Origin: Actinomycetota bacterium
GTDB lineage: Bacteria > Actinomycetota > Actinomycetes > Nanopelagicales > Nanopelagicaceae
Length of the DNA stretch: 49,693 nt
Reading direction: 5' to 3'
Assembly (NCBI GenBank): GCA_010030895.1
Contig: RHBS01000002.1
Span: forward strand, 1 to 49,693
The position numbers were made by a program, and so were the translations under genes. Shown piece after piece: positions 1 through 49,693 of this stretch. A model generated the notes under the pieces. The model saw nothing but the letters and a program-made list of their open reading frames with translations, did no database searches and was not told where the DNA came from. Each line of letters opens with the position of its first letter. The stretch's first letter is position 1.

Positions 1-104
1 AATTTGCCACAGCAGCTGGCGCGATTGCTGCAACTAGAGCAGGTGCTGTTCCCTCACTGCCAACTAATAGTGAGATATTGTCAATGCTTGCATCGGTGCA
101 GTAA
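1..104 (+). CDS. PfkB-family sugar kinase, C-terminal end (partial)
   Basis: Only the last 33 codons are in the window, in the frame beginning at base 3 and ending in TAA at 102-104. The peptide contains FATAAGAIAATRAGAVPSLP, which matches the last helix and tail of ribokinase/PfkB kinases (an alanine-rich stretch, then a G-A-x-P-S-L-P segment). A sugar-mutarotase gene of the RbsD family starts 9 nt downstream, so a ribokinase-like role is reasonable. The substrate cannot be judged because the active-site part lies outside the window. Confidence 0.7.
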   Translation, partial: FATAAGAIAATRAGAVPSLPTNSEILSMLASVQ

Positions 105-113
105 GTTTTAGCC

Positions 114-503
114 ATGATTAAAGATGGAATTTTGCATCCACAACTTGCCTCACTACTTGCAAGATTTCGTCATGTAAATGCAATTGCAATTGTTGATGGC
201 CCATTTCCAACCTATCCAAATGTGGAAACAATTGAGCTTGCTATCAAAATGGGCTGGCCAACTATCCCTCAAGTCTTAGATGAGATTCTTCCCCACCTTC
301 AAATCACCTCTTTAGTTTTAGCAAATGAGTTTTCCGAAAAGGTAGATAAGCAAACTGTGGAAAATTACCTAAAACACCACCAAGGAATAGCCACTACAAA
401 AATCCCCCATTCTGAGTTCAAAATTCAGGTAGGTCAGTGCCTAGGGATAATTCACACGGGAGATCCGATTCCTTATAGCTCAGTAATCCTCAAATCAGGG
501 TGA
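114..503 (+). CDS. rbsD: RbsD/FucU-family sugar mutarotase (D-ribose pyranase type)
   Basis: Proteins of this family interconvert ring forms of ribose or fucose before phosphorylation or oxidation, in the cytoplasm. Family features visible: a G-x-L-H-P-x-L start, a putative catalytic His in FRHVNAIAIVDG, and a C-terminal HTGDPIPYSSVILKSG matching the R-T-G-x-x-x-P-Y-x-N segment of RbsD. At 129 aa it is close to the usual length (about 130-140). It lies 9 nt after a kinase tail and just upstream of a FrcB-type ABC importer, so uptake, anomer conversion and phosphorylation appear to be encoded together. Ribose versus fucose specificity cannot be settled by eye. Confidence 0.8.
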   Translation: MIKDGILHPQLASLLARFRHVNAIAIVDGPFPTYPNVETIELAIKMGWPTIPQVLDEILPHLQITSLVLANEFSEKVDKQTVENYLKHHQGIATTKIPHSEFKIQVGQCLGIIHTGDPIPYSSVILKSG

Positions 504-582
504 TTATAACTTTTTTGTAAGTTTTACCCTTTGCCCATTTACCCACTTCTCTCCCAGCCAGTTTTTAACTAGGCTCAGCCCA

Positions 583-600
583 GTTCGCCAAAATGCGAAC
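583..600. promoter_or_regulatory. 18-bp inverted repeat upstream of the binding-protein gene, operator candidate
   Basis: gttcgc-caaaat-gcgaac is a perfect dyad with 6-bp arms and a 6-bp centre, ending 6 nt before the strong ribosome-binding site aggagg (607-612). A TTAACT-like -35 lies about 18 nt before the central caaaat, so the dyad may straddle a -10 element, which would suit a repressor operator. No regulator gene is adjacent. The position is seen directly; operator function is inference. Confidence 0.45.
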
Positions 601-618
601 GCCTATAGGAGGAAATAA

Positions 619-1680
619 ATGAAATCAAAGTTCACACGTAAAGCGCTTGTAGCGCTTTTAGCTGTGTCAGCTTTAGTCCTTTCTGCATGTTCATCTGGTT
701 CAGATGATGCAGCTGGCGGCGATGTAAAGGTAACTCTGATCACTAAAGATCAGACAAACCCATTCTTCGTAGCAATGATTAAAGGTGCTAAAGATAAGGC
801 AGCTGAGCTAGGTGTTGATCTAACAGTTGGATCAGGTAAAGAAGAGGGTGACGATGCTGGACAAATCGCATTAATTGAAAACGCGATCTCAGCAAAGCAC
901 GCTGGAATTCTTATCACTCCAATGTCAGTAAACGTTAACTCAGCAATTACAAAGGCTCGCGAAGCTGGCCTATTTGTTATCGCACTTGATACACCAACAG
1001 ATCCTGCTGACATCGTTGACATCACATTCGCAACAGATAACTGCGAAGCTGGTGAGTTAATTGGTAAGTGGGCCGCTGCAAAACTTGGTGGCAAGAAGGC
1101 AGTTATTGCACTTCTAGATATTTTTGATGACCGTATGGTTTCAGTTGATTACTGCCGTGATAACGGTTTCCTAAAGGGAATGGGAATCGACGTGAAGGAT
1201 CCTAAGGTTATGGGTGACGAAGCTAAGACTGGTAAGTACTCAGGTGGCGACTACGTAATCGTAGGTAACAAAGCAACTGGTGCTAATGAGGATGGCGGAC
1301 GTACCGGACTTGAGCAACTACTTGCAAAGAACAAAGCAATCAACGTTGTTTACACAATCAATGAGCCAACCGCTGCTGGTGCATGTGCTGCTCTAAAGGC
1401 TGCTGGCACAAAGGCAATCGTGGTATCAGTTGATGGTGGTCGTGCAGGTATTGAGAATGTTAAGAGCGGTTGCATTGGAGCTACTTCACAGCAGTATCCA
1501 TTGCTAATGGCTGATCTTGGTGTTCAAGCTATCTACGACATCGTGAAGACAGGAAAGAAGCCAGAGGTATCTCCTGGTCTTGACTTCTTCAACACCGGTG
1601 TTACCTTGATTACCGATGACCCACAATCAGGCGTGGATTCAAAGGACACAGCTTATGGACTTGAGAAGGCTTGGGGTTAA
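619..1680 (+). CDS. frcB: ABC sugar-binding lipoprotein, FrcB/RbsB type
   Basis: Extracytoplasmic solute-binding protein (Peripla_BP_4 / RbsB fold) that delivers a sugar to the downstream permease and ATPase. It has a lipoprotein signal: basic start, hydrophobic run, and lipobox L-S-A-C with Cys24. The mature part begins VTLITKDQTNPFFVAMIKGA, typical of the first strand and helix of RbsB-like proteins. It is 353 aa, normal for the family. The order binding protein, 346-aa permease and single-domain 264-aa ATPase matches the FrcBCA fructose/ribose/mannose importer rather than two-domain RbsA systems. Start is clear: ATG with aggagg 6 nt upstream. The substrate is uncertain; neighbours (PfkB kinase, RbsD) point to ribose or fructose, but inositol is possible. 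Confidence 0.85.
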   Translation: MKSKFTRKALVALLAVSALVLSACSSGSDDAAGGDVKVTLITKDQTNPFFVAMIKGAKDKAAELGVDLTVGSGKEEGDDAGQIALIENAISAKHAGILITPMSVNVNSAITKAREAGLFVIALDTPTDPADIVDITFATDNCEAGELIGKWAAAKLGGKKAVIALLDIFDDRMVSVDYCRDNGFLKGMGIDVKDPKVMGDEAKTGKYSGGDYVIVGNKATGANEDGGRTGLEQLLAKNKAINVVYTINEPTAAGACAALKAAGTKAIVVSVDGGRAGIENVKSGCIGATSQQYPLLMADLGVQAIYDIVKTGKKPEVSPGLDFFNTGVTLITDDPQSGVDSKDTAYGLEKAWG

Positions 1681-1688
1681 TCTCTAAG

Positions 1689-1757
1689 ACTTTCGGAAAA
1701 ATCCGTAAGTAAAAATAAGAAATTAGCGGGGGCGGTTGCAAAAGCGGCCGTCCTCGC
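1689..1757 (+). terminator. Two consecutive stem-loops between binding-protein and permease genes
   Basis: First hairpin: actttcgga / tccgtaagt with loop aaaa (1689-1709), one mismatch. Second: agcgggggcggtt / ggccgtcctcgct with loop gcaaaag (1725-1757), paired throughout if G-U pairs are allowed. The second is followed by an AT-rich stretch but no clean U-run, so it is more likely a partial terminator or 3'-end stabiliser than a full stop. Such structures commonly keep binding-protein mRNA more abundant than permease mRNA. Confidence 0.6.
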
Positions 1758-1839
1758 TATCTTAATAAATATTGAAATTTTAAGTAGAGTTTTACCAAGT
1801 AAGAGTTAACTATTAGATCATCTGGTGAAAGGATATTTG

Positions 1840-2880
1840 ATGAGCCAAGTTGGTTCTCATGATGCTGCGGCCGAATTTATGGGGCGAGCTTCAAATGCAC
1901 AAAAGCTTCAAGCCCTGCTTCACCGATATCCATGGCTTAGTTCAGCTGCTGTTCTTTTAATAGCTTCAATTAGTTTTAGTTTTTTCAATGAAAACTTTCT
2001 TACCCCAGGAAATTTATCCCTAATATTGCAGCAGGTGGCGATAGTTGGAGCGGTAGCTGCGGGTCAAACTTTAATTATTCTAACTGCGGGAATTGATCTT
2101 TCCTGCGGTGCAATTGCGATTTTTTCATCAATGGTTATGGCAAAGACCTTTATGGGTGATCCATATGTTGAAGGTGATGGTTTACCAGTATTAGTGGCAT
2201 TTGTTATTGGTTTATTAGTGGGAACCTTTGCTGGTTGGTTTAATGGTTATTTAGTAACAAAATTTAAATTACCGCCATTTATTGTGACTTTAGGTACCTT
2301 AAATGTTTTTATTGCTTTAACACTTATCTATGCATCAGGAAGAACTGTCACTACCGAGGAGATGGATCCATTCTTATTACAACTTGGACACATCATAAAT
2401 ATTGGTGAGTTTAAAGTAACTCAAGGTGTAATCGTGATGCTACTTCTTTATATAATTTTAGCTTTTGCACTGCGATTTACAGGTTGGGGTAGACATGTCT
2501 ACGCCGTTGGCGATGATATTAATGCTGCTCGCCTAGCTGGTATTCAGGTTAATAGAGTGCTGCTTTCGGTATATATGGTTGCCGGATTGGTCTTTGCAAT
2601 TGCAGCTTGGATCGTAATTGGCCGGGTAACTGTTGCTAGCCCAAATACTCAACCTGATTTAAATCTGGACTCGATTACTGCAGTAGTAATTGGTGGTACC
2701 TCACTATTTGGTGGTCGAGGCACAATATTTGGTTCATTAATTGGCGCGATTATTGTTGGCGTTTTTCGTAATGGTTTAACACTTGCAGGCGTAGATTTGT
2801 ACTACCAGGTGTTAGCAGTTGGTTTATTAATTATCTTCGCAGTAACAATAGATCAGTGGATTAGAAAGGCACGTACATGA
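1840..2880 (+). CDS. frcC: ABC sugar permease, FrcC/RbsC type
   Basis: Integral inner-membrane permease of the BPD_transp_2 family, about 346 aa with 8-10 hydrophobic segments. Family marks include GQTLIILTAGIDLSCGAIA early on, and the EAA-like cytoplasmic region GDDINAARLAGIQVNRVLLS. I start it at ATG 1840 rather than the tracked GTG at 1825, because aaagga lies 6 nt before 1840. It overlaps frcA by the 4-nt ATGA, so the two are translationally coupled. It forms the channel for the FrcB-like protein upstream. Confidence 0.88.
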   Translation: MSQVGSHDAAAEFMGRASNAQKLQALLHRYPWLSSAAVLLIASISFSFFNENFLTPGNLSLILQQVAIVGAVAAGQTLIILTAGIDLSCGAIAIFSSMVMAKTFMGDPYVEGDGLPVLVAFVIGLLVGTFAGWFNGYLVTKFKLPPFIVTLGTLNVFIALTLIYASGRTVTTEEMDPFLLQLGHIINIGEFKVTQGVIVMLLLYIILAFALRFTGWGRHVYAVGDDINAARLAGIQVNRVLLSVYMVAGLVFAIAAWIVIGRVTVASPNTQPDLNLDSITAVVIGGTSLFGGRGTIFGSLIGAIIVGVFRNGLTLAGVDLYYQVLAVGLLIIFAVTIDQWIRKART

Positions 2881-3671
2881 GTAAATCAGCGGTACTAACT
2901 GCCAGTAATGTAGTTAAAACTTATGGTCGTGTAGTTGCCCTAGATGGTGCCGATCTAGAGTTATTTCCAGGAGAGGTATTAGCTGTTATCGGTGATAATG
3001 GTGCTGGAAAATCAACATTGATCAAATGTCTATCAGGAGCTGAGGTTCCAGATAATGGCAGTATTGAAATTGATGGTTCAGTTGTTACCTTTAGAAAACC
3101 ACAGGATGGTCGAGATGCAGGAATTGAAACTGTGTACCAAACTTTGGCTGTTGCACCGGCATTAGATATCGCATCTAATCTTTATTTAGGTCGTGAGATT
3201 AGAAAAAAGGGTCCAGCTGGTTCTATTTTGCGCATGCTAGATAGCTCAGGAATGAAGCGAAAAGCTAAGGATCATATTGCAGCTTTAGGAATTGGAACTA
3301 TTCAAAATATGAGCCAAGCGGTTGAAACCCTATCTGGTGGTCAACGCCAAGCAGTAGCAGTCGCAAGAGCTGCAGCCTTTGGTCAGAAAGTAATTATTTT
3401 GGATGAGCCAACTGCCGCGCTTGGAGTACGTGAATCAAATCAAGTTTTAAAGTTGATTGAATCACTTCGCGAACGTGGTATGCCAGTAATTTTGATCTCA
3501 CACAATATGCCACAGGTATTTGAAGTAGCAGACCGCATTCAAGTAATGCGCTTAGGCAAAAGAGCTGCAGTAGTCACACCAAAAACTCATGATATGAAGG
3601 ATGCAGTTGCAATCATGACTGGGGCTATGAAGGTTGATGCTAAGGATCAGACACTTAAGCCAGTTCGGTGA
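2877..3671 (+). CDS. frcA: ABC transporter ATPase, FrcA type (single nucleotide-binding domain)
   Basis: Cytoplasmic ATPase energising the FrcC permease. Walker A GDNGAGKST (about residues 40-48), Q-loop VYQTLAV, signature LSGGQRQ, Walker B VIILDEPTAALG and the H-switch ISHN are all present. At 264 aa it has one ATPase domain, unlike RbsA/XylG, which carry two and are near 500 aa; this is the FrcA pattern. It overlaps frcC by 4 nt at its start, and the next gene's GTG overlaps its stop (GTGA). Confidence 0.9.
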   Translation: MSKSAVLTASNVVKTYGRVVALDGADLELFPGEVLAVIGDNGAGKSTLIKCLSGAEVPDNGSIEIDGSVVTFRKPQDGRDAGIETVYQTLAVAPALDIASNLYLGREIRKKGPAGSILRMLDSSGMKRKAKDHIAALGIGTIQNMSQAVETLSGGQRQAVAVARAAAFGQKVIILDEPTAALGVRESNQVLKLIESLRERGMPVILISHNMPQVFEVADRIQVMRLGKRAAVVTPKTHDMKDAVAIMTGAMKVDAKDQTLKPVR

Positions 3672-5152
3672 TATTAGAAGCCTCAGTTGCAATTGTTGGC
3701 TCCGGAATGGGTGGTGCCACCACTGCATATGGCCTGGCTGAAGCTGGTATTGATTGCTTAGTTATTGAACGTGGCGACTTTGTTAAAAAAGAGGATGCAA
3801 ACTGGTCTGCTCGGGAGATTTTTGTTAACCAAAAATACAAGCCAGATGAAAAATGGTTAGATGAAAAAGGTAAAGAGTTCACTCCCGGTGTTCACTACAT
3901 AGTAGGTGGCAATACCAAAGTTTATGGCTCCTCACTTCCTAGATTTAGAGAGAGTGATTTTTTAGAGGTAAAACATAAAGAGGGAATCTCGCCAGCTTGG
4001 CCATTTACCTATCAAGATATTGAGCCTTACTACTGCAGTGCTGAGGAGTTATATAAAGTCCATGGTGCAACTGGTGAGGATCCAACTGAGCCACCTCGCA
4101 GTAAACCATTTCCCTACCCAGCTCTAGCTCATGAAAGATATATTTCAAAGCTTGCCGAAAAATTAAAAGCTGCTGGAGTTAGGCCACATGCCAATGCCAT
4201 GGGAGTTGATTTAAAAATTGATGGCAAGTGCATTAGGTGTGGCACCTGCGATGGCTTTGTCTGTAAGTTGGATGCAAAAAGTGATAGTCAAAGCTGCGCA
4301 CTAGAGCCAGCTATGCGTACTGGAAAAGTTAGATTAGAAACTAATTTAAAGATAACCCAAGTTATTGTGAAAAATGGCAGGGTTGATCACCTGTTGGGAG
4401 TTAAAAACGGTCAAGAGGTGAAGGTAGTTGCGAAAAAGTATGTATTAAGTTTAGGAGCAGTAAATACCGCCGCCCTACTTTTAAAGTCCGGGTCAATTGC
4501 CAACTCATCTGGTTTAGTAGGGAAAAATTTTATGATGCATAACAACGCTCATATTGCTGCATTTGATATTAGAAGTAAGAATGATGTGGTCTTTCAAAAG
4601 ACTTTGTCTTTTTCAGATTGGTACTTTGATGGCGGCTCAGGCTATCCATTAGGGGCAGTGCAGCTTATTGGAAAAGTCCAAGCTATCATGATGAAAACAT
4701 ATGCAACAAAAGTTCCACTTGGAATACTTAAATTTATTGCCGATAGATCAGTTGAATTTGTAGTTATGAATGAAGATTTACCAACTCTTTCAAATCGTGT
4801 AGAGATTTCAAAAAATGGCATGATTCAAATTTATCGCAAGGCAGTCAACACCTCTGCTCATAAAGAATTAATGCGGAAAACTAAAAAAGTCTTGAGGAAA
4901 TCAGGTTTTCAAGCAATTTTTGTACAGCCATTTGATATTTCGATGAACTCTCACCAATGTGGAACTACAGTTGCAGGTAGTGACCCAAAAAACAGTGTGG
5001 TCGATCAATACTGTAAAACTCATGACCTAGATAATCTCTACCTAATTGATGGTGGTTTTTTTCCATCCTCAGCTGCCATGAATCCAGCGCTGACTATTGC
5101 CGCTCAGGCATTAAGAGTTGTTGATAAATCTGATTTAAAACTTGTTAATTAG
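3668..5152 (+). CDS. GMC-family FAD-dependent dehydrogenase
   Basis: Flavoprotein of the glucose-methanol-choline family, 494 aa. The N-terminus has the dinucleotide motif VGSGMGGATTAYGLAEAG followed by an acidic ERG. The C-terminus has SMNSHQCGT with the presumed catalytic His, and AAMNPALTIAAQALR with the second catalytic residue (Asn). A central cysteine cluster CIRCGTCDGFVC resembles the Cys-rich patch in sugar 3-dehydrogenase-type GMC enzymes. No signal peptide is visible. The GTG start overlaps the frcA stop, so it belongs to the importer operon and probably oxidises the imported sugar or polyol. Exact substrate and electron acceptor are unknown; no cytochrome or gamma subunit is next to it. 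Confidence 0.8.
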   Translation: MILEASVAIVGSGMGGATTAYGLAEAGIDCLVIERGDFVKKEDANWSAREIFVNQKYKPDEKWLDEKGKEFTPGVHYIVGGNTKVYGSSLPRFRESDFLEVKHKEGISPAWPFTYQDIEPYYCSAEELYKVHGATGEDPTEPPRSKPFPYPALAHERYISKLAEKLKAAGVRPHANAMGVDLKIDGKCIRCGTCDGFVCKLDAKSDSQSCALEPAMRTGKVRLETNLKITQVIVKNGRVDHLLGVKNGQEVKVVAKKYVLSLGAVNTAALLLKSGSIANSSGLVGKNFMMHNNAHIAAFDIRSKNDVVFQKTLSFSDWYFDGGSGYPLGAVQLIGKVQAIMMKTYATKVPLGILKFIADRSVEFVVMNEDLPTLSNRVEISKNGMIQIYRKAVNTSAHKELMRKTKKVLRKSGFQAIFVQPFDISMNSHQCGTTVAGSDPKNSVVDQYCKTHDLDNLYLIDGGFFPSSAAMNPALTIAAQALRVVDKSDLKLVN

Positions 5153-5158
5153 TTTTTT

Positions 5159-5488
5159 CTAGTCAACATGAAAATTCTCATGAATAACATGCCACCACTC
5201 ACCAACTTTTGCCTGCGGAACCTGCCATTGCATCTGATCTGTTATCTGCCACCAACGCTTCATTTCAGGCTCAGCAGCTAACTTAGCCATATCAGCCTCG
5301 TAATCATCGCCGGTATATTCAAGATAGGCAAAAAGTAAGTTCTCGTATCTAAAAATTGAGTAATTAGAGATGTTAGCTTGCTTGATAATTTTTATAATGC
5401 TTGGCCAAGCTTGAGCATGTAATCGCTCGTACTCCTCTATTTCTTCTGGCTTAATACCAATTACCTGCCCAATTCGCTTTATTGGCAT
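5159..5488 (-). CDS. rhaM: L-rhamnose mutarotase family protein
   Basis: Small dimeric ferredoxin-like alpha/beta barrel protein (RhaM/DUF718), 109 aa, which interconverts L-rhamnose anomers. Seen: the G-x-V-x-x-I-x-P-E start, the HAQAWPSIIKIIKQANISNY segment carrying the family His and Trp, the FAYLEYTGDDYEADMAKLA stretch, and the MKRWWQITDQMQ region with paired Trp. It starts 8 nt after the AroE-like gene with aggggtataaATG as ribosome-binding site. No rhamnose isomerase or rhamnulokinase is present, so it may serve an oxidative route. Confidence 0.85.
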   Translation of the reverse strand: MPIKRIGQVIGIKPEEIEEYERLHAQAWPSIIKIIKQANISNYSIFRYENLLFAYLEYTGDDYEADMAKLAAEPEMKRWWQITDQMQWQVPQAKVGEWWHVIHENFHVD

Positions 5489-5496
5489 TTATACCC

Positions 5497-6348
5497 CTAT
5501 AGTTTTAAAACACGCTTTAACTCTGCGTGCATGATGGCTGGATCTACTTCAAAATTTGTCCAGTACTTAACACCAATTACCGCTTGGTTTACTACCATTC
5601 CTAAACCATCAATTGTTCGAGCTCCTAATTTAGCTGCACTTTTTAATAAGTTTGTTTGTGGAGGATTTACGATTACGTCCGCAACAATCATATTTTTATT
5701 AAGGCTACCTAGATCAATATCTAAATCATAATTTCCACTATCTGCCATGCCGACTGAGGTGGCATTAATTACAACATTTATAGAATCTGGAATTTTAAAG
5801 CCTGGTGACCAAGGTACATAATGCGCAGACACACCAAGTTTATTCACTAATAACTTTGCCAATTCTTCACCACGAGTTGCATCTCGATTTATTATCGTAA
5901 AATCCTTTGCACCATCTAGCGCTAACTCAACTGCTATGGCACGAGCAGCCCCTCCTGCACCCAAAATGGCAATTTTTTTCCCACTGACAGCATCAACTTT
6001 TTTAAATGCCTGCAAGAATCCTTTACCATCTGTATTTTCACCAATTAATTTTCCATCGCGATTAACTACACAATTTACCGCTCCCATTATTTCAGCAGAC
6101 TCTCCTAAGCCATCTAAATGCTGTATTACCGAAACCTTGTGCGGAATAGAGAGATTAAAACCAGCCCAGTTCATTGCTCTCGCTCCTAAAATTGCATTAC
6201 TTAGATCTTTCGGTAGTACTTCACAATTTATATAACGAAAATTTAATTTATGATGTTTATAAGCAGCTTCAACCATTGCAACGGTGGGATTGCCTGCTGA
6301 TGGTGTAGAAAAACTTCCAGTTAATTCGCTCAAAAAGGTTTCACTCAT
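5497..6348 (-). CDS. Shikimate/quinate dehydrogenase-like protein (AroE paralogue)
   Basis: NAD(P)-dependent AroE-fold enzyme, 283 aa. The catalytic Lys is in NLSIPHK, the paired Asp in ENTDGKGF, and the Rossmann loop is GAGGAARA. The substrate-binding N-terminus differs from biosynthetic AroE: the usual S-x-S-x-S-x-x-x-H-N region is replaced by GSFSTPSAGNPTVAMVEAAY, a form I associate with AroE paralogues in catabolic clusters. It is paired with the rhamnose mutarotase and lies back to back with iolG. It therefore more likely acts on a cyclic polyol or sugar-acid derivative than in aromatic biosynthesis; biosynthetic shikimate dehydrogenase cannot be excluded. Confidence 0.75.
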   Translation of the reverse strand: MSETFLSELTGSFSTPSAGNPTVAMVEAAYKHHKLNFRYINCEVLPKDLSNAILGARAMNWAGFNLSIPHKVSVIQHLDGLGESAEIMGAVNCVVNRDGKLIGENTDGKGFLQAFKKVDAVSGKKIAILGAGGAARAIAVELALDGAKDFTIINRDATRGEELAKLLVNKLGVSAHYVPWSPGFKIPDSINVVINATSVGMADSGNYDLDIDLGSLNKNMIVADVIVNPPQTNLLKSAAKLGARTIDGLGMVVNQAVIGVKYWTNFEVDPAIMHAELKRVLKL

Positions 6349-6373
6349 AGATTTACCTTACTAGAATACCCAG
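6349..6373. promoter_or_regulatory. 25-bp divergent promoter with two adjacent -10 boxes, both leaderless
   Basis: On the minus strand, TAAGGT (6355-6360) is 6 nt from the ATG of the AroE-like gene. On the plus strand, TAGAAT (6362-6367) is 6 nt from the GTG of iolG. The two boxes are separated by one base. No ribosome-binding site precedes either start. The -35 regions must lie inside the opposite gene (plus-strand candidate TTCACT at 6340-6345). Confidence 0.6.
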
Positions 6374-7369
6374 GTGATTAAAAGTGCTAAAGATATTGGT
6401 ATTGGCATAATCGGTGTTGGCATAATGGGCAAAGGTCATGCACTTTATCTTTCAGATTATGTTAAAGGTGCAAAGGTAGTTGCAATTTATGATACAAATT
6501 TAACTACCGCAGCTAATGTTGCTAAGGAAGTATTTAAAAAGACCAAAGTTCTGCCAAAGGTTTATCAAGATATCGATCAATTACTCGGCGATAAAAGTGT
6601 CAATTCGGTAATTATTGCCTCTCCTGATCATCTGCATGCAAAACATCTAACTCAATCTGTATTAGCTGGTAAGAATGTTTTGTGTGAAAAGCCACTCGCA
6701 TCAACTGTGAAGGAAGCTAAGAAAGTCGCAAAAATAGTAAGAGAATCTAAATCCATAGTTGGTGTGGGATTTATGCGCAGATTTGATAAAGCTTATTTAG
6801 ATTTAAAAAAGGAAATAAACACTGGAAAGTATGGGCAGGTCTTACAGATTAGATGTACATCAAGAAATGTAAGTTCACCCAATGCCACTACTTCAATGCT
6901 TTTGACAAATGTTGCCGTGCATGAGATTGATATTATTAGATGGCTTCTAGGAGAAGATATTGTTTCCGTCAAAGTCAATTATGCAAAGGTAACTAAAAAA
7001 GCTAATCCAAACCTTTCAGATCCAATTTCTGTTATTTGTAAGAGTGAATCGGGAGTTTTAATTACCATTGATATATTTGCAAATAGTACTTATGGGTATG
7101 AGGTTGGAATGGAAGTTTTGACGGAAAATGGATCATTAGTTATTGAAAACTTAGGTAGCTTAAATATTGCTAAGAACTTTAAACTTCCAGGCAGAAAACC
7201 TGGAACTTTACATAAGGACTGGATGGGAAGATTCAAACCGGCATATATTGCTGAACTTAAGGCATTTATTAACTCACTACAAAAACGAAAATTGGATTCA
7301 AACTTTGCAACTGCTGAAGATGGCTTGGCGGCTAGTATTGCCTGTGGTCTTGGAGTTAAATCTCTTTAG
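6374..7369 (+). CDS. iolG: Inositol 2-dehydrogenase (Gfo/Idh/MocA family)
   Basis: Oxidises myo-inositol to scyllo-inosose with NAD+, the first step of inositol breakdown. The Rossmann motif GIIGVGIMGKGHA is at the N-terminus, the catalytic Lys is in CEKPLA, and the H-x-x-D pair is in VAVHEIDIIRWLLGEDI. The GFMRRFDKAYLDLKKEI and NVAVHEIDIIRW segments are typical of IolG rather than generic Gfo/Idh proteins. It is 331 aa, normal length. The GTG start is 6 nt after a TAGAAT box with no Shine-Dalgarno, so a leaderless transcript is likely. It is separated from the other iol genes by iolD on the opposite strand. Confidence 0.85.
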   Translation: MIKSAKDIGIGIIGVGIMGKGHALYLSDYVKGAKVVAIYDTNLTTAANVAKEVFKKTKVLPKVYQDIDQLLGDKSVNSVIIASPDHLHAKHLTQSVLAGKNVLCEKPLASTVKEAKKVAKIVRESKSIVGVGFMRRFDKAYLDLKKEINTGKYGQVLQIRCTSRNVSSPNATTSMLLTNVAVHEIDIIRWLLGEDIVSVKVNYAKVTKKANPNLSDPISVICKSESGVLITIDIFANSTYGYEVGMEVLTENGSLVIENLGSLNIAKNFKLPGRKPGTLHKDWMGRFKPAYIAELKAFINSLQKRKLDSNFATAEDGLAASIACGLGVKSL

Positions 7370-9205
7370 TTAAATCCTACGGTTTGCTTTTCCTGTAACT
7401 TGCCTTTGGTATGCATTTTGAATTTCAGGTTCACTACTTACACCTGAAACTCCGACCTCCCAAAACGCACCGCCCTCTGTCCATTTACTAGGGTGAGTAT
7501 CAATAACTAATACTGTGACTCCAGAATTTTTCTTTGCTGCTATGAATTCATCTTTAAGGGATTGTATTGTGACTTTTTTAGCCTTCGCTCCCATTGAATT
7601 TGCATGCGCAACAAAATCGACATCAAATGGATTATTTAAATCAGAATCATTAAACATCGTGCGATAACTTTTAGATCCATTTGATGTTTGTAATCTTTGA
7701 ATTACCGCAAAGCCACCATTGTTACACAGTATATAAATTAGTGAATCTCCATTATTTACTGCAGATAAAATTTCGCTATTCATCATTAAATATGATCCAT
7801 CGCCAACCATTGAAATTACTTTTCCAGCTTTACCGGCATTCCTTAATGCCAATGCGGCTCCCCACGCACCGGCGACCTCATACCCCATGCATGAGTACCC
7901 GTACTCACAATCAAATGAGTCCAAGCTCTTACTTAGCCAATTGTTATTTAACTCTCCCGGTAAGCCACCAGCAGCTGTTAAAACATAATCCTCATCTGCT
8001 GCTAGATCATTGATTAATTTAACTACTTGGGCATAGGAGGGAAGATCTAGTTTTTCAGAAATTCTAGCCTCAATATTTTTTAATATTAGTTCCCGAGTTG
8101 TTTCACGGGATTTACTCCAAGTTTGGTCACATTTGTAATCGCTGATTAAATTGCTTAACTCTAAAATCGTTACTTTTGCATCTCCAATTAGGGCTATAGA
8201 ATTACGCTTAGTTGCGTCAAATCGTGCTGTATTTATTGAAATGATCTTTCTATTTGGATTTTTAAACAATGTCCATGAGCCAGTCGTAAAGTCCTGTAAT
8301 CGACAACCAACTGAGATGATTAAATCTGCTTCCTCAGCTAACTTATTTGCAGGATCACAACCTGTTACACCCACTGGACCACACCAGGCTGGATCTGATG
8401 ATAATAAAGTTGCTTTACCGGCCACTGTTTCTACCACCGGTATTGCGAATTTATTCGCAAAATCTGATATTTCTTTATGTGCCTTGCTATATCTTGCGCC
8501 ACCTCCAGCAATAATCAATGGTTTTTTGGCTGATTTAATTGCAGAAACTGCAAGTTTAATTGAATTTTCATCGGCTTTAGAGCGACGAATATTATGAATA
8601 GTTTCCTCAAAAAATTCATCCGGAAAATCATAAGTTTCAACCTGTACATCTTGAGGTAATGCCAAAAATACTGGTCCGCAATCTGCAGGATCAAGAATGG
8701 TTTGAATAACATTTGGTAAAGTATTTAGTAGCTGCTCTGGTCTGTTCACACGATCCCAATACTTAGTAACAGCTCTAAATGAATCATTTACCGTAGTGAT
8801 TGGTGAATCAAAATGTTCGACTTGCTGAAGTACTGGATCTGGTTGTCGAGATTGAAAAGTATCACCAGATAAAATTAAAACTGGTAATCGATTTGCCATC
8901 GCTACTGCTGCAGCTGTAACTACATTTGTTGCACCTGGACCAATTGAAGTTGTCACTACTGCACATTGTTGTCGTAATTGAGCTTTACTAAAAGCTACTG
9001 CTGCTAATGCCATTCCTTGTTCATTTTGGCCACGGATTGTAGGCATAGCTTTCTTATTTCTCTCGAGTGCATCGCCAATACCTAAGGCATTTCCATGGCC
9101 AAATATGGCAAAGGTAAATGGAAACAAAGATACAACTTTGTTATCAATTTTAATTTTCTGCGCAATCAGGTACTTAACTAAGGCCTCTGAGGTAGTTAAT
9201 TTCAC
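7370..9205 (-). CDS. iolD: 3D-(3,5/4)-trihydroxycyclohexane-1,2-dione hydrolase
   Basis: Thiamine-diphosphate enzyme that opens the ring of the dione made by IolE to give 5-deoxy-glucuronate. It is 611 aa, as usual. Seen: the N-terminal binding domain with FAIFGHGNALGIGDAL and the catalytic Glu in IRGQNEQGMA, SIGPGATN, the central domain, and the ThDP/Mg motif GDGSYLMMNSEILSAVNN. The context is right: divergent from iolE. The GTG start has TAGGGT 6 nt upstream and no ribosome-binding site, so it is probably leaderless. Confidence 0.93.
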   Translation of the reverse strand: MKLTTSEALVKYLIAQKIKIDNKVVSLFPFTFAIFGHGNALGIGDALERNKKAMPTIRGQNEQGMALAAVAFSKAQLRQQCAVVTTSIGPGATNVVTAAAVAMANRLPVLILSGDTFQSRQPDPVLQQVEHFDSPITTVNDSFRAVTKYWDRVNRPEQLLNTLPNVIQTILDPADCGPVFLALPQDVQVETYDFPDEFFEETIHNIRRSKADENSIKLAVSAIKSAKKPLIIAGGGARYSKAHKEISDFANKFAIPVVETVAGKATLLSSDPAWCGPVGVTGCDPANKLAEEADLIISVGCRLQDFTTGSWTLFKNPNRKIISINTARFDATKRNSIALIGDAKVTILELSNLISDYKCDQTWSKSRETTRELILKNIEARISEKLDLPSYAQVVKLINDLAADEDYVLTAAGGLPGELNNNWLSKSLDSFDCEYGYSCMGYEVAGAWGAALALRNAGKAGKVISMVGDGSYLMMNSEILSAVNNGDSLIYILCNNGGFAVIQRLQTSNGSKSYRTMFNDSDLNNPFDVDFVAHANSMGAKAKKVTIQSLKDEFIAAKKNSGVTVLVIDTHPSKWTEGGAFWEVGVSGVSSEPEIQNAYQRQVTGKANRRI

Positions 9206-9250
9206 GCTCGTACCCTATCTACTTATCAACACTTATGGAACAATACCTCA
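9206..9250. promoter_or_regulatory. Divergent iolD/iolE promoter region
   Basis: The 45-bp gap has, on the minus strand, TAGGGT (9212-9217) 6 nt from the iolD GTG. On the plus strand, a weaker AACAAT (9239-9244) lies 6 nt from the iolE GTG. The hexamer acttat occurs twice, 10 bp apart (acttatcaacacttat), near the centre and could be a protein-binding direct repeat. No inositol regulator gene is present in the window. Confidence 0.4.
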
Positions 9251-10138
9251 GTGAAATCCTTCTACTCCCGTATTGCATCTGCACCTATTTCTTGGGGAAT
9301 ATGTGAGGTACCTGGCTGGGGAAAGATGTTACCAACAGATCGAGTTTTATCTGAGATGAAAAACTTGGGATTGCCGGCAACTGAATTAGGGGCGCCAGGC
9401 TTTCTTCCAGAACAACCAAGTGCAATTTCAGAAAAGTTAGATGAATTTAATATGAGTTTGATTGGTGGATTTACACCAGTTGTAGTTCATGACAAAAATG
9501 AAAATCAAGAGACTATAAGTCAAGTAAAAAAGACGGCAGAATTATTTAGAAAAACTGGTGCAACTCATTTAGTTTCCTCACCTGTTTATACATGGAATTG
9601 GGATAATCCAAATCCTCTGACTAATGATGAGTACAAAAACATGTTTAAGATGTTTTCTGAAATAGACAAAATATGTCAGGACAATGGGCTACAAAACGTG
9701 CTTCATCCACACCTACAAACTACAGTTGAAACCAAGGAAGATGTGGATCGCGTGCTAAATGGGTGCGATGTTAAGTGGTGCCTTGATACCGGACATATGG
9801 CTATTGGTGGAGTTGATGTTGTTGAGTTTGCTAAGCAAGCTCACCAGCGCGTGGGGCATGTGCACCTAAAGGATGTTAATCTTTCAAAATCTAAGTCAGT
9901 TCTGGCTCGGCAAGAGTCAATAATGTCAGGGGTGCAAAAGGGTTTATTCACACCACTTGGACAGGGCGATGTGCCAATTGCAGATGTAATTAGAACCCTT
10001 GAGAGTAAGGGATACCAGGGCTGGTATGTGATCGAACAAGATTGCGCAATTACAGGTAGCGTCCCTGAAGAGGGCAAAGGACCTGTTGAAATGATTTCTC
10101 AATCCATGGAATACCTTAGATCTTTGGCAATAGCTTAG
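9251..10138 (+). CDS. iolE: Myo-inosose-2 dehydratase
   Basis: Removes water from scyllo-inosose to give the trihydroxycyclohexane-dione used by IolD. TIM-barrel AP-endonuclease-2 superfamily, 295 aa. Diagnostic start ASAPISWGICEVPGWGKMLP, then metal and substrate residues in VLHPHLQTTVET, CLDTGHMAIGGVD and VGHVHLKDV. The GTG start follows a weak -10-like AACAAT and lacks a clear Shine-Dalgarno. It is the first gene of the plus-strand iol operon and runs 9 nt before iolC. Confidence 0.93.
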   Translation: MKSFYSRIASAPISWGICEVPGWGKMLPTDRVLSEMKNLGLPATELGAPGFLPEQPSAISEKLDEFNMSLIGGFTPVVVHDKNENQETISQVKKTAELFRKTGATHLVSSPVYTWNWDNPNPLTNDEYKNMFKMFSEIDKICQDNGLQNVLHPHLQTTVETKEDVDRVLNGCDVKWCLDTGHMAIGGVDVVEFAKQAHQRVGHVHLKDVNLSKSKSVLARQESIMSGVQKGLFTPLGQGDVPIADVIRTLESKGYQGWYVIEQDCAITGSVPEEGKGPVEMISQSMEYLRSLAIA

Positions 10139-10147
10139 TTTTATTTT

Positions 10148-11098
10148 ATGAATCAGAGTTTAGATTTAATTAGCGTAGGAAGAATTAGTCTAGATTTTTA
10201 TGCAAATGAATCAAATGTTGGTTTCAAAGATGTAAAAACTTTTAGTATGTCAATTGGTGGTAGCCCCACAAATGTTGCAATTGCTTCGGCTAGATTAGGT
10301 AACAGTTCTGCAGTTGCAACAAATATTGGTCGAGATGCATTTACTGAGTATATTTTAGGAAAACTAACCGAGTTTAAAGTTGACACCAGGTATGTAGGAA
10401 TTGATGAGTCTCAATTTAGCCCTGCTGTTTTTGCCGCTATGGATGATCCATTTAATCCAACCATTTTCTTTAACCGATCCCCTGAAGCACCCGATACAAA
10501 AATCAAGAGAGATAGGATCGCAGATGCTGAGATTAAATCGACTAAAGTTTTTTGGGTTTCCGCTTGTGCACTAGCAACTGGTGAAACTGCTAAATCTATT
10601 CAAGATTGGCTTGTAACAAGGTCTTTATCCGGTCACACAGTTTTGGATTTAGATTACAGACCTTCCTTCTGGGAAAATGAATCAATTGCAAAATCAGTCA
10701 CTAAAAGGGCGATTGATAGCAGCAATATTTTAGTAGGTAATCGAAAAGAGTTTGAGGTTGCTACAGGCTTAACAGATCCTGATCAGATTAGAAAAAATTT
10801 TCTTGGCCAGCAGATCAATTTAGTAATTGTTAAATTAGGAGAAAATGGTGTTTACCTTGCGAATAAAGAAGAAAGCTTTATCGCTAAACCCATTAAAGTT
10901 GATGTTAGATGTGGTCTAGGAGCAGGTGATGCCTTTGGTGGCATGCTAGTTCACGGACTTAAAAACTCTTGGCCCTTAGAAAAAATTGGTAATTATGCAA
11001 ATGCAGCGGGTGCGATAGTAGCCTCTAGACTTCTGTGTTCAGATGCCATGCCAACTTTGAACGAAGTCGAGAATCTAGTTAAAGGAGTAGGTAAATGA
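10148..11098 (+). CDS. iolC: 5-dehydro-2-deoxygluconokinase
   Basis: PfkB-family kinase that phosphorylates 2-deoxy-5-keto-gluconate. 316 aa. Seen: the SVGRISLDFYA start, the substrate loop SIGGSPTNVAIASARLG, and the C-terminal anion-hole motif RCGLGAGDAFGGML with catalytic Asp. The IolC assignment rests on the S-I-G-G-S-P-T-N-V-A signature and its place between iolE and the Cgl0158-type aldolase. Its stop overlaps the next ATG (ATGA). A TAGTTT sequence lies 6 nt before its ATG, so a secondary leaderless start is possible. Confidence 0.88.
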   Translation: MNQSLDLISVGRISLDFYANESNVGFKDVKTFSMSIGGSPTNVAIASARLGNSSAVATNIGRDAFTEYILGKLTEFKVDTRYVGIDESQFSPAVFAAMDDPFNPTIFFNRSPEAPDTKIKRDRIADAEIKSTKVFWVSACALATGETAKSIQDWLVTRSLSGHTVLDLDYRPSFWENESIAKSVTKRAIDSSNILVGNRKEFEVATGLTDPDQIRKNFLGQQINLVIVKLGENGVYLANKEESFIAKPIKVDVRCGLGAGDAFGGMLVHGLKNSWPLEKIGNYANAAGAIVASRLLCSDAMPTLNEVENLVKGVGK

Positions 11099-11988
11099 TT
11101 AAATTTAATGAAAAAAACTACTCTAAACTCTGTGATGATCGAGTAAATAATCCGAGCAAATTACAAAAAAATCTTAAATCTAGAAAACGTAGAGTTAAGT
11201 TAACTAAAGATGGAAAATTATTTATAGTTGCAGCAGACCATACTGCTCGAGGAATAATTGCCGCATCAGGTGATAGCATGGCTATGGCAAATAGGTTTGA
11301 TTTATTGGATCGATTAATTCGAGCACTTTCTGTTCCTGGAGTAGACGGAGTATTAGCAACTCCAGATATAGTTGAAGAACTTGCATATTTTGGCGCGCTT
11401 GATCACAAATTAATCTTCGGCAGTATTAATCGAGCTGGAATCTTAGGAGCAGATTGGGAGTTAGATGATCGCCAAAGTTCCTATGATGTAAAGGGAATCA
11501 GTGAATTTGGGCTAGACGGAGGCAAGACGCTATTAAGAATTGAAAAATCAGATCCAGGAGTTCTAAATACGATTGAGATGGTGGCAAGTGTGAATTCTCA
11601 ATTAGCTAGGGCCAAGAAAATTTCAATTATTGAACCACTTCCGTATGTAAAGAATTCAGCTGGTAAATTTGAATTAAACAAGAATATCGAGGAATTAGTG
11701 CGAGTTATTGGAATTGCATCGGCACTTGGAACCTCTAGTGCTTATACCTGGCTTAAAGTTCCAGCATTTGATGATTTCAAATTAGCGGCTAATGCCACCT
11801 CACTTCCTTTAATGTTACTGGGTGGAGATCCTGGAACTGACTGGCAGGCTACTTTTAATAGTTGGCAAGCTGCATTTAAATTCCAAAATGTTCGTGCCTT
11901 GATACCTGGTAGGGCGCTTTTATATAGTCCTGAGTTAAGTGTCGAAGCAGCAGTAGCAAAAGCAGTAGCGATAGTAAGGAAGGTTTAA
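11095..11988 (+). CDS. Cgl0158-type (beta/alpha)8-barrel aldolase, probable inositol-pathway aldolase
   Basis: 297-aa TIM-barrel protein resembling the Cgl0158 family found beside iolC in corynebacterial and other actinobacterial inositol clusters. Seen: LFIVAADHTARGI near the start, a likely Schiff-base Lys in TWLKVPAF, and GGDPGTDWQATFNSW toward the end. It sits between iolC and iolB with a 4-nt overlap and a strong ribosome-binding site (aaaggag). It probably cleaves 2-deoxy-5-keto-gluconate 6-phosphate to dihydroxyacetone phosphate and malonate semialdehyde, in place of IolJ. The family call is fairly secure; the reaction is inferred from context. Confidence 0.75.
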   Translation: MIKFNEKNYSKLCDDRVNNPSKLQKNLKSRKRRVKLTKDGKLFIVAADHTARGIIAASGDSMAMANRFDLLDRLIRALSVPGVDGVLATPDIVEELAYFGALDHKLIFGSINRAGILGADWELDDRQSSYDVKGISEFGLDGGKTLLRIEKSDPGVLNTIEMVASVNSQLARAKKISIIEPLPYVKNSAGKFELNKNIEELVRVIGIASALGTSSAYTWLKVPAFDDFKLAANATSLPLMLLGGDPGTDWQATFNSWQAAFKFQNVRALIPGRALLYSPELSVEAAVAKAVAIVRKV

Positions 11989-12857
11989 TGAGTTGGTTAT
12001 ATCGAGGTGTTAAATCTATAACTCCTGAGAGTGCTAATTGGAATTACTGTGGCATGCATATATTGGATTTATCTCAAAAAAGTAGACATGAATTAGAATT
12101 TACCAATTTTGAGGGCGTACTTTTAAGTCTATCTGCCGAAAATGTCACAGTAATTGTGGATCAAATTGAATTTAAATTAATTGGTCGAACTGGAGTCTTC
12201 GCCGGGATCTCAGATTGGATCTATATTCCAGTTGGAGCGCATGTGAAAATTGCCGGTTCTACTGGCTTATTAGCCTTATCCACTGCGCAAGCAACTAAGG
12301 TGTTCCCAGTTGCCTATACAAATAAAGAGTCGGTGTCGGTTGAGATTAGAGGTAGCGGGTTTGCCACAAGGCAGGTCAACAATATTGCCACTCCAGACTC
12401 ATTTAATGGTGCTGAAAAAATTCTGGTATGTGAAGTACTTACGCCCGGCGGAAATTGGTCTTCATGGCCTCCACATCGACATGATGGCATTGCAGATTGC
12501 CAGTTTAATAATGAAGAGATCTATTACTTTCAAATTGGAAAACAAGATCTTGATTATGGATCTAGTGATGGGCATGGCTTTTTTAAGGTTTACTCATACG
12601 ATGGCAAAATCGATGAAACCATGACGATCAAAGATCAAGATTTTGTAATTGTCCCCCACGGATATCATGGACCATCTATTGCAGCCCCTGAGTATCCAAT
12701 GTATTTTCTAAATGTACTTGCTGGCCCCGCTGAAAATAGAACTATGGGATTTTGTGATGATCCTAGCCATCACTGGATTAGAGAGAGTTGGAAGTCTCAA
12801 AAACAAGATCCCCGATTACCTTTAACTAGTTTTAAAGGAAAAAGGAGTCAAGAGTGA
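11988..12857 (+). CDS. iolB: 5-deoxy-glucuronate isomerase
   Basis: Cupin-type metalloenzyme converting 5-deoxy-glucuronate to 2-deoxy-5-keto-gluconate. 289 aa. Key segments: EVLTPGGNWSSWPPHRHDG with the two metal His, EEIYYFQI with the metal Glu, FVIVPHGYHGPSIAAP with the third His, and MYFLNVLAG. It overlaps its neighbours at both ends (TAATG at the start, GTGA at the stop), so it is embedded in the iol operon. Confidence 0.93.
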   Translation: MSWLYRGVKSITPESANWNYCGMHILDLSQKSRHELEFTNFEGVLLSLSAENVTVIVDQIEFKLIGRTGVFAGISDWIYIPVGAHVKIAGSTGLLALSTAQATKVFPVAYTNKESVSVEIRGSGFATRQVNNIATPDSFNGAEKILVCEVLTPGGNWSSWPPHRHDGIADCQFNNEEIYYFQIGKQDLDYGSSDGHGFFKVYSYDGKIDETMTIKDQDFVIVPHGYHGPSIAAPEYPMYFLNVLAGPAENRTMGFCDDPSHHWIRESWKSQKQDPRLPLTSFKGKRSQE

Positions 12858-14014
12858 GCAATAGAAAAGATATATCAGTTGCAGTTGTTGGTTTGGGTTG
12901 GATGGGACAAGCTCACAGTAGATCTTTAATTAGAATCCCTACCCTATTTCCTGAGCGTAAATTTAATCCAATACTTACTGTCTGCGCCGACTTTGACTTA
13001 AATAGAGGAAAGCAAGCCGTAGAGGATTTTGGATTTAAAAGATCAACAACAGATTGGAATGAAGCTGTAGCAGCTCCAGATGTAGATGCAGTTTGGGTCT
13101 GCGCACCTAATATGTTGCATATTCCAATTATTAAAGCTGCAAGTGAAGCTGGAAAAATAGTTTTTTCTGAAAAACCAATTGGTGGTAAGCCTGAACAGAC
13201 TTTAGAGGCGTTCAATATTGCTAAGAAGAATAAGACTTTTACTGGAGTTGGTTACAACTACTTATGGGCCCCACTTGTGCTACATGCAAAAAAGATGATT
13301 GCTTCTGGAGAACTAGGCGACATCATCCATTACAAAGGTAGATTTTTTTCAATGTATGGAAGTGATGAGTTGGGTTTACTTTCTTGGAGATTTAAGTTTG
13401 ACCAAGCTGGCTATGGTGTTTCTAGCGATATTCTTAGTCATTCGGTCTCTTTGGCCCAGTTTCTAATCGGAGATATTACTGAAGTAGTTGGAATGAGGCA
13501 GACTACGATTAAACAGCGGCCTCTGCCATCAAATAACTCCAGCCATTACAGTAGAGGAAAGAAGGGTGATCCCCTTGGTGAGGTAGAGAATGAAGATTTT
13601 GCCTCAATGCTTTGTAGATTTAAAAATGGTGCTACTGGAACCTTTGAGACCAGTAGAACGGTGGTTGGTCCTGAGAGTGAAAATATGTTTGAAATTTACG
13701 GCACTAAAGGTGCACTGAAGTGGAATCATGAAAGTTTAAATGAACTTCTATACTACAAAAAGGATGAGATTTTAGAATCCGGTTTTACCAAAATTCTAGG
13801 TGGAGATCGCTTTGATTACCACGGTGCATTTGTTCCAGGTCAGGGAAATAGCCTAGGTACTGAAGATCTAATTTGTATTGAAGATTATTCATTTCTTAAT
13901 TCGTGGGTAACTGGAGTTGAATTTAAACCATCATTCGCCGAAGCCTTAGAGGTTGTTTCGGTCCAAAAGGCTTTAATTAAATCTTGGGAAAGTAAAAGCT
14001 GGGAAATGGTCTAA
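12854..14014 (+). CDS. Gfo/Idh/MocA-family oxidoreductase, second inositol-type dehydrogenase
   Basis: NAD(P)-dependent sugar or polyol dehydrogenase, 386 aa. Rossmann motif VVGLGWMGQAH, catalytic Lys in SEKPIGG, and a D-x-x-x-H segment SDILSHSVSLAQFLIG. It is longer than the iolG at 6374 and clearly a different subfamily. Its GTG start overlaps iolB by 4 nt with aggag upstream. It likely handles another inositol isomer (scyllo-, D-chiro-) or a related polyol; the isomer cannot be read from sequence. Confidence 0.8.
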   Translation: MSNRKDISVAVVGLGWMGQAHSRSLIRIPTLFPERKFNPILTVCADFDLNRGKQAVEDFGFKRSTTDWNEAVAAPDVDAVWVCAPNMLHIPIIKAASEAGKIVFSEKPIGGKPEQTLEAFNIAKKNKTFTGVGYNYLWAPLVLHAKKMIASGELGDIIHYKGRFFSMYGSDELGLLSWRFKFDQAGYGVSSDILSHSVSLAQFLIGDITEVVGMRQTTIKQRPLPSNNSSHYSRGKKGDPLGEVENEDFASMLCRFKNGATGTFETSRTVVGPESENMFEIYGTKGALKWNHESLNELLYYKKDEILESGFTKILGGDRFDYHGAFVPGQGNSLGTEDLICIEDYSFLNSWVTGVEFKPSFAEALEVVSVQKALIKSWESKSWEMV

Positions 14015-14862
14015 TGCTTCGTATTGATTCACATCATCACATCTGGGATTTATCGGTAAGGGCTCAAGACTGGATGCAAGGTGATGAGGTAGCCCCCATC
14101 TCCCGAACAATCCTTATGGATGAGTTAGAGCCTGAATTAGAAAGAGCAAATATTGATTACACAGTAATAGTTCAAACTGTGGCAAATCCTGATGAAACAC
14201 CAGAATTTCTAGATCTGTCGCTTTCACATCCAAAAATTTGTGCTGTAGTAGGTTGGTTAAATTTAGAGAGTAAAGATATTAGACCTCAGCTTGAGAAGTA
14301 TCTCCAACATAAAGGTGCAAAAAATTTAGTTTCAATTAGGGATTTAGCTCAGGATAAGTCAGATCCTAATTGGTTATTACGAGATGATGTTCTTGCAAAT
14401 ATTCATCGATTGGCTGAGTATGGACTTGTATTTGATATTTTGACCAGGCCACCACAATTGGCAGCAGCAGTAGAAATGGTTAAGAAATCACCAAATAACT
14501 CATTTGTGTTAGATCATATTTCAAAACCATACATGGCTAAAGGTGAGATGCAACCATGGGCTGATCAAATAAGTGAAATTGCAGCTTGCGAAAATGTCTG
14601 CGTAAAAGTCTCTGGTTTGTTTACCGAAGCAAATTGGAAGAGTTGGACTACTCAAACCTTTAAGCCTTATTTGGATCATATCCTTAAATCTTTTACTCCA
14701 GCACGCATGATGTTTGGCTCTGATTGGCCGGTATGTTTATTGGCTGCAACTTATAAAGATACTATTAAGCTTATGGAGGATTTCACCAAAGATTTTAGTA
14801 AATCTGAGCAGGAATCCTTCTGGGCCGAAACTGCAAAGCGCGTCTATAAGTTAAAAATCTAG
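14014..14862 (+). CDS. COG3618 amidohydrolase, probable sugar-acid lactonase
   Basis: 282-aa TIM-barrel hydrolase of the amidohydrolase-2 family. The metal motif DSHHHIWD is at the N-terminus and the family's FGSDWPVC with catalytic Asp near the C-terminus; FVLDHISKPYM is also typical. Characterised COG3618 members include L-fuconolactonase and L-rhamnono-lactonase. It overlaps the dehydrogenase upstream (TAATG) and is followed after 1 nt by an FMN 2-hydroxyacid dehydrogenase. This pairing suits an oxidative deoxyhexose pathway that ends in L-lactate. Confidence 0.82.
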   Translation: MLRIDSHHHIWDLSVRAQDWMQGDEVAPISRTILMDELEPELERANIDYTVIVQTVANPDETPEFLDLSLSHPKICAVVGWLNLESKDIRPQLEKYLQHKGAKNLVSIRDLAQDKSDPNWLLRDDVLANIHRLAEYGLVFDILTRPPQLAAAVEMVKKSPNNSFVLDHISKPYMAKGEMQPWADQISEIAACENVCVKVSGLFTEANWKSWTTQTFKPYLDHILKSFTPARMMFGSDWPVCLLAATYKDTIKLMEDFTKDFSKSEQESFWAETAKRVYKLKI

Positions 14863-14863
14863 T

Positions 14864-16084
14864 ATGAAGCGCCAACTACCTAGGTGGAAAAACATTAAGC
14901 CTCTTTTGGGCTGGAGTTTTCCTAAATTTAAAAACAATGACCGACGCCTCAACTCTGCGATAAATATCTCAGATTTGCGGGTGCTGGCAAAAAGTAGGGT
15001 ACCAAAGGCAGTTTTTGATTATGTTGATGGTGGTGCAAATGATGAAATTGCTTACGCTAGAAGTCAAGAAATTTACTCTCGAATTGAGTTTAAGGCTAGA
15101 GTTCTTAGAGATGTTTCTAAAATAGATTTATCTGCAGAAATTTTAGGTAATACTTCTGCACTTCCAATAATTTTTGCGCCTACTGGCTACACAAGAATGA
15201 TGCATTACAAAGGTGAAGTTATGGTGGCCAAAATCTGCCAGGAAAATAATTTAATTTATAACTTATCAACTATGGGCACTACATCCTCTAAAGAGATTGG
15301 GGCGCAAGTGCCTGATGTGCGTAGGTGGTTTCAACTCTATTTATGGCGAGATCGGGAGCAGAGTCTAAAATTTATTGAGGAAGCAAAATTGGCAGGCTTT
15401 GAAGGTTTGATGCTTACTGTCGATACCGCAGTTGGCGGCATAAAGTGGCGAGATATGCGAAATGGCTTAACAGTGCCACCAAAAATTGGATTTAGAACTT
15501 TTTTCGATATGGCATTAAAACCTAGATGGTGGTTTAACCTTCTTACAACTGCACCACTTGAGTTTGCAACCTTTAGAAACTTTAACAAACCACTTTCTGA
15601 AATAGCTGCCAAGGTTTTCGATCCAGCCGTTACTTTTGAGGATGTTAAATGGTTGAGATCAGTTTGGCAGGGTAAATTAATCATCAAAGGAATTCAAACC
15701 GTTGCAGATGCCACTGAGTTGGCCAAAATTGGCGTAGATGCAATTGTGCTTTCAAATCATGGTGGTCGGCAACTAGATCGCTCAGTTGTTCCACTAGAGC
15801 TATTACCTTCAGTAAGGGCTGCAATTGGGGTTAAAGGTAGTGGTCCACAAATTTATATCGATGGTGCCATTATGAGTGGAGCTGATGTTTTAGCGGCGAT
15901 TGCATTAGGTGCTGATGCGGTATTAATTGGTCGATCATATCTTTATGGTGCAATGGCTGCAGGCGAAGCCGGAGTTAGAAAAGTCGTAGAGCTATTTAGA
16001 TTTGAAATGGAAACCGCGATGAAACTAATGGGAGTAAAAAACTTATCTGAGTTAACTTCAGATTTTATAAATATTAGATCTTAA
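14864..16084 (+). CDS. lldD: FMN-dependent alpha-hydroxy acid dehydrogenase (L-lactate dehydrogenase type)
   Basis: 406-aa TIM-barrel flavoprotein. Family features: the FDYVDGGANDEIAYARSQ start, the APTGYTRMMHYKGE loop, LYLWRDREQSLKFIEEA, the catalytic motif LSNHGGRQLD with His and Arg, and the FMN-phosphate site YIDGAIMSGADVLAAIALGA. It most likely oxidises L-lactate to pyruvate and passes electrons to quinone or oxygen. It closes the iol operon and meets the SDR gene tail-to-tail with a 4-nt overlap. Other short 2-hydroxy acids are possible substrates. Confidence 0.85.
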   Translation: MKRQLPRWKNIKPLLGWSFPKFKNNDRRLNSAINISDLRVLAKSRVPKAVFDYVDGGANDEIAYARSQEIYSRIEFKARVLRDVSKIDLSAEILGNTSALPIIFAPTGYTRMMHYKGEVMVAKICQENNLIYNLSTMGTTSSKEIGAQVPDVRRWFQLYLWRDREQSLKFIEEAKLAGFEGLMLTVDTAVGGIKWRDMRNGLTVPPKIGFRTFFDMALKPRWWFNLLTTAPLEFATFRNFNKPLSEIAAKVFDPAVTFEDVKWLRSVWQGKLIIKGIQTVADATELAKIGVDAIVLSNHGGRQLDRSVVPLELLPSVRAAIGVKGSGPQIYIDGAIMSGADVLAAIALGADAVLIGRSYLYGAMAAGEAGVRKVVELFRFEMETAMKLMGVKNLSELTSDFINIRS

Positions 16085-16839
16085 GCATATCTAGCGTGAA
16101 GAGCTCCATCAACCATTAAATCTGCACCAGTAATAAATGATGCATCCTTAGAAAGTGCAAATAAGATTACATTTGCAATTTCTTCTGGAGAGCCAAATCT
16201 AGAATTTGGAGCTACGGCAAGTGCGTGGGCTTTTTCATCGGGAAATTTTTCCATATAGCTCTTTAGGAGTGGCGTTGCTGTTGTTCCAGGCGAGACAGAA
16301 TTAACTCTAATTCCATACTTTCCTTCATCTAATGCCAAATTTCTGGATAAACCAATAATTCCACCCTTTGCTGCTGAATATGGAAAGAAGTTAGGTCTCG
16401 ACATTCGACCATGAATTGAAGATATATTTACTATTGAACCATATTTAGCCTTACGCATCTCAGGCAAACATAATTTTGCTAGATACCAACTAGATTTTAG
16501 GTCTAAGGCAAAAAAATCATTCCACTCTTGCTCTGCATACTCCACTGCATCTGCGTAGGAGTTTCTGCCTGCATTGGATACTGCAACTGTTACCGGCCCG
16601 AAATTTGCAACTAACTTGTCATAACCGGATTTGAATGTTTCAAATTTAGATACATCAGCTTTTGCATACTGGACTTGATGTCCTTCTTTAGTTAACTTTT
16701 CAACTAACGCATTTGCTTTAGTATCGTCGATATCAACAAAGGAAACTTTAGCTCCCTCTTTTACTCCACCCAAAACTATGGCTTCGCCAATTCCTGCTGC
16801 ACCACCAGTTACAAAAAGATGCTCGCCTTTTAATATCAT
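16081..16839 (-). CDS. SDR-family dehydrogenase (tandem copy 2)
   Basis: Classical short-chain dehydrogenase of 252 aa when started at ATG 16839. The tracked start at 16875 adds 12 residues unlike the family, whereas 16839 forms an ATGA overlap with the upstream SDR. NAD(P) motif TGGAAGIGEA, NAG, and the catalytic Ser (ISSIHGR) and Y-S-A-A-K are present. It is clearly similar to its neighbour in segments such as ALDEGKYGIRVNSVSPG and MRKAKYGSIVN. Last gene of the minus operon; probably oxidises a sugar or sugar acid. Confidence 0.85.
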   Translation of the reverse strand: MILKGEHLFVTGGAAGIGEAIVLGGVKEGAKVSFVDIDDTKANALVEKLTKEGHQVQYAKADVSKFETFKSGYDKLVANFGPVTVAVSNAGRNSYADAVEYAEQEWNDFFALDLKSSWYLAKLCLPEMRKAKYGSIVNISSIHGRMSRPNFFPYSAAKGGIIGLSRNLALDEGKYGIRVNSVSPGTTATPLLKSYMEKFPDEKAHALAVAPNSRFGSPEEIANVILFALSKDASFITGADLMVDGALHARYA

Positions 16840-17594
16840 GCAGATCTTGCTCCCAATCCGCCATCTACAGCCCAATCTGAACCACTTACATATGTAGATT
16901 TATCGGATAATAAAAAGGTTACTACCTTTGCTACCTCATGTGGTTCACCCATTCGACCAAGGGGTTGAATTGAGTTTGCTCGTTCTAATCTGCCGATTTC
17001 ACCACTCAACCAAGTTTTAGTTAAATCAGTCAGAATATATCCAGGAGATACAGCATTAACTCTGATTTCATGCTTACCTTCATCTAAGGCCAAGTTTCTA
17101 GTTAAGCCAAGAACAGCAGATTTTGCAGCGCCATATGGGAAAAATCCCGGATAAGTAAGTCGGCCATGAATTGAACAAATATTTACGATTGAGCCATGTT
17201 TAGCTTTACGCATTGCTGGAAGTGCTAATTTAGCAGTTAGCCAAACTGGTTTCATATCAATTGCAAAAAAATCATCCCATTCTTTATCGGTCATACTCAC
17301 TGGATCCGCATGTGAATTGACCCCAGCATTATTTACGACTCCAGTTACATCTGAAAACTTTGAAACTGCTTGCGTAAAGGCTGATTTAAGTTCTTCAAAA
17401 TTAGCAACATCTGCTTTAAAAAATACAACTTTCTTGCCAGATTCAACTAGCTCATTCATTAATTTTTCACCAGCCAAGACATCAATGTCTACAAATGAAA
17501 CTGACCCACCCTCATTGGCCGCATCTCTAACAATCGCTTCACCAATTCCTTTGGCGCCGCCTGTTACAAATATATGTTTATTGGCTAACTTCAT
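16836..17594 (-). CDS. SDR-family dehydrogenase (tandem copy 1)
   Basis: 252-aa classical SDR with TGGAKGIGEA, NNAG, catalytic Ser in CSIHGR and Y-G-A-A-K, and the V-N-A-V-S-P-G loop. It overlaps the aldolase gene upstream by 17 nt and the second SDR by 4 nt. The two SDRs probably arose by tandem duplication and may catalyse successive oxidations, for example sugar to lactone and 3-deoxy-2-keto acid to diketo acid. Substrates cannot be read from sequence. Confidence 0.87.
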   Translation of the reverse strand: MKLANKHIFVTGGAKGIGEAIVRDAANEGGSVSFVDIDVLAGEKLMNELVESGKKVVFFKADVANFEELKSAFTQAVSKFSDVTGVVNNAGVNSHADPVSMTDKEWDDFFAIDMKPVWLTAKLALPAMRKAKHGSIVNICSIHGRLTYPGFFPYGAAKSAVLGLTRNLALDEGKHEIRVNAVSPGYILTDLTKTWLSGEIGRLERANSIQPLGRMGEPHEVAKVVTFLLSDKSTYVSGSDWAVDGGLGARSA

Positions 17595-18216
17595 GTCGAT
17601 AAACTACCTTACTCGCCTCAGTTATTGCATTACGAAAAGCAATTACGTTTTCTCTAACCTTTGAAACCCCACCCTTAGTAACCGGGCCCCCAAGGCCGAT
17701 TAAGTCAGCACCGGCTTCAAACCACTTAGGAACTGATTCTAAGGTGATTCCCGCAGTTGGACACCAGCGGTTATTTGGAAATGGCTCACGCAGCATCTTT
17801 AAGTGATTTGGACCCAATATCGCTGCTGGAAATAATTTAAAGATATCGGCACCACTCTCCTCGGCAATTGCAACCTCAGTTGGCGTGCAAACGCCAGGCA
17901 TTGAAACTAATTTTAATTTCTTTGTTGCAGCAATTACATCCTCATTGGTATCTGGTGAGACTATAAAGCTAGCCCCAATATCTTCAACTTTCTTAACATC
18001 CTTAACAGTTCTAACTGTTCCAGCACCAACTAGCAATCCTTTATTTTTTAATAATTTTTGAATGATTTTTAATGCTCCAGGAGTGGTAAGAGTTATCTCT
18101 ATGACTTTAACACCAGCCTCAACCAATGCATCTGCAAGAGCTTCACCCTCACTTTGTGAGTTAGCTCTAACCAGTGTCATCATTTTTTCACTTAACAAAG
18201 TATCAATAGTTTTCAA
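17578..18216 (-). CDS. eda: KDPG/KHG-type 2-keto-3-deoxy-phosphogluconate aldolase
   Basis: Class I aldolase, 212 aa, that splits a 2-keto-3-deoxy sugar-acid phosphate to pyruvate and a triose phosphate. Catalytic residues are visible: Glu40 in IEITLTTPGA, Arg17 in TLVRANS, and Schiff-base Lys127 in DIFKLFPA. It overlaps the adjacent KDG-type kinase by 4 nt (ATGA), so kinase and aldolase act in sequence. Galactose- or glucose-derived specificity is open. Confidence 0.88.
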   Translation of the reverse strand: MKTIDTLLSEKMMTLVRANSQSEGEALADALVEAGVKVIEITLTTPGALKIIQKLLKNKGLLVGAGTVRTVKDVKKVEDIGASFIVSPDTNEDVIAATKKLKLVSMPGVCTPTEVAIAEESGADIFKLFPAAILGPNHLKMLREPFPNNRWCPTAGITLESVPKWFEAGADLIGLGGPVTKGGVSKVRENVIAFRNAITEASKVVYRHEVSQ

Positions 18217-19166
18217 TTTTTACTCCTAAATTTACTAGCTAGCTCTTCATCAATTAGGCCACCGTGACCAGTTGGAATTCCCGTCCAATCCCCAAACATA
18301 CTTGCAACTGAGGCTCCGCAGATACTGCCCTGTTCTAATGCCTGAATGGGAGTTGATCCGGCAAGTAGGGCAGCAATACTTCCACCAGTAAATGCATCTC
18401 CAGAACCAACAGGATCTACTGTCACTACTTTTGGTGGGATTATTTCGCCATACTCACCATTAATTGAGTACTTAAGGGCCTGATCTCCCTTAGTCATTAC
18501 CGCAATTTTACATCCGCGCTGATTTGCTTGAGCTAATAAACTCTTAGCATCATGGTTACCAAAGACCACTTGATACTCATCCTCACCCCCAATTAATAAT
18601 TCAATATTTTGTGCCAGAGGAGCTAAGGTATTTTTTGCTTCCTCTTCACTCCATAATTTGCGCCTAATATTTAAATCAAAACTTGATTTAATTCCAAGGG
18701 CATTTGCTCTACTTAATGCATGTTTTACTGTGTCTGCTCCACTTTTAGATATCGCACAGGTAATTCCAGTCGTATGGAGCCATCTTGAATTTGAAATATA
18801 TGAATCTAAGATATCTGCTGCCTCCATTGTTGATGCTGCCGAACCTTTTCTTAAATAACTTATCTCTACAGAAGCTGTCTTACCCGGATTTCTTATCATG
18901 GCAGCCGTAAAACTAGGAACGCGCTTTATTAGTGAGATATCAACACCTTCATTTTCAATATCTTGAATCATCACTGAGCCCAATTGGTCATTACCAAATC
19001 TAGAGTAAAACTGAGATTTTAAACCCAACCTTGAAAGTGTTACGGCGACATTAGCTTCAGCCCCAGCTGTAACTCTTTCATAGGTTTTTGCACTCATTAC
19101 CGAATCAGTATCTTTTGAAATAAAGACAGATAAAACTTCACCAAAAGTAAATAAATCAGAGCTCAA
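18213..19166 (-). CDS. kdgK: PfkB-family kinase, 2-keto-3-deoxygluconate kinase type
   Basis: 317-aa PfkB kinase. Seen: TFGEVLSVFISKD start, TAGAEANVAVTLSRLG substrate loop, and DPVGSGDAFTGGSIAALLAG active-site motif. Coupling to the KDPG-type aldolase gene supports 2-keto-3-deoxygluconate or a related acid as substrate. The start is TTG directly after the lactonase stop (TAATTG); no better start preserves the first beta strand. Confidence 0.8.
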   Translation of the reverse strand: MSSDLFTFGEVLSVFISKDTDSVMSAKTYERVTAGAEANVAVTLSRLGLKSQFYSRFGNDQLGSVMIQDIENEGVDISLIKRVPSFTAAMIRNPGKTASVEISYLRKGSAASTMEAADILDSYISNSRWLHTTGITCAISKSGADTVKHALSRANALGIKSSFDLNIRRKLWSEEEAKNTLAPLAQNIELLIGGEDEYQVVFGNHDAKSLLAQANQRGCKIAVMTKGDQALKYSINGEYGEIIPPKVVTVDPVGSGDAFTGGSIAALLAGSTPIQALEQGSICGASVASMFGDWTGIPTGHGGLIDEELASKFRSKN

Positions 19167-20060
19167 TTACACACCAAAAGTATTGGTCTTTTTACCGGTG
19201 ACCCCAGGGTTTGCAATAAAAATAAAGCCAGCTTGTGGATACTCATTTAAATCCATTGTTTCACCTGGATTTCCGACTGCGGAGGTAATAATTAGTTGAT
19301 CTAATTTTTCACCAGCAAAACAACATGAGGTAACTTTTTGGACTGGTAATTTAATCTCTGCTAATTGCTCACCAGTTTTACCATCAAAACATCTAACACA
19401 TGAACCTAACCAAAATGCCACCCAAATATTGTCATCTGTATCGGCACACATTCCATCTGGAAAACCCATACCATCTTTGATTTGAACTAGGGTTCTTCGA
19501 TTTGAGAGCTCACCCTGATGGTAATCAAATACCTCAACCTTCATCGTTAAGGTATCTATGTAATACATCTTGCTTAAATCTTGGCTCCAATCCATGCCAT
19601 TTGAGATACCTACATCGCCAAACAATCGCTTTAAATTTTTTCCATCCTTACTTAAGCGATAAAACGCTCCCTCGTTACTTTGATTTTCATAAGCCATGGA
19701 ACCAAGAAATAAATTGCCATCTGGAGAAACTTTGGCATCATTCCAACGCAGCACATGTTTATCTGCAAAACCATCGGCATCCTGCCGGGTAGGTAGCAGA
19801 GTTAAATCTCCATTAACATTCCGAAGTACTGGCCCATTTGCCGTACCTAAAATATCCCCACCATTACTTCTAGGTATTTGAAAACCAACCGGTTCACTAG
19901 TTTTATACTCACTTATTTCGCCACTAATTAAATCTTTAGATCTAATTAATTGACCATAAATATCACACCATTGAATGTGATTATTTTTTGGACCAGTAGC
20001 AGTTGGTCCCTCTCCTAATTGATTGCGCCTTGAATCAAATACTTCAACAGCAATCGACAT
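19167..20060 (-). CDS. SMP-30/gluconolactonase family lactonase
   Basis: 297-aa six-bladed beta-propeller that hydrolyses sugar lactones, metal dependent. Family segments: LGEGPTATGPKNNHIQWCDI start with the metal Glu, ISNGMDWSQDLSKMYYIDT with the metal Asn, and FPDGMCADTDDNIWVAFW with the metal Asp. Lies between the permease and kinase genes, so it provides the sugar-acid that the kinase/aldolase pair consumes. Substrate unknown. Confidence 0.87.
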   Translation of the reverse strand: MSIAVEVFDSRRNQLGEGPTATGPKNNHIQWCDIYGQLIRSKDLISGEISEYKTSEPVGFQIPRSNGGDILGTANGPVLRNVNGDLTLLPTRQDADGFADKHVLRWNDAKVSPDGNLFLGSMAYENQSNEGAFYRLSKDGKNLKRLFGDVGISNGMDWSQDLSKMYYIDTLTMKVEVFDYHQGELSNRRTLVQIKDGMGFPDGMCADTDDNIWVAFWLGSCVRCFDGKTGEQLAEIKLPVQKVTSCCFAGEKLDQLIITSAVGNPGETMDLNEYPQAGFIFIANPGVTGKKTNTFGV

Positions 20061-20063
20061 TAC

Positions 20064-20981
20064 TTAACCTTTAAGTGAGCCAGAAAGTAATCCTCTAAGG
20101 AAGTAACGACCTAAGAAGATATACACAATTAAGGTTGGAAGTGAGACGATTAATGAAGCGGTCATATTAACGCCGTAATAAACTTGATTTGAAGAGCCAG
20201 TAATAAAGTTGAGCGCAGTAGTGGCAACTGATAACTTTGGTGAGCCACCCGTTAAAAATATTGCAAATAAGAAGTCATTCCAAGCTGAGGTAAATTGCCA
20301 GATCAAAACGACCACAAATGCTGGTATGGAAAGCGGCAATATTATCGAACGATAAGTGCGAACCATTGAGGCCTTATCAACTCGCGCTGCTTCTATTAAC
20401 TCATTTGGAATGGCCTCGTAATAATTTCGGAAAATCAATGTACAAATTGGAATACCATAAATAATGTGAGCTAAAACTAAGACATAAATAGACCTATTTA
20501 TATCAAGAGTAGTTGCAATCCGAACCAGTGGAATCATAATAGCCTGATAAGGGATAAACATTCCAAATAAAAATAGAGTAAAGATTAAGTTAGACCCTTT
20601 AAATTTCCATTTTGCAAAAACATATCCATTGATTGAACCAATGATCGCAGAGATAATTGAAGATTGAATTACGAAAAATAAAGTTCTACTCATTGATTCA
20701 GAAATAGATTGTGGGAAGTAATCTGTTCCACTCCACGCAACTGACCAAGCTGAAAAATCTAACTTCTCAGGCAACTTGAACGCATTTGTTAAATAAACAT
20801 TTTTGACACCCTTAAGTGAGTTAATGACCATCACATAAATTGGCATTACTACCAAGAACCAGATAAAGATTAATGATACATATCGGAAGATAAGCCAAAA
20901 TTTTTCTTTACCAGTGCGTCTACGCTTGGCATTACGTTTTGCTGGTTTAGCAACTACTAAATCTACTAGATCTTTAGCCAT
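20064..20981 (-). CDS. ABC sugar permease, MalG type (CUT1)
   Basis: 305-aa inner-membrane permease with about six hydrophobic segments. The EAA loop is NELIEAARVDKASMVRTYRS; other marks are FLVVMPIYVMVINSLKG near the N-terminus and IWQFTSAWNDFLFA. It begins within the stop of the MalF-like gene (TAATG) and pairs with it to form the channel. The cluster has no ATPase gene, so a shared MsmK/UgpC-type ATPase elsewhere is probably used. Confidence 0.9.
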   Translation of the reverse strand: MAKDLVDLVVAKPAKRNAKRRRTGKEKFWLIFRYVSLIFIWFLVVMPIYVMVINSLKGVKNVYLTNAFKLPEKLDFSAWSVAWSGTDYFPQSISESMSRTLFFVIQSSIISAIIGSINGYVFAKWKFKGSNLIFTLFLFGMFIPYQAIMIPLVRIATTLDINRSIYVLVLAHIIYGIPICTLIFRNYYEAIPNELIEAARVDKASMVRTYRSIILPLSIPAFVVVLIWQFTSAWNDFLFAIFLTGGSPKLSVATTALNFITGSSNQVYYGVNMTASLIVSLPTLIVYIFLGRYFLRGLLSGSLKG

Positions 20982-21892
20982 TATCGGTACGCCTGTTGCT
21001 TATTGTTGTAACGAAGATAAGGCACCACTACGATCGCAATCATTATCAATAAAACAATTGCAATAGCTGTTCCTTTAGCGTAATCACGTTTATCAAAGGT
21101 AGCCTCCCACATGTAAACAGCCACTACCTGTGTTACATAAGATTTACCATTAATTCCAATAATTAAATCAAATGCCTTCATCGAAATATGGCCGAGAATA
21201 ATTAGTACTGTGAGCAAAGTTGGCGTTAGTTGTGGAAATAAAACATGTCGGTAAATTTGTGACTCACTAGCACCATCTACGCGAGCAGCTTCACGTAAAT
21301 CATCTGGAATTCCTCTAAAGCCCGCCAAAAATAACGCTAAAACATAACCTGACATCTGCCAAATGGCAGGAAGTGCCATGGCATACATCGCACCTTTTTC
21401 TGAGACATACCAATCATTTTGCAGAAAACCTAAACCAATTTTTTGTAGGGCCAGATTTAAACCACCAGCCTCTTCATCTCTGGCTGAGTTAAGCAACCAG
21501 TTAAACACTGTTCCCATGGCGATAAATGAGATTGCCATTGGGTATAAATAAAATGAGCGGAAAAATCCCTCACCTTTTATTCCTTTTTCCAGTAATAAGG
21601 CCATAATAAAACCTGTTATCAAAGCCCCTAAAATAAAAACAACTGTAAATTTAACTAGGTTTAATAGTGAATGGGTAAACCGCTCATCAACCAATAAATC
21701 TGTGTAATTCTTTAGCCCAACATACTCAATCTCTTTTTTGGCCCCTGAGTTTTGATTTGTAAGGGAAACATTTATCGACCAAACAATTAAGCCATAGACA
21801 AAGATAATAACTGTAATTATTGATGGTAAAACGAAAAATAATCCGCCTACGCGAGCGCTTAGTGAGCGTTTGTTTCTAACAGCTTTACTCAC
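20981..21892 (-). CDS. ABC sugar permease, MalF type (CUT1)
   Basis: 303-aa inner-membrane permease, about six hydrophobic segments. The EAA loop is PDDLREAARVDGASESQIYR. GTG start with a purine-rich aaggga upstream. A 14-bp perfect stem-loop separates it from the binding-protein gene, which presumably reduces read-through and so permease dosage relative to binding protein. Confidence 0.9.
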   Translation of the reverse strand: MSKAVRNKRSLSARVGGLFFVLPSIITVIIFVYGLIVWSINVSLTNQNSGAKKEIEYVGLKNYTDLLVDERFTHSLLNLVKFTVVFILGALITGFIMALLLEKGIKGEGFFRSFYLYPMAISFIAMGTVFNWLLNSARDEEAGGLNLALQKIGLGFLQNDWYVSEKGAMYAMALPAIWQMSGYVLALFLAGFRGIPDDLREAARVDGASESQIYRHVLFPQLTPTLLTVLIILGHISMKAFDLIIGINGKSYVTQVVAVYMWEATFDKRDYAKGTAIAIVLLIMIAIVVVPYLRYNNKQQAYR

Positions 21893-21954
21893 CCAGAGAT
21901 TCCCTTCATCTTAAGCGTTGATAGAAGTAGGTGTGGTGTCCTTGTTTAATTAGA

Positions 21955-21990
21955 AAACTTTGGTGGGCAATTTCTCGCCCACCAAAGTTT
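21955..21990 (-). terminator. 14-bp perfect stem-loop between binding-protein and permease genes
   Basis: aaactttggtgggc and gcccaccaaagttt are perfectly complementary around an 8-nt loop. Read on the minus strand the right arm ends in ttt and continues ttcta, a short U-rich tail. Located 22 nt after the stop of the binding-protein gene and inside the operon, it probably acts as a partial terminator or mRNA stabiliser. Confidence 0.75.
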
Positions 21991-22011
21991 CTTACTTACT
22001 TTTGTTGCTAA

Positions 22012-23289
22012 TTAAGCCTTGCCTGCTTCATAAGCTGCAGCAAGATTCTTAGCAAGTCCGGCGTTATCTTTGAATCCACCTGAGAAATACTTACCAACAG
22101 CAGCGTTGTATGCAGCCATCAGTGCGTTATTACCCATTACGCCGTGAACTGTTGAACCGACTAAGCGATCCTTCTTCCAGTCAGCAGCGGCAGATTTTAG
22201 ATAATCATCGTATAGTGAAAGATCAGAGTCAGTACGAGCTGAGATTGATCCCTTCTTTGGATTAAATGCATCCTGTCCTTCCTTAGATCCACAAACCTTC
22301 AACCATGCAATTGCAGCGTTGCGGTGTGGAGCACCTACTGGAAGTACGAATGAATCAGATAGCCATTGGTAAACACCAACAGTGCCTGGAGCTGCTGCAT
22401 ATGTGTAGTCAGTTCCTAGCTTTAATCCATCTGATTGCCATTGAGCTGAAGCCCAGTCACCCATGATGAAGAATCCAGCTTTGCCGTCAGTTACTAACTT
22501 TCCAGCATCTGGCCAATCAAGGTTTCCTGCTCCCTTATTTCCATAAGAAAGTGCTTTTTGGAAATTCTTAATACCGGCAGCAACCTCTGGACCTGTCCAT
22601 GAAGTTGATCCGTTGTATAGACCTTCAAACTTTTCTGGACCCATTGATGCTAGAAGCATCCAGTCTAGAAGGTGAGCAATTGCCCAGTCTCCCTTTCCTG
22701 CAAGTGCCAAACCAGTTATGCCAGCCTTCTTGAACTTCTCAAGATCTGCAAAGAATTCATCTAAAGTCTCTGGAGCTTTTGTAATTCCAGCTTTAGTTGC
22801 AGCGCCTGGATTCCACCACAAAACATTTGCTCTGTGAATGTTTACCGGAACTGAATAAATCTTTCCATCAACTGTAAGAGTACGAATTAAATCAGCTGGG
22901 AAAATCTTGTCCCAACCCTCAGATTGATACAAAGATGTTAGATCCTCTAATTGTCCACCGCGGACATAACCATCTAACTCCATACCAGCATGTGCTTGGA
23001 ATGAATCAGGTGGCTCGTTAGCATCTAACCGGCTCTGTAATACAGCCTTAGCATTTACACCAGCACCACCAGCAACAGCAGCATTAATAAACTCTGTATC
23101 TGGGTTTTGTGCTTTGTAAGTGTCAATCATTCCTTGTAGGCCAGCAGCTTCGCCACCAGATGCCCACCAGGTAAAGATTTCAAACTCTTTGTCTGTATTT
23201 GCTGCGTCACCACCAGATGATGAACAACCAGTTACCGCAAGGGCAATAGCTGCTGCAGCTGCAACAAGACGAAATGAACTTTTACGCAT
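22012..23289 (-). CDS. ABC sugar-binding lipoprotein (CUT1, SBP family 1)
   Basis: 425-aa extracytoplasmic sugar-binding protein. Lipoprotein signal ending A-V-T-G-C with Cys22. The mature part starts FEIFTWWASGGEAAGLQGMI, like glucose/mannose-type (GtsA) binding proteins, and includes KAGFFIMGDWASAQW, a typical late family motif. Start ATG with ggag 8 nt upstream. First gene of the minus operon that continues through permeases, SMP-30, kinase, aldolase and SDRs, so its ligand is presumably the sugar or sugar acid oxidised by that operon. Confidence 0.88.
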   Translation of the reverse strand: MRKSSFRLVAAAAAIALAVTGCSSSGGDAANTDKEFEIFTWWASGGEAAGLQGMIDTYKAQNPDTEFINAAVAGGAGVNAKAVLQSRLDANEPPDSFQAHAGMELDGYVRGGQLEDLTSLYQSEGWDKIFPADLIRTLTVDGKIYSVPVNIHRANVLWWNPGAATKAGITKAPETLDEFFADLEKFKKAGITGLALAGKGDWAIAHLLDWMLLASMGPEKFEGLYNGSTSWTGPEVAAGIKNFQKALSYGNKGAGNLDWPDAGKLVTDGKAGFFIMGDWASAQWQSDGLKLGTDYTYAAAPGTVGVYQWLSDSFVLPVGAPHRNAAIAWLKVCGSKEGQDAFNPKKGSISARTDSDLSLYDDYLKSAAADWKKDRLVGSTVHGVMGNNALMAAYNAAVGKYFSGGFKDNAGLAKNLAAAYEAGKA

Positions 23290-23504
23290 TCATTTCTCCA
23301 TTTCTTCTCTATATAGAGTGGTACAACGCGGACCGTCGAACCTGAGGTAATCCTTATACTCACCAGTAAGAGAGTCAACTAAACTCGGCTAACAATTCGT
23401 TAATAAAGATTCCTTTACCTAAATGTTATAAAGCCCAAGGTTTATCTCTAAAGTAATGCTTTAGGGTCTATTTTTGGGCAAAACTACCCCCTAATCTTTA
23501 GGGT
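23290..23504. promoter_or_regulatory. Divergent control region between sugar ABC operon and RraA operon
   Basis: 215 bp with several symmetric elements. A perfect 12-bp palindrome ctctatatagag is at 23307-23318. A nested dyad has gcccaa (23433-23438) / ttgggc (23474-23479) and ctaaag (23448-23453) / ctttag (23459-23464), both centred on 23456. The 9-mer ctttagggt is repeated at 23459-23467 and 23496-23504. Plus-strand -10 TAATCT (23492-23497) is 7 nt from the GTG of the RraA-like gene, so the second ctttagggt overlaps the promoter. A minus-strand TTGACT...TATAAG pair exists but with a short 14-nt spacer. Confidence 0.5.
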
Positions 23505-24176
23505 GTGAGCGATAAAAAATATGATCTAACACAGTTATCCACCATCTTTACCGCAGCATTGGCATCTGATTGTTTAGATCATATGCAGTTAAGAAATCAG
23601 GTATTAAAACCAGATATCCAAATGATCTCAGGTGAGGGCGTAATGATGGGTTATGCCTTTCCAGTTAGAGTGGAAGCAGTTTATGAAGCACCACAGGTGC
23701 CATATGTAGGTTTACTAAAGGCGCTAGATGCAGTTGGTAAAGATCAAGTTTATGTAACACCTTCAAATAGAAATAATGGAGGCAATCATCCAGCTGCATT
23801 TTGGGGCGAATTACTCTCTACTGCTTGTAAACACAAAGGTGTAGCCGGGGCATTAACTGATGGCCCAGTTAGAGATACCACCAGAATGCGCTCCCTTGGC
23901 TTTAAAGTTTTTGGTGTTGAAACATCACCATTAGATATTAATTCTAGGTATGAAGTTGTTGAACACAATGTGCCAGCTGAAATTGATGGTGTAACAATTA
24001 ATCCAGGTGATTTAATTGTAGGTGATATTGACGGTGTAGTAATTATTCCAAAAGATGCAATTGATGAAGTAATTGCCCGGGTTGAGGAAAAAAATTCGGG
24101 TGAGAGTTTATTTAGAAAAGCGGTTAAAGATGGCATGGCTCCCAGTGAAGCCTTTGCAAAGTATGGAGTGTTATAA
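23505..24176 (+). CDS. RraA-like protein (HMG aldolase / oxaloacetate decarboxylase family)
   Basis: 223-aa member of the RraA/MenG-like fold. Seen: the conserved D-G-P-V-R-D motif in GALTDGPVRDTTRM, the G-x-L-L helix in WGELLSTACKHKG, and DLIVGDIDGVVIIP. Characterised family members act as pyruvate aldolases or decarboxylases; others bind RNase E. Here, next to a HUMPS-family decarboxylase and dehydrogenases, an enzymatic role in sugar-acid breakdown is more likely. The GTG start is 7 nt after TAATCT and lacks a ribosome-binding site. Confidence 0.82.
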   Translation: MSDKKYDLTQLSTIFTAALASDCLDHMQLRNQVLKPDIQMISGEGVMMGYAFPVRVEAVYEAPQVPYVGLLKALDAVGKDQVYVTPSNRNNGGNHPAAFWGELLSTACKHKGVAGALTDGPVRDTTRMRSLGFKVFGVETSPLDINSRYEVVEHNVPAEIDGVTINPGDLIVGDIDGVVIIPKDAIDEVIARVEEKNSGESLFRKAVKDGMAPSEAFAKYGVL

Positions 24177-24890
24177 GTGAAACCAATTGTTCAAGTCTCA
24201 TTAGATCTCACCGATATTAAAGAGGCGATGGAGATGGCACATACTGCGATGCGTGCTGGTGTGGATTGGTTAGAGGCAGGAACGCCATTTATTTTGGCTG
24301 AAGGTTTACATGGAGTACGAGCTCTTAGAAAAGAGTTTCCCAATACTCCGGTAGTTGCGGATTTAAAAACTATGGATGGTGGGTATTTAGAGGCAGAGAT
24401 GATGGCAAAAGCAGGGGCTACTCATGTTGTAGTTATGGCTAGAGCACATCCTGAAACTATAAAGGTCGTGGTGCAAGCTGGTAAAGATTATGGCATCACA
24501 GTAATGGGAGATAACTTAGGTTGTGAGGACATGGTTGAGGGTGCGCAAGTGCTAGAGGATCTTGGTTGTCAGATGATTATTCACCATATTGGTTATGACG
24601 AGCGACGCGGTATTGCAAAGAGTGGCAAGGTTGCACCAAATCCACTTGATCAATTAAAACAGGTTGTCGATGCAGTGTCAGTTCCAGTACAAGCTGTCGG
24701 TGGATTATCACTGGAACAAGCTATTGCCTGTCCATCATATGGTGCGCCATTAGTAGTAATTGGTGCGCCATTAGCTATTGATGCTGACTCTTTTTCAAAA
24801 GGTGCTGGAAATGTTGAAGAGGTATTACGAAAAATTTGTGAAAAGGTTCATGCCTATGGTGATATTCCAATTACCCCAAGAGCTAGATAG
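24177..24890 (+). CDS. HUMPS-family decarboxylase/aldolase (hexulose-6-phosphate synthase / ketogulonate-6-P decarboxylase-like)
   Basis: 237-aa TIM barrel of the orotidine-phosphate-decarboxylase suprafamily. The defining D-x-K-x-x-D motif is VADLKTMDGG, and the start QVSLDLTDIKEAMEMA contains the other conserved Asp. Known members are 3-hexulose-6-phosphate synthase and 3-keto-L-gulonate-6-phosphate decarboxylase. The segment MGDNLGCEDMVEGAQVLEDLG and IIHHIGYDERR look distinctive, and no 6-phospho-3-hexuloisomerase follows, so I do not assign formaldehyde fixation. GTG start directly abuts the RraA stop. Likely decarboxylates or cleaves a keto acid made by the dehydrogenases downstream. Confidence 0.78.
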   Translation: MKPIVQVSLDLTDIKEAMEMAHTAMRAGVDWLEAGTPFILAEGLHGVRALRKEFPNTPVVADLKTMDGGYLEAEMMAKAGATHVVVMARAHPETIKVVVQAGKDYGITVMGDNLGCEDMVEGAQVLEDLGCQMIIHHIGYDERRGIAKSGKVAPNPLDQLKQVVDAVSVPVQAVGGLSLEQAIACPSYGAPLVVIGAPLAIDADSFSKGAGNVEEVLRKICEKVHAYGDIPITPRAR

Positions 24891-24903
24891 GAAAATAGAT
24901 TAA

Positions 24904-25938
24904 ATGAATTCAATAGGTGTAGTTAATTACTCATCAAAGCCAGGCAGTGTGGAACTTCAGCAGGTTGAGTATCCAATATTTGGTGATGATGATGTGATTA
25001 TGCAGGTTGAAGCGGTCAGCGTCTGCGGTAGTGACCTTCACCAGTGGCATGGCACAAACTCTTGGGCGGTTAATTATCCAGTGGTATTGGGACATGAATT
25101 TTGTGGCGTGATTGTCGAATTGGGTAAAAATGTTGAAAAGGCAAACAACTGGAAAAAAGGAGATCGAGTTGTAACTGAAACAGCTGCGGTTATTGATGCT
25201 AACTCCCCCCTTTCTAGAGTTGGTAAATACAACTTAGATCCTGCACGTAAGGGATTTGGCTATGGTGTAAATGGTGGCATGACTCGGTATGCCAAGGTTG
25301 CCTCCCGCTTACTACATAAGATTCCAGAGAGTATTTCATTTGATTATGCAGCAATGACTGAACCATGTGCAGTGGCTTATAGCTCAACTATTGCCCCCGG
25401 CTTTATAAAACCTGGTGATCGAATTGTGGTTTTAGGTCCAGGTCCAATTGGAGTGTTAAGTGTTGCTATGGCAAAGCTAGCTGGTGCTGAGGTGGCATTA
25501 GTTGGATTGGAAAAGGATCGAAATCGTTTAAATATTGCGAAAGCTTATGGCTGTGAAGTAGTTATTGGAGATGCTACCGAGTGGGCAAAAACTGTTGATG
25601 GTCTAGGTGCAGATGGTGTGGTTGATGCTGCAGGAGTAAGTGCATCACTTAAACATGCATTAGAGGTAGTAAGGCCTGATGGCTGGATATCTAAGGTTGG
25701 GTGGGGACCTCAACCATTAGATTTTTCTTTAGATCCATTGGTTGCAAAAAATGTGACACTGCGTGGCACCTTTTCACATAATTGGCCGATGTGGGAGCGA
25801 GTCCTTAGGTTATTAGGAAGTGGCAAATTAGATTTAACACCAGTATTAGGTGGAGTTTTTCCAATCGAAAAGTGGCAAGAGGCATTTGAAAAAATGCAAT
25901 CTGGCGAAATCTTAAAATCTGTGATTAAGCCTGAATAA
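24904..25938 (+). CDS. Zinc-type medium-chain alcohol/polyol dehydrogenase
   Basis: 344-aa MDR enzyme. The catalytic zinc site is visible as Cys41 in VCGSDLHQWHG and the GHEFCGVIVELG His-Glu pair; the cofactor motif is VLGPGPIGVLSVAMAKLAGA. The lobe that normally carries four structural-zinc cysteines instead reads TETAAVIDANSPLSRVGKYN, with none. It probably oxidises a sugar acid or polyol feeding the HUMPS enzyme. Starts 13 nt after that gene. Confidence 0.83.
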   Translation: MNSIGVVNYSSKPGSVELQQVEYPIFGDDDVIMQVEAVSVCGSDLHQWHGTNSWAVNYPVVLGHEFCGVIVELGKNVEKANNWKKGDRVVTETAAVIDANSPLSRVGKYNLDPARKGFGYGVNGGMTRYAKVASRLLHKIPESISFDYAAMTEPCAVAYSSTIAPGFIKPGDRIVVLGPGPIGVLSVAMAKLAGAEVALVGLEKDRNRLNIAKAYGCEVVIGDATEWAKTVDGLGADGVVDAAGVSASLKHALEVVRPDGWISKVGWGPQPLDFSLDPLVAKNVTLRGTFSHNWPMWERVLRLLGSGKLDLTPVLGGVFPIEKWQEAFEKMQSGEILKSVIKPE

Positions 25939-25940
25939 AA

Positions 25941-26708
25941 ATGCGCCTAAAAGATAAAGTCATAATTATTACCGGTGCCACCTCCGGTATTGGAAAAGCA
26001 TTAACCATTAGAGCAGTTGCCGAGGGCGCAAGGGTAGTAATTCACGGAATCGACAAAGTTAATGGGCAAAAATTAGTAGATCATTTAGGAAAAAATGTCA
26101 CACTTTGTATTGCGGATTTAGAGGATGCCTCTACTCCTAAGAAAATAGTTGATTGCGCCCTTGAAGCATTTGGCCAAATTGATTCAGTAGTAAATAATGC
26201 TGCAACCATTAAAAGAAGTAATTTATTGCAAATTACACCTGAAGAATTTACTAAAACACTTACCATAAATCTGCAATCTGCCCTTTTTCTGATTCAGGCA
26301 GCATTTCCTCATCTTAAAAAATCTGGTGGCAGTGTATTAAATATTGGATCAATAAATGCCTACACTGGTGAGTCATCTTTATTGGCATACAGTATAAGCA
26401 AGGCAGGGTTACAGACTTTGACTAGAAATCTAGCAAATGCTCATGGTGTCGATGGGGTTAGATTCAATTTAATAAATCCGGGCTGGATCTTGACCGATCG
26501 AGAGTATGCCGATCAAATTAAGAAAGGATTACCAGAAAATTGGCCAAATAAATTAGGCCCAGAGAATATTCCATTTGGGAAGATGAGTACGCCAGAACAG
26601 TTAGCTGCTGCTTGTATTTATTGGCTCGGTGATGAATCAAAGCCTTTTACCGGCTCAATTGTTGACTTAGAACAGTTCTCAATAATTGGTAGAAATCCAG
26701 AGAAGTAA
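25941..26708 (+). CDS. SDR-family dehydrogenase
   Basis: 255-aa classical SDR: TGATSGIGKA cofactor loop, NNAA motif, catalytic Ser in NIGSINAY, and Y-S-I-S-K. Two nt after the zinc dehydrogenase, and its TAA overlaps the next ATG (TAATG). Part of the RraA operon; likely acts on the same carbon backbone as its neighbours. Substrate unknown. Confidence 0.83.
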   Translation: MRLKDKVIIITGATSGIGKALTIRAVAEGARVVIHGIDKVNGQKLVDHLGKNVTLCIADLEDASTPKKIVDCALEAFGQIDSVVNNAATIKRSNLLQITPEEFTKTLTINLQSALFLIQAAFPHLKKSGGSVLNIGSINAYTGESSLLAYSISKAGLQTLTRNLANAHGVDGVRFNLINPGWILTDREYADQIKKGLPENWPNKLGPENIPFGKMSTPEQLAAACIYWLGDESKPFTGSIVDLEQFSIIGRNPEK

Positions 26709-27604
26709 TGCCTAAGTTAGCTGCATTTCCGAAAGGTTTTATTAAGCCTCTGGTCTCTGGTCAAATGAGTATTTATGAGTGGATTAAATTAGCTGATGAG
26801 TTACGCGTAGATGGTCTGGAGTTTTATAACAACTTTGCCGATGTTAAAGATCATTCAAATTGGCCAAAGATTAGAGCAGCAGTTGAGGATTTAGGAATGG
26901 TAATTCCGATGATGTGTGCCTCCCCTGACTTCACAATTCCTGATGCTTCCTTGCGAAAAAAAGAGGTTGAAAAAGAGATACTCGCAATTGAAATGAGTGC
27001 TGCTCTTGGTGCTAAATACTGTCGAGTACTTTCTGGCCAACGCCGCAAAGATATTACACGCGAAGAGGGAATGAATTATGTGGTCGAATCAATTAATGCT
27101 TGTCTACCAGCTGCTGAAAGTTTAGGTGTTACTTTAATTATTGAAAACCACTACAAAGACGATTTTTGGACAGAACCAGAGTTTGCCCAAATGATGGAAG
27201 TTTTTGTTGACCTGGTTAGCAGAATTGAATCTAAATCTTTTGGAGTAAATTTTGATCCTTCAAATGCAATTGCTGCCGGAGAAGAGCCTTTGGAATTATT
27301 GGAAAAAGTTAAGTTTCGAGTTTTGACTATGCACGCATCAGATAGGTATCTAGCCAATGGCACAATTGAAGATTTAAGAAGAACTGAAGGTGGAACAGCG
27401 GGATATGTATCTTTTTTCAAACATGGAGTAATTGGCAAAGGATTAAATGATTATGATGCAATTTTCAAGATTTTAAAGGAGGTGGGATTTGATAGCTGGA
27501 TTTCAATTGAAGATGGAGTTGATGGGATGGATCAAATGCATGAAAGTGCAGATTTCTTACGAGAAAAAATTAAAAAGTATTGGCCTACTTACCAGCCACG
27601 ATAA
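26708..27604 (+). CDS. Sugar-phosphate isomerase/epimerase family TIM barrel
   Basis: 298-aa xylose-isomerase-like TIM barrel (AP-endonuclease-2 superfamily). Metal ligands suggested by IIENHYKDDFW (Glu), FGVNFDPSNAI (Asp), LTMHASDR (His) and WISIEDG (Glu). Such proteins epimerise or isomerise keto sugars or act as dehydratases. Last gene of the RraA operon; its end overlaps the convergent D-2-hydroxyacid dehydrogenase by 20 nt. Specific reaction unknown. Confidence 0.8.
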   Translation: MPKLAAFPKGFIKPLVSGQMSIYEWIKLADELRVDGLEFYNNFADVKDHSNWPKIRAAVEDLGMVIPMMCASPDFTIPDASLRKKEVEKEILAIEMSAALGAKYCRVLSGQRRKDITREEGMNYVVESINACLPAAESLGVTLIIENHYKDDFWTEPEFAQMMEVFVDLVSRIESKSFGVNFDPSNAIAAGEEPLELLEKVKFRVLTMHASDRYLANGTIEDLRRTEGGTAGYVSFFKHGVIGKGLNDYDAIFKILKEVGFDSWISIEDGVDGMDQMHESADFLREKIKKYWPTYQPR

Positions 27605-28490
27605 TGTTATTTAATGATTTGCCTTCTGATAGAAGTTGAAGTTGGGATTCAATTAATTTTTTAGCCCGTTTTTCAAATGCTGATGTATTGCCGCCAACAT
27701 GTGGTGAAATTAAAACTCCCTTGGCCTGCCAAAGTGGATGATCACTTGGTAGTGGCTCTGGATCTGTTACATCTAAAGCTGCGGTGATTCGGCCAGAGTT
27801 AAGTTCTTTTACCAGTGCATCAGTTTCGACAATGGGCCCTCTAGCTACATTGACCAACAATGAACCATTCTTCATTAGACCAAGGCGTTTTGCATTAAAT
27901 AAATGTTTACTCTCAGCGGTAAGGGGCAAAATCAAAATAACAATATCTAATGTAGGTAGATGCTGATCTAAATCTGTTATCGAAATCGTATTATCCCGAC
28001 CACTTTGAGTAAAAGGCACAATTTCAACTGCAAAGCCAGCCAACATTTTGGCAATTGTTTTTCCAATTGATCCAAAACCAACAATTCCGATTTTCTTATC
28101 ATTAATTGATTGATTTTTTACATGAACCCATGCTGATTTATCTTGATTTCTAATAAAATCTGGAAATCCTCTAAGGGATGCGATAGTTAGTCCTACCGCC
28201 AACTCAGCAGTTGAATCATCATGAATACTCTTTCCATTGCACAAAGTCATTCCCTCACGCACATACTCAATTGCATCGTCATAACCAGCATTTGGCATCT
28301 GTAAGATTTTTAAATTTGGCATCTTTTTTGTTAACTCTAAAGCAGGTCTACCACCCATATAGGTTGGCACATAAAAAGTAATTTCAGATAGATCTGAACT
28401 TTCTATTGGTGTATTAACTGGAGATAGTTTTTTAAACTTAGCCGGGACATTCAAATCCTCCCACTGCGTCCAAATTACATGATCTGACAT
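27585..28490 (-). CDS. D-isomer specific 2-hydroxyacid dehydrogenase
   Basis: 301-aa NAD-dependent dehydrogenase. Rossmann motif VGFGSIGKTIA, catalytic Arg in VNVARGPIV, Glu in DVTDPEPLP and His in SPHVGGNT. Likely reduces a short 2-oxo acid such as glyoxylate or hydroxypyruvate. Its ATG overlaps the TAA of the FAH-family gene upstream, so it is the last gene of a three-gene operon with the aldo/keto reductase. Confidence 0.87.
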   Translation of the reverse strand: MSDHVIWTQWEDLNVPAKFKKLSPVNTPIESSDLSEITFYVPTYMGGRPALELTKKMPNLKILQMPNAGYDDAIEYVREGMTLCNGKSIHDDSTAELAVGLTIASLRGFPDFIRNQDKSAWVHVKNQSINDKKIGIVGFGSIGKTIAKMLAGFAVEIVPFTQSGRDNTISITDLDQHLPTLDIVILILPLTAESKHLFNAKRLGLMKNGSLLVNVARGPIVETDALVKELNSGRITAALDVTDPEPLPSDHPLWQAKGVLISPHVGGNTSAFEKRAKKLIESQLQLLSEGKSLNNIIVAGK

Positions 28491-29356
28491 TACTTAATCC
28501 GTTCATTTATATCTAAAGGTGTAAGTACAACTTTGTTCATTAGCGTACCAAGTTGATCAACTGTAATCGTAACTATATCGCCACTATTAAGTGAAATATC
28601 AAGCGGTGGAACAATTCCAGTTCCAGTCGATAGTAAAACACCAACTGGAAAGTGCTGGCATCTAAATAGGTACTCAATTAGATCATCAAATGATCGATTT
28701 AAAGATTTTAATGAGGTTTGTGCCTGCCAAACAATTGATCCAGCGCGTTCAATTTTTGCATAAATTGCTAATTCATTATGATCAACAATCTCCCAAATCG
28801 GCCTAATCATCGGGCCAACAGCATTTGAACCATAATAAATCTTTGCCTGTGAAAGGTAGAGAGGATTTTCACCTTCAATATTTCGTGAAGTCATATCATT
28901 ACAAATACTCATACCAATTAACTCACCAAATTTATTTATAGCGATCGCTACCTCTGGCTCTGGCACTGAGGTTAAGGCATCTTCACGAATTCCAACCTCA
29001 GCATTATTACCAACAGTTCTACGGGCCGTTGCCTTAAAAAATAACTCAGGGCGATCAGCTTCGTAAACTAATTGGTAAACATCAGGAATACCACTCTCCT
29101 CTTTTCTGGCATCTCTAGATCTTTGATAGGTAACTCCGGCTCCCCATATCTCAGTATCTGCTGCAACTGGTGCCACTAACTTTCCTGTAATCGATTTACC
29201 GTTAACTGTTTCATAAATTTTTCGAAACTCAGATAGATGTAGTTTTAGTGCATCAGAAAGTGTTTTTAATCCTGGAATTTCAAAGTACTCACCGGAAATC
29301 TCTTTAACTAATTGATAATTTTCACTCTTGGTTTGAATTACTGCCAGATGGCTCAT
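28490..29356 (-). CDS. Fumarylacetoacetate-hydrolase-family enzyme, sugar-acid pathway type
   Basis: 288-aa FAH-fold protein. Metal ligands fit VPEPEVAIAI (E-x-E) and a downstream Asp in SICNDMTSRNIEGENPLYL; the second motif resembles 2-keto-3-deoxy-pentonate dehydratase and diketo-acid hydrolase members. It likely either dehydrates a 2-keto-3-deoxy acid (Weimberg-like) or hydrolyses a 2,4-diketo-3-deoxy acid to pyruvate and lactate (fucose/rhamnose route). Flanked by an aldose-type AKR and a hydroxyacid dehydrogenase with no spacing. Confidence 0.82.
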   Translation of the reverse strand: MSHLAVIQTKSENYQLVKEISGEYFEIPGLKTLSDALKLHLSEFRKIYETVNGKSITGKLVAPVAADTEIWGAGVTYQRSRDARKEESGIPDVYQLVYEADRPELFFKATARRTVGNNAEVGIREDALTSVPEPEVAIAINKFGELIGMSICNDMTSRNIEGENPLYLSQAKIYYGSNAVGPMIRPIWEIVDHNELAIYAKIERAGSIVWQAQTSLKSLNRSFDDLIEYLFRCQHFPVGVLLSTGTGIVPPLDISLNSGDIVTITVDQLGTLMNKVVLTPLDINERIK

Positions 29357-30352
29357 TTAATTATCTATCCGATTAATTAAGCCAGACTCCTCTAATGCAT
29401 TCCAGGCTGCCTCAGGAATATTTCGATCAAAATCTTCAATATTTGCACTTAACTCTGCCACACTTCTTGATCCGGTAACTACGCAGGTTACTGCTGGATG
29501 GCGAAGTGGAAATTGAATTGCAGCAGCGGTAAGTGGAATGTGAAAATCTGCGAGTAATTTCTGAATTTGTTTAACTTTTTTCAAAATCTCATCAGTAACT
29601 GGAACATAATTATATGTTGATTGTGGTGTTGGATTTGCAAGCACTCCAGAGTTATAAACTCCACCAACCATCACCCCAGTTTGTTTTCTTAAACACTCTT
29701 TAAATAACTCTTCCTGAGCTGATTGATCTAGAAGCGAGTATCTACCTGCAATCAAGATAATATCTAAATCCATCTCCTTTACTGCTTTTGTGGCATATGA
29801 ACAGATGTTCATTCCAACGCCAACTCCCTTAATCACACCTTGCGATCTAAGTTCATCTAATACTGGATATGAGTTTTTAATCGCCTCATCTATTCGCTCA
29901 TCAGCATCATGAATTAGGGCAATATCAATGGATGAAATTTTTAAACGGCTCAGACTCTCTTCAATTGATCGAAGGATTCCATCTCTAGTGAAATCAAAAA
30001 CTGGAAAGATTGTGGGATCTACTCCTATGAAGGGAGCTAACCCTTCAACTTTGCCAGCGATCTCCTCTGGTGCAAATTTTTCTAAGACTCGGCCCACCTT
30101 GGTTGAGATGACAAAAGGTTTATTGGTTTTTCCGAGTGCAGAGCCAATCATTTTTTCTGCATTGCCATGACCATAAAGTGGTGCGGTATCTATAAAATTT
30201 ATTCCAGAATCTAAAGCAGCAAGAATAGTTTTCTGGCCCTCTTCATCAGATACCGCTGTGAATAAACCACCAAGTGGTGCTGAGCCCAAGGCAAGCTTTG
30301 ATACATACCTATCGATACGTGGGATTTTTACAAGTTCGCTATGTCTGGCCAT
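29357..30352 (-). CDS. Aldo/keto reductase, aldose 1-dehydrogenase type
   Basis: 331-aa AKR. Catalytic Asp and Tyr in FIDTAPLYGHGNAE, Lys in ISTKVGR, His in ALIHDAD. The start KIPRIDRYVSKLALGSAPLGGL resembles L-fucose/D-threo-aldose 1-dehydrogenases, which oxidise sugars to lactones. It heads the minus operon with the FAH-family gene. A -10 TACTAT lies 7 nt before the ATG with no ribosome-binding site, so the mRNA is probably leaderless. Confidence 0.85.
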   Translation of the reverse strand: MARHSELVKIPRIDRYVSKLALGSAPLGGLFTAVSDEEGQKTILAALDSGINFIDTAPLYGHGNAEKMIGSALGKTNKPFVISTKVGRVLEKFAPEEIAGKVEGLAPFIGVDPTIFPVFDFTRDGILRSIEESLSRLKISSIDIALIHDADERIDEAIKNSYPVLDELRSQGVIKGVGVGMNICSYATKAVKEMDLDIILIAGRYSLLDQSAQEELFKECLRKQTGVMVGGVYNSGVLANPTPQSTYNYVPVTDEILKKVKQIQKLLADFHIPLTAAAIQFPLRHPAVTCVVTGSRSVAELSANIEDFDRNIPEAAWNALEESGLINRIDN

Positions 30353-30359
30353 ATTCGCA

Positions 30360-30388
30360 ATAGTATAGGAAGGTGTTGAGATAGTTAA
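30360..30388 (-). promoter_or_regulatory. Promoter of the aldo/keto reductase operon (leaderless)
   Basis: Minus strand: TTAACT (30383-30388), 17-nt spacer, TACTAT (30360-30365), then 7 nt to the ATG at 30352. The geometry gives a transcription start at or next to the start codon. Confidence 0.6.
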
Positions 30389-30425
30389 TGGCGCTCAACT
30401 ATTGAGATAAGTAGAGAGAGTTGTA

Positions 30426-31175
30426 ATGGCCCAAGAGTTTGAAGGTTTAGTAGCGATAGTAACTGGTGCTGGTTCTGGTATTGGCCTTGAGGTCACCAAG
30501 GAGTTAAGCGCTAAAGGTGCAAAGGTTTTTGGTTTTGATATTAATCAGGGCCAAATGCAGCCTTTCGCAACTTTTATTGAGTGCGATATTGGTGATTCTA
30601 AATCAGTGACAAACGCCTTTAATGAATTTAGTAGATCCTCTAAATCATTAGATATTTTAATAAATAATGCCGGAATTGGATCACTTACTACTGTAGAAAA
30701 TGAAAGTGATGAAGTTTGGCAAAAGGTATTAAATGTGAATGTTATTGGAACTGCTCGGGTTTCAAGACTAGCTATACCTTTACTTAGGCAGAGTAAAAAT
30801 GCGGCAATTGTAAACACAGCATCTGTTGCTGCCATCGATGGTATTCCAAATCGGGCTGCATACAGTGCCTCAAAGGGTGCTGTTCTTACATTAACACTTG
30901 CGATGGCAACTGATCACTTAGGTGATGGCATAAGAGTAAATGCTGTAAATCCTGGAACTACAGATACTCCGTGGGTTAAAAGATTATTAGATCAAGCAAG
31001 TGATGCTAAAGTTGCCAAAACTGCTTTGGAGGCAAGACAGCCAATGGGAAGATTAGTTTCGCCGACTGAAATTGCAAGTGCTATCGTTTTTCTAGCTAGT
31101 CCTAAACAAGCTGCGGTGACTGGAACTTCCATAAACGTAGATGGTGGATTGCATTCACTAAGGATTCCTAAATAA
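30426..31175 (+). CDS. SDR-family dehydrogenase
   Basis: 249-aa classical SDR: VTGAGSGIGLEV cofactor loop, NNAG, catalytic Ser in NTASVAAIDG, and Y-S-A-S-K; ends NVDGGLHS as in many sugar or deoxy-sugar-acid dehydrogenases. ATG with gagagag 5 nt upstream. Divergent from the aldo/keto reductase and near the FAH-family gene, so it may be the 2-keto-3-deoxy acid dehydrogenase of the same route. Its stop overlaps the next ATG (TAATG). Confidence 0.83.
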   Translation: MAQEFEGLVAIVTGAGSGIGLEVTKELSAKGAKVFGFDINQGQMQPFATFIECDIGDSKSVTNAFNEFSRSSKSLDILINNAGIGSLTTVENESDEVWQKVLNVNVIGTARVSRLAIPLLRQSKNAAIVNTASVAAIDGIPNRAAYSASKGAVLTLTLAMATDHLGDGIRVNAVNPGTTDTPWVKRLLDQASDAKVAKTALEARQPMGRLVSPTEIASAIVFLASPKQAAVTGTSINVDGGLHSLRIPK

Positions 31176-31420
31176 TGAATCAATTAAATAATTATCGATT
31201 TGGCTCCTATGCCTTGCTGGCAATGGGATTAATAAACTTAAGGTATCAAAGTGGCTCTGACGGAAATCTTTCAAGTAGCTCACTATTAATTGTCACCGGT
31301 TTACTGGTTTTTCTTTTAACCTTTATCCCTCGCATCTCATCTACATTATTAAATAAATCAGTCAAAAGAGTTTCACTTATACTGTTTATTGCATTAGTTG
31401 TTTATGGCATATTAATTTAA
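31175..31420 (+). CDS. Small membrane protein, unknown function
   Basis: 81 aa, not recognised. Two clear hydrophobic stretches (SSLLIVTGLLVFLLTFIP and VSLILFIALVVYGILI) and a weaker one near the N-terminus (YALLAMGLINL), so 2-3 membrane segments with a short basic loop between the last two. Translationally coupled to the SDR (TAATG) and 5 nt before the next gene. Confidence 0.6.
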   Translation: MNQLNNYRFGSYALLAMGLINLRYQSGSDGNLSSSSLLIVTGLLVFLLTFIPRISSTLLNKSVKRVSLILFIALVVYGILI

Positions 31421-31425
31421 CAATT

Positions 31426-31686
31426 ATGGAGCTTTCCCAAATAAAGCTGCGTTGGAATGAAGTGTTAGATCTTTTACTGGAAAAAGATCGAATTGCCTGG
31501 CTAGCATTTTTTGATGCCAGATTAGTATCCTTTGAAGAGAACCAATTAACCTTAGATTTTGCTGATAGCCAAAAGTTTGCAAACCCTCATGATTTTAAGA
31601 AATCTCGTAATCCATCCCACACTCAACTACTAATTGAAGCAATTAAAACAGTTTTTGGTATTTCACCCACAATAATAGAGCGGTGA
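31426..31686 (+). CDS. Stand-alone domain resembling DNA polymerase III gamma/tau domain III
   Basis: 86 aa. The pattern IKLRWNEVLDLLLEKDRIAW, an internal LVSFEENQLTLDF strand pair, and the ending LLIEAIKTVFGISPTII closely follow the oligomerisation domain after the AAA+ region of bacterial DnaX (W-x-x-V-L, R-x-A-W, L-x-L-x-F, V-F-G). No AAA+ part is present, and there is no start of a longer reading frame. GH25 lysozyme overlaps its end (GTGA). It may modulate clamp-loader assembly or be a repurposed fold. Homology is my reading of the pattern. Confidence 0.5.
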   Translation: MELSQIKLRWNEVLDLLLEKDRIAWLAFFDARLVSFEENQLTLDFADSQKFANPHDFKKSRNPSHTQLLIEAIKTVFGISPTIIER

Positions 31687-33305
31687 AAAGAGTAGCTGTT
31701 TATTTATCAGTAGTTGTCGCTGCCACTTGCCTTACACCAACTCAAAATGCATTTGCTAGTAAGAGCTCAGTCTCACTCCAAGTTCAAAGCACACCAAATG
31801 CCGGTGAATCAATAGTTACTTTTTATGGACAGGTAAAGCCTGCTGCTAAGGCCAGAATAGAGATTAGTTCATTTGATGGAATTGCTTGGAAAGTTACGCC
31901 ATTTAAAACTACTTCAAGTAAAAGTGGGGCTTGGCAAATAACTGCGGTGGCAACTGCAATTAAGGCAGAGGGACAGTATCGAGCTACTGCCTATATTAAA
32001 AATAAAAAAAGTATCTCTAAGCCAGCTAATTTTAAAGTTGATAATTCAAAAACTTTTCCCGACCACAATGCACTTTTTATTACTCCTGAGACAAGTAAGT
32101 TAACTGGTGGTCGGATAAAGGGATCAGATATAAGTAGATGGCAGCACCCAAATGATCAACCAATTGATTTTAAGCAGATGTTTGATGCGGGGATACGGTT
32201 TGTAATTATTAAGGGATCTGATGCGCAAGAAAAAGCAGATATTGAAACTATGAAATGGTTAGTTGGAGATCGAAATGCAGCTCAAGCTGCAGGTCTTTAT
32301 ACCGGTATGTATCACTTTGCATATCTGCCAAATAGCACAGATGAAGAGTATGTAATTAGAGATGCTAAAGCTCAAGCACAAAAAGTAATTTGGCGGTTAG
32401 CAACTTTAGGTGGCTATAATGAAAGAGATTTACCTGTCGCATTAGATCTTGAAAATAACTGTGTTAAAAAAAGTAGCTCGGGAGTTTGTACTAAATTTTT
32501 GCCTAGAAGTTTAGTAACTCTGTGGGCGGAGACTTGGCTTGAAACTGTTGAAGCAAAAACTGGTCGAAAGCCAATTTTATACTCTTATGCTCAGTTTCTA
32601 GAGAGTGCCATGACAAGAAGTGAAAAGCTCAGGCAATATCCACTATGGCTTGCACATTATGGAATTAATCCAGCTGATCCACTTACCCAACCAGGTCAGC
32701 GACCTGCAATTGGTTGCTTTGTTCACTCTTGGAGCACGGCAAATTGTTCATCGCAGTGGCAGATATGGCAGTACTCATCATGTGGCATTGGTAAAAGGTA
32801 TGGCGTACCAAGTAATAGATTAGATTTAAATGTTTTCAGGGGAACTTCAGATACATTTCTATCACTTATTAAAGGCAAGTGGCAGCCAGAGCCTGCCGAT
32901 ATGATGCCCATTAATGAACCGACTGCAATTAATTTAATATCGGTAAATTCAACCGATACAAATAAACCAGTTGAAGTAAATGTTGAGGTCTTTAGAAATA
33001 TTGGAACTCCGGTTGTTACTGGAACAGTTGTTTTTAGACCACTTGATGAAAAGGTAAAGGTTAAGAAACAAAGTGCAGTCAGAGCTGCAAGTGGTAGATG
33101 GGAATTAAAAATTGAGGGATTACCTGCCGGTTTAACAGCTGGGACCTTAAATTATGTAGATATCTCAAAAACACATGCAGATAATCAACTTCCACTTTCC
33201 ATAAACTTGATGCAGGGCCCAGAACTACCAACACCTACTCCAACACCTAAGCCAACTCCTACTAAACGGCCTGGGGATAGTTGCGCTAAACAAATAAAAC
33301 ATTAA
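31683..33305 (+). CDS. Secreted GH25 muramidase (lysozyme)
   Basis: 540 aa. N-terminal signal peptide with cleavage likely after NAFA-S (about residue 25). An Ig-like beta domain follows (about 28-125), then the GH25 barrel (about 145-390): KGSDISRWQHPND with catalytic Asp, FVIIKGSDA, YHFAYLP, and ALDLENN with the second acidic pair, and WQYSS near its end. A second beta domain is at about 410-505 and a Thr/Pro tail TPTPTPKPTPT before the C-terminus. Probably remodels its own peptidoglycan. The GTG start overlaps the gene before. Confidence 0.88.
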   Translation: MKRVAVYLSVVVAATCLTPTQNAFASKSSVSLQVQSTPNAGESIVTFYGQVKPAAKARIEISSFDGIAWKVTPFKTTSSKSGAWQITAVATAIKAEGQYRATAYIKNKKSISKPANFKVDNSKTFPDHNALFITPETSKLTGGRIKGSDISRWQHPNDQPIDFKQMFDAGIRFVIIKGSDAQEKADIETMKWLVGDRNAAQAAGLYTGMYHFAYLPNSTDEEYVIRDAKAQAQKVIWRLATLGGYNERDLPVALDLENNCVKKSSSGVCTKFLPRSLVTLWAETWLETVEAKTGRKPILYSYAQFLESAMTRSEKLRQYPLWLAHYGINPADPLTQPGQRPAIGCFVHSWSTANCSSQWQIWQYSSCGIGKRYGVPSNRLDLNVFRGTSDTFLSLIKGKWQPEPADMMPINEPTAINLISVNSTDTNKPVEVNVEVFRNIGTPVVTGTVVFRPLDEKVKVKKQSAVRAASGRWELKIEGLPAGLTAGTLNYVDISKTHADNQLPLSINLMQGPELPTPTPTPKPTPTKRPGDSCAKQIKH

Positions 33306-33316
33306 TCCCCGTCCAC

Positions 33317-33322
33317 TACAGT
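33317..33322 (+). promoter_or_regulatory. -10 box for galT (leaderless)
   Basis: TACAGT lies 7 nt before the ATG of galT in the 24-nt gap after the muramidase gene. No ribosome-binding site is visible. The -35 region is poor. Confidence 0.4.
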
Positions 33323-33329
33323 TAGCCAC

Positions 33330-34436
33330 ATGAAGCAACAGCTACCAGGTGGAGTTACTCGCCAAAATCTTAAACTTTCTGATGGTAGGGATATTTATTA
33401 TTACGATACTAAGGATATTGATCGCAATGCAGTTGATAGCAGAGCTGATCAAGCTCAGCCTGGCATCGGTCACTTACGCTTAGATCTACTAGTAAATGAG
33501 TGGGTCGTAGTTGCATCCCATAGACAGCACCGGGTGTTTTTACCACCTAAAGAGTTATGCCCTCTTTGTGCATCAACTAAGGAAAAACAAACAGAGATTC
33601 CAGATAGTGATTATGAGGTGGCGGTTTTTACAAATCGAGCACCGGCATTAACCGCTCCAAACCCAAATTGGAAATTGCCTCAAATCAATGGAGTTGAGAC
33701 ACCAAATCCAGATGCTGCTGGTGCCTGTGAAGTTGTTTGCTATACCTCAGATCATGGAACAAGTTTTGCCAAGTTACCGATTAAGCAAATTAGGGCAGTG
33801 CTTGAGGCATGGAAAAATCGAGATGCCGAGTTATCAAAATTGCCATATATCCAACATATTTTTCCCTTTGAAAATCGGGGTGAGGAGGTTGGAGTAACAA
33901 TTTCCCACCCACATGGTCAAATTTATGCCTACTCATTTATTCCACCAAGAGTAGAGCGGATGTTAAGTGCGGCTCAAGATTACTTAAAGCAAACCGGCCG
34001 AGTTCTACTAGATGATTTAATTAAGCGAGAAATCAAAGATGAAAAGCGAATAATTGCTCAAAATAGTGAATGGATTGCATATGTGCCATTTGCTGCTAGG
34101 TATCCATTTGAAATACATCTTGCCCCATTACGTAGTGTTGCTCGAATGAGTCAATTAGATGAAAAACAATCTGAGACATTTCCAGAAATTGCAAAGGAGA
34201 TCTTAACTCGCCTAGATGGAGTTTTTGGAATTGAGATGGCATACATTGCATCTTGGTATCAATCACCAGTAAATGTTGGAAGCGACTGCATGCGACTTCA
34301 TTGGCAAATAGTTTCTGTAAGACGCCAGCCTGGAAAATTAAAGTATCTCTCTGGCTCAGAATCTGCCATGGGAGCCTTTATTATGGATTTAGAGCCAGAG
34401 CAATCTGCAGATCAACTTCGACAAGTAAAATTGTAA
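33330..34436 (+). CDS. galT: Galactose-1-phosphate uridylyltransferase
   Basis: Leloir-pathway enzyme exchanging UMP between UDP-glucose and galactose 1-phosphate. 368 aa. The active-site HPHGQIYAYSFIPP with the nucleophilic His is near residue 200; Zn ligands fit CPLC near residue 85; the C-terminal HIH-type region fits FEIHLAPLRS and MRLHWQIV. No galK or galE is adjacent. Convergent with the ACT-domain gene with no gap. Confidence 0.92.
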   Translation: MKQQLPGGVTRQNLKLSDGRDIYYYDTKDIDRNAVDSRADQAQPGIGHLRLDLLVNEWVVVASHRQHRVFLPPKELCPLCASTKEKQTEIPDSDYEVAVFTNRAPALTAPNPNWKLPQINGVETPNPDAAGACEVVCYTSDHGTSFAKLPIKQIRAVLEAWKNRDAELSKLPYIQHIFPFENRGEEVGVTISHPHGQIYAYSFIPPRVERMLSAAQDYLKQTGRVLLDDLIKREIKDEKRIIAQNSEWIAYVPFAARYPFEIHLAPLRSVARMSQLDEKQSETFPEIAKEILTRLDGVFGIEMAYIASWYQSPVNVGSDCMRLHWQIVSVRRQPGKLKYLSGSESAMGAFIMDLEPEQSADQLRQVKL

Positions 34437-34676
34437 TTACTCAACTGGGGTAATTGAAATAACCTCAACCCCGCCAATTGAATTTAAAACATTAAGTAAA
34501 TCAGTTGGATCACTACCCGGTACTGCAATTGTGATGTCATCAATTCCTTTTCCGTTTTCGCTACGAAGAACTACTAGGCCACGAATATCTCCGCCGGCAA
34601 AACCAATCGCAGATGCCACCGCACCAAGGGAACCTGGTCGGTCTGGTAACGAGATTTGAACTCGATATAGCGCCAT
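34437..34676 (-). CDS. ACT-domain protein
   Basis: 79 aa, a single ACT domain: YRVQISLPDRPGSLGAVASA with the D-R-P-G-x-L ligand turn, then GLVVLRS and DDITIAVPG strands. Such proteins sense amino acids or act as regulatory subunits. Its ATG lies one base after the 3' end of tRNA-Asn, with no room for a ribosome-binding site and no TAnnnT box at the right distance. The mRNA is therefore probably made by tRNA 3'-end processing. Ligand unknown. Confidence 0.8.
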   Translation of the reverse strand: MALYRVQISLPDRPGSLGAVASAIGFAGGDIRGLVVLRSENGKGIDDITIAVPGSDPTDLLNVLNSIGGVEVISITPVE

Positions 34677-34677
34677 G

Positions 34678-34750
34678 CTCCCTGACTTGGACTCGAACCA
34701 AGAACCTGCCGGTTAACAGCCGGCTGCTCTGCCAATTGAGCTATCAGGGA
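34678..34750 (-). tRNA. tRNA-Asn (anticodon GTT)
   Basis: 73-nt cloverleaf. Acceptor TCCCTGA / TCAGGGA with discriminator G, D-arm with TAGCTCAATTGGCAGA, anticodon stem GCCGG/CCGGC with 7-nt loop CTGTTAA (GTT at 34715-34717), and T-arm with GGTTCGAGTCC. The 3' CCA is not encoded. The ACT-domain ATG begins 1 nt after the discriminator base. Confidence 0.95.
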
Positions 34751-34785
34751 ATACGTCAATCTTGTTTAAGGATTAGCGAGGGTAA

Positions 34786-34813
34786 ATAGTATCGAATAAA
34801 AGTTTGTGCTCAA
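34786..34813 (-). promoter_or_regulatory. Promoter of tRNA-Asn / ACT transcript
   Basis: Minus strand TTGAGC (34808-34813), 16-nt spacer, TACTAT (34786-34791). Transcription would start some 30 nt before the tRNA 5' end. It is the only credible promoter serving the ACT gene. Confidence 0.6.
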
Positions 34814-34832
34814 ACTGTTGGCTAAAACTGGC

Positions 34833-36641
34833 TTAACTCTCCCCTAGCGCCAACTCTTTTTGTACCCGACGGGCAGCCTCCATACCAACTAGTTTTGTAA
34901 AAATCTCTTGATACTGCGCTTCATTTTCAACCGGATTTAATCTCTGCAGTGTTGATTTGATCTCCGCAATTAATCTACTAAGCGCAACTTCACGAAGTCG
35001 AGCAAAGATACTAGTTATATACCGATCTGAAACCTCACCGTCAGTTCTAATTGGTTCAACAGTTAACTCAGTAATCAATGACTTTAATTCATCAGAATCT
35101 GCTTTATTAATTAGCTCTTGAATATTTAACTCACTTTGCTGATCAATTAAAACTCGTAGTTGGTTATAAAGTGGAAATGAAAAGGCCGCCGCTTCTAGAT
35201 CTACCCAGCTAGGTGCTAACTCTGGCATTTGTAATTTAACCTTTAACACCTCGCGCTCCAGCACTAAAATAGGATCAGTTAAATTCACCTTTGCTGGCGG
35301 TAGCCTCTCGATTGCACCTCCAGCTTTTTTAACGGCAGATGAAACTACATCTACCTCCATACCTAACCAGCCAGCTAGTAGTCGAACATACTCAGGCCTT
35401 AAGGAGGCATCCCGAATCTTTCCAATTAAAGGTGCGACTTGATTTAAGGCACCTACTCTTCCCTCAGCGGACTTAATATCATAATTTGCAATAACAGATT
35501 TGATTGCAAACTCAAACAATGGAACCCTCCGGGCAATTAAATTTCTTACCGCATCATCACCATGGGCCTGCCTTAATTCACATGGATCCATTCCATTTGG
35601 CTCAACTGCAACAAATGTTTGTGCGACAAACTTTTGATCATCTTCAAATGCTCTTAATGCTGCTTTTTGACCTGCAGCATCGCCATCAAAGGTAAAGATC
35701 ACCTCACCTCTAAATGCATCAGCATCCATAAGCAATCTTCGAATAATTCGGATATGTTCATCACCAAAAGCAGTTCCACAGGTGGCAACTGCTGTGGTGA
35801 CACCGGCTAGATGTGCCGCCATTACATCGGTATACCCTTCAACAATTACTACTTGACGATTTTTTGATATCTCTTTTTTAGCCATATCTAGGCCATATAA
35901 AATTTGATTCTTTTTATAGATAGGTGTCTCAGGAGAGTTTAGGTACTTAGGGCCTTGATCAACATCATCAGCTGCTAATTTTCTAGCGCCAAAACCAACT
36001 ACATCACCAGAAATATCCTTTACTGGCCAAATCAATCTATTTCGATATCGATCAATAGGACCTTTACTTCCCTCTTTGATCAAGCCCGCTAAAGTTAATT
36101 CTTCATCGGTAAAGCCTTGACCCTTTAACTGCTTATAGAGCCCATCCCACTCATCTGGCGCATATCCAACATTAAAATTTTTAGCAGCATCACGATCAAA
36201 GCCCCGTTTTGTTAAAAAATCCCGGCCGTGTTGGGCAGCTGGTAATTGAATTTGCTCCTGATAAAAAATAGCAGCTGCAGTATTGGCTGCAACTAATCTC
36301 GATCTATTAACTGATGGAGCAGAACTACTTCCGGAGGTTTCATACCTAAGTGTGTAACCAATTCGATCAGCTAAGCGTTCTACAGTTTCCATAAAGGTTA
36401 GATGCTCCAATTTCATAATAAAAGCAATTACATCCCCACCAACTTGGCAACCGAAACAGTGAAAAAAACCCTTACTTGGGGTTACATGAAAAGATGGTGA
36501 TTTTTCATCATGAAATGGGCATAGACCTTTTTTCTGACCACCGCCAGCATTTTTAAGCTGAACATAATCAGCAACTACATCATCAATTGGAGAGTGGTCG
36601 CGAACATATGCAACATCCTCATCCTTTATGCGCCCGGCCAT
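34833..36641 (-). CDS. dnaG: DNA primase
   Basis: Makes RNA primers at the replication fork. 602 aa. The N-terminal CHC2 zinc finger is CPFHDEKSPSFHV...FHCFGC (about residues 41-66); the TOPRIM core has VIVEGYTDVMA with catalytic Glu and FTFDGDAAGQKA with the metal Asp pair. The C-terminal third is the DnaB-binding region, less conserved. TAGGAT lies 6 nt before the ATG with no ribosome-binding site, suggesting a leaderless mRNA. Confidence 0.96.
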   Translation of the reverse strand: MAGRIKDEDVAYVRDHSPIDDVVADYVQLKNAGGGQKKGLCPFHDEKSPSFHVTPSKGFFHCFGCQVGGDVIAFIMKLEHLTFMETVERLADRIGYTLRYETSGSSSAPSVNRSRLVAANTAAAIFYQEQIQLPAAQHGRDFLTKRGFDRDAAKNFNVGYAPDEWDGLYKQLKGQGFTDEELTLAGLIKEGSKGPIDRYRNRLIWPVKDISGDVVGFGARKLAADDVDQGPKYLNSPETPIYKKNQILYGLDMAKKEISKNRQVVIVEGYTDVMAAHLAGVTTAVATCGTAFGDEHIRIIRRLLMDADAFRGEVIFTFDGDAAGQKAALRAFEDDQKFVAQTFVAVEPNGMDPCELRQAHGDDAVRNLIARRVPLFEFAIKSVIANYDIKSAEGRVGALNQVAPLIGKIRDASLRPEYVRLLAGWLGMEVDVVSSAVKKAGGAIERLPPAKVNLTDPILVLEREVLKVKLQMPELAPSWVDLEAAAFSFPLYNQLRVLIDQQSELNIQELINKADSDELKSLITELTVEPIRTDGEVSDRYITSIFARLREVALSRLIAEIKSTLQRLNPVENEAQYQEIFTKLVGMEAARRVQKELALGES

Positions 36642-36686
36642 ATTCCTATCCTAGTTTGCTCACTAGACCTTTGAATTACCTACTTG

Positions 36687-37931
36687 TTAATTTGGCGCCA
36701 CCAAGCGGTCATGAAGCGCTTTGGCACCTGGATCGGTCAAAGAAGCGACTTGATCTATTACTACCCGAAGTCGCATCTGATCGGTATGTGCATTTTGCCA
36801 ATCCTGCAGAAAGAAACTCTCAAGAGTAGTAGGGGCACTTTCTAATATAGCTTCGACTAATTCTGTAAGTAATTTTTGCTGCTGTGCATATCGCAATTGT
36901 GAGGACTCGGCGTTAATCACATAATGCCCAGCAATTGATTTAAGTAAAGCTACCTCTACCCTCTGCGCTCTAGGCACAATTAAATTCGCGTTATATCGAG
37001 TCAGATCCCCATCGCCATACTTTTCCTGAGTTGCAACCTCAACTGATTGCGCAAATCTGCCAATAAGTTGACTGGCAAGATCCTTTAATCTGCCTAAGGA
37101 GCTATGAGAGCCATCATAATTTTTAGGCCAACATGAAAGTTGCTGCAAGGATTTTAAAGCATTTTCAAGTTCAACCTCAGTCACATCTGATAAGTAATCT
37201 TCTTTGGCTACTTTAAACAACTTTGGTAAGTCAATACTCAATTGATCCAATTTTACTTGCCCAGTAACAAGTGAGTCCTCTAGATCATGAACACTATAAG
37301 CAACATCATCAGACCAATCCATAATTTGTGCCTCCATAGAGGTCACACCTGGCTTTGCGCCTTGTCGATACCAATTAAAGATCTCTAAATCATCCTCATA
37401 AACTCCAAATTTTTCAGAATCCTTAACTCGACTCCAGGGATACTTGGTGGCGGCATCTAGAGTTGCTCTAGTTAAATTTAAACCAATTGATTTTCCATTT
37501 GGTAGAAGTGTTTTTGCCTCAAGTCTTATTAATAATCTAATACTCTGGGCATTACCCTCAAATCCACCACAACTTTTTGCAACCTGATTTAAGGCCATCT
37601 CGCCATTGTGACCAAATGGTGGATGTCCTAAATCATGAGCTAAGCATGCTCCCTCCATTAAATCTGGATCTGCACCTAAGGCTGCACCTAACTCTCGACC
37701 AACTTGAGCACACTCAAGTGAGTGTGAAAGTCTGGTTCTAGGAAAATCAGTTGCCCAAGGAACTGCTACTTGAGTTTTCGCAGCTAATCGGCGAAGTGCA
37801 AATGAGTGAATGATTCGAGCGCGATCTCTAGCAAACTCAGTTCGGCCACCTCGTTTTGCAGGTTCATCTAAATATCTTGCGCGATCATCAGCTGAGTAGG
37901 CAGGATGCTCAATTGCCTTTCGGATCACCAT
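36687..37931 (-). CDS. dgt: Deoxyguanosinetriphosphate triphosphohydrolase-like protein
   Basis: 414-aa HD-domain dNTPase that removes triphosphate from deoxynucleotides. Metal motif residues: RTRLSHSLECAQVG with the first His and CLAHDLGHPPFGHNGE with the HD pair; the third Asp fits MDWSDDVAYSVHDLED. It lies directly before dnaG, as often in actinobacteria. TAGGAT is 6 nt upstream of the ATG, so a leaderless start is likely. Confidence 0.92.
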   Translation of the reverse strand: MVIRKAIEHPAYSADDRARYLDEPAKRGGRTEFARDRARIIHSFALRRLAAKTQVAVPWATDFPRTRLSHSLECAQVGRELGAALGADPDLMEGACLAHDLGHPPFGHNGEMALNQVAKSCGGFEGNAQSIRLLIRLEAKTLLPNGKSIGLNLTRATLDAATKYPWSRVKDSEKFGVYEDDLEIFNWYRQGAKPGVTSMEAQIMDWSDDVAYSVHDLEDSLVTGQVKLDQLSIDLPKLFKVAKEDYLSDVTEVELENALKSLQQLSCWPKNYDGSHSSLGRLKDLASQLIGRFAQSVEVATQEKYGDGDLTRYNANLIVPRAQRVEVALLKSIAGHYVINAESSQLRYAQQQKLLTELVEAILESAPTTLESFFLQDWQNAHTDQMRLRVVIDQVASLTDPGAKALHDRLVAPN

Positions 37932-37973
37932 TATTTAATCCTATCCAGATTAAAACTAAAATCTAAAACCAAT

Positions 37974-38588
37974 TTAACTATTACCTTTTTTCCCATCAAA
38001 TTTAGGTAGATGTAAATCAAAATAGATTGAGATAATTCGCGTTGCAATTACTACCAGTGCACCGATTATTGCTGCGATATTTAGAGTTACCTCTAATTGA
38101 TGAAGGGATACAAAGACTATTGCGCCCATAAGTGATGAGGTGCCGATGGTCTCACGATGAAGTAAAACAGGCTCTACTTGGCATAAAACATCCCGTAATA
38201 ATCCGCCAGTCACCGCTGTTATCACCCCTAGTAGCACCGCTGTCAACCAAGTTGTACTTTGCTCAAGTGCTAGATGAGCACCTGAAATAGTGGCGATTGC
38301 TAACCCAAAAGTATCCATCACTAAAAGTGTTTTACCAATCCGAGTGACTCTTCTAAACACTAAAGTAATTATTACTGCAGCTAAAACTGAAACTACGATC
38401 CAATAATCTGTGATCCAAACTGGCTTTAATCCAAGAAATAGATTTCTTAGCGTGCCGCCAGATACTGAGGCAATTGCAGCGATAAATGCAATTCCACCAT
38501 AATCTAGACCTTTATCTGCGGCAATTCTCGCACCAACCAAGGCAAAAACTAGGGTTGAGAGCAAATCCAAAAATGGTAATAGTTCCAT
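37974..38588 (-). CDS. TRIC-type cation channel family membrane protein
   Basis: 204 aa, about seven hydrophobic segments in two repeats, each with a glycine-rich turn: SVSGGTLRNLFLG and AVTGGLLRDVLC. This is the bacterial TRIC/YadS (UPF0126) pattern; members form trimeric monovalent-cation channels. Starts 3 nt after the YdcF-like gene; TACTCT sits 6 nt before the ATG inside that gene's end and might act as an internal promoter. Confidence 0.88.
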   Translation of the reverse strand: MELLPFLDLLSTLVFALVGARIAADKGLDYGGIAFIAAIASVSGGTLRNLFLGLKPVWITDYWIVVSVLAAVIITLVFRRVTRIGKTLLVMDTFGLAIATISGAHLALEQSTTWLTAVLLGVITAVTGGLLRDVLCQVEPVLLHRETIGTSSLMGAIVFVSLHQLEVTLNIAAIIGALVVIATRIISIYFDLHLPKFDGKKGNS

Positions 38589-38591
38589 GGC

Positions 38592-39233
38592 TTAAGAGTA
38601 GAGTGAAATTTGCATTAGTCGATCACTTAACTTAATTCCTAACTTACCAACGGTGATGTAGGCCAAATAAGCACCGGTCTCCCTAATTAGGTAGTTAACT
38701 CCTGAGTTCTCAAGTGAACCGGGGCCTTGCGTTACCGGTGAGCAGCTTGCCGATAGCGCTAAATCCTTAGCCATCTTTATGGCGCGAAAGCAGTGATAAG
38801 GGTCGGTAACAATAATGACTGAGGAGAGATTAGATTTCTTCATCACAGCTGCGTAAGCCTTAGTGCTGTTTAAAGTATCCCTACCCTGAGCAATCGCTAC
38901 GACATTACTCTTTTTTACTCCATTTTTAATTAGCCAATTTCTACTTGCTGCCGCCTCAGTTGTTCGATCTCCTGGTGCACCAGATCCAACTGTATAGATT
39001 CTGGGAGCAAATTTAGATTTATAAATTTGATTTGCATGTTCAATCCGTGCCATCAAAATTTCACTTGGCCTGCCATCAAATTGAGCTGCTCCCATAACTA
39101 AAATTACATCTGATTTTTCAGTTGAACTTTGCCTTGCGCTATACCAAACATTTCCTGCAACATAGATTGGAATAACAATGATGAGTAAGAGAATAAATGA
39201 GATGACTCTTCTAATAAATCTAAAGATAAACAA
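38592..39233 (-). CDS. YdcF/SanA/ElyC family (DUF218) membrane-anchored protein
   Basis: 213 aa. One N-terminal membrane anchor (ISFILLLIIVIPIYVAGNVW), then a DUF218 domain with DVILVMGAAQFDGRPSEIL, a central IYTVGSGAPGDRTTEA and VIIVTDPYHCFRA. Related proteins affect cell-envelope and vancomycin-barrier functions; biochemistry is poorly known. Start is TTG 4 nt after the dusB stop, the only start that keeps the membrane anchor. Confidence 0.8.
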   Translation of the reverse strand: MFIFRFIRRVISFILLLIIVIPIYVAGNVWYSARQSSTEKSDVILVMGAAQFDGRPSEILMARIEHANQIYKSKFAPRIYTVGSGAPGDRTTEAAASRNWLIKNGVKKSNVVAIAQGRDTLNSTKAYAAVMKKSNLSSVIIVTDPYHCFRAIKMAKDLALSASCSPVTQGPGSLENSGVNYLIRETGAYLAYITVGKLGIKLSDRLMQISLYS

Positions 39234-39237
39234 TTAC

Positions 39238-40404
39238 TTAGCCGCCAGAGATCGCATCATCAATTGTGATATTTGCAAACTCATCTGGATCATCTAGCCA
39301 GCCATCGGGCAGGCTCACTGCCCGGCCATGACTAGTTCTACCTCGTGGTGCTTCCCCCACTGCTTGCGGATAAGGCTGATCCTGTAATTGTGAAAGTAGC
39401 TCAGACATTTGGGAAAGTGAGCCAACCATTCCAAGGGATGATCTGATCTCACGTGGTACTGAAAAGCCTTTGAGGTACCAGGCCATATGTTTTCTAATAT
39501 CACGCATTGCTCGATCTTCATCCTCAAAGTATTCAACTAGTAGCTGGCCATGACGCAACATCACATCTCTTACTTCAAATAAAGTTGGATTAACTCGATT
39601 ACTCTCACCATTTAAGGCACTAACTAAATCTGCAAATAGCCAAGGTCTGCCCAAGCATCCCCGGCCAACTACTACGCCATTACAACCAGTTTGATTCATC
39701 ATATTTACCGCATCGATTCCAGACCAGATATCACCATTACCTAAAACTGGAGTTCCAGTTGGTGCTAAGTGTTCAACTAACTCTGTAATTTTATTCCAAT
39801 CAGATCTGCCTTCATATAGTTGTGCGGCAGTTCTAGCATGTAGTGCCACCCAGGCAACTCCTAAATCAGCTGCAGATTTTGCAGATTCAAGAAATGTTTG
39901 GTGGTCAGAATCAATTCCAACTCGCATCTTTACAGTAATTGGAATTCCATACCTGGCAGCACTTCTGACGGCAGATTCAACAATTGCCGAGAATAATTTA
40001 CGCTTATATGGCAATGCAGCTCCGCCACCTTTTCTAGTTACTTTAGGAACGGGGCAACCAAAATTTAAATCAATATGATCAGCTAGATTTTCACTTCCTA
40101 GTAAATCAATAGCTTTTCCTAAGACAGTTGGATCTACTGCATATAATTGAATCGATCGTGGAGATTCTCCTGCGCCAGGTTTTATTAATCTAAAGGTTTC
40201 CTCTCGGCGTTCAATTAACGCACGAGCTGTGACCATCTCGGAAACAAAAAGACCAGCACCTTGCTCTCGGCATAATCTTCTAAAAGCAGCATTAGTAATG
40301 CCAGCCATTGGGGCAAGAACAACCGGTGTACTTAGTACTACCTCATTGTTTTCAAAATTGCCATTAGAAATTGGCAGCCGAAGGGGTGCAACTTGGGTTA
40401 GCAA
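39238..40404 (-). CDS. dusB: tRNA-dihydrouridine synthase
   Basis: FMN enzyme reducing uridine in the tRNA D-loop. 388 aa. VVLAPMAGITNAAFRRLCRE at the N-terminus, catalytic Cys in LNFGCPVPKVTRKGGGAAL, ITVKMRVGID, ALHARTAAQLYEG and VVGRGCLGRPW in the FMN site. Start TTG immediately follows the glyS stop (TAATTG); agg lies 7 nt before it. Confidence 0.9.
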   Translation of the reverse strand: MLTQVAPLRLPISNGNFENNEVVLSTPVVLAPMAGITNAAFRRLCREQGAGLFVSEMVTARALIERREETFRLIKPGAGESPRSIQLYAVDPTVLGKAIDLLGSENLADHIDLNFGCPVPKVTRKGGGAALPYKRKLFSAIVESAVRSAARYGIPITVKMRVGIDSDHQTFLESAKSAADLGVAWVALHARTAAQLYEGRSDWNKITELVEHLAPTGTPVLGNGDIWSGIDAVNMMNQTGCNGVVVGRGCLGRPWLFADLVSALNGESNRVNPTLFEVRDVMLRHGQLLVEYFEDEDRAMRDIRKHMAWYLKGFSVPREIRSSLGMVGSLSQMSELLSQLQDQPYPQAVGEAPRGRTSHGRAVSLPDGWLDDPDEFANITIDDAISGG

Positions 40405-41402
40405 TTAGCAACCTAATAATTTTTGTGCCAGCAAAGCCTCAACCTGATCAATTGCAACTCTAGATTGCGCCATAGAATCTCGCTCTCTAATAGTTACTGC
40501 TTGATCTTCTAAGCTTTCAAAATCTATTGTGATACAAAATGGCGTTCCGATCTCATCTTGACGACGATATCTTCTGCCAATTGCACCAGCATCATCAAAA
40601 TCTACATTCCAATTTTTACGAAGAGCAGTAGCTAAATCCTTGGCTTTCGGGGATAAATCTGCATTTCTAGAAAGTGGCAAAACCGCCACTTTTATAGGGG
40701 CTAATCTAAAATCTAATTTCATTACCGCTCGTTTTTCCATCTCACCTTTTGAGTTTGGAGCCTCATCCTCGGTATATGCATCTAACATGAAGGTAAGCGC
40801 GCACCTATCAACTCCGGCAGCAGGTTCAATTACATATGGCGTCCATCTTTCATTTTTTTCCTGATCAAACCAGGTTAAATTCTCACCCGATGCTCTTGAG
40901 TGAAAATACCTTGTGCTGTCTCCGGCCGCAAATAAGCAAGACCAGATTCATCTTCAACTGGTCCAAGAAATGTTTTTAATAATCCGGAAAATTGTTTTGG
41001 CGCGGTAAATTTTCCTTTAGTGCCACAATTTGGACAGTTAATATCCTCTAATGAGGCTGGCTTTTTCTTATGTTTATTTTCATACGCCTCCTCCAAATGA
41101 TCGGCGCGATAGCGCTTATGACAAGAGGTGCACTCAGTTAGTGGATCAGAGAAGGTTTCAACATGGCCAGATGCTTGCCATACCTCTTTAGCTAAAATTA
41201 CACAGGAATCTATTCCAACTACATCTTCTCTACCTTGCACCATTGATTTCCACCATTGGCGCTTAATATTATTTTTTAGTTCAACTCCAAGTGGACCGTA
41301 ATCCCAGGAGGCACGAAGTCCACCATATATTTCAGATGAGGGGTAAACAAAACCTCGACGTTTGGCTAATGAAACAATTGTTTCTAAACGATCTTGGGCC
41401 AT
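40405..41402 (-). pseudogene. glyS: Glycyl-tRNA synthetase with internal out-of-frame deletion
   Basis: The N-terminal part (168 residues from ATG 41402, preceded by tggag) reads as normal actinobacterial GlyRS through [12 protein letters not shown]. It then runs into QEHRVRI and a stop at 40875-40877. In another frame from about base 40905 the sequence resumes as [20 protein letters not shown], motif 3 PAAGVDR, and the complete C-terminal anticodon-binding domain (about 165 residues), ending IGC. By my recollection of the family's roughly 460 residues, about 120-130 are missing, including class II motif 2 (the F-R-N-E region). The joint lies at about 40899-40907. The ORF track shows two separate ORFs (40405..40788 and 40875..41477), but they are one broken gene. 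Real decay or assembly error cannot be told from sequence. Confidence 0.88.
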
Positions 41403-41508
41403 TTGATTCTCCATCCGGCTGGCTGTCGGCGGCTTACTAGTTGGCATAAGTGTAAGGCCTAGATTGATCAATACCATGACTTAATACCGATCAAAAAGGT
41501 GAGTGATT

Positions 41509-41537
41509 TTGATAATCATTCTCATGAGTGCTACCTT
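41509..41537 (+). promoter_or_regulatory. Zur box overlapping a leaderless zip promoter
   Basis: TGATAATCATTCTCA (41510-41524) is a 7-1-7 inverted repeat with one mismatch and matches the actinobacterial Zur consensus TGAnAATnATTnTCA. It overlaps the -35 TTGATA (41509-41514). After a 17-nt spacer comes -10 TACCTT (41532-41537), then 6 nt to the ATG at 41544. Zinc-loaded Zur bound here would block polymerase. Confidence 0.8.
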
Positions 41538-41543
41538 GCAGAT

Positions 41544-42290
41544 ATGAATACCGCATTGATCTTGGCTGCGGTAACTGCGCTTGCAACTACTGCCGGCGGC
41601 TTCCTAGCCCTTAAATCCAAAGATCGATTACATATCGTTTTAGGTTTGGCTGCTGGATTACTACTGGGATTAGTTGCATTTGATCTACTGCCAGAAATTT
41701 TTGAGTTAAATAAAAACGAGCTATTTCACGCCCCGGCGGTCTCAGTAGCATTTATTGCTGGTTTCATACTTTTGCACCTTATTGAGCGAGCACTTGGCTC
41801 ACATGAGCCATCAGATTCTGAGTACGCACATGATCATCAGCACTCCCACAACTTAGCCGGCACAGTAGGTGCCCTAACTATGAGTGGACATGTCTTTTTA
41901 GATGGCGTGGCCCTTGGTATTGCCTTTCAAGTAAGTAACTCATTAGGTATTGCAATCTTCGTCGCCTTACTAGTTCATGCTTTTAGCGATGGCTTAAATA
42001 CCGTCTCCTTATTAGTTAAAAGTGGAAATTGGAGCAGGCGTGCAATTTGGTTACTTGCCGTAGATGCCGTTATGAGAATCGGCGGTGCAGCTTTTGGTAC
42101 CTATATAACAATTAGTGATCCAGTACTTGGAGTTTACTTAGCAGCATTTGCGGGCATGTTGATTTACCTAGCAACCTCACATATCTTGCCTGAGGCACAC
42201 TCCAAGCACTCCTCCAAGCTAACTATGTTGGCAACATTTCTAGGAATCATAATTATGTGGTTAGTAGTGGCAAATCTTCCGCATGAGTAA
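41544..42290 (+). CDS. ZIP-family zinc transporter
   Basis: 248-aa membrane protein with about eight hydrophobic segments. The metal site in the fourth/fifth segments reads GHVFLDGVALG and VHAFSDGLNT (H-x-x-x-D and H-x-x-x-D), and a His-rich loop HDHQHSHN precedes them. I start it at ATG 41544, not the tracked 41499, because the Zur box and promoter lie between. It overlaps the Fur-family gene by 8 nt, so uptake and its sensor are made together. Confidence 0.88.
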   Translation: MNTALILAAVTALATTAGGFLALKSKDRLHIVLGLAAGLLLGLVAFDLLPEIFELNKNELFHAPAVSVAFIAGFILLHLIERALGSHEPSDSEYAHDHQHSHNLAGTVGALTMSGHVFLDGVALGIAFQVSNSLGIAIFVALLVHAFSDGLNTVSLLVKSGNWSRRAIWLLAVDAVMRIGGAAFGTYITISDPVLGVYLAAFAGMLIYLATSHILPEAHSKHSSKLTMLATFLGIIIMWLVVANLPHE

Positions 42291-42648
42291 ATCACAATCA
42301 TCAGTGCTTGCTACCTTAGAAAAGGCTGGTGGCTTTTTAAGTGCACAGCAGATATTTCAATCAATTAGAAAACAGGGGAAAAGTACTGGCTTAGCAACGG
42401 TGTATCGCACCCTACAAAAGGCAGCCTCAGAAAATATTGTTGATGTATTGCGAAAAGATGATGGTGAGGCGCTATATAGATTATGTGATACTGGACATCA
42501 CCACCATTTACTTTGTACTAATTGTGGTAAAACTGTGGAGATAGAGGCAAGCGCCGTTGAAAAATGGGCAAATTCCGTTGCTAAAAGTAATGGATTTAAA
42601 AAAGTAACCCACGTAGTTGAATTATTTGGCTTATGCCAAAAATGTTGA
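42283..42648 (+). CDS. zur: Fur-family zinc-responsive repressor
   Basis: 121 aa. Winged-helix DNA-binding part with GLATVYRTLQKAASENIV (recognition helix), then the metal domain with GHHHHLLCTNCGKTVEI and a second C-x-x-C in GLCQKC, giving a structural zinc site. Cotranscribed with a ZIP transporter behind a Zur box, which identifies it as Zur rather than Fur or PerR. Probably autoregulated. Confidence 0.88.
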   Translation: MSKSQSSVLATLEKAGGFLSAQQIFQSIRKQGKSTGLATVYRTLQKAASENIVDVLRKDDGEALYRLCDTGHHHHLLCTNCGKTVEIEASAVEKWANSVAKSNGFKKVTHVVELFGLCQKC

Positions 42649-42649
42649 G

Positions 42650-43480
42650 CTAAGCCTTACCAAATCTGCGCTCGCGCTCAGCATATATTTCTATCGCCCG
42701 CCATAAGGTTCGGCGATCAGCATCTGGCCAAAGCACATCCATAAACACCATCTCAGCGTAAGCTGATTGCCACATTAAGAAATTACTGGTTCGCTGCTCA
42801 CCAGAGGATCTTAAAAATAGATCAACATCACTCATATCTGGAGCGTATAGATATTTAGCGATGGATTTTTCAGTTAGTAAATCGGGTTTAACTTTCTTTC
42901 GGAGTGCATCCTTAGCAATTGCCACAGCCGCATCTAAAACTTCAGCCCTTCCCCCATAATTAATACACATATTAAGGGTTAAAACTTTATTATTTTTTGT
43001 TAGATTTTCAGCATCGGTTAGCTCTTTAATTACACTGGCCCAAAGCTTTTTCTGCCTTCCTACCCAGCGAATTTTTATACCTAACTCATTTAACTCATCT
43101 CGACGATTATGAATTACTTGGCGGTTAAATCCCATTAAAAACTTAACCTCCTCTGGGGATCTGCGCCAATTCTCAGTTGAGAAAGCGTAGACACTTAACT
43201 CTTTTACGCCGATTTCAATTGCGCCATGCACAATATCAACAAGTGCTAACTCGCCAGCCTCATGCCCTGCAGTTCTTGGTAATCCACGTTGCTTTGCCCA
43301 TCTGCCATTTCCATCCATAACAATTGCTACGTGGTGTGGAATCTGTTTTGGATCCAATTTTGGTGGGCGCACACTACTTCGATGAGGAGTAGGCGGCTTG
43401 ATAACTTTTTTGCGTGACGCTTTTTTGACTTTACCTTTTAATTTACTACTACTTGCAGCTTTAACTACAACTCTAGCCAC
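42650..43480 (-). CDS. uppS: Isoprenyl transferase (undecaprenyl diphosphate synthase)
   Basis: Makes the polyprenyl diphosphate carrier for cell-wall synthesis. 276 aa. Catalytic Asp in VAIVMDGNGRWAKQRGLPRT, then YAFSTENWRRSPEEV and LFLRSSGEQRTSNFL with the second conserved site. A basic 45-residue extension (KVKKASRKKV) precedes the domain, common in actinobacteria. GTG start overlaps recO by 8 nt. Confidence 0.93.
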   Translation of the reverse strand: MARVVVKAASSSKLKGKVKKASRKKVIKPPTPHRSSVRPPKLDPKQIPHHVAIVMDGNGRWAKQRGLPRTAGHEAGELALVDIVHGAIEIGVKELSVYAFSTENWRRSPEEVKFLMGFNRQVIHNRRDELNELGIKIRWVGRQKKLWASVIKELTDAENLTKNNKVLTLNMCINYGGRAEVLDAAVAIAKDALRKKVKPDLLTEKSIAKYLYAPDMSDVDLFLRSSGEQRTSNFLMWQSAYAEMVFMDVLWPDADRRTLWRAIEIYAERERRFGKA

Positions 43481-44213
43481 GACTTACTCTTTCAACTAAT
43501 GGTAAAGATCTAAGTCCACGCTCTAAATGCCATTGTAGGTATGCTGCAATTAAGCCAGATGCTTCATTTCTATTTCTAGCCTCACTCATTTTTGCCTGTT
43601 CCCAATCTCCAGTTAATAGATTAGCCATTAATTCTAATGTGGCAAGAGCGGGCGTGGCCGATGCTGCAGGTTTGCAGTTAATGCAGACACTTCCGCCACC
43701 TTGGAGTGAGAAAAATTTATGCGGACCTGGTGCATCACATCTTGAGCAGATAGTTAATGATGGTGCATAGCCGGCAACTGCCAATGAGCGAAGCAAATAA
43801 GCATCTAAAATCAATGATGGATCATATCTTTTCTCTGCAAGTGCCTTAAGTGATCCAGTTACCAGTAAATACTGCTGTAATGCCGGTTCATGTTCGGCGG
43901 TAGTAAATCGCTCAGCTGCCTCTAAAATTGCATTTGCAACTGTCCAACTTTGATAATCACTTGATAGGACATCGCCATAGTTTTCAATACTGACTGCTTG
44001 GGTGATGGTGTCAAATGTTCTACCGGTATAAAGCTGTAAATCTACATAACTAGCTGGCTCTAACCTAGCGCCAAATCTTGATTTAGTTTTTCGCACTCCC
44101 TTTGCAACCGCTTTAATTCGGCCATGCTCTTTTGTAAAGAGGGTAATTATGCGATCTGCCTCCCCAAGTTTTTGGGTACGAAGCACTACTGCTAAATCGC
44201 GATACACCGACAT
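43473..44213 (-). CDS. recO: DNA repair protein RecO
   Basis: 246 aa. N-terminal OB fold (YRDLAVVLRTQKLGEADRII) and a zinc finger CSRCDAPGPHKFF...CINC near residue 160-185. Acts with RecR in loading RecA. The -10 TAACTT lies 6 nt before the ATG and no ribosome-binding site is visible, so a leaderless mRNA is likely. Confidence 0.93.
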   Translation of the reverse strand: MSVYRDLAVVLRTQKLGEADRIITLFTKEHGRIKAVAKGVRKTKSRFGARLEPASYVDLQLYTGRTFDTITQAVSIENYGDVLSSDYQSWTVANAILEAAERFTTAEHEPALQQYLLVTGSLKALAEKRYDPSLILDAYLLRSLAVAGYAPSLTICSRCDAPGPHKFFSLQGGGSVCINCKPAASATPALATLELMANLLTGDWEQAKMSEARNRNEASGLIAAYLQWHLERGLRSLPLVERVSRG

Positions 44214-44248
44214 ACCCCTAAGTTACTAGAGGGGTAGGTCAGAGTCAG

Positions 44249-46054
<1,806 letters not shown>

Positions 46055-46073
<19 letters not shown>

Positions 46074-46138
46074 CGAGTAAGAAGAAGTGAAGACAGGCGT
46101 AATGAAGTAAGTAATGATTTAACACCTGTGTTTAACAT
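46055..46138 (-). CDS. leuL: leuA leader peptide
   Basis: 27-aa reading frame absent from the ORF track. It starts MLNTGVKSLLTSLRLSSLLL and ends in a short basic-glycine tail; 8 of 27 residues are leucine, including Leu-Leu and Leu-Leu-Leu runs. TAGCCT lies 6 nt before the ATG with TTGGTT 17 nt further up (46168-46173), giving a leaderless start. Its position upstream of leuA with overlapping alternative hairpins is diagnostic of ribosome-mediated attenuation. Confidence 0.85.
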
Positions 46139-46144
46139 GGGATA

Positions 46145-46173
46145 AGGCTAACTCAACTTAAAGATAAAACCAA
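46145..46173 (-). promoter_or_regulatory. Promoter of leuL-leuA (leaderless)
   Basis: Minus-strand TTGGTT (46168-46173), 17-nt spacer, TAGCCT (46145-46150), then 6 nt to the leuL ATG at 46138. Divergent from the P450 promoter. Confidence 0.6.
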
Positions 46174-46190
46174 AAATATGCGCAAATCTG

Positions 46191-46219
46191 TTGGCTTACC
46201 TTCTTAAACTGCTTACGCT
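46191..46219 (+). promoter_or_regulatory. Promoter of the cytochrome P450 gene (leaderless)
   Basis: TTGGCT (46191-46196), 17-nt spacer, TACGCT (46214-46219), then 6 nt to the ATG at 46226. No ribosome-binding site is visible. Confidence 0.6.
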
Positions 46220-46225
46220 TTATGT

Positions 46226-47641
46226 ATGTCAACCGACACCACTCGGCCATATCTTGCCCCTCGTCCGCAGGAGTATGGGCAAATTCCAAATCCAATATTT
46301 AGAAAGGAGTGGGTGGGCGATAAAAAGCTTCCTGGTCCAAATCCATTACTTTCCGATCTTTTAACTGCAACCTTTATGGTTAATACCCCAAAGTTTTTAT
46401 TAAAGATGCAAGAAAAGTATGGCAGTAACTGCTCTTTTTTCTTATCTAGAAGATTATTCATTGGCTTGTTCTCACCAGCTGCTGTTTATGAGGTCACAGT
46501 TGCCCAACAACATAAATTTGTTAAAGGAGTTGGCTTTGCCAGAATGCGTAAAGTCTTAGGTGAAGGGCTGTTAACTAATGAGGAGCCTATTCATTTAGCC
46601 CACCGCAGAATGATGCAGCCACCATTTCACCATGGCAATCTAGATTCATATGTTGCGATAATGCATAATCTAGTTTTAGAACATACTAATCACTGGCGTA
46701 GTAAATCCACTATTGAATTAGCGCCAGAGATGATGGCATTAACCCTAGAAATAGTCTCTCGCTGTTTATTTGGCTTAGATTCTCATCAATACACTCAAGC
46801 AATCGCAGAATCGATGGAGGTAGCTATCGATCGAATTGAGCGAACCATGCTGCCAGGATTAGAGCGATTTGATAATTCCGGAATAAAGTATTTTAAAGAA
46901 TTTGAAATTGCATCTGATCGGTTAGTAGATATTGCCGAGTCAATAATAAGTAAGCGAATTGAAAGTAATGAAAAGCGTGATGATGATCTACTTGGAATTT
47001 TATTACAGATGCGAGGGGCAATCTCTACAGAACATATTCGAGATGAGGTTTTAACTTTAATTTTAAGTGGACATGAAACTACTGCAAATGTCATGAGCTG
47101 GGCATTTTCATACCTTTCAAAAAATCCAGATGTCAGGAAACAATTAGAGCAAGAGGCTGATAATGCCGATTGGATTACTCAAAATAGAACGCCTTCCTAT
47201 CAAGAGTTAGAGGATTCATCGAAGGTTGCATCTGCAATCTTGCAAGAAACTATGCGACTGGCACCGCCAGTTTGGGTTGCACCTAGAATTGCAACCCAAG
47301 ATTGTGAGATTGATGGCGTTAATATTCCAGCTGGTGCACATGTTTTAGTGAGCCAATATGTAACCCACCGAAATGGTAAATACTTTCCAAACCCCAATCA
47401 ATGGAATCCAGCTCGCTGGTTGGATGAAAATTTTGAAAAATCACTGCCGCGTGGTGCTTACTTTCCATTTGGTGGTGGAAGTAGAAAATGTTTGGGTGAG
47501 TATTTTGCTATAGCTGAGGCAAGATTAATTTTATTAATGGTAGCGAAAAACTTTAGATTAAATGGTGATTTTCCTAAAGCACAACCTAGAGCAACCTACC
47601 GCCCAAAGGGTGCGGTAATAAATAAGGTTGAGCTTCGTTAA
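46226..47641 (+). CDS. Cytochrome P450
   Basis: Heme monooxygenase, 471 aa. The oxygen-binding I-helix motif is LILSGHETTA, the E-x-x-R pair is in LQETMRLAPP, and the heme Cys422 is in FPFGGGSRKCLG. No membrane anchor or signal peptide; no ferredoxin or reductase is adjacent, so redox partners must lie elsewhere. It shares the intergenic region with leuA and converges with a DUF4389 gene (4-nt overlap). Substrate unknown. Confidence 0.92.
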   Translation: MSTDTTRPYLAPRPQEYGQIPNPIFRKEWVGDKKLPGPNPLLSDLLTATFMVNTPKFLLKMQEKYGSNCSFFLSRRLFIGLFSPAAVYEVTVAQQHKFVKGVGFARMRKVLGEGLLTNEEPIHLAHRRMMQPPFHHGNLDSYVAIMHNLVLEHTNHWRSKSTIELAPEMMALTLEIVSRCLFGLDSHQYTQAIAESMEVAIDRIERTMLPGLERFDNSGIKYFKEFEIASDRLVDIAESIISKRIESNEKRDDDLLGILLQMRGAISTEHIRDEVLTLILSGHETTANVMSWAFSYLSKNPDVRKQLEQEADNADWITQNRTPSYQELEDSSKVASAILQETMRLAPPVWVAPRIATQDCEIDGVNIPAGAHVLVSQYVTHRNGKYFPNPNQWNPARWLDENFEKSLPRGAYFPFGGGSRKCLGEYFAIAEARLILLMVAKNFRLNGDFPKAQPRATYRPKGAVINKVELR

Positions 47642-48231
47642 TTAAGGGAAAAGGATGGATACTCATCTGTTACTAACAACAGTGCATATCCATAAACTCT
47701 ATTCCAATAAGCAATAACTTTTACAACCTCTTCAGCCTTATCCACTGGATAAGTGCCATTCTTAACCACTGAAATCCAAGCCACAAATGTTAAAGCTAAG
47801 GCGTATAGAGCATAAAAAATTCCAACAATATAAAGTGGAATGGCTAGAAACCATTTAACTAGTGGCAGCCATGGATTAAGTTTTTGGCCATTTTCAATCT
47901 CTGGATAAATTAATCTTACCTTTTGATTAGATTCAATTGATGGATAGGAATCTGTCAAAACTAAAACGTAGATACTCACTCGATTATTTAACTCAAGTAA
48001 CGCCTTATTAAAGGCCAATACATAGGAGGGATACTTATTTCTAATTAGTAATGCTAGTACTACTGGTAAAAACAGAAAGCCACCGATAAATCCCATCATC
48101 TCATCGGTAAATGAGGCGAAGCTACTTAAGAAAATGATTGCCGGAAGGGCAATAAAGATTCTAAAGAGGGCTGAATTTCTATCCCGATGATCTAAGTCGA
48201 CACTAACTTCAGTCATTATTTGATTGCTCAT
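47638..48231 (-). CDS. DUF4389 membrane protein
   Basis: 197 aa, about five hydrophobic segments. Pattern of DUF4389: RDRNSALFRIFIALPAIIFL near the start, repeated RVSIYVLVLTDSYPS and RVYGYALLLVTDEYPSF, which look like a duplicated module. Function unknown. TAAGAT lies 6 nt before the ATG; it starts 14 nt after glnA, so may be transcribed from both. Confidence 0.75.
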   Translation of the reverse strand: MSNQIMTEVSVDLDHRDRNSALFRIFIALPAIIFLSSFASFTDEMMGFIGGFLFLPVVLALLIRNKYPSYVLAFNKALLELNNRVSIYVLVLTDSYPSIESNQKVRLIYPEIENGQKLNPWLPLVKWFLAIPLYIVGIFYALYALALTFVAWISVVKNGTYPVDKAEEVVKVIAYWNRVYGYALLLVTDEYPSFSLN

Positions 48232-48245
48232 ATTGCAATCTTAAT

Positions 48246-49556
48246 CTATAAAACTGGTAGATACCTACCAAGTTCATAAGCACTTACCTGCTTGCGATAC
48301 TCATCCCATTCAGCACGTTTATTTAGTAAAACATACTCAAAAACATCTTCTCCAAGAGTTTTCTTAACTAAATCACTTTTCTCCATAACGCTAATAGCCT
48401 CAGCTAAATCTGTTGGTAATGGCTCTGGGTTTGTAATCTGAGTTAACTCATACTTTCCTTCAACTCCAGCAATTCCGGCGGCAATGATTACTGCAAATGC
48501 TAAATAAGGATTACAGGCAGAGTCTGGAGATCTGACCTCAATACGGGTAGAGGCCTCCTTCTTTGGTTTATAAGTTGGAATTCGAACCATGGCATTGCGA
48601 TCACTTTGAGCCCAGGTGGCATAAGCCGGTGCTTCGCCACCGCCACTTAATCTCTTATATGAATTAACCCATTGATTTGTAATTGCGGTAATTTCAGCAG
48701 CATGCTTGATAATGCCAGCAATAAAAGATCTACCCACCTTTGATAATTGCATTGGCGCACCCTCTTCATAAAAAGCATTCCGCTCACCTTCAAATAGGGA
48801 AATATGAGTATGCATGGCAGAGCCGGGATGATTAGTAAATGGCTTAGGCATAAATGAGGCGTAGAAACCCTGATCTAATGCCACCTCTTTTACTACATGT
48901 CTAAATGTCATGATGTTATCTGCGGTAGTTAAGGCATCGGCATATCGAAGATCAATCTCCTGCTGACCAGGGGCTCCTTCATGGTGTGAAAACTCAACTG
49001 ATATTCCCATCGCCTCTAAAATCGTAATTGCCTGTCTTCTAAAATCATGACCAACTACAGATGGCGTGTGATCAAAGTAGCCAGCAGAGTCAACAGGAAC
49101 TGGTTGCTCACCTAACTTTGGTTCATCTTTAAATAAAAAGAACTCAATTTCAGGGTGGGTGTAACAGGTGTAACCAAGCTTTGCCACCTTCTCTAAGGTC
49201 TGTTTTAAAACTCTACGTGGATCAACTGATGCCGCCGATCCATCTGGCAAAGTGATATCGCAAAACATTCGAGCTGCCCCTGGAGATTCAGTTCGCCAAG
49301 GCAGGATTGAAAATGTAGCTGGATCTGGTTTTGCCAACATATCTGATTCACTAACTCTGGCAAAACCTTCAATTGCAGAGCCATCAAAGCCAATACCCTC
49401 TGCAAACGCGTTCTCTAACTCAGCCGGAGCAATCGCAACTGATTTTAGAAAACCTAAAACATCGGTAAACCACAATCTCACAAATCGAATATTGCGCTCT
49501 TCCAAGGTGCGCTGCACAAAGGCTTGTTGTTTAGCTAAATCATTTGGGGAGGTCAT
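48246..49556 (-). CDS. Glutamine synthetase, GlnA2-type
   Basis: Type I glutamine-synthetase family, about 436 aa from ATG 49556. Catalytic and metal motifs: VRLWFTDVLGFLKSVAI, EGIGFDGSAIEGFA, HPEIEFFLF, HHEGAPGQQEID, GSAMHTHIS, and RIEVRSPDSACNPYLAFA. The C-terminal N-L-Y-x-L-P segment carrying the adenylylated Tyr of GlnA1 is not seen; instead TNPEPLPTDLAEAI. This and the length fit GlnA2 or GS-I-alpha types. The tracked TTG at 49577 adds 7 residues; ATG 49556 is the more natural start. It may make glutamine or act on polyamine-type substrates, as some GlnA-like paralogues do. Confidence 0.85.
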   Translation of the reverse strand: MTSPNDLAKQQAFVQRTLEERNIRFVRLWFTDVLGFLKSVAIAPAELENAFAEGIGFDGSAIEGFARVSESDMLAKPDPATFSILPWRTESPGAARMFCDITLPDGSAASVDPRRVLKQTLEKVAKLGYTCYTHPEIEFFLFKDEPKLGEQPVPVDSAGYFDHTPSVVGHDFRRQAITILEAMGISVEFSHHEGAPGQQEIDLRYADALTTADNIMTFRHVVKEVALDQGFYASFMPKPFTNHPGSAMHTHISLFEGERNAFYEEGAPMQLSKVGRSFIAGIIKHAAEITAITNQWVNSYKRLSGGGEAPAYATWAQSDRNAMVRIPTYKPKKEASTRIEVRSPDSACNPYLAFAVIIAAGIAGVEGKYELTQITNPEPLPTDLAEAISVMEKSDLVKKTLGEDVFEYVLLNKRAEWDEYRKQVSAYELGRYLPVL

Positions 49557-49614
49557 GGGAGTAATTAAAGCCGTCAATAATTACGGCTATGTTAAATATC
49601 TTCCTTAAACAGGT

Positions 49615-49693
49615 TTAAATTGCAAAAAACTCCGAAGAATCCACCATAGTTTTTGCTGGCACCTCTTTTGTTACCACCATATTGGCACTGATT
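49615..49693 (-). CDS. C-terminal fragment, possible hexapeptide-repeat acyltransferase
   Basis: The last 25 codons of a minus-strand gene that runs off the window. The peptide SANMVVTKEVPAKTMVDSSE resembles the final coil of left-handed beta-helix acyltransferases (V-V-T-K-D-V-P-x-x-T-x-V). Too short for a firm call. Confidence 0.3.
   Translation of the reverse strand, partial: ISANMVVTKEVPAKTMVDSSEFFAI

Follow-up and report, generated by a model that had tools for sequence, protein, structure and literature searches.

A tRNA-Asn gene one base ahead of an ACT-domain start codon suggests tRNA punctuation in the bacterial genus Nanopelagicus

Introduction

How does a protein-coding gene obtain a translatable mRNA when its start codon lies a single base behind the end of a tRNA gene? 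The question is raised by a 49,693-nucleotide stretch of DNA, hereafter the window, from a genome of the Candidatus Nanopelagicus type (G000; 1.04 Mb in 106 contigs), where a tRNA-Asn gene and a gene for a stand-alone ACT-domain protein meet in this way. A first-pass annotation of the window proposed that tRNA processing creates a leaderless mRNA here, that an RNase Z-type enzyme cuts after the discriminator base and leaves C-AUG as the 5' end, and that a possible amino-acid sensor is thereby coupled to tRNA-Asn maturation. We examined the junction in the window, across the genus, in relatives outside it and at other genes.

Results

The junction in the window

The minus-strand order is dnaG, an 82-base gap, tRNA-Asn, a single C and the ACT gene. 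The features are as follows.

34833..36641, minus strand: dnaG, lying next upstream (Pfam DnaG domains)
34786..34813, minus strand: candidate promoter of the tRNA-ACT transcript (conserved block, alignment of 19 genus sequences)
34751..34785, minus strand: 5' leader of the tRNA precursor, from the -10 to the tRNA, with a short inverted repeat (alignment)
34678..34750, minus strand: tRNA-Asn, anticodon GTT, 73 nt to discriminator G (ARAGORN, Rfam RF00005, sequence)
34677, minus strand: C74, which alone separates the tRNA from the start codon; a cut is proposed 3' of it (sequence)
34437..34676, minus strand: stand-alone ACT-domain protein of 79 aa, its ATG directly after C74 (ORF, Pfam PF01842)
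33330..34436, plus strand: galT-like gene, convergent, its end adjoining the ACT stop (Pfam, ORFs)

ARAGORN places tRNA-Asn(GUU) at 34750..34677 and the Rfam tRNA model at 34750..34678 (both minus strand). The discriminator is G34678, followed by C34677 and by the ATG of the ACT reading frame (34676..34674, minus strand); the sequence reads G-C-ATG, and CCA is absent from the tRNA-Asn gene. This agrees with the first-pass annotation that the start codon lies one base after the discriminator and that CCA is not encoded. The Pfam ACT model (PF01842) matches residues 4-68 of 79 (E 2.5e-8; full-length score 34 bits against a cut-off of 27), so a start later than this ATG is not plausible. A scan of the window sequence before the ACT ATG found neither a TAnnnT -10 hexamer nor a usable Shine-Dalgarno sequence, which bears out the earlier remark that the junction has no room for a ribosome-binding site and no -10 box at leaderless distance. 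At the other end of the ACT gene, it and the galT-like gene lie tail to tail at 34436/34437 with zero bases between them.

Conservation within the genus and the promoter of tRNA-Asn

Our alignment covers 28 genus loci (19 distinct sequences), every one of which reads discriminator G-C-ATG, and the ACT protein has 79-80 residues and the same start in all members. The spacing between tRNA and ACT gene is fixed while the dnaG-tRNA gap ranges from 79 to 86 nt; a junction that stays constant in 28 loci beside a varying gap excludes chance. Nearly all genus sequences keep a TTGAG...TACTAT/TAGTAT block in the latter gap. In the window this block provides a candidate promoter with a -35 element TTGAGC (34813..34808), a 16-nt spacer and a -10 element TACTAT (34791..34786). 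Although a generic sigma-70 scan gave no site over threshold, conservation points to the block as the sole plausible promoter, as the first-pass annotation had supposed in placing the only promoter upstream of the tRNA. In the complete genus genome G011 tRNA-Asn occurs once among the 37 tRNA genes examined (of 38 RF00005 matches), and every tRNA-Asn transcript should therefore carry the ACT gene too.

In most genus members the eye picks out an inverted repeat just 5' of tRNA-Asn, and three sequences seem to show compensatory changes. RNAalifold, however, predicts zero pairs, and the idea of a conserved leader hairpin (34751-34785) was rejected.

The ACT gene in relatives outside the genus

In loci from outside the genus, 20-2300 nt lie between tRNA and ACT gene. 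A TAnnnT -10 hexamer begins 11-13 nt before the ACT ATG in 59 of the 62 distinct upstream sequences from these relatives, and a Shine-Dalgarno sequence was found before the ATG in none of the 62. A -10 hexamer at such a distance, without a Shine-Dalgarno sequence, is the known layout of leaderless promoters in Actinobacteria. What the relatives have is thus a spacer with a leaderless promoter, and not the spacer with a ribosome-binding site that would have spoken against the first-pass reading. Since their ACT genes are leaderless by promoter layout, the ACT mRNA was leaderless before the tRNA arrived. Relatives with the tRNA at 20-39 nt from the ACT gene keep the -10 box between the two (TATGAT-tcggcc-ATG in locus L060, TAGACT in L079). 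Among the compared ACT loci, the box is lost and replaced by the tRNA end only in Nanopelagicus, where tRNA-Asn seems, from this comparison, to have taken over from the gene's own promoter.

C74 and the place of the 3' cut

The base between tRNA and start codon is not peculiar to this locus. All 128 tRNA genes examined in four actinobacterial genomes (G011, 37/37; G001, 37/37; G287, 40/40; G279, 14/14) encode C74, although no more than roughly one quarter to one half of these genes encode CCA, and the 19 distinct genus sequences all have C at the position of base 34677. A report of universal C74 in actinobacterial tRNA genes was not found in the open literature searched. The available text of two studies (PMC3848588, PMC4681348) reports from 5'-end mapping that P. 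acnes and S. coelicolor split an encoded CCA between its two Cs, and that P. acnes is without an obvious tRNase Z; for the CCA-less tRNAs of S. coelicolor, that of the second (PMC4681348) puts the cuts no more than a few nucleotides from the 3' end.

RNase Z (TIGR02651) had no match over the cut-off in 25 genus genomes, three of them single-contig and 99-100% complete. The metallo-beta-lactamase proteins that match it weakly resemble, by inspection, RNase J, ComEC and glyoxalase-type hydrolases. Because C74 is universal, because cuts between the Cs occur in P. acnes and S. coelicolor and because RNase Z was not found in the genus, we place the cut after C74 as likelier than after the discriminator; the mRNA would then begin at AUG, not C-AUG. 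Cuts between the Cs have been recorded for tRNAs that encode CCA, and we infer one for the CCA-less tRNA-Asn. The universal C74 could alternatively serve RNase P in recognizing the RCC end.

The RNase Z-type cut of the first-pass annotation, after the discriminator and with an mRNA starting C-AUG, appears unlikely on these data. It is the way in which the CCA-less tRNAs of B. subtilis mature, full-length RNase Z-like proteins (245-284 bits) are present in part of the class (families f3, f4, f17, f19 and f28 only), and a one-base leader still counts as leaderless; however, besides lacking a match over the cut-off in the 25 genus genomes, it leaves C74 in every examined tRNA gene unexplained. 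What stands of the original proposal is its core: tRNA 3' maturation offers the best explanation of the putative 5' end, with the predicted cut moved from the discriminator to the far side of C74.

The same junction at other genes

Among the 37 tRNA 3' flanks of G011, three genes start exactly one base after the discriminator (+1) and none at 0 or 2-19. These are an ACT gene after tRNA-Asn, a response regulator-ANTAR gene (PdtaR-like) after tRNA-Leu(CAA) and a homocysteine S-methyltransferase gene after tRNA-Met. In G001 two genes lie at +1, and further ORFs begin at +8 to +20 behind tRNAs. Sites fitting a T-arm-plus-CRTG pattern were found in 24 of 25 genus genomes and in all 61 genomes of the order; class-wide raw counts of the pattern were excluded from the statistics, because GC-rich coding sequence fits it by chance.

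Of the 42 +1 junctions that ARAGORN verified in the order, 40 lead into a long ORF or reach the contig end, the two exceptions being RTGs after tRNA-Asp and tRNA-Ile without a long ORF. As a control, verified tRNAs with an RTG at +2 lead into an ORF of at least 60 residues in 3 of 18 cases. Fisher's p for +1 versus +2 is about 2e-9 by locus, which is optimistic as the loci are related, and 3e-5 by distinct tRNA-gene pair, with pair counts entered by hand. About 16 unrelated genes are joined to tRNAs by N73-C-ATG/GTG in the order. The domains recognized at +1 ORFs, namely response regulator-ANTAR, homocysteine S-methyltransferase and those of the first eight entries below, mark them as real genes. 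Further +1 partners are listed here.

Leucyl-tRNA synthetase (LeuRS), GTG start: one base after tRNA-Ala(GGC), several genomes (L349, L372)
Cyclophilin: +1 after tRNA-Ala (TGC), in the order
CDP-alcohol phosphatidyltransferase: +1 after tRNA-Pro, in the order
RNase_T/oligoribonuclease-like exonuclease: +1 after tRNA-Arg (TCT), in the order
Sbt_1: +1 after tRNA-Arg (TCG), in the order
EamA: +1 after tRNA-Lys, in the order
GDPD: +1 after tRNA-Leu (CAG), in the order
DoxD-Rieske: +1 after tRNA-Asn, in the order
Short-chain dehydrogenase-like protein: +1 junction, in the order, named by inspection
glmU: +1 after tRNA-Gln, in another actinobacterial family (f36; L216, L223, L226), named by inspection
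NIF3-like gene: +1 after tRNA-Val, in another actinobacterial family, named by inspection
DedA-like gene: +1 after tRNA-Leu(TAG), in another actinobacterial family, named by inspection

These counts bear on plain genome compaction, by which the spacer was simply deleted and the gene is either expressed at a low level or translated from RNA that is left uncut or trimmed at random. The genomes are indeed streamlined (about 1.2 Mb), and the +8 to +20 starts of G001 would fit such a process, but the excess sits exactly at +1 and not over short distances generally. The genus-wide fixed spacing, the presence among the partners of leucyl-tRNA synthetase, which must be expressed, and the occurrence of the junction in larger actinobacterial genomes (tRNA-Gln to glmU) likewise make compaction a very improbable account.

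Thirty distinct 20-mers preceding +1 start codons contain no TAnnnT at leaderless distance and no Shine-Dalgarno sequence at usable distance. This leaves hardly any credence for a cryptic promoter within the tRNA gene from which a leaderless ACT transcript would begin at the ATG: the relatives do have a -10 at such a distance, but the hexamer is absent from the required place in all thirty sequences, and the constraints on tRNA sequence leave little room for one. Several +1 junctions exchange ATG and GTG at the same position, as leaderless genes of actinobacteria commonly do. To judge by the range of genes behind it, the junction seems to be a general means of obtaining a leaderless mRNA for a gene that lacks its own promoter. 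Because it serves many unrelated genes, a special regulatory coupling of ACT and tRNA-Asn is rejected as the general explanation, and the specific link of an amino-acid sensor to tRNA-Asn drawn in the first-pass annotation is unsupported.

The tRNA-Leu(CAA)-C-ATG junction to the PdtaR-like ANTAR regulator is widespread in the family (L166:523, L277), and the window's own genome also has a tRNA-Leu site (G000:C28:986-1011). Elsewhere in the class most copies of the PdtaR-like gene are oriented divergently to tRNA-Leu(CAA), and a strict test recognized a leaderless -10 at 18 of 27 loci; in this the gene resembles ACT.

In Nanopelagicus species one tRNA-Met end adjoins three different genes, all by N73-C-RTG (L199, L192, L195): those for homocysteine S-methyltransferase, a 151-aa membrane-like protein and a P450-like protein. 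On sequence evidence, the tRNA-Met end is a repeatedly reused site in the genus. A functional tie between tRNA-Met and homocysteine S-methyltransferase was considered and rejected, as the same tRNA-Met adjoins unrelated genes in other species of the genus (L192, L195). The contigs titled Bifidobacterium breve (L037, L040) hold Nanopelagicus-type sequence at the tRNA-Asn/ACT locus, and their titles are probably wrong.

Discussion

The arrangement at the ACT gene is, in our judgement, quite probably a case of bacterial tRNA punctuation, in which excision of the tRNA frees a leaderless ACT mRNA. RNA polymerase would start at the tRNA-Asn promoter and carry tRNA and ACT gene in one transcript. RNase P would form the 5' end of the tRNA, and some endonuclease would cut on the 3' side of C74, in the manner of the actinobacterial cut between the Cs. 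A nucleotidyltransferase would complete the tRNA to CCA, and the downstream piece, 5'-p-AUG..., would serve as a leaderless mRNA on which ribosomes start directly. As to its origin, an ancestral ACT gene with a leaderless promoter may have undergone a deletion in Nanopelagicus that put the tRNA in the promoter's place and kept the mode of translation.

Some properties of such an mRNA can be predicted. Its supply would follow transcription of the tRNA. According to work cited in the available text of a review (PMC9031893), leaderless translation in E. coli requires a phosphate at the 5' terminus. The 5'-monophosphate ACT mRNA may be short-lived, since the genus has an RNase J-like protein.

With more reserve, we favor extending this reading to Actinobacteria as a whole. 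An endonuclease would cut behind the encoded C74, genes placed there would get by without promoter and ribosome-binding site, and their output would follow transcription and maturation of the tRNA; many unrelated genes, including those for an aminoacyl-tRNA synthetase and an RNase, would have moved in independently.

If the 5' ends are confirmed, tRNA processing would be a second bacterial route to leaderless mRNAs beside promoters (and the disputed MazF cut), and tRNA punctuation would exist outside organelles. The junction also makes it testable which enzyme matures actinobacterial tRNA 3' ends and why C74 is always encoded. If the proposal is true, gene annotation and models of regulation would change for bacteria that rank among the most abundant in fresh water, with mRNA supply following a tRNA promoter. 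The first-pass annotation knew of no description of such an arrangement, and we too found no bacterial precedent: the open literature searched has tRNA punctuation for organelles only and leaderless mRNAs from promoters or MazF only, most subscription journals lying outside the search, so that a precedent may exist.

Several known systems share parts of the proposed mechanism. In C. glutamicum eight tRNAs are cotranscribed with protein genes (PMC3890552), so that tRNA and protein gene share one transcript as proposed here; the exact N73-C74-start codon junction is not described in the available text of that report. The between-the-Cs cleavage of P. acnes and S. coelicolor would break the same predicted phosphodiester bond, after C74, and P. 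acnes resembles the genus in having no obvious tRNase Z, but in the available text of those studies the cleavage is reported for encoded CCA and is not linked to the making of mRNAs. The promoter-made leaderless mRNAs of C. glutamicum, mycobacteria, Streptomyces and P. acnes likewise have the start codon (ATG or GTG) at the 5' end and no Shine-Dalgarno sequence; their 5' end is set by a -10 box about seven bases upstream, whereas the one proposed here would come from RNA processing and bear a monophosphate. In the tRNA punctuation of animal mitochondria, excision of tRNAs frees mRNAs nearly without a 5' leader, and ribosomes start at the 5' end. Here the hosts are free-living bacteria and a minority of genes is involved, each behind a tRNA promoter, and the proposed cut falls after an encoded C74, whereas mitochondria cut after the discriminator by ELAC2/RNase Z.
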